Positions 1 to 64,000 of a stretch of 64,000 bases of DNA are shown here, piece by piece; positions within the stretch are counted from its first letter, which is position 1, and the number at the start of each line of letters is the position of its first letter. The notes under the pieces were generated by a model. It had not been told where the DNA came from, ran no database searches, and worked only from the letters and a program-made list of their open reading frames with translations. Location of the stretch: the NCBI RefSeq assembly GCF_014218335.1, contig NZ_AP023367.1, positions 3,473,501 through 3,537,500 on the forward strand, given 5' to 3'. This stretch comes from Anaerocolumna cellulosilytica. GTDB taxonomy: Bacteria; Bacillota; Clostridia; Lachnospirales; Lachnospiraceae. Both the position numbers and the translations under genes were made by a program.

Positions 1-667
1 AGTCTCCCCACACCTGCTGGAAGGCGAGCAGAGCTCCCGTTGCTATGGCAGGTTTTATAAGCGGCAGAATTATCTTTCTGTAAACTCTGAAATCACTTGC
101 TCCGTCAATGTATGCCGCTTCTATTAATGCGTCCGGTACCTGGTCAATAAACTGCTTTATCAAAAACAAACATACCGGCATGGAAATTAGTGGTAAGACA
201 TGTGCAAAATATGTATTGGTAATCCCTAGGGTATTAATCGTTAAGTACCTTGGAATCATAACTGCTACTGGAACAAACATCAGTGCTGCATTGTTTAATT
301 CCATAATGGCGTACTTCCCTTTAAAGCGAAGCTTTGATAAAGCAAAGCCTGCTAAGGTTGATAATATGACTGCCCCCAGCACTACTAACAGTGTCACCAG
401 CAGAGTATTGAATACATATCTGCTAAGGGGAATCCCAGAGGTTCTCGCTGTTCGAAACAGATTCTCAAAATTATCAAGACTTGGTCTTGATACAAAAAAT
501 CTAGGCGGATATGCAAACAATTCATCCATTGGCTTGAAGGCATGGCAAAATATAAATATAATAGGAAATAACATAAATAAAGCGAGAGGCAGAACCATCA
601 GTATGATCTTTATTTGTCCCCGCTCAAATTTCTTAGGGTTTATCTTGCTTCCCTTGTAACCAGCCAT
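1..667 (-). CDS. Sugar ABC transporter permease, MalG type (partial)
   Basis: Inner-membrane permease of a carbohydrate ABC importer, cut by the window edge so its C-terminus is missing. Reading from ATG at 667 (AGGAGGAG precedes it) the frame is open to base 1: a short basic N-terminus (MAGYKGSKINPKKFERGQ), a first membrane helix, an extracytoplasmic loop, further hydrophobic helices and the EAA loop (EAAYIDGASDFRVYRKIILP) that docks on the ATPase. The EAA loop and size fit the MalG/CUT1 class. It follows the MalF-type permease by 16 bp and belongs to the same operon as the binding protein at 1775-4729. The substrate is inferred to be an arabinose-containing oligosaccharide because GH43 genes are near. 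Confidence 0.9.
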   Translation of the reverse strand, partial: MAGYKGSKINPKKFERGQIKIILMVLPLALFMLFPIIFIFCHAFKPMDELFAYPPRFFVSRPSLDNFENLFRTARTSGIPLSRYVFNTLLVTLLVVLGAVILSTLAGFALSKLRFKGKYAIMELNNAALMFVPVAVMIPRYLTINTLGITNTYFAHVLPLISMPVCLFLIKQFIDQVPDALIEAAYIDGASDFRVYRKIILPLIKPAIATGALLAFQQVWGD

Positions 668-683
668 ACTTAACTCCTCCTCT

Positions 684-1592
684 CTAATCTTCTGTAAACA
701 GTCGTTTGGAAACCGTTGAAAACACATATACAATTCCTAAGAGTACAACGGAAACCGCCGCAGCATACCCCATTTCATAACGGATAAATCCGTAATCTTC
801 GATATGATTCACTATTAACTGCCCCGCATAGCCAGGCGTTGGGTTTGCCCCTGACAGCTGTACACCTATGGCTCCGTTTTGGAATGCCCCAACAATTGTC
901 ATGACTGCCGCGAACAGCATCTGGGGTTTCATGGTTGGAATGGTTATATATATCATTTCCTGAAAACGGTTCTTTACACCATCAATCGCTGCTGCTTCAT
1001 ACAAGCTTTCATCTGAATTAAGTATCCCGGCAAGGATGGCTAAAAATCCAACCCCCATACTACTCCATAATCCTATTATGATTATAATAGGGAGGAGGAA
1101 TCTGGTATCGACAAGCCATCGAATTGGTTCCGTTATAATGCCAGCCTGAATCAGCCAGGCATTTATGTAACCGGTCTGATCTCCGCTAAAGAGTATCTTC
1201 CATAGAGCTGTCATAGCAACACCTGATGTTATTGACGGAGAATATAAAATCAATGCCAATATCGTTCTTGGTGCCGGTGAAATCTGTGCCAGTGCCCAAG
1301 CCAGTAAAAAGGACAGGGCATAACCACCAGGTCCGACTATCAATGCATAGGTTACAGTATTGGGTAATACATACTGCATAAAGATTTCGTCTTTGGTTAG
1401 AAGGGTAACATAATTCATAAATCCGACAAAACTTGGCTTTTCTATGGTATTAAAGTTTGTAAAAGATAATCCGATGGCTATGGCTATAGGAACAATAATA
1501 AATATTATAAACAATATCAGGTAAGGACCCAAAAATACATAAGCCTGCTTGTTACCATATTCTTTTCTGGCAATCTTATTTCTTTTTTTCAT
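684..1592 (-). CDS. Sugar ABC transporter permease, MalF type
   Basis: Second transmembrane subunit of the CUT1-type sugar importer, 302 aa. It has a short basic cytoplasmic tail, six predicted membrane spans (the first around residues 17-42, rich in I/F/L) and an EAA loop near residue 200 ([20 protein letters not shown]) ending in PTMKP, the usual ATPase contact. It lies between the binding-protein gene (upstream) and the MalG-type permease (16 bp downstream). No ATPase gene is present in the window, which is common in Firmicutes where one MsmX-like ATPase serves several importers; this last point is family knowledge, not seen here. Confidence 0.92.
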
Positions 1593-1774
1593 CTGCTAAC
1601 CATTCTTGCCTTTCTATGATTCTATCTAATCTGCCCTGGCAGCTTCAACCAAGGCATGCTTGCTCTCATCACACTCTTGCGCCTTTTAACACCATACCTT
1701 TCTATTTTGATGACCGGTTATAAAACTGAACCATCTTAAATAGAAAGGTATCTGCACATTTTGAGCAAACGCTA

Positions 1775-4729
1775 CTACTCCCCATTTAATATCTGTCTGA
1801 CCGTTTTAAGATCCGGCACCAGATATTCCTTTATTTCTCTGCCATCGGCAGACAGGTAGCCGAATTCCATCAGTTTTCTTTCTGTTTCACGATTAATCCT
1901 CTTCACTGCGGAGTCAATGGTAATTCTTAAGTCTTTTCCATCAACCACCACTTTGTTATAAGAGTTACTTAATTCTCTTTCCAACATATAGGTACCAAGG
2001 ATTCTAGGCGCTTCCAACATCCATTCAGTTTGCTTAAGGATAACCTTCTTATCTTCACTCTTCCAGGGAAGTTCTAAAAAAGCCTCTACATTTGCCGTAT
2101 TCCAGATATATTCATCACCATAGGTAATCTGTAATGTTTGCCCGAATTCTATCTGTGTGTCCTTATTCGTCCACCACTTTAAATATTCCCAGGCCATGTC
2201 TTCCCGCTCCTGTGTACTGTTAAAAATAACACAACTTTCAGCACCTCCGGAAGCATAGCGTTTAATCTCTCCGTCTTCACCCTTAACCCCCGGAAGCAGC
2301 GCAATATCCCAGGAATTAGCGATTTCTGGTGCTGCATTAGTAAGTAGATTATACATGTTGTACTCTGCTATACCAATTGGCATATCACCGTTACGAAAAT
2401 GCTGATAAAAACTGGGTACATCTACGGGCAGATTGTATACAGTGAATAATTCTGTTAATTCTGTTAATCCCCTTATTGCTGCATCACTGTTAACAGCCGT
2501 ATTACCTGCCGTTTTTCCATACAGGGAAGCCCCATGCTGAAATAATAAAGGCGTTGTTCCATGAAAGGTTTTTAAAGATGACATTCCGGCTGTGGGGTAA
2601 TAAAAATTTAATCCTCTCATTTGAAGTTCTGGAAGCATTTCCTTAACCTCGTCTATGGTATCAGGAACTTCAAGACCTAATTTACTTAATATGTCCGTCC
2701 GGTAATATAACACCCAAAAATTGATAGTCTCCGGTACCGCATAGATACCATCACCAATTACAGCAGGAATTAGGAGTCCTTCTACATTTCTTGAAAGGAC
2801 CTCTTTATAATCCTCAAACTCCGTCAAATCTTTTATTGCCCCTCTAATACCAAGCTCAAATGGAATGGAATAATTAATGGAGGCAGCTACATCCGGCGCA
2901 TCACCAGATGCGTTAGCAAGAACCAGCTTATTCTGATCCGGCATAATAGATATATCCACTTTTATACCTGTTTTTGGCGTAAAGCTTTCATCAATCATCT
3001 TTTGCAGGATTTCTACATGTTGTCTCGAACGATTAACCCACACTTGCAAATGCTCTTTATTGACATTTGCCAAAGAATAGGATTGGTTCGTAAAGGAAGA
3101 AAAAAATCTTGCTGTGTTTAAATAAATACTTTTAAAGACACCGGCACCTTTCGGGAGTTTTGCCTCCTCTTGAAAGATATATATTTTATCAAGGCTTAAA
3201 GCATTTCGGTTAACGATATCTATAAGATTGGCCAAATACTGGATTACCGAATTAGAACTCTGCGCTAATTCATTAATCCGATAAGGGATATGATTCGGTT
3301 CTTTGGCAAGGCTTCTTAACCGGTTAGAGGCTATACTAAGAGAAGAAAACGCCGCTATTTTTTTTACTTTAGGATTATACTGCTTTATGCTGTCTTGAAG
3401 GGCATCTAATTGGTCAGCCCAGTGAATAAGCCGCTCCTGTACATCAGGTATGTATTTTACAAGATCTAAATCTCTATATTTATCCTTGTTCTTTCCTGCC
3501 ACCTTTGTTATTTCAAGGGTCAGGTCATTGATTTCACTCATAATACGGTCAACTGCTTCCAGTACATGACGGGTATTATCTCCATTAATAGTTAAAGACA
3601 GGGTATGGTCTCCTGCTTCTAAATAGATAGACACATTCTCTGCATCCGCATCTTTTACCACTAGATTTTTATAGCTTCTGGAGTAGGCAAAGGGATATGC
3701 CTTAAATACTGCTGCCGGTATTTCACCATCAATCCGTATGTCACCAAATACGGGGAAATCTGTCTTATCAGATTGCTTATATGCAAAGCCTATATTATAA
3801 TACCCCTGCTCTTTTACTGTAAATTCATAGGTAACTGATTGCCCGGTTTCTTTAAAGGAAGCTCCATCCAAAACATTTAATACTTTATGTGATGTTTTAT
3901 AGGGCGTTAAAGCAGTATCAAATTCAGAGCTTGGTCTTATGGAGGAATCGTTCCGGTAAGCCATATCCTCGGCTTCCAGTACAATAAGGGCCTCCCCCCC
4001 TGCTGCCTCTTCTTTTTTATATTCAGAATGTTCCCATCCACTATCTAAATAGATATTGCCTAACAGCAGACTTCCCTCAGAAACTGTTAAGTCAATTCGG
4101 TTCTCTCCCTTTTTTAACTCCAAGGCAAGTGGTTCTGAATACCGGTAACTTGCATCCATTAAATATTTATGTTCCCATTGGATTAATTTTTCAGGTACAG
4201 ATACAATCTCGTTACCATAACGATCATAACTGCTTTCTCCTTTGTCAACCCAGGTGCTTTCAAAAACCAGCCGTCTTGCTTCATAAAAAGGCACTTCCCC
4301 ATTCAAAACAAGTGACATCTGAACAGGCAGGATTGACTCTGAATATGACAAATAGTCAAAACTTATATAATATCTGGCATCTTCCGGTGCACGAATAAGT
4401 AACGATCCTGTATCACCTAGTTCCAGGTTAAGTACTTTGTTTTTATACTCATAATTGTCGGCCGTAAGACTGCCGTCTGAACCCTCTACATACGCTTCTT
4501 CTATGGAATATTCCTGTTTTTCACCCGAATAAATACCATACGTATAATTATTCTTAACAACCGTATAGTTCCTTCCAATCATTTCATTGGAATACTCTAC
4601 CTCTTTAGGTGTAGAAGTGTCTAGTGCTTCCTGATTATTTTCTGTCTCTGCAAAGCCGCTTATGCTGCCGGTTAAAACGGTAACCATGACCGCTAACGCA
4701 ATAAAACGGCTTAACTTCTTCCGCCTCAT
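1775..4729 (-). CDS. Very large extracellular solute-binding protein with N-terminal carbohydrate-binding-like modules
   Basis: 984 aa, more than twice the length of an ordinary sugar-binding protein. Residues 1-27 form a signal peptide (basic start, hydrophobic core, GFAETE cleavage region) without a lipobox cysteine. Residues about 60-240 and 245-400 look like beta-sandwich modules; the second opens with LIVLEAEDMAYRN, typical of CBM35/CBM6-like galactose-binding folds. A mostly helical linker (about 400-550) precedes a type-1 solute-binding domain (about 560-984) with the usual PDVAAS and WEYLKWWTNK-like segments. It is the first gene of the transporter operon, behind a strong promoter and two palindromes (4749-4800). 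The substrate is unproven; arabinan or arabinoxylan oligosaccharides are inferred from neighbours. Confidence 0.85.
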   Translation of the reverse strand: MRRKKLSRFIALAVMVTVLTGSISGFAETENNQEALDTSTPKEVEYSNEMIGRNYTVVKNNYTYGIYSGEKQEYSIEEAYVEGSDGSLTADNYEYKNKVLNLELGDTGSLLIRAPEDARYYISFDYLSYSESILPVQMSLVLNGEVPFYEARRLVFESTWVDKGESSYDRYGNEIVSVPEKLIQWEHKYLMDASYRYSEPLALELKKGENRIDLTVSEGSLLLGNIYLDSGWEHSEYKKEEAAGGEALIVLEAEDMAYRNDSSIRPSSEFDTALTPYKTSHKVLNVLDGASFKETGQSVTYEFTVKEQGYYNIGFAYKQSDKTDFPVFGDIRIDGEIPAAVFKAYPFAYSRSYKNLVVKDADAENVSIYLEAGDHTLSLTINGDNTRHVLEAVDRIMSEINDLTLEITKVAGKNKDKYRDLDLVKYIPDVQERLIHWADQLDALQDSIKQYNPKVKKIAAFSSLSIASNRLRSLAKEPNHIPYRINELAQSSNSVIQYLANLIDIVNRNALSLDKIYIFQEEAKLPKGAGVFKSIYLNTARFFSSFTNQSYSLANVNKEHLQVWVNRSRQHVEILQKMIDESFTPKTGIKVDISIMPDQNKLVLANASGDAPDVAASINYSIPFELGIRGAIKDLTEFEDYKEVLSRNVEGLLIPAVIGDGIYAVPETINFWVLYYRTDILSKLGLEVPDTIDEVKEMLPELQMRGLNFYYPTAGMSSLKTFHGTTPLLFQHGASLYGKTAGNTAVNSDAAIRGLTELTELFTVYNLPVDVPSFYQHFRNGDMPIGIAEYNMYNLLTNAAPEIANSWDIALLPGVKGEDGEIKRYASGGAESCVIFNSTQEREDMAWEYLKWWTNKDTQIEFGQTLQITYGDEYIWNTANVEAFLELPWKSEDKKVILKQTEWMLEAPRILGTYMLERELSNSYNKVVVDGKDLRITIDSAVKRINRETERKLMEFGYLSADGREIKEYLVPDLKTVRQILNGE

Positions 4730-4748
4730 ACCTTATTCCTCCATGCCT

Positions 4749-4800
4749 CTAAAATACTTTAGTTTTTCAAAACCATTTTATTTACACTAAATTATTTTAG
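4749..4800. promoter_or_regulatory. Pair of CTAAA-N4-TTTAG palindromes (putative operators)
   Basis: Two 14-bp palindromes, CTAAAATACTTTAG at 4749-4762 and CTAAATTATTTTAG at 4787-4800, start 38 bp apart. They lie between the predicted start of transcription (about 4815, minus strand) and the binding-protein start codon. The position suits a repressor that blocks elongation; the divergent ArsR-type regulator is the natural candidate. Binding is inferred. Confidence 0.5.
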
Positions 4801-4821
4801 TATTTTGTAAACTATGTATTC

Positions 4822-4850
4822 ATTATATATAAATATTTTCTAAAAGTCAA
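4822..4850 (-). promoter_or_regulatory. Sigma-A promoter for the sugar transporter operon
   Basis: On the minus strand TTGACT (4850-4845) is followed by 17 bp and TATAAT (4827-4822), close to the consensus. It points at the binding-protein gene, with a 5' leader of about 85 nt holding both palindromes. Confidence 0.7.
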
Positions 4851-4957
4851 GAATAAAAATATTTTTTTTGTGCATTTCTAACAAATGAAAGCTGATTATT
4901 TATTATTAGCTATAAAAACAACTAAATATAGGCACTGTTTTATATTTTTCAGTACTA

Positions 4958-4986
4958 TTGATTTATTTTAGATTTTGCTTTATAAT
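4958..4986 (+). promoter_or_regulatory. Sigma-A promoter for the ArsR-type regulator
   Basis: TTGATT (4958-4963), 17 bp, TATAAT (4981-4986), then a GGGAGG ribosome binding site at 5007-5012 before ATG 5021. It diverges from the transporter promoter. Confidence 0.65.
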
Positions 4987-5020
4987 GTTTTAATACTTCT
5001 AAAAAAGGGAGGCATCATGC

Positions 5021-5962
5021 ATGATGCATATTAAGACACTGGATGAAGGCTTGGATGTATTTAAAGCTCTTGGCTCAGAAATTAGAATTTCAATCATAAA
5101 GCTATTATTAAAAAATAAGGGCATGAATATGAATGAGCTTGCTACCAGCTTAAAGATTACTAACGGCGCTTTAACCAGTCATATAAAAAAATTAGAGGAT
5201 TGCGGTATTGTCACTATTGTTAGTGAATCTGCCGGTCACGGAAATCAAAAGAAATGTATGGTCCACCTGGATAAGATTTTAGTTGAATTGGAAAGCGAAG
5301 AATTTAAGAAAAATATTTATGAAACTGAACTTAAAATCGGTCACTATTCGGATTATCAGGTATACCCTACCTGCGGACTAGCCACCTCTTCCCAGCTTAT
5401 TGGTGAAGTTGATGATGCCAGATACTTCGCTCACCCTAGCCGTATTGACAGTGATATCCTATGGTTTACCAGAGGTTATGTGGAATATATGATACCTAAT
5501 TTTTTACCTGTATCACAAAAAATTGACCAAATCACTATTTCAGCAGAATTAAGCTCTGAGGCACCCGGCGTTAACAACGTATGGCCTTCAGATATTTATT
5601 TTCACCTGAATGATACGTGTCTTGGAATGTGGACCAGCCCAGGCGATTTCGGCGATGTAAAAGGTATCTTTACTCCTGACTGGTGGTATCCCAACTGGAA
5701 TCAGTATGGACTTCTAAAACTAATTGTAATTAACGAGAATGGAACTTTTATCGATGGATTACAGATATCAGAGGTATCTTTAAAAGATTTGAATCTTGAT
5801 TACAGAAGCAATATCAAATTTAAGTTTGCTATACCGGAAAGCGCAGAACATGTGGGGGGATTAACTATCTTTGGACGCAACTTTGGTAATTACAATCAGG
5901 ATATAAAAGTTCGTATTCATTATAGCCCGATTGACGAAATCAGTAATTCAGCCAATTCCTAA
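5021..5962 (+). CDS. ArsR-type winged-helix regulator with a large C-terminal sensor domain
   Basis: 313 aa. Residues about 1-80 form a winged helix-turn-helix of the ArsR class (FKALGSEIRISIIKLLLKN, then GALTSHIKKLEDCGIV as recognition helix). No metal-binding cysteine pair is seen. The remaining 230 residues are rich in aromatic and beta-strand patterns (ILWFTRGYVEYMIP, SDIYFHLNDTCLGMW, WWYPNWNQYGLLK) and look like a ligand-binding beta domain rather than a metal sensor. It is divergent from the sugar transporter, so control of that operon in response to a sugar is inferred. The start at 5021 has GGGAGG 8 nt upstream; an ATG at 5016 is out of frame. Confidence 0.75.
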   Translation: MMHIKTLDEGLDVFKALGSEIRISIIKLLLKNKGMNMNELATSLKITNGALTSHIKKLEDCGIVTIVSESAGHGNQKKCMVHLDKILVELESEEFKKNIYETELKIGHYSDYQVYPTCGLATSSQLIGEVDDARYFAHPSRIDSDILWFTRGYVEYMIPNFLPVSQKIDQITISAELSSEAPGVNNVWPSDIYFHLNDTCLGMWTSPGDFGDVKGIFTPDWWYPNWNQYGLLKLIVINENGTFIDGLQISEVSLKDLNLDYRSNIKFKFAIPESAEHVGGLTIFGRNFGNYNQDIKVRIHYSPIDEISNSANS

Positions 5963-6005
5963 AAATCTACCGACTGGCAGATTAAGGAATAGTAGTATTT
6001 TCAAT

Positions 6006-6039
6006 AAAATAACCACAGAATTTTCTGTGGTTATTTTTT
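6006..6039 (+). terminator. Rho-independent terminator after the regulator
   Basis: Perfect 15-bp inverted repeat (6006-6020 with 6023-6037, core ACCACAGAA/TTCTGTGGT) followed by a T run. The remaining gap to 6300 is AT-rich and I see no gene in it. Confidence 0.8.
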
Positions 6040-6300
6040 AACGAAAACTGCACATTACCTTGGTTTTTTCAGCAACCATAATTACGCTTAATAAAACGCG
6101 TCTTTTTTTATTCTTTTTATATATTTTTCACAAACTATAAATTTATAAACTTTTATAATGCACATTCAATACTTGGCAAATTTACTCCGAGTACTTCTAA
6201 ATTATTTTATCTATCGCTAAATAAACTATAGTATTTTACAGTTTCTTGTATTTATTGTGAATTAATTGACAATGACAACAACTATCTAACATTCCATTTA

Positions 6301-7911
6301 TTATTCTATTGCATGTATACCACTGCCCCATATTGCAATGCCATTCTTAGAAAGTGCTGTAAAAGTCATAACATTCTTCTTACCAGGTTCATCCCATTGT
6401 ATATTCACCACCCCTTTATATACTTCTTCTCCAAGGGTTATCTCTATAGCAGTTCCATCCTCTTTCAGCTTCCAGCTTCCTGTAGCCGCACCACTAATAG
6501 AAGAATCACTTTTTAATTCTATCAATTCCGATCTAACAACCTCTGGAGTAATAGTGTTACTATGATTAATATACTTATAGATTCCGACTACTTCATCGTC
6601 TGTATAATTACCTAGTGTTTCCCCAACATATCGGTAAGGCGAAACAACCGGCCATCCGTCTTCATTCATATACATCTGATGAACCCGTACCTCATGGGCT
6701 TCCCCTCTGGCTTCAAATCTGGTATGAAAAATCAAAAAATATTTACCGCTTTCCTCTTCATAAAAGGTTGAGTTATGCCCAGGCGATATATAACCCGTTC
6801 TTATCTTACTTTCTTCTCCTTCAATCCAATCAAAACGATAATTTCCCATTAGCTTTGTACCATACTTAAAAATAGATGCATCACTGAAAAAAGTTCCGGT
6901 TGCTCCTTTACAGTCAATCATATCCTTCCCTGCTGCATCATAATAAGGGCCATCCGGATTCTTAGAACGCGCAACACGTATATTATAACCTCCGTCCGCT
7001 GCTAATCCGCCATAAGATAAAAACAGGTAATAATATTTAGTTTCCGGACTGTATTGCACATAGGGCCCTTCAATTCGTACATGGTTTCCTCCCAGTATCT
7101 TCTTCCCATATCCACTTTCTAAGGGAAAGCCTGTTGCTTTATTCATCTCCAGAACAAATATACCGCCTGAATAGGAGCCATACATCATCCATAATCTTCC
7201 TTCTGCGTCAAAATACAGGCAAGGATCAACCACATTAGGTTGTCTTACCGCATCGTAACGGTCTCCGTCTTCACTTGGCATATCAGCTCCCATACCAGAC
7301 TTTAGAATGATACCCAAATCTTTATAAGGTCCCTCTACCTTATCAGCCACTGCGATACCAAGGCTTGCCAGCGGAGAGCTCCCCTCACAGGTGCAGTAAT
7401 ACATATAAAATCTTCCGTCTGCTAGTTGAATCACATCCGGTGCCCAAAACGTATCTGTTTTAGCCCATTCAAAGGCTTCCTTCATTTCTGTTCTAGCATC
7501 AGATATAATGGGATTGTTTGCCGTTACACCGGAACCTATTAATGTCCAGTCAAGGAAATCTTTCGTCTTTGCACCTGCAAGATGAGATCCAAATACGTAA
7601 TAAGTTCCTTCCGCCTTTATCACAGAAGGGTCGTGCACTGACACATTCTTAAAGCTATAGTTTACCGGATTATCCGCTGTAAGCTTTATATTTTCTCCTA
7701 TTGAAATTTTATCGTTATTCTTCACATACTGCTCTGTATCTTCCACAATACCGTCCCCCTTATTATCCTTATCTTTACTTTCCTCTACTTCCACCAAGGT
7801 TTTGTTTTTTACGACAGGAATCTCTCCATTCCCCTTATCAGCACACCCGGCAGTTAAACCCATACATAGCATACACATCCCTATGAGTAATTTTTTATTC
7901 ACCCTTACCAA
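6301..7911 (-). CDS. GH43 family arabinanase-like lipoprotein
   Basis: 536 aa. A type II signal peptide with lipobox LTAGC (Cys about 23) anchors it outside the membrane. The five-bladed propeller of GH43 follows: the general base Asp in VHDPSV (residue about 92), the modulating Asp in VVDPCLYF, and the acid Glu in RIEGPYV. GGIFVLEMN and GYNIRVARS are typical of arabinan endo-1,5-alpha-L-arabinosidases. After about residue 420 comes a small C-terminal beta domain like those attached to extracellular GH43 arabinanases. It probably cuts arabinan at the cell surface, providing oligosaccharides for the transporter upstream. The exact linkage specificity is inferred. Confidence 0.85.
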   Translation of the reverse strand: MVRVNKKLLIGMCMLCMGLTAGCADKGNGEIPVVKNKTLVEVEESKDKDNKGDGIVEDTEQYVKNNDKISIGENIKLTADNPVNYSFKNVSVHDPSVIKAEGTYYVFGSHLAGAKTKDFLDWTLIGSGVTANNPIISDARTEMKEAFEWAKTDTFWAPDVIQLADGRFYMYYCTCEGSSPLASLGIAVADKVEGPYKDLGIILKSGMGADMPSEDGDRYDAVRQPNVVDPCLYFDAEGRLWMMYGSYSGGIFVLEMNKATGFPLESGYGKKILGGNHVRIEGPYVQYSPETKYYYLFLSYGGLAADGGYNIRVARSKNPDGPYYDAAGKDMIDCKGATGTFFSDASIFKYGTKLMGNYRFDWIEGEESKIRTGYISPGHNSTFYEEESGKYFLIFHTRFEARGEAHEVRVHQMYMNEDGWPVVSPYRYVGETLGNYTDDEVVGIYKYINHSNTITPEVVRSELIELKSDSSISGAATGSWKLKEDGTAIEITLGEEVYKGVVNIQWDEPGKKNVMTFTALSKNGIAIWGSGIHAIE

Positions 7912-8070
7912 CTCCTTTATTATTTATCCAAAGTAATTGCGAACCCTTATTTACGACTGAAACCAGCTAAATCACCAAAAGACAGATTATGATTCTTGGT
8001 AAGTCATCTTTACTTTGGTGCTTTTTACCTACTGTTAACCTCCAGACTTATCATTTCACAATTACCTATT

Positions 8071-9048
8071 TTAATTATCCTGTTTCTGAAATTCAAATAC
8101 CGGCATACCATCGTCATTCCATTCCACTTCTAACATCATGGTATGACGATTGGGATCACGTAAAGGATCTCCCACAATTTCATCATACTGCCTGGCATGG
8201 AATATCATAATATCTTTTGTTCCGTCCTCGGACTTTGTAAAACTGTTATGTCCCGGTCCGTATATGCCTTTTTCTTCATCCGTTTTTAGAACCGGATAAC
8301 GTACTTTCCTCCAGGAGGCCGGGTCCAGCAAATCCGCATCCGCATCTGCATACATTAGCCCCACACAATAACATGCTCCCGTTCCACTAGCTGAAAAAGC
8401 CAGGAAGATTCTGTTATCATGCTTAAGGATAGCTGGTCCCTCATCAACCCAGTACATTACTCTCTCCCAATCATAATCCGGTGTAGTAAGCAGAACCTGA
8501 ACCGTTTTTAGTTTCCAAGGCGTCTCCATCTCCGCAATATATAGATTGGAAATCATCTTACCTACACCTACTTTTTCTGCCCATATATAGTATTTCTTTC
8601 CATTATGCTCGAATACTGTAGCATCCAGAGAGAAAGCCCGGAAAGAGAATTCATCTTCATTAGCGCACTGCATCATACCTAACTCTTCCCATTCTCCTGT
8701 TAAGGGATTCTCATCCTTACACATAAGTACATAGGGTCTTATCTGCCAGATTTTTTCTGCTTCTCCTGCGGCAAAGTAGATGTACCATTTGCCGTCCAGA
8801 TAGTGAATTTCAGGAGCCCAGATATGATATCCCATAATTCCGGTATCATGCTTATTCCAGACAACCACTTCTTTAGCATTGACAATTCCCTTAATTTCTT
8901 TAGATTTACGTAAAATAATCCTATCATATTCAGGAACAGATGCCGTAAAATAATAATATCCATCCATATGTTTATACACAAAAGGATCCGCCCGCTGTTC
9001 TACAAGCGGCGTATTATAAGCTGTTTTTCTAAAATTTTCCTTCGTCAT
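8071..9048 (-). CDS. GH43 family exo-alpha-L-arabinofuranosidase-like enzyme, cytoplasmic
   Basis: 325 aa, no signal peptide, so likely intracellular. GH43 landmarks are the base Asp in QRADPFVY (residue about 21), WAPEIHYLDGKWYIYFAAGE in blade two, and the acid Glu in WVDEGPAIL (residue about 200). YGPGHNSFT and MIFHAR are typical of arabinofuranosidases acting on arabino-oligosaccharides. It is read in the same direction as the surface GH43 gene, 159 bp upstream of it, suggesting a two-step pathway: cut outside, import, finish inside. The start ATG has AGGAGATTTAAAA upstream. Confidence 0.85.
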   Translation of the reverse strand: MTKENFRKTAYNTPLVEQRADPFVYKHMDGYYYFTASVPEYDRIILRKSKEIKGIVNAKEVVVWNKHDTGIMGYHIWAPEIHYLDGKWYIYFAAGEAEKIWQIRPYVLMCKDENPLTGEWEELGMMQCANEDEFSFRAFSLDATVFEHNGKKYYIWAEKVGVGKMISNLYIAEMETPWKLKTVQVLLTTPDYDWERVMYWVDEGPAILKHDNRIFLAFSASGTGACYCVGLMYADADADLLDPASWRKVRYPVLKTDEEKGIYGPGHNSFTKSEDGTKDIMIFHARQYDEIVGDPLRDPNRHTMMLEVEWNDDGMPVFEFQKQDN

Positions 9049-9188
9049 TTTTAAATCTCCTATTCACTCTCATAGTTCCTACGCCATACTATTTTATACA
9101 ATCCAAACTTTTATTAGCGTATTGTTAAAATATTTTATTATATTCTAAACTATAAATATATATTATATTTATTTTAATTAAATGTCAA

Positions 9189-9216
9189 CTCTTTTTCACT
9201 TACCCTATCCCAAACC
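9189..9216. repeat. Target site duplication, left copy
   Basis: 28-bp direct repeat, CTCTTTTTCACTTACC and so on to CAAACC, identical to 10793-10820. Long duplications of this size are typical of IS1202/ISNCY-group insertions. Confidence 0.85.
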
Positions 9217-10792
9217 TCTGAACCATTTTTGATAATGTCTTAAGTAACCACAAGTGATTATGTCCCAAATGAGTAATCCATGTTACACTATATCCTCATG
9301 ACTTACAGATGAGGAGACATTATGAGAAAGGTCAAGTTGACTATGAATGAAGAAAAACGTTATGAAGTAATAAAGAAGTTAGTAGACACAAACGGAAATA
9401 AAAAGAATGCTGCCTTGAAGATCGGTTGCACCGAAAGACATATCAATAGAATGATTGCAGGATATAAACGTGATGGTAAATCCTTTTTTATACATGGAAA
9501 CAGAGGTCGGACTCCTGCTCATGCTCTTTCAAAAGAAACCAAGCAAACTGTCCTAGATTTATATCGTAGTAAGTACTTCGATACGAATTTTACTCATTGT
9601 ATCGAGCTTCTAGAGAAGTATGAGGGAATTTCTATTTCTGTATCTACATTGAACTCTATTTTAGAAAAAGAATATATTCTTTCTCCAAAAGCTACCCGAT
9701 CAAAAAAAAGAAAAACCAAACTAAAACTTAAACATTTGAAAACACAAACTAAATCTAAAAAGATACTAGCAGAGTTGCAATCCAATATCGTTGCAATCGA
9801 GGATGCACATTCCAGACGTCCTAGATGTGCTTATTTTGGCGAAATGCTTCAAATGGATGCTTCGATCCACTTGTGGTTCGGTGATACGAAAACTCAGCTT
9901 CACATCGCTGTCGATGATGCAACTGGTACTATTGTCGGTGCTTACTTTGATGAACAAGAAACTTTAAAAGGATACTACAATGTGTTTCATCAAGTACTTA
10001 CTGAGTATGGTATTCCCTATTTATTTTTTACCGATAACCGTACAGTTTTTGAATATAAACAAAAAAACGCCCCTTCTATCGAAGAGGACACATACACACA
10101 ATTCGCTTATGCTTGTAAACAGCTAGGTGTTGAAATCAAGACCAGCAGTATACCACAAGCAAAAGGTCGAGTGGAACGATTGTTCCAAACCTTACAATCT
10201 CGCCTACCAGTCGAATTACGCCTGGCAGGCATAAACACACTTAGCGAAGCAAATGCATTCTTAAACTCCTACATAAAAGAATACAATGCCAAGTTTGCTC
10301 TAGAGACCAATCTTATCAAATCTGTCTTTGAAAAGCAACCCGTTTTAGAAGAAATAAATCTTGTTCTTTCTGTTCTTACAGAAAGAAAGATAGATAATGG
10401 ACACTGTTTGAAGTTTAAAAATAAGTATTTTAAGACACTTGATAAGAACGGGCATCAGGTACACTTTTATAAGGGGACAAAGGCAATGGTAATAGAAGCA
10501 TTTGACGGTAATAAATACTGTTGTATAGATGAGAGTATTTATGCGCTAGAAGCAATTCCGTCACATGAGAAAATATCAAAAAACTTTGATCTTACGCTGT
10601 CGCAGAATAAAACAATAAAGCGGAAGATACCAGGGATGCATCATCCTTGGAGAAGGCAAGAATTCTGGCGTTTTGTTAAAATGCAGGAACACCACTGGAA
10701 TGATGAAGTCCCTGCTTAAATAGATAAAAGCACCAGCCACAGCTGGTGCTAATGTTTAAAATTTATTAGGACATTCTCAAAAATGCTTGACA
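9217..10792 (+). mobile_element. ISNCY (IS1202-like) insertion sequence, intact
   Basis: A 1576-bp element bounded by imperfect 27-bp inverted repeats: the left end at 9217 and the reverse complement of the right end agree at about 22 of 27 positions and share CATTTTTGA-N-AATGTC. It holds one transposase gene and is flanked by a 28-bp direct repeat. The transposase frame is undamaged, and the two target copies are identical, so the insertion looks recent and may still be mobile. It sits between the arabinan genes and the YmaF-like gene and breaks no recognisable gene. Confidence 0.88.
9322..10719 (+). CDS. ISNCY family transposase
   Basis: 465 aa DDE-type transposase. The N-terminus carries helix-turn-helix segments (NKKNAALKIGCTERHINRMI). 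The integrase-like catalytic core has the ordered acidic residues in QMDASIHLWFG (about 178), FFTDNRTVFEY (about 240) and KGRVERLFQTL (about 285). The C-terminal part (HCLKFKNKYFKTLD) matches the beta-rich tail of IS1202-type transposases. Full length, no frameshift. GGAG six bases before ATG 9322 supports the start. A GC-rich hairpin (10729-10750) follows the stop codon but lacks a T run. Confidence 0.92.
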   Translation: MRKVKLTMNEEKRYEVIKKLVDTNGNKKNAALKIGCTERHINRMIAGYKRDGKSFFIHGNRGRTPAHALSKETKQTVLDLYRSKYFDTNFTHCIELLEKYEGISISVSTLNSILEKEYILSPKATRSKKRKTKLKLKHLKTQTKSKKILAELQSNIVAIEDAHSRRPRCAYFGEMLQMDASIHLWFGDTKTQLHIAVDDATGTIVGAYFDEQETLKGYYNVFHQVLTEYGIPYLFFTDNRTVFEYKQKNAPSIEEDTYTQFAYACKQLGVEIKTSSIPQAKGRVERLFQTLQSRLPVELRLAGINTLSEANAFLNSYIKEYNAKFALETNLIKSVFEKQPVLEEINLVLSVLTERKIDNGHCLKFKNKYFKTLDKNGHQVHFYKGTKAMVIEAFDGNKYCCIDESIYALEAIPSHEKISKNFDLTLSQNKTIKRKIPGMHHPWRRQEFWRFVKMQEHHWNDEVPA

Positions 10793-10820
10793 CTCTTTTT
10801 CACTTACCCTATCCCAAACC
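10793..10820. repeat. Target site duplication, right copy
   Basis: Identical in 28 of 28 bases and in direct orientation to 9189-9216, marking the right edge of the insertion. Confidence 0.85.
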
Positions 10821-11072
10821 CGAAGACACCTTCAAAAACCCTTAGAGTTCTTACAGTTGCTATTCAAAAATAGTCTTCCATATAATACATATATTACAAA
10901 AGGCACAATGAAGAATGTTCCTTACTGTTCCCAGCTTTAAAAAAACATCGTAATAACAGCCGATGTACCGTCTACCGGTTCACCATAAAGGCTTTATTAC
11001 GATGTGTTAAACAAAATAAAAAGACTCATTTTTTAATTTCAGTGTATAGATACTGTATTGCTAATCCCTAAG
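10821..11072. other. Gene-free gap with a long-range stem-loop
   Basis: No gene seen. A 12-bp perfect inverted repeat, ACATCGTAATAA at 10945-10956 and TTATTACGATGT at 10994-11005, encloses a 37-nt loop with smaller pairings. It is not followed by a T run on the plus strand; its role is unknown. Confidence 0.4.
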
Positions 11073-11417
11073 TCACAAGCCAGCCGGGTCATTCATAAAA
11101 GTCATCAATCGAAATCCATGGCTGTGGCCATTATCAATACTAGTAAAACTGTCTATATAATGTATATGTCTGTCTCCAATAACAATAGCTCCTGAAGTCT
11201 TACCAACGTAAGTATGATAATGCCCATCTATAAAATCCGTATGAAATTCAATCTCATGTGTATGGTCATTATTATCAATGGGAACAGCTTCCCCGGTTGT
11301 TGCCACAAAACGATGATAGTGTTTATCTTCCGCAGATTTTAAGTATCCTTGGACTTCATGAACATGGTTCTGGAGACTTGAAGGTTTTGCATTAAAACTT
11401 AATTTTATATATCCCAA
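11073..11417 (-). CDS. YmaF family protein (His-rich repeats)
   Basis: 114 aa. It is built from repeated short units holding paired histidines: HVHEVQG, HYHRFVATTG, HTHEIEFHT, HYHTYVGKTSG, HIHYID and HSHGFR. This is the pattern of the YmaF family of small bacterial proteins of unknown function; metal binding is plausible from the H-x-H pairs but is inference. No signal peptide. GGAGTGG lies upstream of the ATG at 11417. It stands alone, convergent with nothing and downstream of the ABC permease gene. Confidence 0.8.
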   Translation of the reverse strand: MGYIKLSFNAKPSSLQNHVHEVQGYLKSAEDKHYHRFVATTGEAVPIDNNDHTHEIEFHTDFIDGHYHTYVGKTSGAIVIGDRHIHYIDSFTSIDNGHSHGFRLMTFMNDPAGL

Positions 11418-11505
11418 ACCTTTCCACTCCTTTATATTATCTCTAATACCACAAAAAAATACATTTTAGATTATAATATGCAGAAGTTTTATAATTGTCA
11501 CACTT

Positions 11506-11556
11506 GACTAATTTGTCATTGGGACTAACGTGTCGTTCTGACTAATTTGCCATGGA
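11506..11556. repeat. Three tandem 17-bp degenerate repeats
   Basis: GACTAATTTGTCATTGG (11506), GACTAACGTGTCGTTCT (11523) and GACTAATTTGCCATGGA (11540) follow each other with an exact 17-bp period. They end 4 bp before the stop codon of the ABC permease (minus strand), that is, just downstream of that gene. Confidence 0.6.
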
Positions 11557-11559
11557 CAA

Positions 11560-13581
11560 TTACCATCTTACCAGACGATAATATACCTTTGCTGTGAGAC
11601 GGTAAACTAATATATAAGCTAGCATAAATACAATACAGGTCACAACCATACACCAGGTGGTTAATGCCGTATCATATAAATAAAATAATTCCATTAATTT
11701 AATAATCATATGTCTGGCAAAAGCCACATGCAGTAAAGCACTAACTAAAGGCAGAAAGAATACCAGCAGTATCTGTTTATTAATCGTACGTTTTACTTCA
11801 ACGTCATCCATACCTACCTTTTGCAGGATAACAAAACGCTCCTTATCCTCATATCCTTCTGACACTTGTTTAAAGTAGATAATCAGAATGGTAGCCGTTA
11901 GAAATTCAATTGCAAAGAATATTCCCAGAAAAAGTAATCCGCCATATACTCCATATCCTTCATTTATATCATCAATGATAGACTTACTGCTAAATCCCTT
12001 TGGTGATTCTGAAAATATATCTCTAATTGCTCGATTGAAGTCTTCATCTGCGGTTTGGGGATTTCTCAGATTAATACCAATAAAGCTTTGTCTTTCCGTC
12101 TCCTCATCAGCACCCCTCTTTAATATCTGAAGCAGCTCTTTTTCTGCCTTTTCATCTGCTGTTACAATGAATAATTTATCTTCCATTGAGCTGTTTTTTC
12201 TGACCGTGAATTTTGATTCTTTCTGCACATATTTAACCTCATAAGTACCAGGCATCTTAGGCTTAGATGTTACATCAAGACTATTTCCCGGCAATAAAAT
12301 AACCTGTTGTTCTTCAAGCACTTCCTCCGTATTGTTCATTCGATTATAATCCTTAAGGGAAATAAAATTAACATCAATTAAATATTTTGTTAAATAATCA
12401 ATAGAGTCGTAGTCAAAATTAGACGGTACCTCCCTAGTTCTTGAAATCTCACCATCCAATAAGCTGGCAAATGCATCGCTATACTTGTAATACAAGATAT
12501 CTTCTAGTTCAACATTATATTCATCTGCTGTTGTTTCTATCTTTTTTATTATTTCCTGGTACTTTTTATCACTATATTCTTCCTGCACTGTAATAGAAAT
12601 ATCATCTCTATTCATAGACTTTATTATTGAATCCATTCCCAAATAAAGTGCTGTAGTAGTAGATACCGTAACCAGTACCATGGTAGATAAGATACATATA
12701 GCTGCCAGCCCTGAGGCATTTTGCTTCATACGATGAAACATACCGGATATGGAGATAAAATTATTTGCCTTATAATAAAAACTCTTTTTCTTTTTCAGCA
12801 CCGTTAGGAAAAACAAACTTCCGGCTTCGAACAATAAATTTGTGGCTATAATAACCGCCATAACTGCTATAAAGAATTGAGTGAGTGCCTTTATAGCATG
12901 GTCAACCGTAGATGCTGTATAATATGCCCACCCTAAAAAACTTAATCCAAGAAGGGTTTTTATAAATACAAAGCGAACCTTTTTCTCACCGATGTTTCCA
13001 CCTTTTAACAAATCGATAGGATTTGCGAGACTAACTTGTAATAGATTAAATAAGGAGGTAAGAATAAATATAACTGCAAATAATAATATTGTTATAACAA
13101 AAGCTTCCGGTGGTAAATCAAATTTACTCTTTGGAGAAACATGTAAGGAATAATATAACAGCATAAAGATTAATTTACCAAAAACACAGCCGGATATAAT
13201 ACCAAGCAAGATGGCTCCTGCACTAAGCATTAGATTTTCCCAGATAATTACCCTGCCTACATGACGTTTTTCCAGCCCCAGAATACCATACAGTCCAAAT
13301 TCCTTCTTTCGGCGCTTCACCAAAAAACTATTGATATACAGCATGAATGTTACCATTAGTATAGTCATAACAACCATACCCAAACCAAACATAGATTTTA
13401 AAGTGTCTGCAGAAGGTACGTCTGCAATCCCTCTAGAAAACATAATAGTAACAACCATAAAATAAATACTTACCATGGTTATATAGGCTATCGTAAAAGG
13501 AACATACATCTTCTTATCCCTTTTTAAGTTGGTGGCTGCTAATTTAAAATAAAGGTTCTTACCCAATGTCAACACCTCCAT
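11560..13581 (-). CDS. Bce-type ABC transporter permease (antimicrobial peptide resistance)
   Basis: 673 aa FtsX-like permease of the BceB/VraG class, with about ten membrane spans: one at residues 25-48, three near 55-180, a pair near 200-250, one near 290, then a large extracytoplasmic domain (about 315-530) and three C-terminal spans. KRRKKEFGLYGILGLEKRHV after span two is the coupling segment of this family. The large outer domain is the part that senses peptide antibiotics of the bacitracin or lantibiotic kind. The start overlaps the ATPase gene by 23 bp, indicating coupling. It ends in SD-free AT-rich sequence carrying three tandem 17-bp repeats. Confidence 0.88.
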   Translation of the reverse strand: MEVLTLGKNLYFKLAATNLKRDKKMYVPFTIAYITMVSIYFMVVTIMFSRGIADVPSADTLKSMFGLGMVVMTILMVTFMLYINSFLVKRRKKEFGLYGILGLEKRHVGRVIIWENLMLSAGAILLGIISGCVFGKLIFMLLYYSLHVSPKSKFDLPPEAFVITILLFAVIFILTSLFNLLQVSLANPIDLLKGGNIGEKKVRFVFIKTLLGLSFLGWAYYTASTVDHAIKALTQFFIAVMAVIIATNLLFEAGSLFFLTVLKKKKSFYYKANNFISISGMFHRMKQNASGLAAICILSTMVLVTVSTTTALYLGMDSIIKSMNRDDISITVQEEYSDKKYQEIIKKIETTADEYNVELEDILYYKYSDAFASLLDGEISRTREVPSNFDYDSIDYLTKYLIDVNFISLKDYNRMNNTEEVLEEQQVILLPGNSLDVTSKPKMPGTYEVKYVQKESKFTVRKNSSMEDKLFIVTADEKAEKELLQILKRGADEETERQSFIGINLRNPQTADEDFNRAIRDIFSESPKGFSSKSIIDDINEGYGVYGGLLFLGIFFAIEFLTATILIIYFKQVSEGYEDKERFVILQKVGMDDVEVKRTINKQILLVFFLPLVSALLHVAFARHMIIKLMELFYLYDTALTTWCMVVTCIVFMLAYILVYRLTAKVYYRLVRW

Positions 13582-14326
13582 CAGAAAGCACTGACAGATT
13601 GGATACTATCTTATCAAAGAAATCCTTTTTGCTGTCATCACCACGATACAACTGACTGAATAATTCTCCATCCTTAATAAACAGCACTCTGGAAGCATAG
13701 CTGGCTGCCATGGAACTGTGCGTAACCATCATAATAGTCTGCCCTTTTACGTGAAGTTCTTCAAACATACCAAGTACTTTTGCGGAGGCTTTGGAATCCA
13801 ACGCTCCTGTAGGTTCATCCGCCAGTATCAATTTTGGATTGGTAATAACTGCTCTTGCCATAGCGGTTCTCTGCTTTTCACCTCCGGATACTTCATAAGG
13901 AAATTTATTCAACAGTTTAGTAATTCCAAGCTGTTCTGCTAAAGGCAATAATCGTTTTTCCATTTCTTCAATTGTTTCACCCGATAATACCAAAGGAAGT
14001 AAAATGTTATCTTTCACGGAAAAGGTATCCAACAGATTAAAATCCTGAAATACAAAACCAAGATTTAATCTACGAAAGGCTGATAATTCTCTATCCTTTA
14101 TATTTTTAAGACTTTTGCCTTCTAAAATAACATCTCCTCCTGATGCTTTGTCCAGTGAAGCTATTATGTTTAATAACGTCGTTTTACCGGAACCGGATGC
14201 TCCCATAACTGCAACAAATTCTCCTTTTGACATTTCAAAGGAAACATCCTTTAATGCAATCACCTGCTGCCCTCCCATTCGGGTATTATATACTTTTTTA
14301 AGATTTTGTACTTGTAATAATTCCAT
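13559..14326 (-). CDS. Bce-type ABC transporter ATP-binding protein
   Basis: 255 aa ATPase. Walker A GASGSGKTTLLN (about 40-51), Q-loop in FVFQDFNLL, signature VSGGEKQR (about 145), Walker B LILADEPTGALD and the switch His in MMVTHSS are all present. The sequence matches the MacB/BceA class that pairs with FtsX-like permeases. It lies 146 bp downstream of the sensor kinase gene and overlaps the permease gene. Typical systems of this type are induced by their own two-component system; an operator between kinase and ATPase genes is expected but I could not identify one. Confidence 0.9.
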   Translation of the reverse strand: MELLQVQNLKKVYNTRMGGQQVIALKDVSFEMSKGEFVAVMGASGSGKTTLLNIIASLDKASGGDVILEGKSLKNIKDRELSAFRRLNLGFVFQDFNLLDTFSVKDNILLPLVLSGETIEEMEKRLLPLAEQLGITKLLNKFPYEVSGGEKQRTAMARAVITNPKLILADEPTGALDSKASAKVLGMFEELHVKGQTIMMVTHSSMAASYASRVLFIKDGELFSQLYRGDDSKKDFFDKIVSNLSVLSDGGVDIG

Positions 14327-14472
14327 AAATTCCTGCCTTTCTTTATTCTATCTGCAATGTTTTTAGCAGACAATACTTTTTAGCTGATACTAGAATTATA
14401 GAAAAACAAGTACTTTTCTGCCATGGATTTAGATTACATTTAAGCTTCATTTCTTACATTTCTGTCACTTTT

Positions 14473-15453
14473 CTAATCAATCAGCATATCTGCCCTGGGA
14501 AAGCTTACAATTGCCTTTGTACCAACGGACACCTTCGATTGTATCTCAATGCCAATTGACAGGTTATCACATACCTTTTTCGCAAGATACAGTCCGATTC
14601 CACTTGCCTTCGTATCAATTCTTCCATTATAACCGGTATAACCCTTTTCAAATATCCGCTTAATATCTTCTGCTCGTATTCCCATTCCGGTATCTTCTAT
14701 TATCAAAACTTCTTTTTTCAGGTATATTTTAATACTTCCCCGATTGGTGTATTTTATTGAATTAGAGATAAGCTGCTCTATGACAAAAGACAGCCATTTA
14801 CTGTCAGTTTGTATCTTAATGTCTATCTCACCAAGCTCTAGAGATATTTTTTTATAAATGAATAAAGGAGCATACTTTTTAACACTATGATTAACAATAC
14901 CTGCTAAATCGTACTCTTGAATCACCAGGTCAGAGGATAGCTTATTAATTTTTACATATTGCAGTGCCATCTCTACATATTGCTCTATTTTAAATAATTC
15001 CTGCTTAATTAAAGGAACATCTGCACCATGCTGGTTTTGCAAAGATAATGCCATTGCCGAAATAGGCGTCTTAATCTGATGAACCCACAGAGTATAATAC
15101 TCCATCTGATCAGCATGGGATTTTTCCAGAAGCCCCACATTATATTTAACTACCTTATAAAGCCCTTCTACAATTTCCTGATAATTACTTTCTAATGCAT
15201 TATCTGCATGAGGCATATCATGGATGTCCCAGGTTAAATGTTCTAAAATTGTACGCATCTTTACCAGCTTTTCTTTAAAACGTATAAAATCTCCTATAAA
15301 CCAAACTAAATATACGAAAGTAAGAATGAAACAACTGTAAAGGATTGAGCCCATTGGATTTTCATATAATGCATGTATCAGAGGAAAGAACACCCAAATG
15401 CACACTATAAAGAAAAAGCTATACTTTCGGTATTTAAAATACTCTTTCATCAT
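14473..15453 (-). CDS. Bce-type intramembrane-sensing histidine kinase
   Basis: 326 aa. Two N-terminal membrane helices (residues about 13-31 and 36-55) are separated by only a few residues, so there is no extracellular sensor domain: this is the intramembrane-sensing type that listens to the partner ABC transporter. The phosphorylated His is in WVHQIKTPISAMAL (about 128). The ATPase core has N box SNSIKYTN, DTGMGI and ASGIGLYLAKK. The 5' end overlaps the response regulator gene by 20 bp, so the two are co-translated. Confidence 0.9.
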   Translation of the reverse strand: MMKEYFKYRKYSFFFIVCIWVFFPLIHALYENPMGSILYSCFILTFVYLVWFIGDFIRFKEKLVKMRTILEHLTWDIHDMPHADNALESNYQEIVEGLYKVVKYNVGLLEKSHADQMEYYTLWVHQIKTPISAMALSLQNQHGADVPLIKQELFKIEQYVEMALQYVKINKLSSDLVIQEYDLAGIVNHSVKKYAPLFIYKKISLELGEIDIKIQTDSKWLSFVIEQLISNSIKYTNRGSIKIYLKKEVLIIEDTGMGIRAEDIKRIFEKGYTGYNGRIDTKASGIGLYLAKKVCDNLSIGIEIQSKVSVGTKAIVSFPRADMLID

Positions 15454-16123
15454 GCAGCAGATACCCCATTCCCTTCTTCGTCTGAATAATATCCCGTATA
15501 CCGTGTTCTTCCAGCTTTTTGCGAAGTCTGTTAATATTCACAGTTAGAGTATTATCATCTATAAAGCTGTCACTGTCCCATAGGTATGTCATAATATCTT
15601 CACGGGATACTACTGTGTTTTTTCTCTCCATTAACAATTTAATTATTTTGTATTCATTTTTTGTCAATTCAATATTCGTGTTTTCAAACGTTAAAGTTGT
15701 ATCACTAATATTTAAAATCATCCCTCCTGCTTCTAGGTTTTGATTCTCCATATAATAGGTATAGGTTCTGCGAAGTATCGCCTGTAGCTTAACAATAACC
15801 ACATCCATGGAAAAAGGTTTTGTAATATAATCATCCCCACCCATATTCATTGCCATCACAATATCAAGATTCTCTGTATGTGAAGATAAAAAGATGATTG
15901 GAACTTTAGAAAGTTTACGAATTTCGCTGCACCAGTAAAAACCATTAAAAAATGGCAGAGATATATCCAGCAATACCAGATGGGGCTGCATTTTAGTAAA
16001 TTCAGCCATTACCTGATTAAAATCTCTTACATAGTCTGAAGCAAAGCCCCATTTTTTTAAGTTCTCATTTACTAAAGAAGCAATGGTCAAATCGTCTTCA
16101 ACAATTAAAATTTTATATATCAT
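15434..16123 (-). CDS. OmpR-family response regulator, partner of the Bce-type kinase
   Basis: 229 aa. Receiver domain (1-120) with acidic pair EDD near residue 9, phospho-acceptor Asp in LVLLDISLPF (about 53), Thr/Ser in IFLSSHT and Lys in ITKPFSM. The C-terminal winged helix (about 130-225) has the OmpR pattern LTKNEYKIIKLLM and a transactivation loop, ending VQTKKGMGYLL-like (IIQTKKGMGYLLHDE). First gene of the four-gene set; it probably activates the downstream ABC genes. Confidence 0.92.
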   Translation of the reverse strand: MIYKILIVEDDLTIASLVNENLKKWGFASDYVRDFNQVMAEFTKMQPHLVLLDISLPFFNGFYWCSEIRKLSKVPIIFLSSHTENLDIVMAMNMGGDDYITKPFSMDVVIVKLQAILRRTYTYYMENQNLEAGGMILNISDTTLTFENTNIELTKNEYKIIKLLMERKNTVVSREDIMTYLWDSDSFIDDNTLTVNINRLRKKLEEHGIRDIIQTKKGMGYLLHDERVF

Positions 16124-16218
16124 AAGGTATCACTTTTCCTCTTCCTTTTAAGTATAGTACAAACTCTTTTTCATTATATTCCAAAATCTTCTGTATGAAA
16201 AGTTTTTCGCAAAAAATC

Positions 16219-16247
16219 TTGACATTTAAGTTATGTCTATGTATTAT
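16219..16247 (+). promoter_or_regulatory. Sigma-A promoter of the GntR-ABC operon
   Basis: TTGACA (16219-16224), 17 bp, TATTAT (16242-16247). The -10 box lies inside the left arm of a perfect palindrome, so a bound repressor would cover it. Confidence 0.75.
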
Positions 16248-16275
16248 TGTATTAAGCAACTAATACAATAATACA
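16240..16275. promoter_or_regulatory. Perfect 15-bp inverted repeat operator
   Basis: TGTATTATTGTATTA (16240-16254), six bases, then TAATACAATAATACA (16261-16275): no mismatch. It overlaps the -10 box and sits 20 bp before the GntR start. Autorepression by the GntR protein encoded next is the likely role, as for YtrA. Confidence 0.75.
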
Positions 16276-16295
16276 AGTAGAGAGGAGGCCAGGAA

Positions 16296-16673
16296 ATGCA
16301 ATGGGAACTTAATTCAGAGCGGCCGGTTTATATCCAGCTTATAGAACAGATACAAAGCCGGATTATTACAGGGGTTTATCTGCCGGGAGACAAATTACCA
16401 TCTGTCAGAGATTTGGCAGCTGAGGCAGGTGTAAATCCCAATACAATGCAAAAAGCTTTAACAGAATTAGAAAGAATAGAGCTGGTTTATGCAAATCGAA
16501 CCAGCGGCAGATACATCACTTTAGACCAAGAATTAATTAAACAGTTAAAAAAACAATCTGCCAAACAACATATTCAGGATTTTTTAGAAAAAATGAATCA
16601 GTTAGGCTACGAAATCAATGAAATAATAAGCTTAATACCCGATATTGCCAGTGATATGAAAAAAATGACATGA
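16296..16673 (+). CDS. GntR family regulator, YtrA subfamily
   Basis: 125 aa, the short form of GntR proteins. Residues 1-75 are the winged helix (PVYIQLIEQIQSRIITGVYLPGDKLPSVRDLAAEAGVNPNTMQKAL) and the remaining 50 residues form a short helical dimerisation tail, as in YtrA. It is the first gene of a three-gene unit with an ABC ATPase and a membrane protein. AGAGAGGAGG lies before the ATG. Repression of its own operon through the perfect palindrome just upstream is inferred from position. Confidence 0.88.
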   Translation: MQWELNSERPVYIQLIEQIQSRIITGVYLPGDKLPSVRDLAAEAGVNPNTMQKALTELERIELVYANRTSGRYITLDQELIKQLKKQSAKQHIQDFLEKMNQLGYEINEIISLIPDIASDMKKMT

Positions 16674-16696
16674 TACAGAAAGGAATGGGGTAAGTG

Positions 16697-17407
16697 ATGG
16701 ATACAAACAAGAATGTTATTTTACAATGTAATGCAGTTACAAAAAATTTTTCCGGTTATGCCGCACTGTCAGAGGTTAACCTTACCTTGGAAAAAGGAAG
16801 GATAATTGGTCTGCTTGGTCCTAACGGGAGTGGAAAATCAACCTTATTAAAGTTAATAAACGGTCTATTGGTACCAGACACAGGAACCATCCGAATTGCA
16901 GGTTATGAACCCGGGATTGAAAGCAAACGAATCGTTTCATATCTGCCGGAGAGAACCTATCTTGCAGATTGGATGCGCGTGATGGATGTACTGAATTTCT
17001 TTCAGGATTTCTATGATAATTTTGATAAACACAAAGCATATGACATGTTAGAAAGACTTAATATAGACCCGAAGAAGCGTTTAAAAACCTTGTCTAAAGG
17101 TACAAAGGAAAAGGTTCAGCTTATTCTTGTTATGAGCCGAAAAGCTGACTTATACTGTTTAGATGAACCCATCGGAGGCGTTGACCCCGCATCCAGAGAT
17201 TACATTCTAAATACCATAATAACCAATTATAACGAGAATGCAACTGTTTTAATCTCCACACATTTGATTGCTGATATTGAAATGGTATTGGATGAAGTAA
17301 TTTTTATAAAAAACGGGCAGGTTACTCTACACGCACCTGTTGATGATGTCCGCACCAAAGAAAACAAATCCATAGATACTTTATTCAGGGAGGTATTTAA
17401 ATGTTAG
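16697..17407 (+). CDS. ABC transporter ATP-binding protein (YtrB-like)
   Basis: About 236 aa. Walker A GPNGSGKSTLLK, signature-region LSKGTKEKVQL (the C motif is degenerate: LSKGT instead of LSGGQ), Walker B LYCLDEPIGGVD and switch His in LISTHLI. LSKGTKEK is normal for the YtrB/EcsA-like subgroup. A GTG at 16694 directly precedes ATG 16697 in frame; ATG with GGGG 6-9 nt upstream is preferred. It follows the GntR gene by 23 bp and overlaps the membrane-protein gene by 7 bp. Confidence 0.88.
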   Translation: MDTNKNVILQCNAVTKNFSGYAALSEVNLTLEKGRIIGLLGPNGSGKSTLLKLINGLLVPDTGTIRIAGYEPGIESKRIVSYLPERTYLADWMRVMDVLNFFQDFYDNFDKHKAYDMLERLNIDPKKRLKTLSKGTKEKVQLILVMSRKADLYCLDEPIGGVDPASRDYILNTIITNYNENATVLISTHLIADIEMVLDEVIFIKNGQVTLHAPVDDVRTKENKSIDTLFREVFKC

Positions 17408-18207
17408 GAAAATTATTAAAACACGAACTTAACGCAACCACCAGAATTTTTCTGCCCATTTATGCGATATTATTACTAATTTCCTTAATGAATCGTTTTA
17501 CATTCCACTTAAAGATATATCAGGGTACCTTACCAATTATATCTTCTCTCTTTCTCTTTATGTATGTTATCACGATTATATTAGTATTGGCAGCAACAGT
17601 AATTCTGACCATCATCAGGTTTTACAAAAACCTGCTAACGGATGAAGGCTATTTAATGTTTACACTTCCGGCTAAGACGCACCAGCTAATTAATTCCAAG
17701 CTGTTAGTTCATTTATTCTGGACTCTGATGAGTGTTTTAATTGTAATTGCCTCCTTATTTCTTGTGTTTGTGACCCCGGAGAATATGCCATTCATTAAAG
17801 GAGAACTTACTAAAATATACTTAGAATTGCAAGTTCTTACAGCAGGAAGGGAAATTAGCTTTGTTCTTCCGTTTCTTTTCTTTTGTATAGTAGGTCAATT
17901 CAGTACTATCTTATCAATCTATGTATCCATTGCACTGGGTCAGTTATTTCATGGCCATAAAATACTTGGTGCCTTTATATCTTATATCGGAATTTATACA
18001 GGTATGCAGATCATTACTTTGGTAATAATCTTAATCGTTGCAGTACTTAACCTGAATACTTTCGAACAACTGGCGCAGCTAGAACAGCTTAGTACAGCGG
18101 CCGTTAATTTCACTTTCCTGTTAAGCACTATATTCTTACTTGTTATTAGTGCAATATTTTATTTCGTAACCAATTATATTCTGAAAAGAAAATTAAATCT
18201 AGACTAA
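17401..18207 (+). CDS. ABC transporter membrane protein of the GntR-linked operon
   Basis: 268 aa, about six hydrophobic helices (near 14-32, 45-72, 100-120, 155-178, 195-222, 235-258). The conserved segment RFYKNLLTDEGYLMFTLPAK (about 76-95) marks the ABC-2-like permeases found next to YtrA-type regulators. No signal peptide. Start overlaps the ATPase stop, suggesting translational coupling. The transported compound is unknown; related systems respond to cell-wall-active compounds. Confidence 0.8.
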   Translation: MLGKLLKHELNATTRIFLPIYAILLLISLMNRFTFHLKIYQGTLPIISSLFLFMYVITIILVLAATVILTIIRFYKNLLTDEGYLMFTLPAKTHQLINSKLLVHLFWTLMSVLIVIASLFLVFVTPENMPFIKGELTKIYLELQVLTAGREISFVLPFLFFCIVGQFSTILSIYVSIALGQLFHGHKILGAFISYIGIYTGMQIITLVIILIVAVLNLNTFEQLAQLEQLSTAAVNFTFLLSTIFLLVISAIFYFVTNYILKRKLNLD

Positions 18208-18255
18208 AAATACTGCCAGGCGAGTAATCAGAACAGATTACTTCCTGGCAGTATT
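18208..18255. terminator. Bidirectional terminator between convergent genes
   Basis: AATACTGCCAGG (18209-18220) pairs with CCTGGCAGTATT (18244-18255), with an inner GTAATC/GATTAC stem. It lies exactly between the stop codons of two convergent genes and even includes the last base before the next coding region. Confidence 0.8.
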
Positions 18256-18834
18256 CTATTTACGTAATCTGGTGTTCTCAAATCGATTCAATGTCTGCAA
18301 GCAATAAATTAGACTGTCAAACCTCGCCTCATAATCACCATCATTTAAAGTGCAATCAATAGACATAGCCATGTCATTTAAGAGCTTTTCCGTAATTTCT
18401 TTTTTCTTCCCTATTAAGATATGTAGCTTATTCTCATAGGTATCTGCATCTAAAAATTCCATCAGCACAGAATTAACACCCAATACCTCCGTTTCTATGG
18501 CAGGTACTGTTTCAACTGCTGTATCCACTATAGCTTGCTGATTTCGGGCTATATCTGTATGTTTTTTCTCCGTAGTCTCTACCGTACCTTCTTTTAGTAG
18601 GCTAACCTGTTCAAACCGATACCTTTGTAAGAGATCCGGATATTTATCCTTATCCACTTCACTTATAAACATAGTAAGCGGTCGTACATATATTCCATAA
18701 TCCCCATACAATGCCTGATACACAACCATATCTTCTCCACTCTCAGAATGCTTAGCCAAGGCAATAATCTGATAAAGCTTATTCTTAAAATGTCTGTAAA
18801 ACTGCCCTGGTTTTGGTATCCTCTCCTGCGCCAA
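18256..18834 (-). CDS. DUF1653 domain protein
   Basis: 192 aa. The N-terminal 65 residues (PKPGQFYRHFKNKLYQIIALA, MVVYQALYGDYGIYVRPLTMF) match the DUF1653 fold, a small barrel-like domain of unknown function. The rest is a variable linker (residues 75-120) and a helical C-terminal part (LMEFLDADTYENKLHIL). No membrane segment. It is in line with the small membrane protein gene 30 bp upstream and the pdp gene further upstream. Confidence 0.75.
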   Translation of the reverse strand: MAQERIPKPGQFYRHFKNKLYQIIALAKHSESGEDMVVYQALYGDYGIYVRPLTMFISEVDKDKYPDLLQRYRFEQVSLLKEGTVETTEKKHTDIARNQQAIVDTAVETVPAIETEVLGVNSVLMEFLDADTYENKLHILIGKKKEITEKLLNDMAMSIDCTLNDGDYEARFDSLIYCLQTLNRFENTRLRK

Positions 18835-18864
18835 TCCTGTCCATCCTTTCCACGATTCAGTTAT

Positions 18865-19203
18865 CTACCCTGCCATTCTCCTATCAATTATTTTTATTAT
18901 GGCAAAACAGCTGACTGTAAGAACAGCCAATATAATAATTGCAACTCCCTGAGGTATGATACTCTGTACAGCTAAGACTTCAGCAGTAACTGCTAAAATC
19001 ATAATAAGTACCTGCAACAGATTCAATAGAACATTTCTATGGCTGGTCTCTTCTATCTGTCTCTCCTTATCATTAGAAACAAATACCATTCTGTTGGCAG
19101 CTTCTTCCGCTATCCGTCTTTCGACAACTTTATGCCGTAACCATTCCTCAAGGCTGTCTTCTGCTATTCCATTTAGCCGTATTTCTTCATGTTCCTTATC
19201 CAA
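18865..19203 (-). CDS. Small two-helix membrane protein of unknown function
   Basis: 112 aa. A charged N-terminal half (DSLEEWLRHKVVERRIAEEAANRM) is predicted to be helical and cytoplasmic. Two hydrophobic helices follow at about residues 61-80 and 84-106, and the protein ends in basic IIDRRMAG. I do not recognise a family. It lies 22 bp downstream of pdp and 30 bp upstream of the DUF1653 gene, so is probably co-transcribed with them. Confidence 0.65.
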   Translation of the reverse strand: MDKEHEEIRLNGIAEDSLEEWLRHKVVERRIAEEAANRMVFVSNDKERQIEETSHRNVLLNLLQVLIMILAVTAEVLAVQSIIPQGVAIIILAVLTVSCFAIIKIIDRRMAG

Positions 19204-19225
19204 TCTTTATCCCCTTCCCATCCGC

Positions 19226-20551
19226 TTAAAACCTGGTCAAACCATCCTTTGTTACAATTCCGTATATATATTTAACTGCTTCGGGCTGCTGTTGATCTAG
19301 GGTATATGCTTTTAGATATCTTGTTGCAGCAGCCGAAACCTTCGCTGCATCGTTACCATACAAGGTCGCAAGTGCTTCTCCTGCCTTTACCTTATCGCCT
19401 AATTTTTTGTGAATGCGAATACCCACACTCAAATCAATTTCGCTATCCTTTGTCTCTCTGCCGCCCCCTAAGACTAAAGAGGTCATACCAATTTCATCCG
19501 TTATAATTCTTGTAACATAGCCGTCCTTATCTGCCAATACTTCTTTTTGTATGGAAGCTTTCGGGAATAATTCCGTATCAAATACTGCACTATCATCACC
19601 ACCCTGGGCACGGACAAATTCAGCTAATTTATTAAGAGCGGTTCGGTCAGCAATCGTTCTCTCAAGCATTTCTCTAGCTTCTTTAACCGTTACTGCTTTC
19701 TTTGCACCATAGAGCATGTAGCTCCCAAGAGTTAAACTAACTTCTAATAGGTCCGCAGGCCCATTTCCCTGTAAAGTCTGAATCGCTTCCGCTACTTCAA
19801 TTGAATTTCCTACTGCATTTCCAAGAGGCTGATTCATATCAGTTATAACAGCATACGTCTCTCTTCCAACACCATTGCCAATCTCGACCATAGCTTCTGC
19901 CAATGCAATTGAATCATCTAAAGTCTTCATAAAAGCCCCGCTGCCGGTTTTAACATCCAGAACAATTACATCTGCCCCGGAAGCAATTTTTTTACTCATA
20001 ATGCTACTTGCAATGAGAGAAATATTATCGACTGTTGCTGTTACATCTCTTAACGCATATATTTTTTTATCTGCCGGCGCTAAATTTGCAGTCTGTCCGA
20101 CAATAGCCATCTTCATTTTATTCACATTTTCAATGAATTTTTCTGTTGGTATAGATGTTGAGAATCCTCTAAAGCTTTCTAACTTATCTATTGTTCCCCC
20201 TGTATGACCCAACCCTCTTCCTGACATTTTTGCAACTGGAATACCCAGCGCAGCTACCATAGGAGATAATACAAGAGAGGTCTTATCACCAACCCCTCCC
20301 GTGCTGTGCTTGTCTACCTTTACGCCATCAATTGCAGATAAATCAAGCATGTCCCCGCTGTGTGCCATTGCCATGGTAAGAGCTATGGTTTCATCTTTAT
20401 CCATTCCTTTTAGGCATACTGCCATTAAAAAAGCAGACATCTGATAATCCTTTATGGCTCCACTGGTAAATCCATCCACAATAAAGTGGATTTCCTCATT
20501 CGTCAAAGTCTCTCCGTATTTCTTTTTACTGATTAAATCATACATATTCAT
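19226..20551 (-). CDS. pdp: Pyrimidine-nucleoside phosphorylase
   Basis: 441 aa, full length for the family. It splits uridine and thymidine with phosphate to the base and (deoxy)ribose-1-phosphate. Family signatures: [22 protein letters not shown] near the start, phosphate-binding [13 protein letters not shown] (about 80-92) and the glycine-rich [17 protein letters not shown] (about 110-126). The C-terminal domain ([23 protein letters not shown] and a lipoyl-like fold) is complete. GGAGGCAACC precedes the ATG. Salvage role; first gene of a likely three-gene transcript. Confidence 0.95.
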
Positions 20552-20855
20552 AAGGTTGCCTCCGTTTAAATTCTTGTTTTATTCTCATATTTTTAGAATT
20601 ATTAATTTTATAAGAATTATTAATATATCCGATTTGTATGTTTATCTATCCCATAGTACTATTGATGAATCGTCCTACTTCTTATTATATTAGTTTACAG
20701 AAAATTATTCAACAAATATTCTTTTGTAATGCCTTGCTTTAAACACATTTTTTTGATACTATTATTAAACTATCTTTTTTGTCCCCGGGAATTAATGTAA
20801 TAATTTCATTAAATTTTTCGTCCTGGTCTTGACAAATTCCTTGTATTAGGCTAGC
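20552..20855. other. Gene-free AT-rich gap between divergent pdp and def
   Basis: No open frame or structured RNA is supported here. A second TTGACA occurs at 20829 but has no good -10 box at the right distance. Confidence 0.5.
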
Positions 20856-20884
20856 TTGACACATGTAATTACCTGTGATATATT
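20856..20884 (+). promoter_or_regulatory. Sigma-A promoter for the leader peptide-def unit
   Basis: TTGACA (20856-20861), 17 bp, TATATT (20879-20884). Predicted leader to the small frame at 21021 is about 130 nt. Confidence 0.7.
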
Positions 20885-21020
20885 TGCGTAAGGTTTACAT
20901 TACAGTTCAATAGTTTAACATACAAACGAATAGGAACTGTCATGAATAACAGTATAAAGAATTATGGGAGACAATGGGGCTTATGTCCAAGATATATATG
21001 TTCCATTGAGGAGGTTTATT

Positions 21021-21086
21021 ATGTTCCTAGAAAGTAAGAGAAAGGCAAAAGCACAGCTTAGCAGAGGTATATCAACATGGCATTAA
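21021..21086 (+). CDS. 21-aa leader peptide overlapping def
   Basis: A small open frame starting MFLESKRKAKAQ, strongly basic, with a better ribosome binding site (GAGGAGG, 21008-21014) than def itself. Its TAA at 21084-21086 lies 10 nt inside def in another frame, so ribosomes finishing it are placed on the def start codon. The arrangement suggests translational coupling. No homologue is known to me. Confidence 0.5.
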   Translation: MFLESKRKAKAQLSRGISTWH

Positions 21087-21529
21087 GACTAATACGATTA
21101 AACGACGACCCTACTTTACGAAAGAAATGCAGACCAGTAGAAATAGTTGATGATAAAATTCGTCAATTGCTGGATGATATGGCGGAGACTATGTATGACG
21201 CTGATTTCAGCGAAGGATTATCTGCTCCCCAGATTGGCGTTTTAAAGCGACTGGTAGTGATTGATATGGGACAAGGTTTGATAAAACTGGTTAATCCTGT
21301 TATCGTTGAAAAAACAGGCACTCAGGTAGTTACAGAAGGCTGTTTAAGTTTACCCGGTACCTGGGGAAATCTAGAGCGTCCTTCTAAAATAGTAGTGAAT
21401 GCTTTAGATGAGAATGGAAAAGAGATAACTCTCACTGCCACAGGAGACATGGCAAAATGCCTTTGCCATGAAATAGATCATTTGGATGGTGTCCTTTTTA
21501 CAGATTTCGTTACAGAATATCTGGATTAA
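21077..21529 (+). CDS. def: Peptide deformylase
   Basis: 150 aa. Removes the formyl group from nascent protein N-termini using a bound metal ion. All three motifs are seen: GLSAPQIGV (motif 1, about 44-52), EGCLSLPG with the metal-binding Cys (motif 2, about 89-96) and HEIDHLDG with two metal-binding His and catalytic Glu (motif 3, about 130-137). Length is that of compact type I/II-like Clostridial enzymes. AGAGG lies 10 nt before the ATG, within the small leader frame that overlaps it. Confidence 0.95.
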   Translation: MALRLIRLNDDPTLRKKCRPVEIVDDKIRQLLDDMAETMYDADFSEGLSAPQIGVLKRLVVIDMGQGLIKLVNPVIVEKTGTQVVTEGCLSLPGTWGNLERPSKIVVNALDENGKEITLTATGDMAKCLCHEIDHLDGVLFTDFVTEYLD

Positions 21530-21580
21530 CAGCACTTTTTTGCCTTATATTTACAGTTTTATGCATAAATATAAATTTTG

Positions 21581-21609
21581 TTGACTTAAGGGAAAAATAA
21601 GTTTAAAAT
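21581..21609 (+). promoter_or_regulatory. Sigma-A promoter for DAHP synthase
   Basis: TTGACT (21581-21586), 17 bp, TAAAAT (21604-21609), about 33 nt before the ATG with AAAGGAG between. Confidence 0.65.
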
Positions 21610-21642
21610 GCTTTTATATGCTAAAGCGAAAGGAGTATCCAA

Positions 21643-22671
21643 ATGAGTTTTAATATTATCAAAAAAGTTATATCTCCCTCTGAGCTGTTAAGTACGTATC
21701 CTTTAACCGCAAAAGATATCTTAGTAAAACAAGAAAGAGACAGGCAGATAAAAGATGTTTTTACGGGTAATTCTGATAAATTTATTGTTATAATTGGCCC
21801 TTGCTCCGCTGACAATGAGGATTCTGTCTTAGATTATATCAACAGACTTGCTAGAGTACAGGAAAAAGTAAAGGATAAGCTGATACTGATTCCCAGAATC
21901 TATACCAATAAACCCAGAACTACCGGTGAAGGTTATAAAGGAATCGCACATCAGCCCGATCCTGAAAAAGAACCGGATTTACAGGAAGGCTTAATAGCCA
22001 TGAGAAAAATTCATCTGCGTGCCATAGCTGAAACCGGACTGACAGCAGCCGATGAGATGCTATACCCGGAGAATTGGCCTTACGTAGAAGATATCCTTTC
22101 CTATGTAGCAGTTGGTGCCAGGTCTGTTGAGGACCAGCAGCACCGCCTTACCATCAGCGGTATGGATTGTCCGGCCGGTATGAAAAATCCTACCAGCGGA
22201 GATTTTTCTGTTATGCTAAACTCCTGCGTTGCAGCACAAGCAAACCATACCTTCCTATACCGTGCTTACGAAGTAGAGACAAGCGGTAACCCGCTTGCAC
22301 ATGCTATCTTAAGAGGTGCGGTAAATAAGCATGGACAGTCTATCCCAAACTATCATTACGAAGATCTTGTACATCTTCTAGAGATGTATAATCAAAGAGA
22401 TTTGGCAAATCCGGCTGTTATTGTCGATGCAAACCATGCCAATTCCAATAAATTATATTCCGAACAGCCCCGTATTGTTGGTGAAGTACTTCATAGCCGT
22501 CAGGTTAATTCTGAACTTGCAAAATTAGTAAAAGGTGTGATGATTGAAAGTTATATTGAATCGGGTAGTCAGAAAATATCCGAACATATTTACGGAAAAT
22601 CCATTACAGATGCTTGCCTTGGCTGGGAAGAATCAGAGAAATTACTGTATTATATTGCAGATCGTATATAG
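21643..22671 (+). CDS. 3-deoxy-7-phosphoheptulonate synthase, AroG/AroF/AroH type
   Basis: 342 aa. Joins phosphoenolpyruvate and erythrose-4-phosphate, the first step of the shikimate pathway. The class I type Ia signatures are IGPCSADN (about 52-59), PRIYTNKPRTTGEGYKGI (about 86-103), VGARSVEDQQHR and GMDCPAGMKNPTSG (phosphate and substrate site), and VDANHANSNK (metal ligands). Single-gene transcript with its own promoter and terminator. Feedback specificity (Phe, Tyr or Trp) cannot be told. No T-box or attenuator is visible in the 33-nt leader. Confidence 0.95.
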   Translation: MSFNIIKKVISPSELLSTYPLTAKDILVKQERDRQIKDVFTGNSDKFIVIIGPCSADNEDSVLDYINRLARVQEKVKDKLILIPRIYTNKPRTTGEGYKGIAHQPDPEKEPDLQEGLIAMRKIHLRAIAETGLTAADEMLYPENWPYVEDILSYVAVGARSVEDQQHRLTISGMDCPAGMKNPTSGDFSVMLNSCVAAQANHTFLYRAYEVETSGNPLAHAILRGAVNKHGQSIPNYHYEDLVHLLEMYNQRDLANPAVIVDANHANSNKLYSEQPRIVGEVLHSRQVNSELAKLVKGVMIESYIESGSQKISEHIYGKSITDACLGWEESEKLLYYIADRI

Positions 22672-22678
22672 AATTTAC

Positions 22679-22715
22679 AAAAAAGAAGCATTGATTCCAT
22701 CAACGCTTCTTTTTT
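22679..22715 (+). terminator. Rho-independent terminator after DAHP synthase
   Basis: AAAAGAAGC pairs with GCTTCTTTT, with an inner TTGAT/ATCAA stem and a T run. Eight bases after the stop codon. Confidence 0.88.
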
Positions 22716-22795
22716 AGTATATAAATTATTGTATTAAGCTAATGTATAAATTATGTTTAATTATGCACTTTTAGGAATAAGCTTCACACTATCGA

Positions 22796-23692
22796 TTATA
22801 ACTCTAAATTAGCTCTGGGATGAGATTGGGCATAAACTTCTGTAATCTTACGTGTGCGGTTCTGCATATACAACTGCGTGGTTGATATATCCGAATGTCC
22901 CATAAACTCCTGTAGACTCTTTAAATCCGCCCCATTTTCCATCATATGAACCGCAAAAGAATTCCTTAGAACCTGAGGTGTTATATCATCTTGTATTCCC
23001 GCGCTGCGTCCATATCCTTTGATGATTTTCCAAAAACCTTGTCTGCTCATAGGTTCTCCGGACAAATTGGTAAAACAGTAATTTGTCTCAATTGCTCCAA
23101 GCAACTCACCTCTGGTCTGTTTTAAATATTTTTCCAAGGCTTGTTTAGCCATAGTACCAAATGGTATCATTCGTTCTTTATTTCCATTGCAGCAACGGAT
23201 AAACTTACCTTTTAGATGAATGTCCTCTATCTTAATAGCTATCAATTCAGATACTCTTATTCCGGTGGCATATAATAATTCCAGCATTGCCTTGTCTCGA
23301 ATGCCCTTTAGCGTATCCGTGTCCGGTTGGTTAAGCAAGTCATTTACCTGATCTGTTGTTAAAGTATGGGGGGCTTTTTTCTCCACCTTAGGCGCTCTCA
23401 TTCGCTCAGATGGATCTTCCTGTATTATCCCCTTTTTAATCATATATAAAACAAATGCTTTGATTGAAGCTATGTTTCTTGAGACAGTAGCCGGCGACAT
23501 GCCTTCCCGCTCCATGTTTAATATGTAAGAATTTAAGCTTGTTTCATTAATTTTCCCTGTTTCAGTAATGTTCAGGCTATTTAAGTATCTTATCAACTTT
23601 ATCAAGTCATTCTGATATGACATAATCGTATTGGCAGAAGCTTTTTTAACCTCTGACATATAATTTATAAATTCCTGCAACGCGGCCTTCAT
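22796..23692 (-). CDS. XerC/XerD-like tyrosine recombinase with a changed HxxR motif
   Basis: 298 aa from the preferred ATG at 23692 (GGGAG 7 nt upstream); an upstream in-frame ATG at 23734 would add a peptide encoded by a stem-loop and is less likely. N-terminal SAM-like core-binding domain (1-100), then the catalytic domain: Arg in ATGIRVSELIAI, Lys in NGNKERMIPF, third-motif GHSDIST and Tyr in TTQLYMQ. In the HxxR motif the His is Gln (TPQVLRNSF instead of SPHxLRHxF), confirmed in the bases (CAG). Chromosome-dimer resolution is the family role, but the Gln leaves activity uncertain. spoIIM, NUDIX and xer genes are common neighbours in Clostridia. Confidence 0.8.
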   Translation of the reverse strand: MKAALQEFINYMSEVKKASANTIMSYQNDLIKLIRYLNSLNITETGKINETSLNSYILNMEREGMSPATVSRNIASIKAFVLYMIKKGIIQEDPSERMRAPKVEKKAPHTLTTDQVNDLLNQPDTDTLKGIRDKAMLELLYATGIRVSELIAIKIEDIHLKGKFIRCCNGNKERMIPFGTMAKQALEKYLKQTRGELLGAIETNYCFTNLSGEPMSRQGFWKIIKGYGRSAGIQDDITPQVLRNSFAVHMMENGADLKSLQEFMGHSDISTTQLYMQNRTRKITEVYAQSHPRANLEL

Positions 23693-23705
23693 ATAAACTC
23701 CCATC

Positions 23706-23724
23706 TGTGTACTTTTAGTACACA
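23706..23724 (-). promoter_or_regulatory. SD-linked stem-loop 1 (xer-like gene)
   Basis: On the minus strand TGTGTACT-AAA-AGTACACA, a perfect 8-bp hairpin, is followed directly by GATGGGAG, the ribosome binding site of the gene. Member of a six-copy family in this window. Confidence 0.65.
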
Positions 23725-23942
23725 TAAAAATCAAGTTAAACCTAACTCTCTTTGTACTCCCTCAGTACGAAAGGAAAGCGTCAGCTCTTTTGTAACTTAT
23801 ATAGTAATTTCCTTGTATAGTAACTAATCCACAAAAGAATCTCAAGTATTCATTATCTAACATTATAAAGATAACTTATGATAAATGCAAACCCTATTTC
23901 ATCAATTTACATAACATATTCTTCTTGTATTGTAATAAATTA

Positions 23943-24548
23943 TTAAAATAATACCAGAATTTTTTTCAATAATGCCGAACCTACATAGGTTTCCAGTAAA
24001 CAACCCAAAAATAGAGCAAACCCAAGAAAAAGAACTAAAACTATCGTCCTTATTATTTTTTCAGATTTACCCTTTTTACTCAAATTATCATAATGAAGGC
24101 TGCGACATAGCCAAAAACCTCCTCTTAAACACAAAAATGCTACCGGTAAGTATAAAAGGTAGTGAGGGAACGTATATCCAAAGATAAGTAAAACCCCTTT
24201 CAGGCCATACTTTGAAATTAGAACCGTTACAAAAAAGCTACCCTGGAATCCACAGTATAAAATACTGAGTGCTATATAGGGAAGTCCGAGAACTGTGGCA
24301 GAAACAATCCAAAACAATACAAAAGGCTGAAAGATATTCCAAAGAACATAGCCAAATAAAACAGATTCATCAATTGCAGAATTTTTTATCTTATTAATAT
24401 AATCAACATCCAGAATACTAATGCTGTCCCAATAATATTCCCGGAAAACTTTTGCGAACACAAAGCCGCAGATTACTCCAATAACCAGCAGTACCAGCCC
24501 AAATTTCACTTCACCAAGCTTTCTTAATTGCATTTTGATAAAATTCAC
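23943..24548 (-). CDS. spoIIM: Stage II sporulation protein M
   Basis: 201 aa membrane protein. SpoIIM works with SpoIID and SpoIIP in the peptidoglycan-degrading complex that drives engulfment of the forespore. Five hydrophobic segments are visible (about 17-34, 67-90, 95-120, 125-150, 170-190), with the family pattern of a first helix after a short basic tail (QLRKLGEVKFGLVLLVIGVICG) and YTFPHYLLYLPVAFLCLRGG near residue 125. The neighbours (xer-like gene and NUDIX gene) match the usual Clostridial order. A mother-cell sigma-E promoter is expected upstream but I cannot identify it with confidence. Confidence 0.88.
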   Translation of the reverse strand: MNFIKMQLRKLGEVKFGLVLLVIGVICGFVFAKVFREYYWDSISILDVDYINKIKNSAIDESVLFGYVLWNIFQPFVLFWIVSATVLGLPYIALSILYCGFQGSFFVTVLISKYGLKGVLLIFGYTFPHYLLYLPVAFLCLRGGFWLCRSLHYDNLSKKGKSEKIIRTIVLVLFLGFALFLGCLLETYVGSALLKKILVLF

Positions 24549-24669
24549 GGTATCACCTGTTCCTTTCCCTGACAGTAAACAGCTAAAGGCTTAGACATTC
24601 CTTCTGTTACCATAAACATATGATAAAACACAAAAAATAATTACCTTAAAGTAAAGCACATCAAATAAA

Positions 24670-24709
24670 CTGCTGTCATTTTGACTCGGATGAATCAAAA
24701 GGACAGCAG
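24670..24709 (-). terminator. Terminator after the NUDIX gene
   Basis: CTGCTGTCATTTTGA (24670-24684) pairs with TCAAAAGGACAGCAG (24695-24709) with one mismatch; on the minus strand it is followed by GTTTATTT. Confidence 0.6.
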
Positions 24710-24751
24710 CTATAATTGTAATAATCAAGTATTCTATTTATATTAAAATAT

Positions 24752-25294
24752 TTATAGGCCCACTTTAGTCTTATAAGCTAGTATTGCTGCTATGGTTTTA
24801 GCATCTTCGATGGTACCGTCAAAGATAAACTGAACCAGTTCTGCAAGACTATAACGTTCTATGGTCACAAACTCATCTTCATCAAGATTTTGCCTGGTAG
24901 GAATCAAATCTTTGGTATAAAAAATTCCGATTTTTTCATTACAGAACGCCACTGTAGTGTATAAATCAAAAAGATGCTCTACCTTATCCGAACGATAGCC
25001 GGTCTCTTCCTCTAATTCTCTGGCAGCACAGCTCTTCATATCCTCACCGGGATTTAAGCCACCGGCAGGAATCTCTAACGTATATTTTTCAACTGCATTC
25101 CGGTACTGTCTAACCATAATAATCTTTCCTTCAGCATCCACCGGTACAATAGCAGCCGCACCTTTGTGGTGGATATAATCCCAGTCCGCTGTCTTTCCGT
25201 TTGGCAGACTCATGGTATCCGTATAAACATCAATAATATGTCCCTTATGTACCGGAACACGTTTTAGTCTTTTATATTCCTTTGTCTCTTTCAT
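24752..25294 (-). CDS. NUDIX hydrolase, ADP-ribose pyrophosphatase type
   Basis: 180 aa. The NUDIX box is complete (GGLNPGEDMKSCAARELEEETGY, about 76-98, with the metal-binding REEEE-type cluster in RELEEETG). The preceding IMVRQYRNAVEKYTLEIPAG (about 57-76) is the pattern of ADP-ribose pyrophosphatases (NudF/YqkG type), which split ADP-ribose to AMP and ribose-5-phosphate. Cytoplasmic. The gene has a stem-loop of the SD-linked family just before its start. Confidence 0.9.
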   Translation of the reverse strand: MKETKEYKRLKRVPVHKGHIIDVYTDTMSLPNGKTADWDYIHHKGAAAIVPVDAEGKIIMVRQYRNAVEKYTLEIPAGGLNPGEDMKSCAARELEEETGYRSDKVEHLFDLYTTVAFCNEKIGIFYTKDLIPTRQNLDEDEFVTIERYSLAELVQFIFDGTIEDAKTIAAILAYKTKVGL

Positions 25295-25307
25295 GCTTAT
25301 TCCTATC

Positions 25308-25325
25308 TGCGTGCTTTAGCGCGCA
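25308..25325 (-). promoter_or_regulatory. SD-linked stem-loop 2 (NUDIX gene)
   Basis: Minus strand TGCGCGCT-AA-AGCACGCA (8 bp with one G-T pair) followed by GATAGGAA before the ATG at 25294. Confidence 0.6.
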
Positions 25326-25412
25326 CTCAAATTAATCGTTGAAAGTAATTTTCTTTTAATTCTACACCCATAACATATCACCGGCTTACCTGTAATACTA
25401 TAATAACATATT

Positions 25413-26213
25413 CTATTTTTCCATATTAATTGCTTTGTTATAACAAGCATCTGTCGCTTTGATTACAGCATTTCGAAAACCATATTCCTCTAAGGCTGCC
25501 ACCGCTTCAATCGTTGTTCCCCCCGGTGAACATACCTGATCCTTTAACCTGCCGGGATGCTCCTTGGTCTCCATTACCATCTTAGCTGCTCCATATACCG
25601 ATTGAGCAACCAGTTCATATGCCTTATCTCTTGGAATACCATATTTAACCACGCTGTCTGCTAAGGCTTCAATAAGCATATATACATAAGCAGGAGAACT
25701 GCCGTTGGCACAGATAACCGCATTCATCAAACTTTCATCAAAGATCTGATACTTCCCAAAAGAAGTAAAAAAGCGGTCTAATACTGCCTTCTCCTCCTCT
25801 GTAAAAGTATCCTTGGAGTAACATACCCCCGTCATTCCCTCATCCACCAATGCAGGCGTATTCGGCATGGAACGCACGACTCTAACAAAACTGCCCAGTC
25901 CTTTTTTAATATCCTCAATGGTAATTCCAGCAGCTATGGAAATTATGACATGCTCTTTGGTGATTAAACCTTTTATCTCCTCGTAGATAGCCTGAAAAAA
26001 CTGAGGTTTTACTGCTAAAACTACATATTTACAGGTTCCGGCAATGCTTTTATTATCCTCAAGAAAGGAAAGTCCGGTTCTTGCACTTACTGACTCACAT
26101 CGTTCCTTACTTGCACTTGTAAAGGTAACTTGTTCAGAACCAAATACTTTTGCTACACCACGCAACATGGGATAACCCATATTTCCGGCTCCTATAAATC
26201 CTATTTTATCCAT
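25413..26213 (-). CDS. proC: Pyrroline-5-carboxylate reductase
   Basis: 266 aa. Last step of proline synthesis, reducing pyrroline-5-carboxylate with NAD(P)H. The nucleotide-binding motif is at the start (MDKIGFIGAGNMGYPML), VLAVKPQ and IISIAAGI follow, then VRSMPNTPALVDEGMTG, and the C-terminal catalytic signature DQVCSPGGTTIEAVAALE (about 229-246). The other proline genes, proB and proA, lie 30 kb away in this window. The gene follows the aminotransferase by 39 bp and may share its transcript. Confidence 0.95.
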   Translation of the reverse strand: MDKIGFIGAGNMGYPMLRGVAKVFGSEQVTFTSASKERCESVSARTGLSFLEDNKSIAGTCKYVVLAVKPQFFQAIYEEIKGLITKEHVIISIAAGITIEDIKKGLGSFVRVVRSMPNTPALVDEGMTGVCYSKDTFTEEEKAVLDRFFTSFGKYQIFDESLMNAVICANGSSPAYVYMLIEALADSVVKYGIPRDKAYELVAQSVYGAAKMVMETKEHPGRLKDQVCSPGGTTIEAVAALEEYGFRNAVIKATDACYNKAINMEK

Positions 26214-26232
26214 TCAAGCCTCCATTTCTGCA

Positions 26233-26247
26233 AAACATTTTATGTTT
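26233..26247 (-). promoter_or_regulatory. SD-linked stem-loop 3 (proC)
   Basis: Minus strand AAACAT-AAA-ATGTTT hairpin, then TTGCAGAAATGGAGG before the proC ATG at 26213. Weak AT stem, but the same order of parts as the other five copies. Confidence 0.45.
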
Positions 26248-26252
26248 AAATC

Positions 26253-27449
26253 TTAAAGTAATTTTAAAAATTTTTCAATACGGTCTAAGCCCTTTTCAAT
26301 GTTCTGCATACTAATAGCATAGGATAAACGAACATGGTCGTCAAATCCAAAATCGCCACAAGGGATAACTGCAACCAGAAAATCATTGATAAGGATTTCT
26401 GCCAGCTTATCGGTAGTTCCAATAACTGCACCCTTGTATACTTTCGTTAGCACCTCGCTAAAGTCCACAAACAGATAAAAAGCCCCTTGAGGGGTCAATG
26501 CATCTATCAAAGGCATAGCCGCGACCCTGCTGACCATATACTGCCTTCTCTTATCAAATTCGTTATTCATTGTAAATACCGTTTCCTGTGTACCATTTAA
26601 AGCTTCTGTTGCTGCTTTTTGGGCAATGGAGTTTGCATTAGAGGTCTGATGACTTTGGATACTGTTCATTAGTTTTGCTATTTCTACCGAGGAGCCTGTA
26701 TAGCCAATTCTCCAGCCAGTCATAGCATAGCTTTTGGATACTCCGCTACAGGTTATGGTTCTTTTATATATTTCATCATTTAAGGAGGCAATGCTTATCT
26801 GCTCGCTATCTCCATAAACCAAATTCTCATACATTTCATCTGCTATAACATATATATCATTTTTGATTGCAACTTCTGCAATTGCTTCTAATTCACTTCT
26901 TGTATAAATCATACCAGTAGGATTATTGGGCGTATTTAGTATCAGTGCCTTTGTCTTTTCATTACAGGCTTCTTCAATTTGTTTAGCGGTTACTTTATAA
27001 CTCTGTTCTTTAGAAGCTCTTACAAATACCGGTACACCGTCAGCCAATTTAACAATCTCTGGATAACTTAACCAATATGGTGACGGTATAATTACTTCAT
27101 CTCCTAAATTTAAGATTGCTTCAAATATGTTCGTAAGTGAATGTTTTCCTCCATTACTGATAACAATTTGATTCGTTCCATATTCTAAGTTGTTAAACGT
27201 TTTAAATTTCTTACATACTGCTTTTTTTAATTCTTCTGTACCCGATACAGGAGTATATTTGGTAAAACCGTCATGGATTGCTCTAATTGCAGCATCGTTG
27301 ATATTATCAGGAGTGTTAAAATCCGGCTCACCTGCCCCGAACCCGACTATGTCCAACCCTTGTAATTTTAACTCCTTCGCCCTAGCTGTAATTGCAAGTG
27401 TTGAGGACGGCTTTACTGCCTGCGCTTTTCTTGATAACTCTAATGACAT
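26253..27449 (-). CDS. PLP-dependent aminotransferase, class I (aspartate aminotransferase-like)
   Basis: 398 aa from ATG 27449, which has AAGGAGG 6 nt upstream; the in-frame start 27 nt earlier is less likely. Fold type I features: substrate-binding GAGEPDFNTP (about 37-46), NGGKHSL, PSPYWLSYPEIV, LNTPNNPTGMIY, cofactor-binding ADEMYE, and Schiff-base Lys in SGVSKSYAMTGWRIGY (about 232-247). The sequence class is aspartate/prephenate-type subgroup Ib. Probable role is transfer of amino groups between aspartate and 2-oxoglutarate; other substrates are possible. Confidence 0.9.
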   Translation of the reverse strand: MSLELSRKAQAVKPSSTLAITARAKELKLQGLDIVGFGAGEPDFNTPDNINDAAIRAIHDGFTKYTPVSGTEELKKAVCKKFKTFNNLEYGTNQIVISNGGKHSLTNIFEAILNLGDEVIIPSPYWLSYPEIVKLADGVPVFVRASKEQSYKVTAKQIEEACNEKTKALILNTPNNPTGMIYTRSELEAIAEVAIKNDIYVIADEMYENLVYGDSEQISIASLNDEIYKRTITCSGVSKSYAMTGWRIGYTGSSVEIAKLMNSIQSHQTSNANSIAQKAATEALNGTQETVFTMNNEFDKRRQYMVSRVAAMPLIDALTPQGAFYLFVDFSEVLTKVYKGAVIGTTDKLAEILINDFLVAVIPCGDFGFDDHVRLSYAISMQNIEKGLDRIEKFLKLL

Positions 27450-27653
27450 GGTTTCCTCCTTATTAAAGCGTTCCAATGGATTTCAGTATTCCATGAAATA
27501 CGCCGTCTTCTATTGGTTTATTGTATACAAATATACATTAGAAAGTTTCCTAAATATTGTAGTATATAAACTTTTATAATGCAAGTAAAATCTTCAATTT
27601 TTTATTTTAATTTACTAATAGTTTAACGTGGTAACTTAAAAAAGCAAATGCTT

Positions 27654-27697
27654 TTAAAAAAATAGCTAAAACCAAATTTTAATCATTTGGTTTTAGC
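27654..27697 (-). terminator. Rho-independent terminator after rny
   Basis: GCTAAAACCAAAT (27665-27677) pairs perfectly with ATTTGGTTTTAGC (27685-27697); on the minus strand a run of seven T follows. Confidence 0.88.
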
Positions 27698-27728
27698 CAT
27701 TATATTTCTAATACATATGAATTACATA

Positions 27729-29282
27729 TTACTTAGCATAGTCTGTTACTCTGGATTCTCTGATAACATTTACTTTAATCTGTCCAGGGTATTCTAGTTC
27801 AGATTCGATTTGTTTAGATATGTCACGTGCAAGTAAAATCATGTCCGCATCACTTACCTGATCCGGTACTACCATAATGCGAACTTCCCTGCCTGCCTGA
27901 ATAGCAAATGACTTATCCACTCCTTTAAAGCCGTTCGAAATATCTTCTAACTGTTTCAATCTGTTTGTGTATGTTTCTAGTGTTTCCCTTCTTGCACCTG
28001 GTCTTGCAGCAGAAATAGTATCTGCAGCTTGTACAATACATGCAATTAATGATTCAGGTTCAACATCACCGTGATGTGATTCTACCGCATTGATAACGAT
28101 GGGAGATTCTTTATGTTTTCTACATAAGTCAACACCAATTTGAATATGTGAGCCTTCCATCTCATGGTCAACAGATTTTCCAATATCATGTAGTAAACCA
28201 GCTCTTTTTGCCATTCGAATATCTACTCCGATTTCACCTGCTAATAAGCCGGATAATTGAGCTACTTCAATCGAATGTTTTAAAGCATTTTGTCCGTAAC
28301 TGGTTCTGAATTTCATCTTACCAAGTAAGCGAACCAATTCAGGATGAATACCGTGAACACCAACTTCTAGAGTTGCTGCTTCACCTTCTTCACGAATCAT
28401 GACTTCAACTTCTTTTTGAGCTTTTTCAACCATTTCTTCGATTCTGGCCGGATGGATTCTTCCATCCACAATCAGTTTTTCCAATGCGATTCTGGCTACT
28501 TCTCTTCTAATTGGGTCAAAACCGGATAAAATAACTGCTTCCGGAGTATCGTCGATAATTAAATCAACACCGGTCAAGGTTTCTAAGGTACGTATATTAC
28601 GACCTTCTCTACCTATTATTCTACCCTTCATCTCGTCATTTGGAAGCTGAACAACGGATATGGTTGTCTCTGCCACATGGTCAGCCGCACATTTTTGAAT
28701 TGCGGTAACAACATAATCCTTTGCTTTTTTGTCTGCTTCTTCTTTTGCTTTGTTTTCAAGTTCTTTTACTAACATTGCGGTTTCATGTTTTACTTCGTCT
28801 TCAACAGTTTTTAAAAGATATTCTTTTGCTTGTTCGGAGGTTAATCCAGAGATTTTTTCTAACTCCTGTAGTTGTCTGCCGTGAAGCTCTTCCGCTTCTG
28901 ACTTGATTCTATCAAGCTCAGCTTCCTTAACAGCAAGTTTAGACTCCTTTTTCTCAAGTGCTTCCATCTTCCTGTCTAAAGTTTCTTCTTTAGCAAGAAC
29001 GCGTTTTTCATAACGCTGCACTTCTGCTCTTCTTTCCTTAGTTTCCTTCTCAAGCTCATTCTTAGTCTTTAATGACTCTTCCTTTGCTTCAAGTAAGGCC
29101 TCTCTCTTCTTAGTTTCAGCTGTTTTCAAAGCTTCATCTATGATTTCTCTTGCTTTTTCTTCTGCTGAACCTATCTTAGCCTCTACAACTTTAATACGAT
29201 AGGCTGTGGCAATTTTCCAAACAAGAGGAGCAACTATTACCAAGGTAACTAAAATAGCAATTACTATTTTTAGCTCTTGCAC
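27729..29282 (-). CDS. rny: Ribonuclease Y
   Basis: 517 aa membrane-anchored endoribonuclease that starts decay of many mRNAs in Firmicutes. An N-terminal membrane helix (residues 6-24) is followed by a long charged coiled coil (about 30-190), a KH RNA-binding domain ([21 protein letters not shown], about 218-238), and a metal-dependent HD domain with HDIGK near residue 360. [22 protein letters not shown] near the end is the conserved C-terminal part. Length is standard (about 520). AGGAGGTGCTCCT precedes the start. Confidence 0.96.
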
Positions 29283-29548
29283 AGGAGCACCTCCTTATTA
29301 AATTTTCATTGTACAAATATACAACAGTTAAATTTTATACTGTTTTGTCCAGTATGTCAAGTATCGTTCCTAAATTTTTATGCATTATGTCATAATACAC
29401 CGAAAATAATCGATAATTTTATGAATTATTATACGATTTCCCATAATATAATGGCAATTATTTCATTGCCTCATTATGTTTTTAACAGTTTGAACAATTC
29501 ATTTTGAAAGTGGTTGTATCTGGTAACAGATTTAACAGATACCGCTTG

Positions 29549-31033
29549 TTAGGAAACCAGTTCTCCGATATAGTAAAAGCCCTTACATTCCTTTAAGCTC
29601 ACCTTAACAATGCTCCCAATCATATCCGGTGAACCTTCAAAATGCACCAATACATTATTACTTAGTCTTCCGGTCATAAGTTTATCATTTTGCTGGTTTA
29701 CTTCCTCTACCAGTACCTTACTGATTTCTCCCTCATGTCTTGCGGTCATTTCCGCAGAGATAGCCTGTATTTCCTTTAATAGTCTATCAAACCGTTCCTT
29801 TGCTACTGTATCCTCTACCTGACAGTCTAAAACAGCCGCCGGGGTTCCGGTTCTCTTAGAATACAGGAACGTATATGCGCTATCATAACGAACCTTTTTC
29901 ACAATCTCAAGAGTTTCAAGGAAGTCTTCATCTGTCTCTCCGGGGAAACCAACAATAATATCTGTTGTCAGAGAGATATCAGGCATTGCGGCTTTAATAC
30001 GCTCTACTAAAGCCAAATAAGACTCTTTTGTGTAGCTTCTGTTCATTTTCTTTAGTACATCTGTACTTCCTGCTTGTACGGGCAAATGAAGGTGGGAACA
30101 AATCTTTTTAGAATCCTTCATAACTTCAATTAAGGAGTCAGATAAATCCTTGGGGTGGGAAGTCATAAAGCGAATCCGTTCAAGACCTTCCACTTTCTCA
30201 ATTTCTTGTAGTAATTCTGCAAAGGACATAGGCTTGTCTAATGTCTTGCCGTAAGAATTCACATTCTGTCCCAGAAGCATAACTTCAATTACACCGTCTG
30301 CAACCAGTTCTTTGATTTCCTTAATAATGTCCTCTGGATTACGGCTTCTTTCCCTGCCTCTGACATAAGGCACAATGCAATAGCTGCAAAAATTGTTACA
30401 GCCATACATAATATTAACGCCTGCCTTAAATTTGTATTTTCTTTCACTGGGCAGATCTTCTACAATCTGATCGGTATCTTTCCAGATATCAATAATCATA
30501 CCTTTTGACGTAATCCTGGAATACATTAATTCTGCAAGCTTAAAGATATTGTGGGTTCCAAATATCATATCTACGAAGCGGTAGCTTTTTCTAATCTTAT
30601 CAACAACCGCATCCTCCTGCATCATACAGCCACATAGTGCAATCATCATATTGGGATTTTTTTTCTTTAGGCTATTTAGAAAACCAAGTCTTCCGTATAC
30701 TCTTGTATTGGCATTCTCCCTGACGGTACAGGTATTATATACAACAAAGTCCGCTTCTTCTGTATCTGTTTCCACAAAGCCGATAAGTTCTAAGATACCT
30801 GACAGCTTTTCGGAGTCCTTGGCGTTCATCTGACAGCCAAAGGTTTGTGTGATATAGGTTAACGGTCTTCCTATCTCTAAAGTTTTAGTCTTCGCCCACT
30901 CCCTGCATTTTGCCATAAAGTAGTATTGCCTCTGTGGTTCAGTAATAGGTTCTTTTCCGTTAATGTCTATGTTATTAAAATCTATTTCTGCATAATTCAT
31001 GTTAAACTCTCTACTTTCTATATATACTTTCAC
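29549..31033 (-). CDS. miaB: tRNA-2-methylthio-N6-dimethylallyladenosine synthase
   Basis: 494 aa. Radical SAM enzyme that adds a methylthio group to i6A37 in tRNAs reading UNN codons. N-terminal MTTase domain with cluster-binding Cys in TFGCQMN, NTCTVREN and LCGCM; radical SAM motif CNNFCSYC (about 220-227) with VPYVRGRERSR; C-terminal TRAM domain (about 435-490). Two starts are possible: GTG at 31033 (AGGG upstream) or ATG at 31000 (GAGAG upstream, giving MNYAEIDF); the sequence does not decide. Confidence 0.94.
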   Translation of the reverse strand: MKVYIESREFNMNYAEIDFNNIDINGKEPITEPQRQYYFMAKCREWAKTKTLEIGRPLTYITQTFGCQMNAKDSEKLSGILELIGFVETDTEEADFVVYNTCTVRENANTRVYGRLGFLNSLKKKNPNMMIALCGCMMQEDAVVDKIRKSYRFVDMIFGTHNIFKLAELMYSRITSKGMIIDIWKDTDQIVEDLPSERKYKFKAGVNIMYGCNNFCSYCIVPYVRGRERSRNPEDIIKEIKELVADGVIEVMLLGQNVNSYGKTLDKPMSFAELLQEIEKVEGLERIRFMTSHPKDLSDSLIEVMKDSKKICSHLHLPVQAGSTDVLKKMNRSYTKESYLALVERIKAAMPDISLTTDIIVGFPGETDEDFLETLEIVKKVRYDSAYTFLYSKRTGTPAAVLDCQVEDTVAKERFDRLLKEIQAISAEMTARHEGEISKVLVEEVNQQNDKLMTGRLSNNVLVHFEGSPDMIGSIVKVSLKECKGFYYIGELVS

Positions 31034-31099
31034 CGATACCCTAAAAATTATATATGATGAAAGGATAAATTACAACAGGCAATCACATTGTTTTGCCAT

Positions 31100-31145
31100 C
31101 AAAAAGAACATATAGTATACATTCATGAAATCTATACTATATGTT
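31100..31145 (-). terminator. Terminator of the small minus-strand gene
   Basis: AACATATAGTATA (31107-31119) pairs perfectly with TATACTATATGTT (31133-31145). On the minus strand CTTTTT follows, about 100 nt past the small gene at 31243-31401. It may work in both directions. Confidence 0.6.
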
Positions 31146-31242
31146 TTGTGTTATTCTTTCTTTTATGGTTAGTACATGTTATAATATAACGACAACGTTA
31201 TAGGGGGTTTTATAATTTTTTAAGTGTGCTCAGACATATAAA

Positions 31243-31401
31243 CTACAATTTTTTAGACTGTTCTAATAAGACTAGCATTTCTGCACCACCTATGGCTATG
31301 GGTTTTATATCTTCACTAAGAGCTATGTATTTCTCGTATATTTTAATTAGTTCTATTTTATCTTCTGGGGTTATCATTTTTTCTGATTTCATCTTATGCA
31401 T
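31243..31401 (-). CDS. 52-aa protein divergent from an XRE repressor
   Basis: Frame ATG 31401 to TAG 31243, product starting MHKMKSEKMITPEDKIELIK and ending LLEQSKKL. GGAG (31410-31413) is 8 nt before the ATG, a consensus promoter (31540-31568) lies upstream and a terminator downstream, so this is a complete small gene. It is helical and charged, with no membrane segment; I do not recognise a family. Pairing with a divergent phage-type repressor suggests a small mobile or phage-derived module, but no integrase or other phage gene is nearby. Confidence 0.65.
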   Translation of the reverse strand: MHKMKSEKMITPEDKIELIKIYEKYIALSEDIKPIAIGGAEMLVLLEQSKKL

Positions 31402-31462
31402 AAAATCATCTCCTGCTTAGATATCTAAATAAATAGACCTTCCTGTTACTAATTTACACCAA

Positions 31463-31500
31463 ACAAGCTCCCCCCTCCTTAGGGGAGTTTGTAGGAGGGG
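31463..31500 (-). other. GC-rich alternative hairpins in the 5' leader of the small gene
   Basis: Two mutually exclusive stems: 31463-31473 with 31482-31492 (11 bp, one mismatch) and 31472-31479 with 31493-31500 (8 bp, CCCCTCCT/AGGAGGGG). They lie between the promoter and start codon of the minus-strand small gene. The pattern is like an attenuator, but no T run follows. Confidence 0.4.
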
Positions 31501-31539
31501 AGAAGAAAACTCATTGTCATTCAGTGACTTTTCAAATTC

Positions 31540-31568
31540 ATTATAACCCGTTTAATGACATATGTCAA
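31540..31568 (-). promoter_or_regulatory. Consensus promoter with overlapping palindrome, small minus gene
   Basis: Minus strand TTGACA (31568-31563), 17 bp, TATAAT (31545-31540): a perfect sigma-A promoter. The palindrome TGACATATGTCA (31556-31567) covers its -35 box and is a likely operator of the divergent XRE protein. Confidence 0.75.
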
Positions 31569-31586
31569 GATATATTCTTTCATTAA

Positions 31587-31615
31587 TTGACAAATATATC
31601 ATTTAGTGATAATTT
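31587..31615 (+). promoter_or_regulatory. Promoter of the XRE regulator
   Basis: TTGACA (31587-31592), 17 bp, TAATTT (31610-31615), just before AAGGAGGTG at 31621-31629. It is divergent from, and 19 bp away from, the minus-strand promoter. Confidence 0.65.
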
Positions 31616-31635
31616 TATCTAAGGAGGTGTTATAC

Positions 31636-31995
31636 ATGGAAAAACGTGTGAAGTTAATTAGAAAATCCCTTAACCTATCGCAAAAAAAATTTGGAGATAG
31701 GCTGGGACTTAAACCTAACTCCATTAGTTCGATTGAAACAGGCAAAAATACCCTAACTGATCAAAATATTAAAATGATATGTTCGACCTTTCAAATAAAT
31801 GAGGATTGGCTTCGTACTGGTAACGGTGAAATGTATACGAAACACTTGGAAATTGATAACGAATTATCCATAGTTATAAATGAAATTGTTAAAAGTAATG
31901 ACAAATTTGTTAAGCAATTTTTAAACGCTTATTGGAGTCTATCTAAAGAAAATCGCACAGTGATATCGGATTTTATAGATAAACTAAAAGAATAA
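31636..31995 (+). CDS. XRE family transcriptional regulator (phage-repressor type)
   Basis: 119 aa from ATG 31636, chosen because AAGGAGGTG lies 7 nt upstream; the longer frame from 31606 lacks a binding site. Residues 1-62 form the Cro/CI helix-turn-helix (LIRKSLNLSQKKFGDRLGLK, PNSISSIETGKNTLT, IKMICSTFQINEDWLRTGNG). The typical phage/ICE repressor ending EDWLRTGNGEMY is present, followed by a short helical tail (residues 75-119). It probably represses the divergent small gene through TGACATATGTCA. The gene abuts the trailer end of the CRISPR array. Confidence 0.85.
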   Translation: MEKRVKLIRKSLNLSQKKFGDRLGLKPNSISSIETGKNTLTDQNIKMICSTFQINEDWLRTGNGEMYTKHLEIDNELSIVINEIVKSNDKFVKQFLNAYWSLSKENRTVISDFIDKLKE

Positions 31996-32072
31996 GAAAC
32001 ACATATAAAGAAACAACCATGCCCCCTTACACGGGGGGTAATACTTTATAATTCTCAGCATAGAAAATTTAT

Positions 32073-35000
32073 ATTTACATTCTGTTTGTATTAAAACTTA
32101 TCACTTGTTTGATTATTTACGATAATTGCATATATTTACATTCCATTCTGTTTATATTAAAACATACTGTCCCCTGCTTTTGCTATCCGTTTTACTTCGA
32201 TTTACATTCCATTCTGTTTATATTAAAACTGAACGGTTCAGTAACATCAAGTGAACGTATTTGGATTTACATTCCATTCTGTTTATATTAAAACGATAAG
32301 TTGGCAGAGGCAAAAAAATACTATTGGCTCATTTACATTCCATTCTGTTTATATTAAAACATCGGTAATTCGTGGTTCAAAATTCCCAGTAGTAGATTTA
32401 CATTCCATTCTGTTTATATTAAAACTATGCTAAACGGTGCCTTAACAGATTCTGTTATATTATTTACATTCCATTCTGTTTATATTAAAACTCTTTTTCA
32501 GGGGATTGGAGAGGGCTTTTTTAGTAATTTACATTCCATTCTGTTTATATTAAAACGGTAACACTATAGGAGATATGGTTGCTAATATAGATATTTACAT
32601 TCCATTCTGTTTATATTAAAACGCTTAAGGCACAGAATGGCTCTACCTTTTTTAACAGATTTACATTCCATTCTGTTTATATTAAAACTATTACATCTAC
32701 GGTTGATACTTATAGACCTCCTTAATTTACATTCCATTCTGTTTATATTAAAACAGCTTGGTATCAGATATGAAGAATTATTGTGTTTCGATTTACATTC
32801 CATTCTGTTTATATTAAAACGGAAACTACGGTTGTTGACTTGCTTGTAACGGCTACATTTACATTCCATTCTGTTTATATTAAAACCCCAATCTCGCAAC
32901 AATTAATTATCACCCTAGACGAATTTACATTCCATTCTGTTTATATTAAAACCCAGAAAACTGTTGTTCCGGATAGAGGATTTTATAAGATTTACATTCC
33001 ATTCTGTTTATATTAAAACGGTGAAACAGTATTACATATTACCCTTGTTAGGGAATTTACATTCCATTCTGTTTATATTAAAACCCGATGGAAAGGCAGT
33101 CACACTTTGCGGAAATGGATTTACATTCCATTCTGTTTATATTAAAACCTATGTTGATTACCGTTCCAGCCGTCAGCATAATAAGATTTACATTCCATTC
33201 TGTTTATATTAAAACGGCTACGCGCTCTAAATATTTGCACTTTACTTGTTCATTTACATTCCATTCTGTTTATATTAAAACCTTTTTTCATGTGTTGATA
33301 TAGCGGGTTGTCAATATATTTACATTCCATTCTGTTTATATTAAAACTTGCATAACTACATTAACGATTATCTCAATCAAAAGAATTTACATTCCATTCT
33401 GTTTATATTAAAACTGTTGGAGTATTCGCACTCATAACACTTTTTTATTTATTTACATTCCATTCTGTTTATATTAAAACTTCAAGAAAAGCGTCTGCCG
33501 CTTCACCGGTAAAGGTATTTACATTCTATTCTGTTTATATTAAAACCTGGAAAGAATTTGCACGTTATCAAAACTAACCATATTTACATTCCATTCTGTT
33601 TATATTAAAACAATGCTTAATCATAGAACAGAACGGGCAACTGCTTGATTTACATTCCATTCTGTTTATATTAAAACTCTATAGGTTGAGCTGGGAGAAA
33701 AGAGGGAATACATATTTACATTCCATTCTGTTTATATTAAAACTTTCTCACCTTTTTTAGCATAAGAACTTCCAGTAGTATTTACATTCCATTCTGTTTA
33801 TATTAAAACCCTGCTTATAACAAGGGTTGTCTGTTATGTATTTTTATTTACATTCCATTCTGTTTATATTAAAACACTATACAAAGTGGATATCACAACG
33901 GTGGAGGGGTATTTACATTCCATTCTGTTTATATTAAAACCAGAGCGGCACCTACTAGGTCACCTGAATTATTCAAATTTACATTCCATTCTGTTTATAT
34001 TAAAACTAACCAATGTGTTTTACTTCTCTTATCACCAAACAAATTTACATTCCATTCTGTTTATATTAAAACTAAAACCGTTTCCCAAGCTTCGCCCCAG
34101 TCTACAATATTTACATTCCATTCTGTTTATATTAAAACCATGCGTTTCCTCCTCCCAAAACGGTATATCTTCATTTACATTCCATTCTGTTTATATTAAA
34201 ACCTTCAATGGCGAGTAATCTTTATCCAATTCAGCAAAATTTACATTCCATTCTGTTTATATTAAAACTGGTTGCTTGCTATGCCCTGTTTATACGCCTC
34301 TGAAATTTACATTCCATTCTGTTTATATTAAAACTTTCAATCAAAAACTTCTTCTGCTCGTCCTGTTTCAATTTACATTCCATTCTGTTTATATTAAAAC
34401 TATAACCGATTTACAGACAATCCTTAGCAGGAAGGACATTTACATTCCATTCTGTTTATATTAAAACTCATATGCTTTATCTCTGTTAGGGTCTCTAGCC
34501 CTATTTACATTCCATTCTGTTTATATTAAAACTAATGATTTAACTAATACATCTGTTATGTATTCAATATTTACATTCCATTCTGTTTATATTAAAACTG
34601 CATCCATACGGAAATAGCTTGAACTTGTTTCGATATTTACATTCCATTCTGTTTATATTAAAACGACTCTGTAAAAATATAATCAATATCATCAATAGAA
34701 ATTTACATTCCATTCTGTTTATATTAAAACTAAACAGTATCACATAATACCAATATGTGGTATTTTATTTACATTCCATTCTGTTTATATTAAAACATCC
34801 CTGTAAACTTAGCATGATACCATTCGGGACCAATTTACATTCCATTCTGTTTATATTAAAACAAGAAAATGCACAATGTAGATTTACCGGTTCTGGTATT
34901 TACATTCCATTCTGTTTATATTAAAACGTATCTTATTGCATCTATGTTGTGGTTATTCTTGTCATTTACATTCCATTCTGTTTATATTAAAACTCATCGG

Positions 35001-38000
35001 TGTTTATGATGTAATAAGTATTTTCTTTGATTTACATTCCATTCTGTTTATATTAAAACCTCGCCTTACAGCATTTAGACCACCATTTTCAGCATTTACA
35101 TTCCATTCTGTTTATATTAAAACGTGGTACACAGCACATACTTAGATGTGCCTAAACATATTTACATTCCATTCTGTTTATATTAAAACTGAGGTCTAAA
35201 ATTATTGCCATAAGATACAACTTGATTTACATTCCATTCTGTTTATATTAAAACCCATTGAACATATATGTCTTACTCAATGCATACCTATTTACATTCC
35301 ATTCTGTTTATATTAAAACAAGATTTTTGCGACTGTTAATCCATTGGATTTTGCCATTTACATTCCATTCTGTTTATATTAAAACAAAACTTGTTCTGAT
35401 TCATAGCCATATTCGCATTTATTTACATTCCATTCTGTTTATATTAAAACCCGATATCTTTATGATAAAATTGCTTTGTAATTGACATTTACATTCCATT
35501 CTGTTTATATTAAAACAACAAGGGATAATAAGTTTAAGGTAATCCAGTTAAGATTTACATTCCATTCTGTTTATATTAAAACTAATTCAGGACTTAATTT
35601 TGAGCCATCCCAAATATATTTACATTCCATTCTGTTTATATTAAAACCGGAACAGGCTAGAAACGAAGCCGAAGCAATAGTATTTACATTCCATTCTGTT
35701 TATATTAAAACTCATCCTTGATATTAAGTTCTGTAAGCATATTCGAGATTTACATTCCATTCTGTTTATATTAAAACCTGCCGTATAAAGTATCTTGACC
35801 GCCGTTCTTAGCATTTACATTCCATTCTGTTTATATTAAAACCAAACTTCCTTATTTTGCTTTCACGGCTTGAATTTATTTACATTCCATTCTGTTTATA
35901 TTAAAACTATATAGATAGGAAAATAAGTGATTACTTGATATCATTTACATTCCATTCTGTTTATATTAAAACTCTTATGGCAATAATTTTAGACCTCATT
36001 CTTATCGATTTACATTCCATTCTGTTTATATTAAAACGATACAAAAATCAGTTGACCAGCTGTCTATTGATAATTTACATTCCATTCTGTTTATATTAAA
36101 ACACTATCATTGCTTGTCCTCCTATGCTATATTTATTATTTACATTCCATTCTGTTTATATTAAAACCTTTCTCCCCATTTGAACTTGAGACACTCTTGA
36201 TAGATTTACATTCCATTCTGTTTATATTAAAACAGGAGTGCAGCACTAGCTTTTTGACAGTAATTCTTGTATTTACATTCCATTCTGTTTATATTAAAAC
36301 GAAACCCCAGTAACTATAAGCTTTCCTTGTATACACATTTACATTCCATTCTGTTTATATTAAAACCGCTTATGGCAATAATTTTAGACCTCATTCTTAT
36401 CGATTTACATTCCATTCTGTTTATATTAAAACTTTTAGCACATAATATTGTAATTTGTCAAATATTATATTTACATTCCATTCTGTTTATATTAAAACCT
36501 ATGGCTAATGACCGTTCCGCGCATGATGTTGCTGATTTACATTCCATTCTGTTTATATTAAAACAAGGTCGCACTTGCTCTTACTGTTCAGGCACTTGTG
36601 ATTTACATTCCATTCTGTTTATATTAAAACGTTAAAAGCTCAAAATGGCTCAACCTTTTTCAACAGATTTACATTCCATTCTGTTTATATTAAAACAATA
36701 CTGCAAACAACTACAAGCACAACTTATCCAGAATTTACATTCCATTCTGTTTATATTAAAACAGTATCCGTATAGATTTGATACTGCTTTGTTTGCGAAT
36801 TTACATTCCATTCTGTTTATATTAAAACAGCAACAAATAATGTAAATAAAGAGAGGAAATCACAATTTACATTCCATTCTGTTTATATTAAAACATCCTA
36901 ATGAATACGCCCTTTTTTGTAGCGATACAATTTACATTCCATTCTGTTTATATTAAAACTTTCCTGTGTTGCAGGTGACTTAGCCTTATTTGATGATTTA
37001 CATTCCATTCTGTTTATATTAAAACTGTTTCGGTGATATTTACGAAATTATAGGGAAAGGATTTACATTCCATTCTGTTTATATTAAAACTCCACCACCT
37101 TCGCTGAAAGGCATATCCTCCTGGTAATTTACATTCCATTCTGTTTATATTAAAACGCTTACAAGTGTTAATAAAGTGCCTCAAACTGAGGAATTTACAT
37201 TCCATTCTGTTTATATTAAAACTTCAATTTCAAAACGATTTCTGCGCAATCCAAACCATATTTACATTCCATTCTGTTTATATTAAAACCAGGCCAATCA
37301 AGTTCTAATTTAAGTTATGAGGCTTTATTTACATTCCATTCTGTTTATATTAAAACTGGAATATATATTGCCGATGTTGAAATGGTCAAAGAATTTACAT
37401 TCCATTCTGTTTATATTAAAACATAAAAGAAAATAAATAAAGAAAAGAGGTTTTGACAATTTACATTCCATTCTGTTTATATTAAAACTAGCTTTTCAGA
37501 ACCTAAAGACTTAAACGCTTACATATTTACATTCCATTCTGTTTATATTAAAACCATCTGTTTCCTTTCTATCGAACATGTTTTTAATCGATTTACATTC
37601 CATTCTGTTTATATTAAAACCATAGATGGAGACTATCGCCCGAACTTGCTAATCAAATTTACATTCCATTCTGTTTATATTAAAACGAGTATAGAAAACG
37701 TTCCAGAGGGTATTAATGTTAATTTACATTCCATTCTGTTTATATTAAAACATTGGAGAAGATGTGTTCCTCTATCATCATAGTTGATTTACATTCCATT
37801 CTGTTTATATTAAAACAAAAATCAAATGTAAGAATGATAAACTGATTTTTAAATTTACATTCCATTCTGTTTATATTAAAACTATCGACCTCGATTACCG
37901 GATATCAAAACTAGAATATTTACATTCCATTCTGTTTATATTAAAACTGATAGTGCAGTGAGACATTATCTAAAGTTTAAGCGATTTACATTCCATTCTG

Positions 38001-39781
38001 TTTATATTAAAACTTAGCAAGTTCGGGCGATAGTCTCCATCTATGCCCATTTACATTCCATTCTGTTTATATTAAAACAGTAGGCATTACCCTCATATTA
38101 TGAGTATAGTAAATATTTACATTCCATTCTGTTTATATTAAAACGAAGCTTTTCCATGTAGGTGTCCCACTCGCTTTTCTATTTACATTCCATTCTGTTT
38201 ATATTAAAACGTAATCCAACAATTGCTATCCGTGCATAAAATTTGTTATTTACATTCCATTCTGTTTATATTAAAACCCACTTGTCCGCTGTATAAGTCG
38301 TATAGCCAGGAACATTTACATTCCATTCTGTTTATATTAAAACCTTATGGCAATAATTTTAGACCTCATTCTTATCGATTTACATTCCATTCTGTTTATA
38401 TTAAAACTAATAAAAGAAGGTGAACAATATGTAACAGTAAGAATTTACATTCCATTCTGTTTATATTAAAACTGTAATGGCAGTTTTAGGTGTAGGGCTT
38501 AACATCATTTACATTCCATTCTGTTTATATTAAAACATTAGCCAAGCTTAATAGATATAAAGTAGGTCAAGAATTTACATTCCATTCTGTTTATATTAAA
38601 ACTTCTGTTTGTAAAACTCATCTTCTGTTTTGTCTAAATTTACATTCCATTCTGTTTATATTAAAACTCTAGCTAGTCGGTGTAATGCTGCCGGTCTTGT
38701 GAATTTACATTCCATTCTGTTTATATTAAAACGTTTTGTACCAGACCATGCATTAGACATAAATTTATTATTTACATTCCATTCTGTTTATATTAAAACA
38801 CAACGGACATTTAATAAGTGAGGTGATTTTTTAAATTTACATTCCATTCTGTTTATATTAAAACTGAAACATCAATCTGTGCTCCCTTAATCCTATAAGT
38901 ATTTACATTCCATTCTGTTTATATTAAAACGCGTCTAACATGAATTTATATCTAGAAACATCAATTTACATTCCATTCTGTTTATATTAAAACTGTACCT
39001 CATAGCCTCGGCAAGTGTCATTTTTTCACATTTACATTCCATTCTGTTTATATTAAAACCTGATTTCATTCGCTCAAACCACATCTTTCCTGCCTTATTT
39101 ACATTCCATTCTGTTTATATTAAAACCAATTGAAAAAACCGCAGTCAGATTTACCGAGAACCATTTACATTCCATTCTGTTTATATTAAAACCTTGGCCA
39201 TAGATTCAAAATCAGTTGTCCATTTACATTTACATTCCATTCTGTTTATATTAAAACTTATAGGCTGTGGGGAAGAAACAATCTGCTTGTGTAATTTACA
39301 TTCCATTCTGTTTATATTAAAACCCAAATATCGGTTTCAGATTATATGGATTATTGGAATTTACATTCCATTCTGTTTATATTAAAACGCAATCGAAGCC
39401 GGTATTGAGTAGCGGTTGTGCAAAATTTACATTCCATTCTGTTTATATTAAAACAAATTAAATTGTCAGGTGGTTGTCCAATCTAGACTATTTACATTCC
39501 ATTCTGTTTATATTAAAACTATTTTTTCTTTCTTTCCAAAAATCATTTTAAGGGAATTTACATTCCATTCTGTTTATATTAAAACCAATTTAGAAACGGA
39601 TATACCATCAGATACAAACTTATTTACATTCCATTCTGTTTATATTAAAACTCTGCTAATAACTCAGCAGGCGCTACAACAGTAAAATTTACATTCCATT
39701 CTGTTTATATTAAAACTTTTCCTCTGCTATATATTCCCTCACAGATTCTTCATTTACATTCCATTCTGTTTATATTAAAAC
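32073..39781 (-). CRISPR. Type I-B CRISPR array, 118 repeats and 117 spacers
   Basis: A 30-bp repeat that on the plus strand begins ATTTACATTCC, continues ATTCTGTTTA and ends TATTAAAAC recurs every 64-67 bp from 32073 to 39781. I counted 117 full repeats plus one truncated one (32073-32097, 25 nt, five bases missing and one changed) and spacers of mostly 34-37 nt. One repeat (33517) has a single C-to-T change; the others read as identical. The degenerate copy at the low end and cas2 at the high end show that the leader is at 39782+ and that crRNAs are read from the minus strand, ending in the 8-nt handle ATGTAAAT, as in C. difficile-type I-B repeats. Several spacers are related (see findings). 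Confidence 0.98.
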
Positions 39782-39987
39782 CCTTATTACTCAAATAGGC
39801 ATTATAAGAGGTTTATACATACATTTTCTGTCTACCTCTAAATAATTTATCCAGATATTTAAGCGATACAATCTTCTATAACTTCTAAATAACATTATAA
39901 CAGCATTTCTTATAGCTGTCGAGCCTCCTAGATTTAAGCAATTTGACAGGTCGACAATTAATAAATTTACCTCTACTACCATTCAGC
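39782..39987 (-). promoter_or_regulatory. CRISPR leader
   Basis: 206 bp between the cas2 stop codon and the first repeat, AT-rich and without a convincing gene. It contains the array promoter and would also carry the signals for insertion of new spacers next to 39781. Confidence 0.8.
39894..39922 (-). promoter_or_regulatory. Array promoter within the leader
   Basis: Minus strand TCGACA (39922-39917), 17 bp, TATAAT (39899-39894). It would start transcription near 39887, about 105 nt before the first repeat, so the array need not depend on the cas promoter. Confidence 0.65.
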
Positions 39988-40266
39988 TTAGAAGAAATTA
40001 GATGTCTTATCATCCTCTTTCCCCCAGAACTCTTTTTGCATCCATCTCTCTTCTCTACTTTTAAAAATAATTACTGAATCTCTGTTTTCTCGTATATGCT
40101 TATTTAACTCTAACTTCAACTGCTGTAATAGAGCTGGCGTAATATCACCTTCAAATACAGATTTTTGGACATGGGTAAGATACTTTTTACAGATTTTAAA
40201 TATGTTACGTGAAGCTTTGGCACCATTATCATCAACTTCTATATCATATATAAGAACCACATACAT
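39988..40266 (-). CDS. cas2: CRISPR adaptation endonuclease Cas2
   Basis: 92 aa from ATG 40266 (GGTGGTG just upstream), the usual Cas2 length; an in-frame start at 40308 lies inside cas1 and is less likely. Ferredoxin-like fold with conserved Asp in YVVLIYDIEVD at the first strand and the typical SRNIFKICKKYLTHVQKSVFEG segment. It forms the spacer-integration complex with Cas1. The start lies 1-2 bp past the cas1 stop. The gene is next to the leader. Confidence 0.95.
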   Translation of the reverse strand: MYVVLIYDIEVDDNGAKASRNIFKICKKYLTHVQKSVFEGDITPALLQQLKLELNKHIRENRDSVIIFKSREERWMQKEFWGKEDDKTSNFF

Positions 40267-40267
40267 A

Positions 40268-41260
40268 TCACCACCAAATTTTAAACCCTTCATATTTTTT
40301 ATCGCCAATAAGATGTTTGATTAGTTTATAACATTCCAGTCTAATCAGATGACGGTACGACACATTTCTTCCGAGTTCTTTATGTTTTATTGTTCTATTC
40401 AGACATTCGTCATACTCTTTTAATACCTTCTTTCTTCCACCATCTTTTAAGTAGTAATAATTAGAATCCCTTTCAAAATCTTTCTCAGTTATCATATTCC
40501 TATTCAATACTGAAAATATAATTCGGTCAGATATTAAAGGTTTAAATATTTCAGAAATATCCAACGAAAGTGAAAACCTTCTTTCACCAGGGCTGTGCAG
40601 ATAACTGATTGTAGGATTTAACTGTGTAACATATATTTCGGTTAAACAACTGGTGTAAACTAAAGAATTCACAAACGATATTAGTGTATTTACCATATTA
40701 TCTGGGGGTCTTTTCACACGTTTTTCAAAATCAACTTCTTGATTTATTATGCTTGTCCAACAATTATAATAAACTTTACGTATACTTCCTTCCACACCCA
40801 TAAGTGAATGAATGTCACTGGTACGTTTTATTTCATTTCGTAATCCTTTTATTTCTGATATACTACTTTCTAAATCCCGTTCTCTTTCATTATAATAACG
40901 CAAATTCCTTAGAATATTATAACTTGCAGCCTCAATAAACTCTTTTGCTATGATTAGTCTTTGTTCCTCATTGGTGTAGTGATTTACTTGCTCCACCAAT
41001 AAGTTTCCAGATACATTTGTCTCCTTGGGATAAAAACTACCTGTATAGAACCCATAATAATTAAAGATATGTATTGGTAACGATAACTGTCCTGCATAAT
41101 TTAATGTTTTTGTATTTAAAGATACCTCGCCAAACAAGTATATATCTCTTGTCATATTTACCTTGATATCTTTAAAATTCCCATCAGGTGCAGTCATCCG
41201 AAGCACGTTGTCTTTCCTCTTTAACTCACCATCTGAAAACAAATAAAAACTTTCTGACAT
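40268..41260 (-). CDS. cas1: CRISPR adaptation integrase Cas1
   Basis: 330 aa from ATG 41260, which has AAGGAG 8 nt upstream; the frame open from 41305 would overlap cas4. N-terminal beta domain with FYLFSDGELKRKDN, and the alpha-helical catalytic domain with metal-binding Glu in LMGVEGSIRK (about 155), His in SYLHSPGERR and Asp/Glu in LDISEIFKPLISD. It inserts new spacers at the leader end with Cas2. All key residues are intact. Confidence 0.96.
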   Translation of the reverse strand: MSESFYLFSDGELKRKDNVLRMTAPDGNFKDIKVNMTRDIYLFGEVSLNTKTLNYAGQLSLPIHIFNYYGFYTGSFYPKETNVSGNLLVEQVNHYTNEEQRLIIAKEFIEAASYNILRNLRYYNERERDLESSISEIKGLRNEIKRTSDIHSLMGVEGSIRKVYYNCWTSIINQEVDFEKRVKRPPDNMVNTLISFVNSLVYTSCLTEIYVTQLNPTISYLHSPGERRFSLSLDISEIFKPLISDRIIFSVLNRNMITEKDFERDSNYYYLKDGGRKKVLKEYDECLNRTIKHKELGRNVSYRHLIRLECYKLIKHLIGDKKYEGFKIWW

Positions 41261-41276
41261 GCTAATTCTCCTTGGC

Positions 41277-41765
41277 TTATATGTAACAGAACTCATAATA
41301 GGCACATGATTTACATATTTTTGATTCTATAACCACTGGACTCTTTTTCTGTTCTGCAATGTAATTGATATCTTCAATTATCTCTTTAATTTTGTCCAAA
41401 TCTCTTTCTTCTAAATAAACATCTTTCCGTTGTCTTATCTTAGGATAGTCTATGATTCCTTTCTCAATAGGTATTCCCCTTTGTTGTAAGAAGTATATGT
41501 AATATTTAACTTGCCATAAAGAGGCCTCTTCAATACTTTTACTTTTTCTAATCTCATGTAGGATTTTCCAATCCTTGATAAAATCTATATTTACAGTTTC
41601 ATCAATTAAAATCTGTTTATCTTCTCTTCCATAACTGTTTTCATCTAAAAGTTTTCCAAGCAAAACATTTTCACTTTCATCCTCTAATGAGATATTATTA
41701 ATGAAACACCAAAGTTTACGGTGACAAACAAAATAATAATAGAACATTGTACCTGTTACACGCAT
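41277..41765 (-). CDS. cas4: CRISPR-associated exonuclease Cas4
   Basis: 162 aa, the compact Cas4 of type I-B systems. Cysteines for the iron-sulfur cluster are at the N-terminus (FVCHRKLWCF, about 13-22) and in the C-terminal CKSCAYYEFC (about 150-159). Between them lie the RecB-like nuclease motifs, including GKLLDEN, ILIDETVNIDF and KYYIYFLQQRG. Cas4 trims prespacers and helps choose those with a correct PAM and orientation, consistent with the constant PAM-side ends of repeated spacers in this array. It is 17 bp upstream of cas1 and 17 bp downstream of cas3. Confidence 0.93.
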   Translation of the reverse strand: MRVTGTMFYYYFVCHRKLWCFINNISLEDESENVLLGKLLDENSYGREDKQILIDETVNIDFIKDWKILHEIRKSKSIEEASLWQVKYYIYFLQQRGIPIEKGIIDYPKIRQRKDVYLEERDLDKIKEIIEDINYIAEQKKSPVVIESKICKSCAYYEFCYI

Positions 41766-41781
41766 ACTTTCCCTTCCCTAC

Positions 41782-44094
41782 TTAGAAAAATCTATCATCT
41801 GCATTAATAAATTCTTGATTTTTAGTATTGCTAAAGCTAATTCCGACTTCATCATCATAATCTGCATCAATAACAAAAAATACAAGCCCATTCTTTAGTT
41901 TTAATTGCTCTTTAAAAACATTAGTGCCAAATGCTAATCTACTTTGAACAGGAACCATAAAATCACGTATCACTTCCTGAGCTTCTATCTTTTCTAGCTT
42001 TGTTGACTCATTTCCATCATTGCCATTGACTATGTTCATATTCTCTCTTATCCATTCTTCATTTACAGTAAAAATGGACTGAGGTATAGCTGACACCTGG
42101 CTAATATCACGAAACAGCTTGGTAACAGTCTGCTTACTATATTCATACTCTGTAATATTTCTAATATAATCTAAAGTATAAATAATTTTCTTATAATAAT
42201 CTGTAGCAGCAAGTTCCTCAATTGAATATAATCTATCAATCATTTCCACTTTCATTTTTTCACTTATTTTTCCATCCACTACTAGTTGACTTTTCGACAG
42301 TTCAAAGATTTCAGGTTCTATTACTGAATTTTTTCCAATTCCGCTGCATTTTTTATTTCCTCCGGTAAATACAAAGCAGTTGTAATCTACATCCAAAGTT
42401 CGATGTCTATAACATCGTCCCATTCTCTGAAATAATCCATTCAAATCAGATAGTTCAGTAAACAGTAAATCAAAGTCAATATCAAGGGACGCTTCCACCA
42501 ACTGAGTACTAACCCATATTTCATGTATTTCACTTCCCTTTTTGCCTGTTTGCATTATCAACTTTTCCTTTACATCCCTGTCTTTTCTTATAAATCCACT
42601 GTGTAGTAAATGTATTTTTTCTTTATCGGAAGTCTTTAATGACTCCTTAAGTTTTAAATAAACTTCTTTTGCTCGTTTTATAGTATTGCATATAACAAGA
42701 ATCCTATTATTTTTATAGTAATTAGCAATCTGAGCTATACTTTCTTCCTCTTCAATGGATGCCTCCACTCTTTTTATGCTATGACGAATCCAATTATTTG
42801 TGAATGTATTTGGCTCAGGTGGTACTAAGCCTTCTGAGTTCATTAAATCCAAAAACAGTCTAGGAAATGTAGCTGTTAATATGGCATATTTTCCCCCAAG
42901 CTTAGTTATATAAGATAACCCAACAATTAAATAGGCAACCAAATCAGAGGAATACATTTGGATTTCATCAATAATTATCTTAGAATATGACAAAGTTGCA
43001 AGCTTAGATTCAAACCCCTTATACCTATATACAAAGTCAAATATCTGGTCTATTGTACATATGGTTAAAGGAAGGGATAATTGCTTAGTACTTGTATAAT
43101 AATATTCAAGCTGTGAATCCCCTGTTTCTGAATGTCCATACTTCTTCCACTCTTTCTTTTCATCCTCTGCATATATTTTCAAAGTATCAGAATGAAGTAA
43201 ACCAACCTTTCTTCTATCTTCGTCATTTACTATACTTTCTATAATTCGTTTATATATTGCATTAATAGCACTTTTTAAGGGAAGTGTAAAAAACCCCTTA
43301 TTATTTCCAAGCCAAAGCAACCCTGCCTCTGTTTTTCCCATGCCTGTCTGGGCTATAACAATAACGTTATTGTCTTGATTTTTTAGCATATAGTTCTGTA
43401 AATCATTCCATTCAGCTAATTCGTTCTTTTTTCTCCACTCGCACAATATTCTATTCAATGTTATAGATAAAAAATCATTCTTAACTTCAACACAAAGTGG
43501 GCTGCTCTCTCCAGTAATATATGAACTGGCTGCATAATCAATCCGGTTTAAAAGACCTTTTAACATTACATACTTATAAAAATATATATTATCTCTGCTT
43601 TCATACAACCTCTCTCCCATCATAAAATATTTCTGGTCAAATTCTGGATTGAAATATTTAGTAGGTAATTTGGAATACTCAAATTGTTTAACAATAGTAT
43701 CCATTTGTTCTAATTCGTCATATATATCATCCATATTGTAATTCATTTCTCTTTCATGATGGTATGCTACAGCATGAAAGAGTACCATTATATCCTGATG
43801 ATTATACCCTTTATTAATCAGATATTTAACATCAATAAATCCAAGACTAAGCATACCATGCGGGATACCTGTATTCCTACCTTTTCCTTGCATAACCTGT
43901 TGAAAAGAATAATTTATTTTCCCTAAATCATGATAAATACAAGCCAAATACAACATATACCAATCAATGTTAATATCTGGATATATCTTTTTTAAAATTT
44001 CGTAATTAGCAAGTAAATCATTTGTATGTTCCATTATATCTTTTCTAGGTTTTGTTTTGGCAATAAATCTCTCATCTGCTTTTTTATCTGGCAT
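41782..44094 (-). CDS. cas3: CRISPR nuclease-helicase Cas3 (HD and helicase fused)
   Basis: 770 aa. N-terminal HD nuclease with the metal-binding pair in CIYHDLGK (His55-Asp56) and later VAYHHERE. Superfamily 2 helicase: Walker A AQTGMGKTEAG (about 248), DEIQ box in IIIDEIQMYSSD, motif III LTATFPR, and motif VI QRMGRCYRHR (about 560). It is recruited by target-bound Cascade and degrades the DNA. All core motifs are intact, so the system looks capable of interference. Start has AAGGAG upstream. Confidence 0.96.
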   Translation of the reverse strand: MPDKKADERFIAKTKPRKDIMEHTNDLLANYEILKKIYPDINIDWYMLYLACIYHDLGKINYSFQQVMQGKGRNTGIPHGMLSLGFIDVKYLINKGYNHQDIMVLFHAVAYHHEREMNYNMDDIYDELEQMDTIVKQFEYSKLPTKYFNPEFDQKYFMMGERLYESRDNIYFYKYVMLKGLLNRIDYAASSYITGESSPLCVEVKNDFLSITLNRILCEWRKKNELAEWNDLQNYMLKNQDNNVIVIAQTGMGKTEAGLLWLGNNKGFFTLPLKSAINAIYKRIIESIVNDEDRRKVGLLHSDTLKIYAEDEKKEWKKYGHSETGDSQLEYYYTSTKQLSLPLTICTIDQIFDFVYRYKGFESKLATLSYSKIIIDEIQMYSSDLVAYLIVGLSYITKLGGKYAILTATFPRLFLDLMNSEGLVPPEPNTFTNNWIRHSIKRVEASIEEEESIAQIANYYKNNRILVICNTIKRAKEVYLKLKESLKTSDKEKIHLLHSGFIRKDRDVKEKLIMQTGKKGSEIHEIWVSTQLVEASLDIDFDLLFTELSDLNGLFQRMGRCYRHRTLDVDYNCFVFTGGNKKCSGIGKNSVIEPEIFELSKSQLVVDGKISEKMKVEMIDRLYSIEELAATDYYKKIIYTLDYIRNITEYEYSKQTVTKLFRDISQVSAIPQSIFTVNEEWIRENMNIVNGNDGNESTKLEKIEAQEVIRDFMVPVQSRLAFGTNVFKEQLKLKNGLVFFVIDADYDDEVGISFSNTKNQEFINADDRFF

Positions 44095-44114
44095 AATTTC
44101 TCCTTATTATTGCA

Positions 44115-45762
<1,648 letters not shown>

Positions 45763-45782
45763 AATTTACACCTCTCCATTTT

Positions 45783-47498
45783 CTATTTGTTTTCCTTGTT
45801 ACTTTCATTATTATTACTATTCCTATCTTTATCTCCATCTATTAAATTAGTAACAAAGGCATACCCTATAGTATAAAAAACTTCAGATTCTTCTTGTAAT
45901 ATTTCAGGTATAATTGATGGAACTTCTTTGCCAACATACATATAACAATTTAAAACCAAGTCCATAAACATATATTTATTACCTGTTTTTAAAGCATTCA
46001 TTAAACGATAATTAATACCTGACAGTTTATTAGAATCCTTATATGCCTCTCTAAGTTTTTTACCTTCTTGCAGTGCTCTTAACCTATAATTAGAATTCAT
46101 ATCTTTCAGCCCCCCTAATCTTTTGATTAACTCAATATTTATATTTAATATATTATTAATATGCCCTGTGTGAAAAAAACAATTATTTGGTGTTGATATC
46201 TTATAATAAAGTAATTTATGAATTAACAGGAAAAGGTTTTGATTATTAAAAAGATGATTTAAGACCTGTTCATATATACTTATAGTCTCTTTTCCTTCTT
46301 TATAATATGCTCGTAGTAATCCTTGTTTTTCTTCTTTTCCGGCAATTTCAATAATACAATCTTTTATTACACACAAGGTAGACTCTGGTACTATATTGAA
46401 TTTATAGCTTTCATTTTCATATCTTACAATTTGAACATCTGCTAATTCAAAAATTTCTTTTTCCAAGGTTTGCTTTATCAAAGCGTTTACTAGAACACTA
46501 TATAATTTTCTTGTATCATAATTATTTTCGCCACCTTTTAAAATATCAGCCTTCACTTGGTTATTCACTTTAATATTGTATTCCATATTCACATTGGCAT
46601 TAATGTATAGACCTCTTCCTGTAACATAAGTAAATCCAGCTGGCAAACATGAATATATCAGTTTACAGATAGGGCATACTGCAATATCATTATAAAAATT
46701 CCATACATGTGATGTCTTTCTTGCTATATCAAAACCAAATTGGTTCAGAAAACTCATATCGTTATTAAAATCTTTCATAGGCATACCACAAGTGAAGCAT
46801 TCATTCTTATATTTGGATTGGTCGAATTGTAAATACTCAAAGACTGGTTTTATAAAATATGTATTGTAATCTTCATAGATATCTAAAGTTTTTGTTTGCG
46901 GATATAAAAAACTTACTCCATTCCAACCATTTTTTAAAATCCCATATATAACATTTTTGCCTGCTATATAACGCTTTCCTGACTCATGACTACAATAACA
47001 TATAATATCCTCTATAATTTTATATTGAATTTTCACTTCCTCAATAAATTTACTTTTTTCTTGCTCAAAAGACTTATCATCTTTTGGTTCCTTGACTTTT
47101 TGCAGCTTTTTTTCAAGTGTCTGTATATAATCCATGTCCCCCATTAGTTTAAAAGCTGCTTTAAAACTGTTACTAGTCAGGTATCTTTTTAAAGTATCTT
47201 TTATAAAGATATTAATATTTTTTAGCTCTTTAAGATCTACAGCCTTAAAATCATTATCCCTATGATATTCTATCTTGTCTTTATAACTGACAATACGATA
47301 CCATGGAAGTGTATTTTCGTAAGTATTAATAAAATATTCAAAATACTTCTCTTCAAAATTTTCTAAATGTCTCACATGAAAATTAATGGTGTTATTGTGA
47401 AAGTTAATATTATTTTTTCCTATAATATTAATAAACCCTGTTAAAGCTGCATTCCACATCCAATCTCCAAGTTGTAATGTTATTTCCTCTCTTTCCAT
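45783..47498 (-). CDS. cas8b: Cascade large subunit Cas8b (Cst1 type)
   Basis: 571 aa. The zinc-finger pairs of the Cst1 family are seen as CFTCGMP (about 239-242) and CPICKLIYSCLPAGFTY (about 277-280), giving a CXXC-CXXC layout. The remainder is AT-rich in code and divergent, as usual for Cas8. It recognises the PAM and recruits Cas3. The last 20 residues are polar, with many Asn (KDRNSNNNESNKENK). GGAGGTGATTTT precedes the ATG. Confidence 0.9.
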   Translation of the reverse strand: MEREEITLQLGDWMWNAALTGFINIIGKNNINFHNNTINFHVRHLENFEEKYFEYFINTYENTLPWYRIVSYKDKIEYHRDNDFKAVDLKELKNINIFIKDTLKRYLTSNSFKAAFKLMGDMDYIQTLEKKLQKVKEPKDDKSFEQEKSKFIEEVKIQYKIIEDIICYCSHESGKRYIAGKNVIYGILKNGWNGVSFLYPQTKTLDIYEDYNTYFIKPVFEYLQFDQSKYKNECFTCGMPMKDFNNDMSFLNQFGFDIARKTSHVWNFYNDIAVCPICKLIYSCLPAGFTYVTGRGLYINANVNMEYNIKVNNQVKADILKGGENNYDTRKLYSVLVNALIKQTLEKEIFELADVQIVRYENESYKFNIVPESTLCVIKDCIIEIAGKEEKQGLLRAYYKEGKETISIYEQVLNHLFNNQNLFLLIHKLLYYKISTPNNCFFHTGHINNILNINIELIKRLGGLKDMNSNYRLRALQEGKKLREAYKDSNKLSGINYRLMNALKTGNKYMFMDLVLNCYMYVGKEVPSIIPEILQEESEVFYTIGYAFVTNLIDGDKDRNSNNNESNKENK

Positions 47499-47519
47499 AA
47501 AATCACCTCCATCCTATGC

Positions 47520-48254
47520 TTATTGTATAAGTTCAAGATTACCAAATCCAAGTGAACGCTTCCCACCAATGCCTCTCTGATACAAATACTGTAGCAAGTA
47601 AGGTTCGCCTTTCATAGTAATGATTCCAAGAGAGGTTGCTATTTTATATTCATAACTGGATACAATTACTTTTTTCATTTTAACAAAGTTAATTTGAAGT
47701 TGCTTAATGTCAAAACTTATATCCCTGTCCATCTTTCCATTTAGTTCACTTATCAAGTTCCTTTTTAGAATAGATGCGGCTTCCTCATCTTCAAATGTAT
47801 AAAAACAATCTTTTCCTGTCTCCTTGGAGTGGTCACGTATAACAAGGGGCGACAGTGTGTTGAACACAGCTTGATTTTGGGTTATAATTTTTTCCTTTTC
47901 ACTGGTTATATTAATGAGCCTAATAGCATTTCCCCCTGACAGTTTGTACCATATAAATTTCTGACCGCATAGTGCATTATATAATTGAATCCCCAAAAAA
48001 GAGTCTGGCGTACTAAAATTCAATATCATTCTTTTGCTTTTAATACTTATGTACTCTTTATAAAATTGAGTTGGAGGAACGAAATAAACAGAGAACGTAA
48101 AATCTTTATTGGTGTTATTTCCGTTGCCGTATAATTCATGATAAAATTCTTTATTATACTTTTCTGTACAAAACTTAATGTAAGCTAAAATTTTTCTGCG
48201 ATAGTCAATTTCCAGTACTTCTTGTTCTAATTCAAATGTAAAATGTAATCTCAC
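47520..48254 (-). CDS. cas6: crRNA-processing endoribonuclease Cas6
   Basis: 244 aa. Two RAMP-like domains; the C-terminal glycine-rich loop of the family is clear (GIGGKRSLGFGNLELI, residues 227-242). It cuts the repeat 8 nt from its 3' end to leave the ATGTAAAT handle. GTG start with AAAGGAG 7 nt upstream. First gene of the cas operon, about 165 nt behind the predicted transcription start, so the pseudo-array at 48308-48388 lies in its own mRNA leader and could be a Cas6 substrate. Confidence 0.93.
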   Translation of the reverse strand: MRLHFTFELEQEVLEIDYRRKILAYIKFCTEKYNKEFYHELYGNGNNTNKDFTFSVYFVPPTQFYKEYISIKSKRMILNFSTPDSFLGIQLYNALCGQKFIWYKLSGGNAIRLINITSEKEKIITQNQAVFNTLSPLVIRDHSKETGKDCFYTFEDEEAASILKRNLISELNGKMDRDISFDIKQLQINFVKMKKVIVSSYEYKIATSLGIITMKGEPYLLQYLYQRGIGGKRSLGFGNLELIQ

Positions 48255-48274
48255 TGTTTATCTCCTTTAATAAT

Positions 48275-48289
48275 TTAATTTATTGCCAT
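48275..48289 (-). CDS. Four-codon minimal open frame before cas6
   Basis: ATG GCA ATA AAT TAA with GGAG placed 8 nt upstream (48298-48301). It ends 20 nt before the cas6 start. Such a short frame may be chance; a leader peptide, or a tRNA-sequestering RNA of the CreT kind, are speculative readings. Confidence 0.2.
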   Translation of the reverse strand: MAIN

Positions 48290-48307
48290 TACTATTACTC
48301 CAATATA

Positions 48308-48388
48308 AAATAAATTCCATTATGAGTATATTAATATTTTTGTAAATTTAAAGACTTAATTTACATTCCTTTTAGTTAATATAAAAAC
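48308..48388 (-). ncRNA. Pseudo-repeat/pseudo-spacer mini-array upstream of cas6 (crRNA-like guide)
   Basis: Pseudo-repeat 1 (48359-48388) agrees with the array repeat at 25 of 30 bases, including the whole last 11 nt in crRNA sense and thus the handle ATGTAAAT. A 21-nt pseudo-spacer (48338-48358, minus strand, beginning TAAGTCTTTAAATTTAC) separates it from pseudo-repeat 2 (48308-48337), which agrees at 22 of 30, including ten consecutive bases. Changes in repeat 1 are all in the part away from the handle. Cas6 processing would give a short crRNA-like RNA. Its seed matches a PAM-flanked site at 48391. Function is inferred. Confidence 0.7.
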
Positions 48389-48411
48389 CATAAGTATTTA
48401 ATTTTACCTGT
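48388..48411 (+). promoter_or_regulatory. Predicted Cascade binding site at the cas promoter start
   Basis: CCA (48388-48390) is followed by TAAGTATTTAATTTTAC (48391-48407). This matches the pseudo-spacer at 15 of 17 bases, with mismatches only at positions 6 and 12. CCA is a working PAM in C. difficile type I-B. The site covers about +7 to +30 of the predicted transcript. Confidence 0.6.
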
Positions 48412-48424
48412 TACTCTTTTTTAC

Positions 48425-48453
48425 ATTATATTTCCTTTTTTGTAAATTGTCAG
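48425..48453 (-). promoter_or_regulatory. Sigma-A promoter of the cas operon
   Basis: Minus strand CTGACA (48453-48448), exactly 17 bp, TATAAT (48430-48425). Transcription should start near 48418 and run through the mini-array into cas6. Confidence 0.7.
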
Positions 48454-48771
48454 CATATTATAACAATATTTATATATTTTTTACATTTTTAAACTAAGTA
48501 AATTATTAATTAAATTCCGGTATTTTTATTAATTGGAACTTACTTTCACAATCCAGTGTTATGCTATACAGGAATTTTACTTTTGAATCTTCTAACGTCA
48601 TTCTCATATTTAATTTAATTACTCTCCAAATACATTCCCCCAAAACCTCATACTTTTTTAACACTACATACACACTTCGTTATTCAATATTTAACTGGAA
48701 TAAACCATAACAAAATGCTATAGTAAATAGTAGTATAACTGCCTTAAATTGCGTATAAGAAAGGGAAAACA
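48454..48771. other. Gene-free AT-rich gap between the cas promoter and the lipoprotein gene
   Basis: No open frame of interest. TTTACATT occurs at 48360, 48420 and 48480, exactly 60 bp apart, but only the first lies in a convincing repeat. Confidence 0.4.
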
Positions 48772-50235
48772 ATGGGTAAGAGACAAAAGAAAGGATTTAA
48801 TAGTCTTATTAAATTCCGAACAGTATTAATGGTAACACTTTTTGTAGCTGTTATAATATCAGGCTGTAGCAAAAAGCAAAATACCCTAGTAAAAGAAGAT
48901 AATTCTGCACAAGTATCCAATCCGGTTGATACACAAAATACTTCTGATGAAACAGAGTTTCATGAAGATAATACAGAACCAGAAGGTACTGCCCCGTCTT
49001 CTGGACAGGGGGATGTAAATGAAGCTGCAACGGGTACATTGAATAATGGTGGATTGTATGTAAAATATAAAGATAATATATATTACCGCCAACATACAGC
49101 CGATAGTATATCCGAAATTAGTCTTGGTGCATTCCAGGCAGTTCCCGGTGCCGGCAAAAATATGATGCGTTTAAAACCCGATGGTACTACGGAGATAGCC
49201 TTTAATGACACAGGCGAAGGGGATATATATATCTACAATGATAAAATGTATCTTCAAAGATATACCGATGATTTTATTTCTTATATCTATTCTGTGAATT
49301 TAGATGGCAGTGATAAAAAAGAACTTGGTAAGGGCAAAATTGAAGCTATAGACCAAGAATCCGGTATTCTTGTGTGCACTATGGAGAATATGAGAGGTGA
49401 ATATGACTTATTCAAGCTTGACGGTAAGACTGGAGAAATAAAACAATACGGTATATATATATCGATTACCGACGGGGGGTTTGTCGCATTACATAATGGA
49501 GTTATTTATTATCTAAGCGTTAATGAAGATGAGGACATAGAACAGAGTGAGCTCATGCTCTGCTACGTAGATATTGAGGACAAGAATAATGATTTGTTTC
49601 CTACATTTGAGGACGATTTCTATTTCTATGGCGCAGACATTACTTGTGTGCAATTTGTGGATGATACTATGTATTTTGCATATGGTGCCTATGATGGCAG
49701 CGGAGGTTTTTATCAGGGTGGTAGAATAGCTAGAATGAATATCGATGGCAGTGACTTTAAAGTCCTTGCAGGAAATGCAAGCGATTACAGTGATTTAGTC
49801 AATGACAGGTTCTATGTTACAAGTGAAAATGGGAAAGACGTACTTTATTACACCTCTGCTTCTCTTGAAGATTATGCAGCTTATTCCCAAGATATAGCTA
49901 CCGGACAAGTTACAGAAACTACCTTACCTGTTTATAAAGAAGGTATGCCCTTTGTGTACGAAAATGGTATTATCATGTTTCGATATAACGCTCCAGCCAT
50001 GACAACCTTACTATCTTCAATCGATTACAGTTATTTAAACCTAGAGACGGAAGCAGAAAACACTTCAATTTATGATATAGAACTATGTGACGGATGGGTA
50101 TATTACACTCTTGAAGCCGATGAATATTATCCGGAAGCCAGTGTGGGCTGGCGTGACGGGCACCGCCGTCTAAAGACCGTTGTCCTTAGAAGTCAGCTGT
50201 CCGGAAATAAAATCGAGGTATTAAATGAGTATTAA
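48772..50235 (+). CDS. DUF5050-like lipoprotein
   Basis: 487 aa. Type II signal peptide with lipobox IISGC (Cys about 32), then a polar, acidic linker (residues 34-95, rich in Asn, Asp, Glu). The rest consists of repeated beta-blade patterns such as GGLYVKYKDNIYYRQH, SVNLDGSDKKELGKG, GRIARMNIDGSDFKVLAG and DIELCDGWVYYTLEAD, as in DUF5050 propeller-like proteins. It is exposed on the outer face of the membrane; ligand unknown. Single gene with its own terminator. GAAAGGGA precedes the ATG. Confidence 0.75.
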   Translation: MGKRQKKGFNSLIKFRTVLMVTLFVAVIISGCSKKQNTLVKEDNSAQVSNPVDTQNTSDETEFHEDNTEPEGTAPSSGQGDVNEAATGTLNNGGLYVKYKDNIYYRQHTADSISEISLGAFQAVPGAGKNMMRLKPDGTTEIAFNDTGEGDIYIYNDKMYLQRYTDDFISYIYSVNLDGSDKKELGKGKIEAIDQESGILVCTMENMRGEYDLFKLDGKTGEIKQYGIYISITDGGFVALHNGVIYYLSVNEDEDIEQSELMLCYVDIEDKNNDLFPTFEDDFYFYGADITCVQFVDDTMYFAYGAYDGSGGFYQGGRIARMNIDGSDFKVLAGNASDYSDLVNDRFYVTSENGKDVLYYTSASLEDYAAYSQDIATGQVTETTLPVYKEGMPFVYENGIIMFRYNAPAMTTLLSSIDYSYLNLETEAENTSIYDIELCDGWVYYTLEADEYYPEASVGWRDGHRRLKTVVLRSQLSGNKIEVLNEY

Positions 50236-50272
50236 AATCAAATTATCTTGAACATAAATCGAATAGGTATTT

Positions 50273-50309
50273 AAATACTACCAACCATCATGGTTGGTAG
50301 TATTTATTT
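50273..50309. terminator. Terminator between the lipoprotein gene and the convergent gene
   Basis: AAATACTACCAACCA (50273-50287) pairs perfectly with TGGTTGGTAGTATTT (50291-50305), loop of three bases. Likely works both ways. Confidence 0.85.
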
Positions 50310-50338
50310 CACTTGCAGGGTATTCTCTGATTTCAATG

Positions 50339-50887
50339 TTACTTTATATTTTTTTCAACTAACTTTTGAAACAGATTATTTTGCTCTTCTTCTATTTCGT
50401 ATTTCTTACTTTGCAGCTTGGCATATACAGCTAAAGCGTCCATAATCCTCTTTCTGTCATTGGCGTTAAACATATCGATAGTTTTAGCCAAGTCATCAAT
50501 GTTATTAACATTTACCTTAAGACGTCCACCACCTGACAGGGGGATTGTTAATATTTTTGTTTCATCACTCATATCACCTAAACTTATAGTGTTTCTTTCA
50601 AAATCACATTGAAAGGTCACTCCATTATAATTTATTTGACCAAAGTTATCAGCCAATTCCCCATAGGGAGCTTTATGGGAGGCGGATATAAAATCCTCTA
50701 AGAATTTTTTATGTGCAGATATCCCATTATTATTTGCCGTATTCTTATCTGTATTTTGAGATTCAATATCTGCAGCCTTACTTACAGACAGCTTTGCATT
50801 TTCCTCCGTTTTAACTCTTTGGTTAAAGTATGATGCATTTTTACTATACTCTGAAATGTTCCTGCTGAATGAATTAATTACTTCCAT
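50339..50887 (-). CDS. Hypothetical protein, 182 aa
   Basis: I do not recognise a family. The first 60 residues are polar and probably disordered (many Asn, Ser, Lys). Residues 85-130 look like short beta strands (INYNGVTFQCDFERNTISLG, ILTIPLSGGGRLKVNVN) and the C-terminal 50 residues a charged helix (DRKRIMDALAVYAKLQSKKY). No signal peptide or membrane span, so it is cytoplasmic. Single gene with GGAG upstream, convergent with the lipoprotein gene. Confidence 0.65.
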   Translation of the reverse strand: MEVINSFSRNISEYSKNASYFNQRVKTEENAKLSVSKAADIESQNTDKNTANNNGISAHKKFLEDFISASHKAPYGELADNFGQINYNGVTFQCDFERNTISLGDMSDETKILTIPLSGGGRLKVNVNNIDDLAKTIDMFNANDRKRIMDALAVYAKLQSKKYEIEEEQNNLFQKLVEKNIK

Positions 50888-51161
50888 GCTACTCTCCTTT
50901 TATACGCTTGATCGTCTAGTTACAATAATTCTTAATAGAATTGACAGCTATAAACACAAAAAAGGCAGTGCTAATAAATATTAACAATACCTTCCGTGGT
51001 TTGGCATCGAATTCCATCCTGTAATTCTTATATTGTATATCGTCATATCAAATATTTTCTTAACACCTGATTTTCATTTTTATTCCTGTCCAGGTGCTTC
51101 AGTACGCCCTTAAATCAATCGTGGACGTTATTTTATCAAAGTTTCATTTTCCGGTTCATAT
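50888..51161. other. Gene-free gap
   Basis: 274 bp with no supported gene, hairpin or promoter beyond short AT runs. Confidence 0.4.
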
Positions 51162-52118
51162 TTAAAGTAAATTACTAACTAAACTAATATATGTATTTAA
51201 ATAACGTTTTTCTTCCATAATATACTTATGGAATTTTTCAACAAATACATCAATCGACCTATCTGATTGTGTATAATTGTACTTTAGTAAAAGATTCTTT
51301 AAAATTAAAAAGCCCTCCACAATGTAATAATAATCTTCTTCTGGCTTTATGTTATAAATTTTATTTATTAGTTCAATTCGCTTATACATACACTCCTTAT
51401 GCTCCACTAGTAAGTAAATCGGTCTAATATCGCATAGATGATTTAAGCGAAATTCCTCTTTATACATATCCAGTATGTCTAGACAAGCTTCTATACCATA
51501 GGTACGGTCACTCCGGTACATATCCCCTAATAAAAGATTATCGATTTCGTTTATATATTGTTTTAGTTGTAGGAGAATCGATTTTATATTCATTTCAAAC
51601 GGATATTTGGAATTAACTGATAATATGTCAATATATTGTGGTTTACTCAATTCCATATTTTTATATGGAACCTTTGTAATACTATAGTTCATTCTATCAT
51701 CATATCCTGCAACTTCAAATTCCATTAATTCATCATCATACCCGTAGATAAGTATATCGTGTACATAATTGAACTTTTGATATGCACGCCTATTTGGAAT
51801 ATAAAATTCATCTACACAGGCCAGTACATATTTACCTTCATTCAATGCATTAAAAATATAATCTAATGCTTTGATGTGATTTGACTTCAACAAGCTGTCA
51901 CTAAGATGCTCCCTGGTAAATACTGGTTGGTGTGTTATATAATCCATATAAAAATTAAAGCTATCCCAGCCTAAAGATTTCGTAAAGGCTAATTGGATAT
52001 AATTATTGTATAACCACATATACTCTTTTTCACTATTCAGTAAAATGCCCAACGTATAAGCGTGATGCTGATATACCTTAATAGGAACAGCCGGGTTAAA
52101 ATTTAGACTAACTTTCAT
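51162..52118 (-). CDS. BtrH N-terminal-like (C39-type fold) protein
   Basis: 318 aa. The middle segment VLACVDEFYIPNRRAYQKFN, then VHDILIYGYDDE (about 98-130), is the pattern of the BtrH_N family, a papain-like fold with an active-site Cys (Cys in LACVDE) and His (VHD) seen next to non-ribosomal or peptide-type biosynthesis genes. The C-terminal 140 residues are helical. No biosynthetic genes lie nearby, so this is an orphan. Acyl transfer or peptide processing is only a family-based suggestion. The start is weak for a ribosome site (GGAATAC). Confidence 0.5.
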   Translation of the reverse strand: MKVSLNFNPAVPIKVYQHHAYTLGILLNSEKEYMWLYNNYIQLAFTKSLGWDSFNFYMDYITHQPVFTREHLSDSLLKSNHIKALDYIFNALNEGKYVLACVDEFYIPNRRAYQKFNYVHDILIYGYDDELMEFEVAGYDDRMNYSITKVPYKNMELSKPQYIDILSVNSKYPFEMNIKSILLQLKQYINEIDNLLLGDMYRSDRTYGIEACLDILDMYKEEFRLNHLCDIRPIYLLVEHKECMYKRIELINKIYNIKPEEDYYYIVEGFLILKNLLLKYNYTQSDRSIDVFVEKFHKYIMEEKRYLNTYISLVSNLL

Positions 52119-52259
52119 CTAATTGTATTCCTTTCGAATTGATATGAATATAATGAAGAAACAATATGTACTAATTTATTTTACTCTTTGTTGTATATTT
52201 TTGTCAATAACCCGGTTATTAGAGAAATAGCTCTATTTTCATTAACCTATCAAGGTTAC

Positions 52260-52292
52260 AAAAAGACGTGAAAGTATGCGCTCTCACACGTC
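52260..52292 (-). terminator. Terminator of the small minus-strand gene before csp
   Basis: Minus strand GACGTG pairs with CACGTC (52287-52292 and 52265-52270) and is followed by five T. It lies about 70 nt after the stop codon at 52360. Confidence 0.55.
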
Positions 52293-52359
52293 AACTAGTT
52301 TACATTCGTATAACAGCTCAACTAGTTATCTTCCACTATACCATTCCAAATTCCATATA

Positions 52360-52515
52360 TCAACAAATGTATTCCACCATGTCATCAACAAATTCCTTAT
52401 ATGTATTACAACCCGTCATATTTAGAGCATTATCTTTTTCCAGTAATAATACAATAAAATTATCAAACATATCATGAATAATTGAGCGTTCATCTTCATT
52501 GATTGCAATCAGCAC
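52360..52515 (-). CDS. 51-aa acidic protein divergent from csp
   Basis: GTG 52515 to TGA 52360, product starting MLIAINEDERSIIHDMFDNF and ending DDMVEYIC. AGGTGA lies 9 nt before the start and a terminator follows, supporting a real small gene. Acidic and helical, without a membrane span. I do not recognise it. Its position against the first Csp-type gene hints at a spore role, but that is a guess. Confidence 0.4.
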   Translation of the reverse strand: MLIAINEDERSIIHDMFDNFIVLLLEKDNALNMTGCNTYKEFVDDMVEYIC

Positions 52516-52523
52516 TACTATTA

Positions 52524-52568
52524 TTCACCTACTCTTTATATAATGTAATAAAGCAATAAGTAGGTGAA
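52524..52568. repeat. 10-bp inverted repeat holding two divergent SD sites
   Basis: TTCACCTACT (52524-52533) and AGTAGGTGAA (52559-52568) are perfect inverted copies, 25 bp apart. Each holds the ribosome binding site of a divergent gene. TATAAT at 52539-52544 lies between them. Confidence 0.5.
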
Positions 52569-52575
52569 GTACTGC

Positions 52576-54273
52576 GTGATACAAGAAAAAGGTGATCGTA
52601 TATACAGCAATGATTATGCCGATTTATTTATTGAATATAGCGGTGATGAAGCTATTTTTGACGAATTCACTGATGCGACGATACAGATAATAGATTACTT
52701 TCTTGCAGTAGTTCGCATACCGGTACAGCAGATAAATAATAAAACTATCCTGTCAATGGGTTATTCCGTAATGCCACATCTAAACGGCTTAATCAGTGAA
52801 ACCAGCAATGAGGTTACCGGTATAACAAAGGTTCGTAATATCCCTAACCTAAATCTCAGAGGTGCAGGTGTTCTTATCGGCATCATTGATACCGGTATTG
52901 ATTACTTGAATCCCATATTCCGCAACGCTGACAATACAACGAAAATTCTTACATTATGGGATCAAACCATATATGGGGAAAACTATGAAAGTAATACGTA
53001 TTATGGGACAGAATACACAAAGGAGCAGATTAATCAAGCCCTTTTAAGTGATAATCCATATGACATCGTCCCTAGCCGTGATGAAATCGGTCACGGAACT
53101 ATGCTTGCAGGTATTGCCGCCGGCAATGAGGTTCCCGATGCAGGGTTTTCAGGAGTCGTTCCTGATGCAGAGTTAGTTGTTGTTAAATTAAAGCCGGCAA
53201 AACCATATCTAAAGGACTTTTGGCGTATACCACAAGACGCAGTATGCTATCAAGATAATGATATATTGTTTGCCCTAGAGTACTTGGAGCAAACAGCTAT
53301 AAAATACCAGCGACCTATGTCTATCTGTGTAGCACTTGGTACCTCCTTAAGCTCACACGATGGCAGGGAAGCCTTAAGCAGAAACCTAACTGCCAGAGCT
53401 GAAAATCTGAATTTTTCAATTGTTGTTGCTGCCGGAAATGAAGGTACTGCTAAAAGGCATTATTATGGAATGATTAATCCTACCATTGGTTCAGACAAGG
53501 TGGAACTTTTTGTCGGAGCTAACGAGCCCGGATTTTCCATGGTATTATTTGGTGATTCTCCCGGTATATTTGCCATTGATATCCTATCTCCCTCAGGAGA
53601 ATACATTCCAAGGATTGTGCCCATACTGGATGAAAACAGAGAAATATCCTTTATTTTTGAACAAACAAAGATACTGGTTGATTACCAAATGGTGGAATCT
53701 CAAAGCGGAGATCAGTTAATCCTCTTTCGCTTCACCAAACCATCTCAGGGTATTTGGTCGTTTAAAGTCTTTGGAAGAGGGGACTTAAGTCTGGGTTTCC
53801 ATATATGGCTTCCCATGCAAGGCTTTATCTCTGATAATGTCTATTTTATAACTCCAAATCCTAATACTACTATCTTATCTTTAGGTAACAGCAGTGTTCC
53901 GATTACTGTAAATGCCTACAATGCTGAAACAAACGGAATCTACCTGAATGCCAGCAAAGGTTTTACCAGATTAGAAAAGGTGAAACCTGATATAACGGCT
54001 CCCGGTGTCAGTATTACAGCACCTTCCTTAGATCAAAGTTTTATACAGGTAACCGGCAGCAGTCCCGCCGCTGCTCATACTGCCGGTGTTGCCGCAATGC
54101 TGTTAGAATGGGGTAATATAAGACGAAATTTTCCGCTCTTAAGTACAGAGGATATTAAAGTTCTTATGGCGCGAGGTGCAAAACGAGATCCTGCAAATGT
54201 ATATCCAAATAGAGACTGGGGGTATGGAATTCTGGATGTCTATAATATATTCCGAAGCTTCCGAGGTATCTGA
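52576..54273 (+). CDS. Csp-type subtilisin-like serine protease, active triad
   Basis: About 565 aa. GTG at 52576 is preferred to 52564: AGGTGA sits 8 nt upstream and the N-terminus then aligns with the next paralogue (IQEKGDRIYSNDYADLFIEY). A short pro-region (1-95) precedes the S8 domain: Asp in GIIDTGIDYLNP, His in IGHGTMLAGIAAG, Asn in VVAAGNEGTA, then a roughly 130-residue insert (about 305-440, jelly-roll-like in Csp proteins), and Ser in TGSSPAAAHTAG. Csp proteases cleave pro-SleC during Clostridial spore germination. Size and pattern fit that family; no sleC is seen nearby. Confidence 0.82.
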   Translation: MIQEKGDRIYSNDYADLFIEYSGDEAIFDEFTDATIQIIDYFLAVVRIPVQQINNKTILSMGYSVMPHLNGLISETSNEVTGITKVRNIPNLNLRGAGVLIGIIDTGIDYLNPIFRNADNTTKILTLWDQTIYGENYESNTYYGTEYTKEQINQALLSDNPYDIVPSRDEIGHGTMLAGIAAGNEVPDAGFSGVVPDAELVVVKLKPAKPYLKDFWRIPQDAVCYQDNDILFALEYLEQTAIKYQRPMSICVALGTSLSSHDGREALSRNLTARAENLNFSIVVAAGNEGTAKRHYYGMINPTIGSDKVELFVGANEPGFSMVLFGDSPGIFAIDILSPSGEYIPRIVPILDENREISFIFEQTKILVDYQMVESQSGDQLILFRFTKPSQGIWSFKVFGRGDLSLGFHIWLPMQGFISDNVYFITPNPNTTILSLGNSSVPITVNAYNAETNGIYLNASKGFTRLEKVKPDITAPGVSITAPSLDQSFIQVTGSSPAAAHTAGVAAMLLEWGNIRRNFPLLSTEDIKVLMARGAKRDPANVYPNRDWGYGILDVYNIFRSFRGI

Positions 54274-54312
54274 ATAAAATGCCATGTCTGAAATTATTAA
54301 AGGAGCCAATCT

Positions 54313-56028
54313 ATGACTCAAGAAGAAAAATACAAAATAATCAGTGATGACTTTATTGACCTAATTATTGAATATAATCGAAATGAAAAACTATTAAACC
54401 GCTATACCAATTCCACCTCACATATTATCAATACCAGATATGCAATTGCCTATGTCCCTGCAAGCCAGCTGACAGATAATTTTGTGTACCAATATGGTTA
54501 TAATACCCTTCCCTACTGTTATGGATTAACCAGTGAAAAGAGCCTGGAAGCCTCCGGCATCTTAAAACTCCGAAGAGTTCCAAGCCTTAATCTAAGAGGA
54601 AAGGGTGTATTAATCGCTCTGGTTGATACCGGAATTGATTATACCAACCCTATCTTCAGACATGCAGATGGCAGCACCAGAATCGTGTCACTTTGGGACC
54701 AAACAATAAACAGCCAAAATCAGTATCCGGAGGATACTTATTTTGGTACCCTGTATCATTCAGAACAGATTAACCAAGCATTAAGCAGTACAAGTCCCTA
54801 TGATATAGTTCCAAGTCTCGATGAGAACGGACACGGTTCTATGCTTGCAGGTATTGCAGCAGGCTCAGAAGTACCTGCTAGTGAATTTAGCGGTGTAGCC
54901 CCTGACAGTGAATTAGTAATTGTTAAATTAAAAGAGGCAAAGCCTGCCTTACGCCAGTTTTTAATGATACCTCCTGATGTTCCATGCTATCAAGAGAATG
55001 ATATTTTATGGGGTCTAGATTTTGTCTTAAAGGAAGCCAGAAGATTACAGCGTCCTATGGCTATATGTATCGGCTTTGGCACTTCTCAGGGCCCTCACGA
55101 TGGTACAGGACCTCTAAATAATACCCTTAGTTTCTATGCAGATTTTCCCGGGATATCTATTGTAGTTGCGGCGGGTAATGAAGGGAATAAAAGGAGACAT
55201 TTCTTCAGCCAAATTGATTCTGCTATCGGTTACAGCACAGTTGAATTAAATGTGGGACCCAATGAGTCGGGATTTTTTATGGAACTTTGGGGAGCAATGC
55301 CAAATACTTATTCCATTGAGATAATTTCACCAGACGGTGAACGAAGCGGAAGGATTGAAGAAAGTATCTATGCAAACCGAAAATATGATTTTATATTTTC
55401 TAACACCACTCTACTAGTGGACTATCGAATTATAGAAACCCATACCGGAGAACAGCTTATTTTATTTCGTTTTAAACATCCGGTGAATGGTATCTGGCGG
55501 TTTCAGGTATATACCAGAGGGGATCTAAAGGGTTCCTATCATATCTGGCTGCCTATGGGTAATTTCATTTCAAATAATATATATTTTTTGGAATCTACTC
55601 CATATACTACTTTGACTTCTCCAAGTGACTCCTTTTCTCCAATTGCCGTTACTGCCTACAATCCCGCCAATAATTCTTTATATCTGGAGGCCAGTAAAGG
55701 GTACACAAGAACCGGAACGATTAAGCCTGAGCTTACTGCACCCGGTAGTAATATCACAGTTCCCATCCTAAATCAGGGATTTGGTGATTCATCCGGTACG
55801 GGTCTGGCGGCTGCCCACACTGCCGGTATTGCAGCACTACTGATGGAATGGGGTATCGTAAAAGGATTTTATAAAAGACTTGATTCAGTAGAAATCAAAA
55901 AATTACTAATTCGGGGAGCGAACAGAGAAAGTAGTCTAAAATATCCCAACAGAGACTGGGGATATGGAATCATTGATTTATATAATGTATTAAATGTAAT
56001 TAGGGGTAGATTTCCGGATAGCTTTTAA
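54313..56028 (+). CDS. Csp-type subtilisin-like pseudoprotease (catalytic Ser replaced by Gly)
   Basis: 571 aa, similar to the preceding protein along its full length, so the two arose by tandem duplication. Asp (LVDTGIDYTNP), His (NGHGSMLAGIAAG) and oxyanion Asn (VVAAGNEGNK) are kept. The catalytic Ser segment reads SSGTGLAAAHTAG: the position of Ser in GTSxA is Gly, coded GGT at about 55804. The enzyme should therefore be inactive unless a neighbouring Ser takes over. In C. difficile CspC is a pseudoprotease that senses bile-acid germinants; a similar sensing role is inferred. AGGAG precedes ATG 54313. Confidence 0.8.
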   Translation: MTQEEKYKIISDDFIDLIIEYNRNEKLLNRYTNSTSHIINTRYAIAYVPASQLTDNFVYQYGYNTLPYCYGLTSEKSLEASGILKLRRVPSLNLRGKGVLIALVDTGIDYTNPIFRHADGSTRIVSLWDQTINSQNQYPEDTYFGTLYHSEQINQALSSTSPYDIVPSLDENGHGSMLAGIAAGSEVPASEFSGVAPDSELVIVKLKEAKPALRQFLMIPPDVPCYQENDILWGLDFVLKEARRLQRPMAICIGFGTSQGPHDGTGPLNNTLSFYADFPGISIVVAAGNEGNKRRHFFSQIDSAIGYSTVELNVGPNESGFFMELWGAMPNTYSIEIISPDGERSGRIEESIYANRKYDFIFSNTTLLVDYRIIETHTGEQLILFRFKHPVNGIWRFQVYTRGDLKGSYHIWLPMGNFISNNIYFLESTPYTTLTSPSDSFSPIAVTAYNPANNSLYLEASKGYTRTGTIKPELTAPGSNITVPILNQGFGDSSGTGLAAAHTAGIAALLMEWGIVKGFYKRLDSVEIKKLLIRGANRESSLKYPNRDWGYGIIDLYNVLNVIRGRFPDSF

Positions 56029-56063
56029 GTATTTCTAACCAATCAGAAGCTCTGCAAATAAAC

Positions 56064-56118
56064 AGGACATCCCAAATAATAAGCAATACTAACTTCTACA
56101 CTTTATTTGGAATGTCCT
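56064..56118. terminator. Bidirectional terminator between csp and proA
   Basis: AGGACATCCCAAATAA (56064-56079) pairs with TTATTTGGAATGTCCT (56103-56118), 16 bp with one G-T pair, between convergent genes. Confidence 0.7.
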
Positions 56119-56141
56119 TATTCGTTATCACTAGTGGAGAT

Positions 56142-57386
56142 TCATCGTATTTGACCTTCTCCAAAAATAATATACTTGGTAGAGGTCAATGCCAATAATC
56201 CCATAGGCCCTCTGGCATGCAGCTTCTGAGTACTAATGCCGATTTCTGCACCAAATCCGAACTCTGAGCCGTCGGTAAAACGGGTAGATGCATTGACATA
56301 CACGGCTGCTGCATCAATTTCATTTAAAAATTTCATGGCATTCTCATATTTGCTGGTTATAATCGCCTCTGAGTGCTTGGTGTTATAAAAATTTATATGT
56401 TCAATTGCTTCTTCTATAGAATCTACTACTTTTAAGGATATCAGCCGATCTAGATATTCTTTTCCATAATCCTCTTCTGTAGCTGGTTCCATGTCATTAC
56501 AGATGGCTCTTGCTCTCTCATCCGCACGGAATACAATCTGCTTTTGCGTCAATCTGTCATATACAAGCGGAATAAAATTATCTGCCACTTTACTATGAAC
56601 AACCAATGATTCACAGGTATTACATACGCTTAAACGCTGGGTTTTAGCATTATCTATAATGTCTAAAGCCATATTGAAATCGGCATATTCATCAACATAA
56701 ACATGGCAATTCCCGGTTCCGGTCTCAATGACAGGTACTGTACTGTTCTCAACAACTGTCTGTATAAGCCCTGCACCACCTCTGGGAATTAAAAGATCAA
56801 TGTATTTATTCAATCGCATAAATTCTCTTGCCACTTCCCTATCCGTATCCTCTATTAATTGCACGGCATCCGGCGGAAGACCAGCTTCTTCTAGTGCCTC
56901 CCGGATAATGGTTACAATGGCAATATTAGAATGAAGCGCGTCACTTCCTCCTCTTAGTATAACTGCATTTCCGGTTTTAAAGCATAATCCGAATGCATCG
57001 GCCGTTACATTGGGTCTGGATTCATATATAATACCAATTACTCCAATAGGCACTCTCTTCTGTCCAATTGTTAATCCATTTGGGCGGTTTGTCATAGACA
57101 TTACTTCTCCAATAGGATCCTGTAGTGCAACTACCTCAAGTAAGCCCTTTGCCATACCTTCCACTCGTTCATGATCTAAAGTAAGCCGGTCAATCAAAGA
57201 TTCTGACATACCGCTTTCTTTTCCAAGGATGATGTCTGCCTCATTCGCTTCCAATATTTTTGTCTCATGGGTTAATAAGGCATTGGCGGCTTTACGTAAA
57301 CCTTGGTTTTTTTCTTCTTGCTTTAAGGTATTAAGTACGGTTGCAGCTTTTCTTGCTTTCATTCCAATATCTTCTAAATACTTCAT
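56142..57386 (-). CDS. proA: Glutamate-5-semialdehyde dehydrogenase
   Basis: 414 aa from ATG 57386 (AGAGGA about 10 nt upstream), the standard ProA length; the frame extends upstream to 57458 but would overlap the folate gene. Second step of proline synthesis, reducing glutamyl-5-phosphate with NADPH. Signatures: [33 protein letters not shown], the catalytic Cys in [13 protein letters not shown] and [22 protein letters not shown]. Last gene of the proB-DUF896-folate-proA group. Confidence 0.95.
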
Positions 57387-57444
57387 ATCAACCATCCTCT
57401 CTAACATACTGTTTACTGTTACCTTTGCATAACTTATCTTCTTG

Positions 57445-58011
57445 CTAAAGAATTTCAATCACTTTGGTCTGGGTAATAATTCTATTAATCTTTTTGTCTC
57501 TTTCCTCTGATGGAACCCGATTCATTACCTGAAAATCATAGGCGAGTGCTATTTTTATCCAGTTAACTTCCTCATATTCCGCAAAGTATTTATCATAGTA
57601 ACCCTTTCCATATCCAATACGGTTCCCTTTTTTATCAAAAGCAAGCCCAGGTACTAAAATCACGTTATCTTTTTTAGCTTCTGGATATGCTTCTGGCTGT
57701 TTATCAGGCTCTGGAATACCCAGCTTACCGGGGTATAATTCCTCCAAAGAATGAATTTCAAAAAAACGGATTACATCTCCTAAAACTTTTGGTACCGCAA
57801 CGCTTTTCCTATCAGCAAGAGCCTTTTTTATGATAGGAAAGGTTCTGACTTCCTGATTAAACGAGGCATAACAGAACAATCTGCTGCTCTGCTTATACTC
57901 TATAGAATCTAAGAATACACTTGACATTTGCTGGCTGTAATTCTCTATATCAGAAAGTGTAAGACCTTCTTTTAAATCTTTTATGTGTAAACGAATTTGC
58001 TGCTTTGTCAT
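57445..58011 (-). CDS. 5-formyltetrahydrofolate cyclo-ligase family protein
   Basis: 188 aa. Converts 5-formyl-THF to 5,10-methenyl-THF using ATP. The conserved C-terminal motif [15 protein letters not shown] (about 127-141) holds the substrate-binding glycines and aromatics, and [14 protein letters not shown] and ILVPGLAFD are also typical. Its start overlaps the DUF896 stop by one base (TAATG), so the two are coupled. Its place between proline genes is common in related Clostridia. Confidence 0.9.
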
Positions 58012-58220
58012 TAGTGTTTTTCTTTCTTAGACAATTCTGTTACCGAACCATCGGGATTTAATAAGGATATTTGATTGAGTGTACCTCTTAGGTTCTTACG
58101 AATTGCCTGAATGTATTCACTTCTTAACTCAGCCTGCTCCGTTTTTTCTGCTTCCGTTAAACCAATCTCCTTGGACTTTTTATATAGTTCATTAATTCTT
58201 GCTAATCTGCTTTCTTCCAT
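58011..58220 (-). CDS. DUF896 (YnzC-like) small protein
   Basis: 69 aa from ATG 58220, chosen for AAAGGAG 6 nt upstream. A helical hairpin (RINELYKKSKEIGLTEAEK, then QAELRSEYIQAIRKNLRGTL) defines the DUF896/YnzC family. Members are small cytoplasmic proteins of unclear role; one is linked to the SOS-induced operon in Bacillus. An SD-linked stem-loop sits just before this gene. Confidence 0.85.
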   Translation of the reverse strand: MEESRLARINELYKKSKEIGLTEAEKTEQAELRSEYIQAIRKNLRGTLNQISLLNPDGSVTELSKKEKH

Positions 58221-58234
58221 GTCTAGCTCCTTTC

Positions 58235-58251
58235 TGCGACCTCTGGTCACG
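58235..58251 (-). promoter_or_regulatory. SD-linked stem-loop 4 (DUF896 gene)
   Basis: Minus strand GTGACC-AGA-GGTCGC with one mismatch, followed by AGAAAGGAG, the ribosome site. Confidence 0.55.
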
Positions 58252-58284
58252 TACACATCAGGGGTTTCATATCTTTATAGTTTA

Positions 58285-59136
58285 TTATTGATACTGTGTG
58301 GTTTTTATATAATCCATCAATTGAAATTCTTTACTTTTATGAGCCTTAAATAGTGTTCCTACTTTCTTATTTCCCATTATTTCCTGAATTATGGAGAAAT
58401 CCTCTCCATTGGCAATGATCATATCTGCACCTGCGTCTGTTGCAATTTTTGCAGCTGAAATCTTTGTAGCCATTCCGCCGGTTCCAACAGTGGTTTTAGA
58501 ATCCTTTGCCATACTACTTAACTTTTCATCAATAATCTCAACATAATCAATGAATTCTGCTTCTTTGTTACTTCTGGGGTCATCTGTATAAAGTCCATCA
58601 ATATCAGATAATAGAATTAGAAGATCTGCCTTTACCAGAGCTGTAACAATGGCAGATAAGGTATCATTATCTCCAAATTCAATCTCGTCTGTAGATACTG
58701 TATCGTTCTCATTAACAATAGGTATCACGCCCATGCGAAGTAGTTCCTCAAAAGTATTTTGAGCATTCTCTCTGCTGATATCATTTATCATGGTATACTT
58801 TGTCATTAGAATTTGCGCTGGTACTGCGTTATATTCTGCAAAAAGCTTTTGATAAACCATCATGAGGCGTGCCTGACCAACAGCCGCACAAGCCTGTTTT
58901 ACCTCTTTTTGCTTTGGCCTTTCCTGTATGCCAAGTGCCTCCCGTCCAACCGCTATTGCTCCGGAGGATACTAGAATAATATCCTTTCCCTGATTTCTTA
59001 AGTCCGTTAATATTCTTACCAATTTTTCCATTTTAGATAAATTAACACGATTTGTCTCCGAATGGGTTAAAGAGGAAGAACCGATTTTTATAACTATCCT
59101 CTGCTTTTGTTTTATACCGCTTCTATTACTGTCCAC
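58285..59136 (-). CDS. proB: Glutamate 5-kinase, short form without PUA domain
   Basis: 283 aa. Phosphorylates glutamate as the first and usually feedback-regulated step of proline synthesis. Amino-acid kinase fold: VIKIGSSSLTH (about 15-25), VSSGAIAVGREALG, NENDTVSTDEIEFGDNDTLSAIV (substrate-binding Asp residues) and TVGTGGMATKISAA (about 220-233). The C-terminal PUA domain of longer ProB proteins is absent, as in many Clostridia. GTG start with AAAGGA about 8 nt upstream. Confidence 0.93.
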   Translation of the reverse strand: MDSNRSGIKQKQRIVIKIGSSSLTHSETNRVNLSKMEKLVRILTDLRNQGKDIILVSSGAIAVGREALGIQERPKQKEVKQACAAVGQARLMMVYQKLFAEYNAVPAQILMTKYTMINDISRENAQNTFEELLRMGVIPIVNENDTVSTDEIEFGDNDTLSAIVTALVKADLLILLSDIDGLYTDDPRSNKEAEFIDYVEIIDEKLSSMAKDSKTTVGTGGMATKISAAKIATDAGADMIIANGEDFSIIQEIMGNKKVGTLFKAHKSKEFQLMDYIKTTQYQ

Positions 59137-59202
59137 CTTTTATTCCTTTCTGCCCCGTAGCCTGATATACACCACAATTAGGAAACGGCTGTTACATGAT
59201 TA

Positions 59203-60813
59203 TTATATGCAAATACCCTTATTGCTGAAAGTACTGCCGATTGCTTCAAATACCTTTATACCATCCATAGCGGCTGAAGTAATTCCCCCTGCATAGCCTG
59301 CTCCTTCTCCACAAGGATATATTCCTGTTATATCTGCTTCAAAATGATCATTTCTTTCAATCCTAAGCGGTGATGAGGTTCTTGTCTCAACGCCTGACAG
59401 AACTGCTTCTTCATCGGCATAACCCGGTATTATCCGGTCAAACGTTTTTATGCCTTCTATTAAGGTTTCTGTTACATAATCCGGTAAACATTCATTTAAA
59501 TTTGCTAACGTATACTTTCCTTTTAGGTTTGGTATGATATGACCTATTGTAGCACTCTCCCGGTTATTGCACAAGTCTCCATATAATTGGACCGGTACAA
59601 GACCTCGTCCTGCCCGATATGCTTTTTTCTCCCATATTCTTTGGAATTCTACTCCTGCCAAAGCCTCCATCCCTGGTTCCATTATCGGAAAATCCTTAGG
59701 TGTAACTGTAACAATCAGAGCACTGTTGGCATTTCTTTCATCCCTGGCATGATTACTCATACCATTAACAGCGATTCCTCCAAGTTCAGAAGAAGAATTC
59801 ACGACAAAACCACCGGGACACATACAAAATGAGTAGACACTGCGTCCGGTAGAAGAATTATATGCTAATTTGTAATCTGCTGCCGGCAGTTTATGAAATA
59901 GCTCTCCATACTGATTTTTGCTGACTAACTCCTGTGGGTGCTCCACTCTTACACCAATAGCAAAGGATTTCGGTGTTAATTTCAGCCCTCTGTCATGAAA
60001 TAGCCGGAAAGTATCCCTTGCACTATGCCCGATAGCCAGCACCAGCACCTGGCAATTAATCTGCTCTTTATGATTTAATTCTATCCCGGTTACTCTTCCC
60101 TGTTCTAGCTGTATATCTGTCAGGCAAGTACGAAATCTTACTTCACCCCCAAGGGCTATAATTTCTTCCCGGATTCCTTTTACAACTTCCCTAAGCCTAT
60201 CTGTACCTATATGAGGTTTGTTAAAATATAAGATTTCCTCCGGTGCACCATGCTCAGTAAACACTTCAAGAACTTTTCTATTTCTCCCGGCTGCATCCTT
60301 TACCAAAGTATTTAGTTTTCCGTCAGAAAAGGTACCAGCACCCCCTTCTCCAAACTGCACGTTGGACTCCGTATCTAGCTCATTACTGCTCCAAAACCCC
60401 TCCACTGCCTTAACCCTTTTGTCTACTTCATCTCCGCGTTCAATGAGCAATGGACGATAACCGTTTCTGGCAAGCATCAGACCACAAAAAAGTCCTGCGG
60501 GTCCGCACCCTACAATTACCGGACGATTCAAAAGCTCTTTTCTTCCTTCCGGTATAAATTGATAAGTTGGTCTCTCCCCAAAGATAATGCCAGGGCTATG
60601 AATTCTTTTTTTAAGTTTATCCTCGCCCTGAATGGTAACTTCCACGTTATAGACATAAGATAATTCTTTTTTCTTCCTGGCATCGATGGATTTTTTAACT
60701 ATTTTATAGTCAGTTATCTGACTTAGCGGAAGCTTAAGCTGTTTGGCTATTAAAGCTTTTAATTCTTCTTCCGTATGATCTATTTTAAGTTTTAATTGAG
60801 ATAATTGAATCAT
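59203..60813 (-). CDS. FAD-dependent dehydrogenase (COG2509-like)
   Basis: 536 aa from ATG 60813 (GGGAG 6 nt upstream); the open frame begins at 60876 but its first part is made by a stem-loop and overlaps the next gene. A small N-terminal domain (1-90) precedes the FAD-binding motif VIVGCGPAGLFCGLMLARNG. Then come NVQFGEGGAGTFSDGKLNT (typical of this uncharacterised flavoprotein family), LVLAIGHSARDTF and C-terminal CGEGAGYAGGITSAAMDGI. The substrate is unknown. Next to a second flavoprotein gene. Confidence 0.85.
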   Translation of the reverse strand: MIQLSQLKLKIDHTEEELKALIAKQLKLPLSQITDYKIVKKSIDARKKKELSYVYNVEVTIQGEDKLKKRIHSPGIIFGERPTYQFIPEGRKELLNRPVIVGCGPAGLFCGLMLARNGYRPLLIERGDEVDKRVKAVEGFWSSNELDTESNVQFGEGGAGTFSDGKLNTLVKDAAGRNRKVLEVFTEHGAPEEILYFNKPHIGTDRLREVVKGIREEIIALGGEVRFRTCLTDIQLEQGRVTGIELNHKEQINCQVLVLAIGHSARDTFRLFHDRGLKLTPKSFAIGVRVEHPQELVSKNQYGELFHKLPAADYKLAYNSSTGRSVYSFCMCPGGFVVNSSSELGGIAVNGMSNHARDERNANSALIVTVTPKDFPIMEPGMEALAGVEFQRIWEKKAYRAGRGLVPVQLYGDLCNNRESATIGHIIPNLKGKYTLANLNECLPDYVTETLIEGIKTFDRIIPGYADEEAVLSGVETRTSSPLRIERNDHFEADITGIYPCGEGAGYAGGITSAAMDGIKVFEAIGSTFSNKGICI

Positions 60814-60827
60814 ATTTTGCTCCCATC

Positions 60828-60844
60828 TGCGACCTTTGGACGCA
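60828..60844 (-). promoter_or_regulatory. SD-linked stem-loop 5 (flavoprotein gene)
   Basis: Minus strand TGCGTCC-AAA-GGTCGCA with one internal mismatch, followed by GATGGGAG, the ribosome site of the gene. It lies just upstream of, but does not overlap, the 3' end of the upstream flavoprotein gene (stop at 60857). Confidence 0.6.
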
Positions 60845-60856
60845 TAAATCATAAAT

Positions 60857-62068
60857 TCACACCTGCATGCCGGCAACTGCTCCGCTGGACCAGGCCCATT
60901 GCAGATTATAACCGCCGCAGGTACCGTCTACATCCATTATTTCACCAGCAAAATAAAGCCCTCTAACAATCTTTGATTCCATGGTATCCTGATTAATTTC
61001 TGCCACAGCAACTCCGCCTGCACTAACCTGTGCTTGTTCAAAAGTGTTCGTATCATTAATAGGTATCCGCCATTCCTTTAGTTGCTTTGCAATGGCTTGT
61101 AACTGTTTCTGTTTCACCTCATTACATGGCTGCTCTGGCTTTATTCCTGTCTGATTCATACAGACATAAGCCAGTTTATTATTTAAAAGACCGATAAATA
61201 CCTGCTCTATGGTTTTCTCTTTATTACGATCTACTCGGCTCCGTAACAATTCAAGTAATTCCGACAGTTTAAACTGGGGTAAAAAATCAATCACTAATTC
61301 TACCGTTTGCTTTTTCTCCAGTGCATTTGCCGCAAATCGGCTTACCTGCATAACAGGTATTCCGGATACACCATAGGCTGCTAGTAGGACTTCCCCTTTT
61401 TCCTCTGCTAATATAGTATGATTTCCGAAAAGTTTAATAGTCCCTTCCACACGCACGCCTGCCAAAGTTTTAAAATACTTTTCTCCTGACTTTAGCTGTA
61501 CTAGTGCCGGCAAAGGCTTGATTATTGTATGTCCTAACAACTTTGCCAGTGTAAAACCACTTCCGTCAGAACCGTGACTTGGCGAAGCACAGCCCCCAGC
61601 TGCCAGAATCACCTTATCACCAGTATACTTTCCTTTGGTGGTATGAATCAAAAAGCCATCCGCATTTTTCTTAATTTTCTCTACATGGACATCACAATGT
61701 ATATTTATTTTAAGTAGTTTTGCCTCTATTAGCAGGGCTTCTGCAACAGAAGCTGCCTGTTCCGAATTGGGATACACATACCCATTTTTTATTTTTGGAT
61801 AGACGCCTAAATCCAGAAAGAAATCCAGGGTCTTTTCAACATCAAACTGGTTTATTACTTTTAGTGCAAAGAAAGCATCCTTCCCCCTATAGCAATCCGG
61901 TTCTTGGATTAGATTTGTATAATTGCATTTACCGTTACCGGTGGCAAGTATCTTTTTGCCCGGTTTTTCTTTATGTTCTAATATTGTTACCTTGTTCTTT
62001 TTTCTGGCTGCCATAATCGCCGCCATTAATCCTGAGGCTCCCCCACCTACGATTATGACATGATTCAT
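60857..62068 (-). CDS. NAD(P)/FAD-dependent oxidoreductase, HI0933/BaiN-like
   Basis: 403 aa. Dinucleotide-binding motif at the start (VIIVGGGASGLMAAIMAARK), then KILATGNGKCNYTN, a family hallmark, VILAAGGCASPSHGSDGSGF, AGGVAVAEINQDTMESKIV and GLYFAGEIMDVDGTCGGYNLQWAWSSG near the end. BaiN of Clostridium scindens is a relative that reduces bile-acid intermediates, but most members are uncharacterised, so no substrate is claimed. AAGAGGAGAAGC precedes the ATG. Confidence 0.88.
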   Translation of the reverse strand: MNHVIIVGGGASGLMAAIMAARKKNKVTILEHKEKPGKKILATGNGKCNYTNLIQEPDCYRGKDAFFALKVINQFDVEKTLDFFLDLGVYPKIKNGYVYPNSEQAASVAEALLIEAKLLKINIHCDVHVEKIKKNADGFLIHTTKGKYTGDKVILAAGGCASPSHGSDGSGFTLAKLLGHTIIKPLPALVQLKSGEKYFKTLAGVRVEGTIKLFGNHTILAEEKGEVLLAAYGVSGIPVMQVSRFAANALEKKQTVELVIDFLPQFKLSELLELLRSRVDRNKEKTIEQVFIGLLNNKLAYVCMNQTGIKPEQPCNEVKQKQLQAIAKQLKEWRIPINDTNTFEQAQVSAGGVAVAEINQDTMESKIVRGLYFAGEIMDVDGTCGGYNLQWAWSSGAVAGMQV

Positions 62069-62454
62069 AATGCTTCTCCTCTTAACCTTTGATTTATTCT
62101 AAATAATATTATTTTTATTCATTTTAATAGATAGAAACCTGAATGTAAACAGGATTAATTTATACTGTACTCGATATTTTGAACGAAAACAGCCAATAAG
62201 TCAAGGGTTTATACAGATTTCTTAAGCAATGGAGGCAAGTATAATTCTTATAAAGTAATCTTGCTTGTATACTTTTTTAAGTGCGGTAAGAATAACCCAT
62301 AAATTAAATAGAACTGCACACGAACTACTTCGTGTACAGCTCCTATTAATGCCTGTATTCCATATAATTACCTTTATACATTGAATACAATATATAAAGG
62401 AACCTAATACTTTTTTTAAGAATTATATATTACTATAATTTAAACTAATAATAA
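62069..62454. other. Gene-free gap with one hairpin
   Basis: No open frame is supported. A 14-bp imperfect hairpin at 62311-62324/62329-62342 (GAACTGCACACGAA with TTCGTGTACAGCTC, G-T pairs) is followed on the minus strand by CTATTTAATTT and may end the transcript of the binding-protein gene 113 nt upstream. Confidence 0.45.
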
Positions 62455-63315
62455 TTATTTACCAAGCCAGCTGTTTACCTGGCTCTCATTGTTATTCATC
62501 CACTCTTTTGCAGTTTCAAGAGGATCTTTTCCGCTTTCTTCAATAGCTCCCATCAGGTCTGATAATACTTCATCTGTAAACGTATACTTTTGAAAGAATT
62601 TTGCCGCCTCTGTCTTGTCTTCTTCAAAACCCTTTCTACTATAGATATGGATATTCTCAGCTTCTCCGTAGATTCCTTTGGAATCTTTTAATACCTTTAA
62701 ATCCCAGCTAGAAAACATCCAGTGGGGTGTCCATCCGGTTACAACAATAGCTTCGTTATTATTAATCGCTTTTTTTAATGCTGCTGTCATTGCAGGACCA
62801 CTGCCGTTGACAAGCTCATAGTCCAAACCATATGCTTCAATGGCTTTTTCCGTTGCAGACATAATTCCGGCTCCGGAGTCAATACCAATAATCTTTCCGC
62901 CAAAGGTTTCCTTTTGTTCTATTAGTTCTTCTATGGTATCCGCCTCTACATAGGATGGTACAACAAGACCTATCAAAGCATTTTCATAAGATATTCCCAA
63001 ATCCACAATATCCTTACCATATTTTTCTAAGTATTCCCCATGGGTAACCGGCAGCCAGGTGTCTAAAAATACATCCGTATTACCACTTGCCAAGGAAGTG
63101 AATACCGGTGCTACATCCGCCAACACCATTTCAACTTCATATCCTAACTTCTCTTCCAATATTGCTGCAGCAAGGTTGGTCATGGCAATTCCTTCAGCCC
63201 AGTTAACATATCCAATTTTAATTTTCTTTTCATCTGTCTTGCCCGAGGTAGAACATCCTGTAATTAAACCAGTGGTTAAAACAAGGGCTAAAACAAGTGT
63301 TAAAATTTTTTTCAT
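62455..63315 (-). CDS. Glycine betaine/proline-type ABC transporter substrate-binding lipoprotein
   Basis: 286 aa. Lipobox LITGC (Cys 21), then an OpuAC-type binding domain: IKIGYVNWAEGIAMTNLAAA, VFTSLASGNTDVFLDTWLPVTH, IIGIDSGAGIMSATEKAIEAY and AIVVTGWTPHWMFSSWDLKVL. The Trp residues in VNW, DTW and GWTPHW would form the cage for a quaternary ammonium group. It follows the permease gene. Import of an osmoprotectant such as glycine betaine is expected from the family. Confidence 0.9.
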   Translation of the reverse strand: MKKILTLVLALVLTTGLITGCSTSGKTDEKKIKIGYVNWAEGIAMTNLAAAILEEKLGYEVEMVLADVAPVFTSLASGNTDVFLDTWLPVTHGEYLEKYGKDIVDLGISYENALIGLVVPSYVEADTIEELIEQKETFGGKIIGIDSGAGIMSATEKAIEAYGLDYELVNGSGPAMTAALKKAINNNEAIVVTGWTPHWMFSSWDLKVLKDSKGIYGEAENIHIYSRKGFEEDKTEAAKFFQKYTFTDEVLSDLMGAIEESGKDPLETAKEWMNNNESQVNSWLGK

Positions 63316-63329
63316 AGTAACTCCAATCT

Positions 63330-63359
63330 GTGCAAATAAACGCTCCTGCGTTTACGCAC
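63330..63359 (-). promoter_or_regulatory. SD-linked stem-loop 6 (binding-protein gene)
   Basis: Minus strand TAAACGC-N4-GCGTTTA core with an outer GTGC/GCAC stem, followed by AGATTGGAG. Longer than the other five copies. A GTG-started small frame of 15 codons runs through it and overlaps the gene start. Confidence 0.55.
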
Positions 63360-63428
63360 CAACATTTTTACCTAGTTACAAGTTAAGTGTGTAAAATTAC
63401 TTATAGTTCACACCAGCTTTTTTATATT

Positions 63429-64000
63429 CTACTGTTTTCTTGATTTTGCAGCTTTGGACTTTCCGATTCCCTGGGTAATTCTATCTAGTATCATAGCCAG
63501 AATCACAACAGCCAGCCCGCCTTCAAAACCATCACCGATTTTCATCTGGGATATACCTTTTAATACGATATCTCCCAATCCGCCTGAACCAATCATAGCA
63601 GATATTACTACCATGGACAGGGATAGCATAATGGTCTGATTAAGACCTGCCAATATGGTTGGCATTGCCAGAGGTATCTGTACTTTAAACAGCATTTGAC
63701 TTGGTGTCGAGCCGAAAGAACGTGAAGCTTCAATAACATCTGCCGGTACCTGCCTTATACCAAGACTCGTAAGTCTTACAATCGGCGGCATTGCAAATAT
63801 TATCGTTGCTACTGCACCCGGTACCGGACCCAAATCAAAAAAGTATACCGCAGGAATCAGATATACAAAGGCCGGCATGGTCTGCATAAAGTCAAGAATC
63901 GGTCTCATGATTTTATTTAAACGGTTGCTTCTGGACATCCATATTCCAAGGGGAATTCCGATGATAAGAGCAATAACCGTTGCTGTCGTAACCAGTGCAA
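63429..64000 (-). CDS. Glycine betaine-type ABC transporter permease (partial)
   Basis: The gene runs off the end of the window, so its N-terminus is missing; an internal ATG at 63938 is not the start because the frame stays open to 64000 with membrane-like sequence ([13 protein letters not shown]). OpuAB/ProW-class permease: [18 protein letters not shown], then the coupling loop [20 protein letters not shown] (about residue 70 of the visible part), and [15 protein letters not shown]. It feeds the ligand from the binding lipoprotein encoded 113 bp downstream. Confidence 0.9.

Follow-up and report, generated by a model that had tools for sequence, protein, structure and literature searches.

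A putative CreR-type autorepressor in the cas mRNA leader of a type I-B CRISPR-Cas system

The type I-B locus and its leader

The window, by which we mean the whole 64-kb stretch of DNA that was analysed, carries a type I-B CRISPR-Cas locus in which the genes cas6-cas8b-cas7-cas5-cas3-cas4-cas1-cas2 are all intact and lie on the minus strand, with the array following them (Table 1). The array repeat in its minus-strand reading is GTTTTAATATAAACAGAATGGAATGTAAAT, and the spacers are mostly 35–36 nt long. At the far end of the array, a degenerate terminal repeat (23/30) occupies 32068–32097. Comparison of the array spacers with a phage collection gave no match, and a plasmid collection yielded a single matching record, with pieces scattered over the array at 69% identity.

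Table 1. Positions of the cas genes, the array and the leader elements in the window
Feature	Position	Strand	Basis or remarks
Predicted -35 element of the cas operon promoter, CTGACA	48448..48453	-	Sequence and promoter scan; 17-nt spacing to TATAAT
Predicted -10 element of the cas operon promoter, TATAAT	48425..48430	-	Sequence and promoter scan
Target (protospacer) TAAGTATTTAATTTTAC	48391..48407	+	15/17 nt match the pseudo-spacer; mismatches at 6 and 12
PAM of the target, CCA	48388..48390	+	Its first C doubles as the outermost base of pseudo-repeat 1
Pseudo-repeat 1 GTTTTTATATTAACTAAAAGGAATGTAAAT	48359..48388	-	25/30 against the array repeat; 8-nt handle ATGTAAAT intact
Pseudo-spacer TAAGTCTTTAAATTTACAAAA, 21 nt	48338..48358	-	Read 48358->48338
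Pseudo-repeat 2	48308..48337	-	22/30; core AATGGAAT kept, handle degenerate (ATTTATTT)
cas6, first operon gene	47520..48254	-	GTG start, AAAGGAG upstream; TIGR01877, 93.1 bits
cas8b (Cas8b1/Cst1)	45783..47498	-	TIGR01908
cas7 (Cst2/DevR), backbone subunit	44881..45762	-	TIGR02585
cas5b	44115..44903	-	TIGR01895
cas3	41782..44094	-	TIGR01587, TIGR01596
cas4, cas1, cas2	39988..41765	-	TIGR00372, TIGR03641, TIGR01573
CRISPR array	32134..39781	-	116 exact repeats and 1 with a single change

All parts of a degenerate mini-array were found within 200 nt upstream of cas6, in the leader of the cas operon. Outside the array, no sequence of the window matches the repeat better than pseudo-repeat 1, whose last 11 nt, the handle included, are identical to the array repeat. 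The target lies just downstream of the predicted cas promoter, at about +11 to +27 relative to the inferred transcription start; together with the pseudo-spacer it forms an inverted repeat in the leader RNA, and for this reason a hairpin is considered below as a rival explanation. The sequence-only reading of this DNA had described the two pseudo-repeats with their identities, the length of the pseudo-spacer, the target, the PAM and the promoter motif, and all of these, with their coordinates, hold. The window sequence also confirms its statement that guide and target are mismatched at positions 6 and 12 only over the first 17 nt; the next mismatch is at position 18.

Shuffling did not reproduce these similarities: among 2000 dinucleotide shuffles of the region, none equalled the 25/30 repeat match (the maximum of 24 was obtained once), and none of 6001 shuffles gave 15/15 at the read positions, whether or not the PAM was required. 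In the 5.43-Mb genome, a CC PAM followed by all 15 read positions occurs as a single perfect match, which is the leader target, and when as many as three mismatches are allowed, hits do not outnumber those of the reversed pattern. A second target-like site (G000:C1:2404951) was dismissed, as it lies within a large coding frame and its seed is mismatched at position 5.

Guides and targets in related loci

The sequences preceding cas6 were collected from 20 genomes of the family and genus and from 80 genome_contigs loci found via Cas7 alignment; the scan input comprised 98 loci (the window and 97 related ones), and the scan reached 700 nt upstream of cas6. Candidate repeats were required to match the handle at 6/8 positions or more, and a pair had to have a CC PAM and 12 or more matches in a run, positions 6, 12 and 18 being ignored. 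Since this rule was written after pairs had been seen by eye in several loci of the family, the genome_contigs loci represent the fresh set. Of the 87 loci that had a candidate ectopic repeat, 30 contained an own pair, and 22 of these 30 belong to the fresh set; the loci share ancestry, and some that have no array were scanned using a generic repeat. Swapping guides and leaders between loci produced pairs in 9 of 8439 combinations, which corresponds to about 0.1 expected pairs versus the 30 own ones. With a run of at least 16, there were 12 own pairs and none among the swapped pairs that were sampled.

Not all loci have the unit: 57 of the 81 rows of the cas7 tree are without a guide/target pair. 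Upstream of cas6 in L039 and L040, CCA-flanked pairs are visible by eye below the repeat threshold of the pipeline, and the survey count is therefore a lower bound. L036 (G185) has two leader pseudo-repeats, 19 nt apart, at 110–33 nt upstream of cas6, and no CC-PAM target was found near this mini-array. In L058, L070 and L097 the mini-array and target are over 200 nt upstream of cas6; given this distance, the regulated unit may be a non-cas one, for example a CreTA-like RNA. In some relatives, the promoter scan that was applied to the window did not reveal a clear promoter next to the target.

For an unbiased test of mismatch positions, pairs were picked by total matches over positions 1–14, none of which was favoured. 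The 36 own pairs obtained in this way had 0, 0, 0, 2, 1, 17, 1, 0, 0, 1, 4, 21, 7 and 6 mismatches at these positions, i.e., position 6 was mismatched in 17 pairs and position 12 in 21, versus 0–4 at each of the other positions from 1 to 11. The swapped controls (274 pairs) were flat, with 47–61 mismatches at each position. Peaks at 6 and 12 are what reading by Cascade predicts, because every sixth base is left unpaired, and the concentration of the relatives' mismatches there agrees with the statement of the sequence-only reading that Cas7 flips every sixth base. Positions 6 and 12 of the H. hubeiense CreA can likewise be changed freely, and the remaining positions among the first eleven (1–5, 7–11) are required (PMC8501985). 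The PAMs of the 36 pairs were CCA (21), CCT (11), CCG (2) and CCC (2). The assignment of CCA as the PAM rests on the dominance of CCA and CCT in the relatives and on the type I-B system of C. difficile, where both function as PAMs (PMC8406132), as the array spacers yielded no protospacers from which it could be read.

That reading had also suggested a search of related genomes for covariation between the seed and the target site. In the window and the 97 related loci, seed and target were found to diverge together, next to a CCA or CCT PAM. In the nearest clade, the unit is present in the window, L045–L051 and L053, and L052 is the one member that lacks it. Among the nine loci with the unit, each guide agrees with its own target at 9–10 of 10 seed positions, versus a cross-species mean of 4.7/10, with the reservation that the seeds of L046 and L051 are identical and thus not independent. 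The leader layout is kept in 9 of 10 nearest-clade loci, each guide matching its own target. No close cas6 relative suitable for a species-level comparison was found in the genus.

The two pseudo-repeats have decayed differently. In the relatives, pseudo-repeat 1 keeps its 3' part and the handle (94%), a conservation that is partly built in by the handle threshold of the search. The pattern in pseudo-repeat 2 was not imposed in this way: the core of the Cas6 site, covering most of positions 5–23, is kept and the handle is lost (49%), with the G at handle position 3 retained in 8%. Such decay fits processing by Cas6 in which one guide would be made and no second one. The pseudo-spacers of the relatives are 14–28 nt long, most commonly 22.

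Three layouts of the unit were distinguished: inside the cas leader (the window and eight relatives), upstream in the same direction, and on the opposite strand. On the cas7 tree all nine leader-type loci fall within one ten-member group, to which this layout is confined, and the layout label changes 2 times versus 8.7 in shuffles. The deepest fork of this group, which involves L050, is weakly supported (89/26), and the inner nine-member group has a support of 99/89. Since the ten members span the genome of the window, whose family was judged Lachnospiraceae-like by its relatives, Desulfotomaculaceae, Desulfitobacteriaceae and Peptococcaceae, the leader unit probably travels with the cas operon.

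Alternative readings of the leader

The first alternative is an RNA hairpin or a protein-binding inverted repeat, i.e., a leader stem-loop or a dyad operator, in which case the resemblance to a guide and a PAM would be incidental. Target and pseudo-spacer do pair in the predicted leader RNA of the window, and their opposite-strand arrangement is common to most leader-type relatives. However, the fold is no better than that of shuffles (z -0.45), the target of L050 lies on the guide's own strand, and in 16 loci the mini-array lies away from the leader and on the opposite strand, which means that hairpin formation is not conserved. Nor would a hairpin favour mismatches at 6 and 12 or a CCA/CCT flank, and we regard this explanation as very improbable. 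Folding of the same inverted repeat in the leader could hinder processing, which is a point against the autorepressor.

The second alternative is an addiction unit similar to CreTA, whose guide would repress a small toxin and not cas. CreA of CreTA is known from type I-B systems in haloarchaea and bacteria (PMC8501985, PMC9458426), and its guide logic and subtype are the same as here (PMC8501985); the two degenerate repeats, the short guide, the paired seed (1–5 and 7–11), the free positions 6 and 12 and the absence of cutting are all features of CreA. CreA, however, guards a toxin RNA, whereas cas6 is the next gene downstream in the window. Between the promoter and cas6 there is no gene of toxin size with a ribosome site, and the approximately 30 nt between the inferred start and pseudo-repeat 1 are occupied by the target. 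Such a unit is highly unlikely, a very short toxic RNA in the leader being still just conceivable.

The idea that the unit is a functionless relic, the decayed end of an old array, can draw on the degenerate repeats and the large array close by, but is hardly credible in view of the intact handle in repeat 1, the intact processing core in repeat 2, a match quality unreached by shuffles, and guides and targets that remain matched while the sequence changes between species.

Proposed autorepression and its relation to known systems

According to our analysis, the leader unit is very probably an autorepressor of the CreR type built into the cas mRNA leader, through whose guide the defence complex probably lowers the expression of its own genes. 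Transcription from the cas promoter would place the degenerate two-repeat mini-CRISPR in the first ~160 nt of the transcript, and cleavage by Cas6 in pseudo-repeats 1 and 2 would release a short guide consisting of the AUGUAAAU handle and the 21-nt spacer. The 5' end of this Cas6-dependent guide RNA is predicted to be ATGTAAATTAAGTC. A shortened Cascade carrying the guide would then bind the CCA-flanked site 48391–48407, pairing through positions 1–5, 7–11 and 13–17, and, located downstream of the cas transcription start, would only block transcription of the operon, as we propose that the match is too short for cutting by Cas3. In the type I-B system of H. hispanica, spacers of 21–24 nt reduce the target mRNA to ~9–13%, with no interference or primed adaptation (PMC10989794), and in that of P. 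thermoglucosidasius guides of up to 26 nt repress and do not cut (PMC10551041). A guide of 21 nt falls within this non-cutting range, which would explain why the cell's own chromosome is not cut. The expected result is a feedback in which more free Cascade leads to less cas expression, and in which competition by ordinary crRNAs, or an anti-CRISPR that disables Cascade, would raise it.

Self-regulation of this kind has been described for the CreR RNAs (cas-regulating RNAs; Liu et al., 2023, Cell Host Microbe), which are presented in two reviews as autorepressors of type I-B, I-E and V-A effectors (PMC12737573, PMC13131331), with repression released by crRNA competition or anti-CRISPRs (PMC12737573). 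Like CreR, the window has a degenerate mini-CRISPR beside cas whose guide is partly complementary to the cas promoter region, a likeness that is read here from sequence. Every defining feature of CreR that sequence can address is present: the degenerate repeats outside the array (25/30 and 22/30) flank a 21-nt spacer-like sequence, the partial complementarity lies on the seed side, in the cas promoter region and adjacent to a PAM, and guide and target remain matched in the relatives. We therefore regard the window unit as a convincing new example of this recently described self-regulation. The sequence-only reading had proposed repression of the operon by its own Cascade. Coupled divergence, the position signature and repeat decay support this proposal; its novelty is smaller than was implied, since CreR has already been described for type I-B (PMC13131331, PMC12737573).

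The difference from CreR, as it is portrayed in these reviews, is that the unit is located inside the 5' leader of the mRNA that it would repress and that the target touches pseudo-repeat 1. The leader-embedded layout may thus represent a CreR variant. More tentatively, and with the balance of our judgement against it, this could be a distinct variant with two feedback layers, in which the Cascade level and Cas6 activity are sensed in one 150-nt cis module: the guide dose would be coupled one-to-one to cas transcription, and Cas6, by excising the guide, would sever the leader from its own mRNA.

Comparable arrangements exist in other systems. Shmakov et al. (2023, Nucleic Acids Res.) reportedly found type I and V-A mini-arrays with matches to cas promoters, and these are said to resemble the present unit in that standalone repeats flank a spacer partly complementary to cas promoters. 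In type II-A systems, tracr-L is a natural short guide for Cas9 autorepression; there, too, an effector represses its own promoter via a natural short guide, but the system belongs to class 2, with another effector and guide. Cas9 autorepression is also mentioned in one of the CreR reviews (PMC13131331).

Our survey suggests that RNA-guided cas self-repression is probably frequent in Firmicutes type I-B systems, and the sixth-base mismatch signature may be used for finding more units ahead of experiment. The prediction that inhibition of Cascade would raise cas expression is relevant to anti-CRISPR biology and to native type I-B tools, and the leader-embedded form should allow an easy direct test of dose-coupled feedback.

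Two minor observations concern other parts of the window. Within the array, the spacers at 37621–37656 and 38014–38048 are mutual reverse complements over ~31 nt, which means that one protospacer was sampled from both of its strands; the pair had no match in phage or viral collections. A spacer beginning with CTTATGGCAATAATTTTAGACC is present twice (36368–36402 and 38343–38377), and a search of viral contigs with one doubly represented spacer gave no exact match. Outside the CRISPR-Cas locus, 52564–54273 and 54313–56028 are tandem related genes that resemble subtilisin-type (S8) proteases and may be of the Csp germination kind; they have common blocks of DNA similarity at a spacing of 1740 nt.
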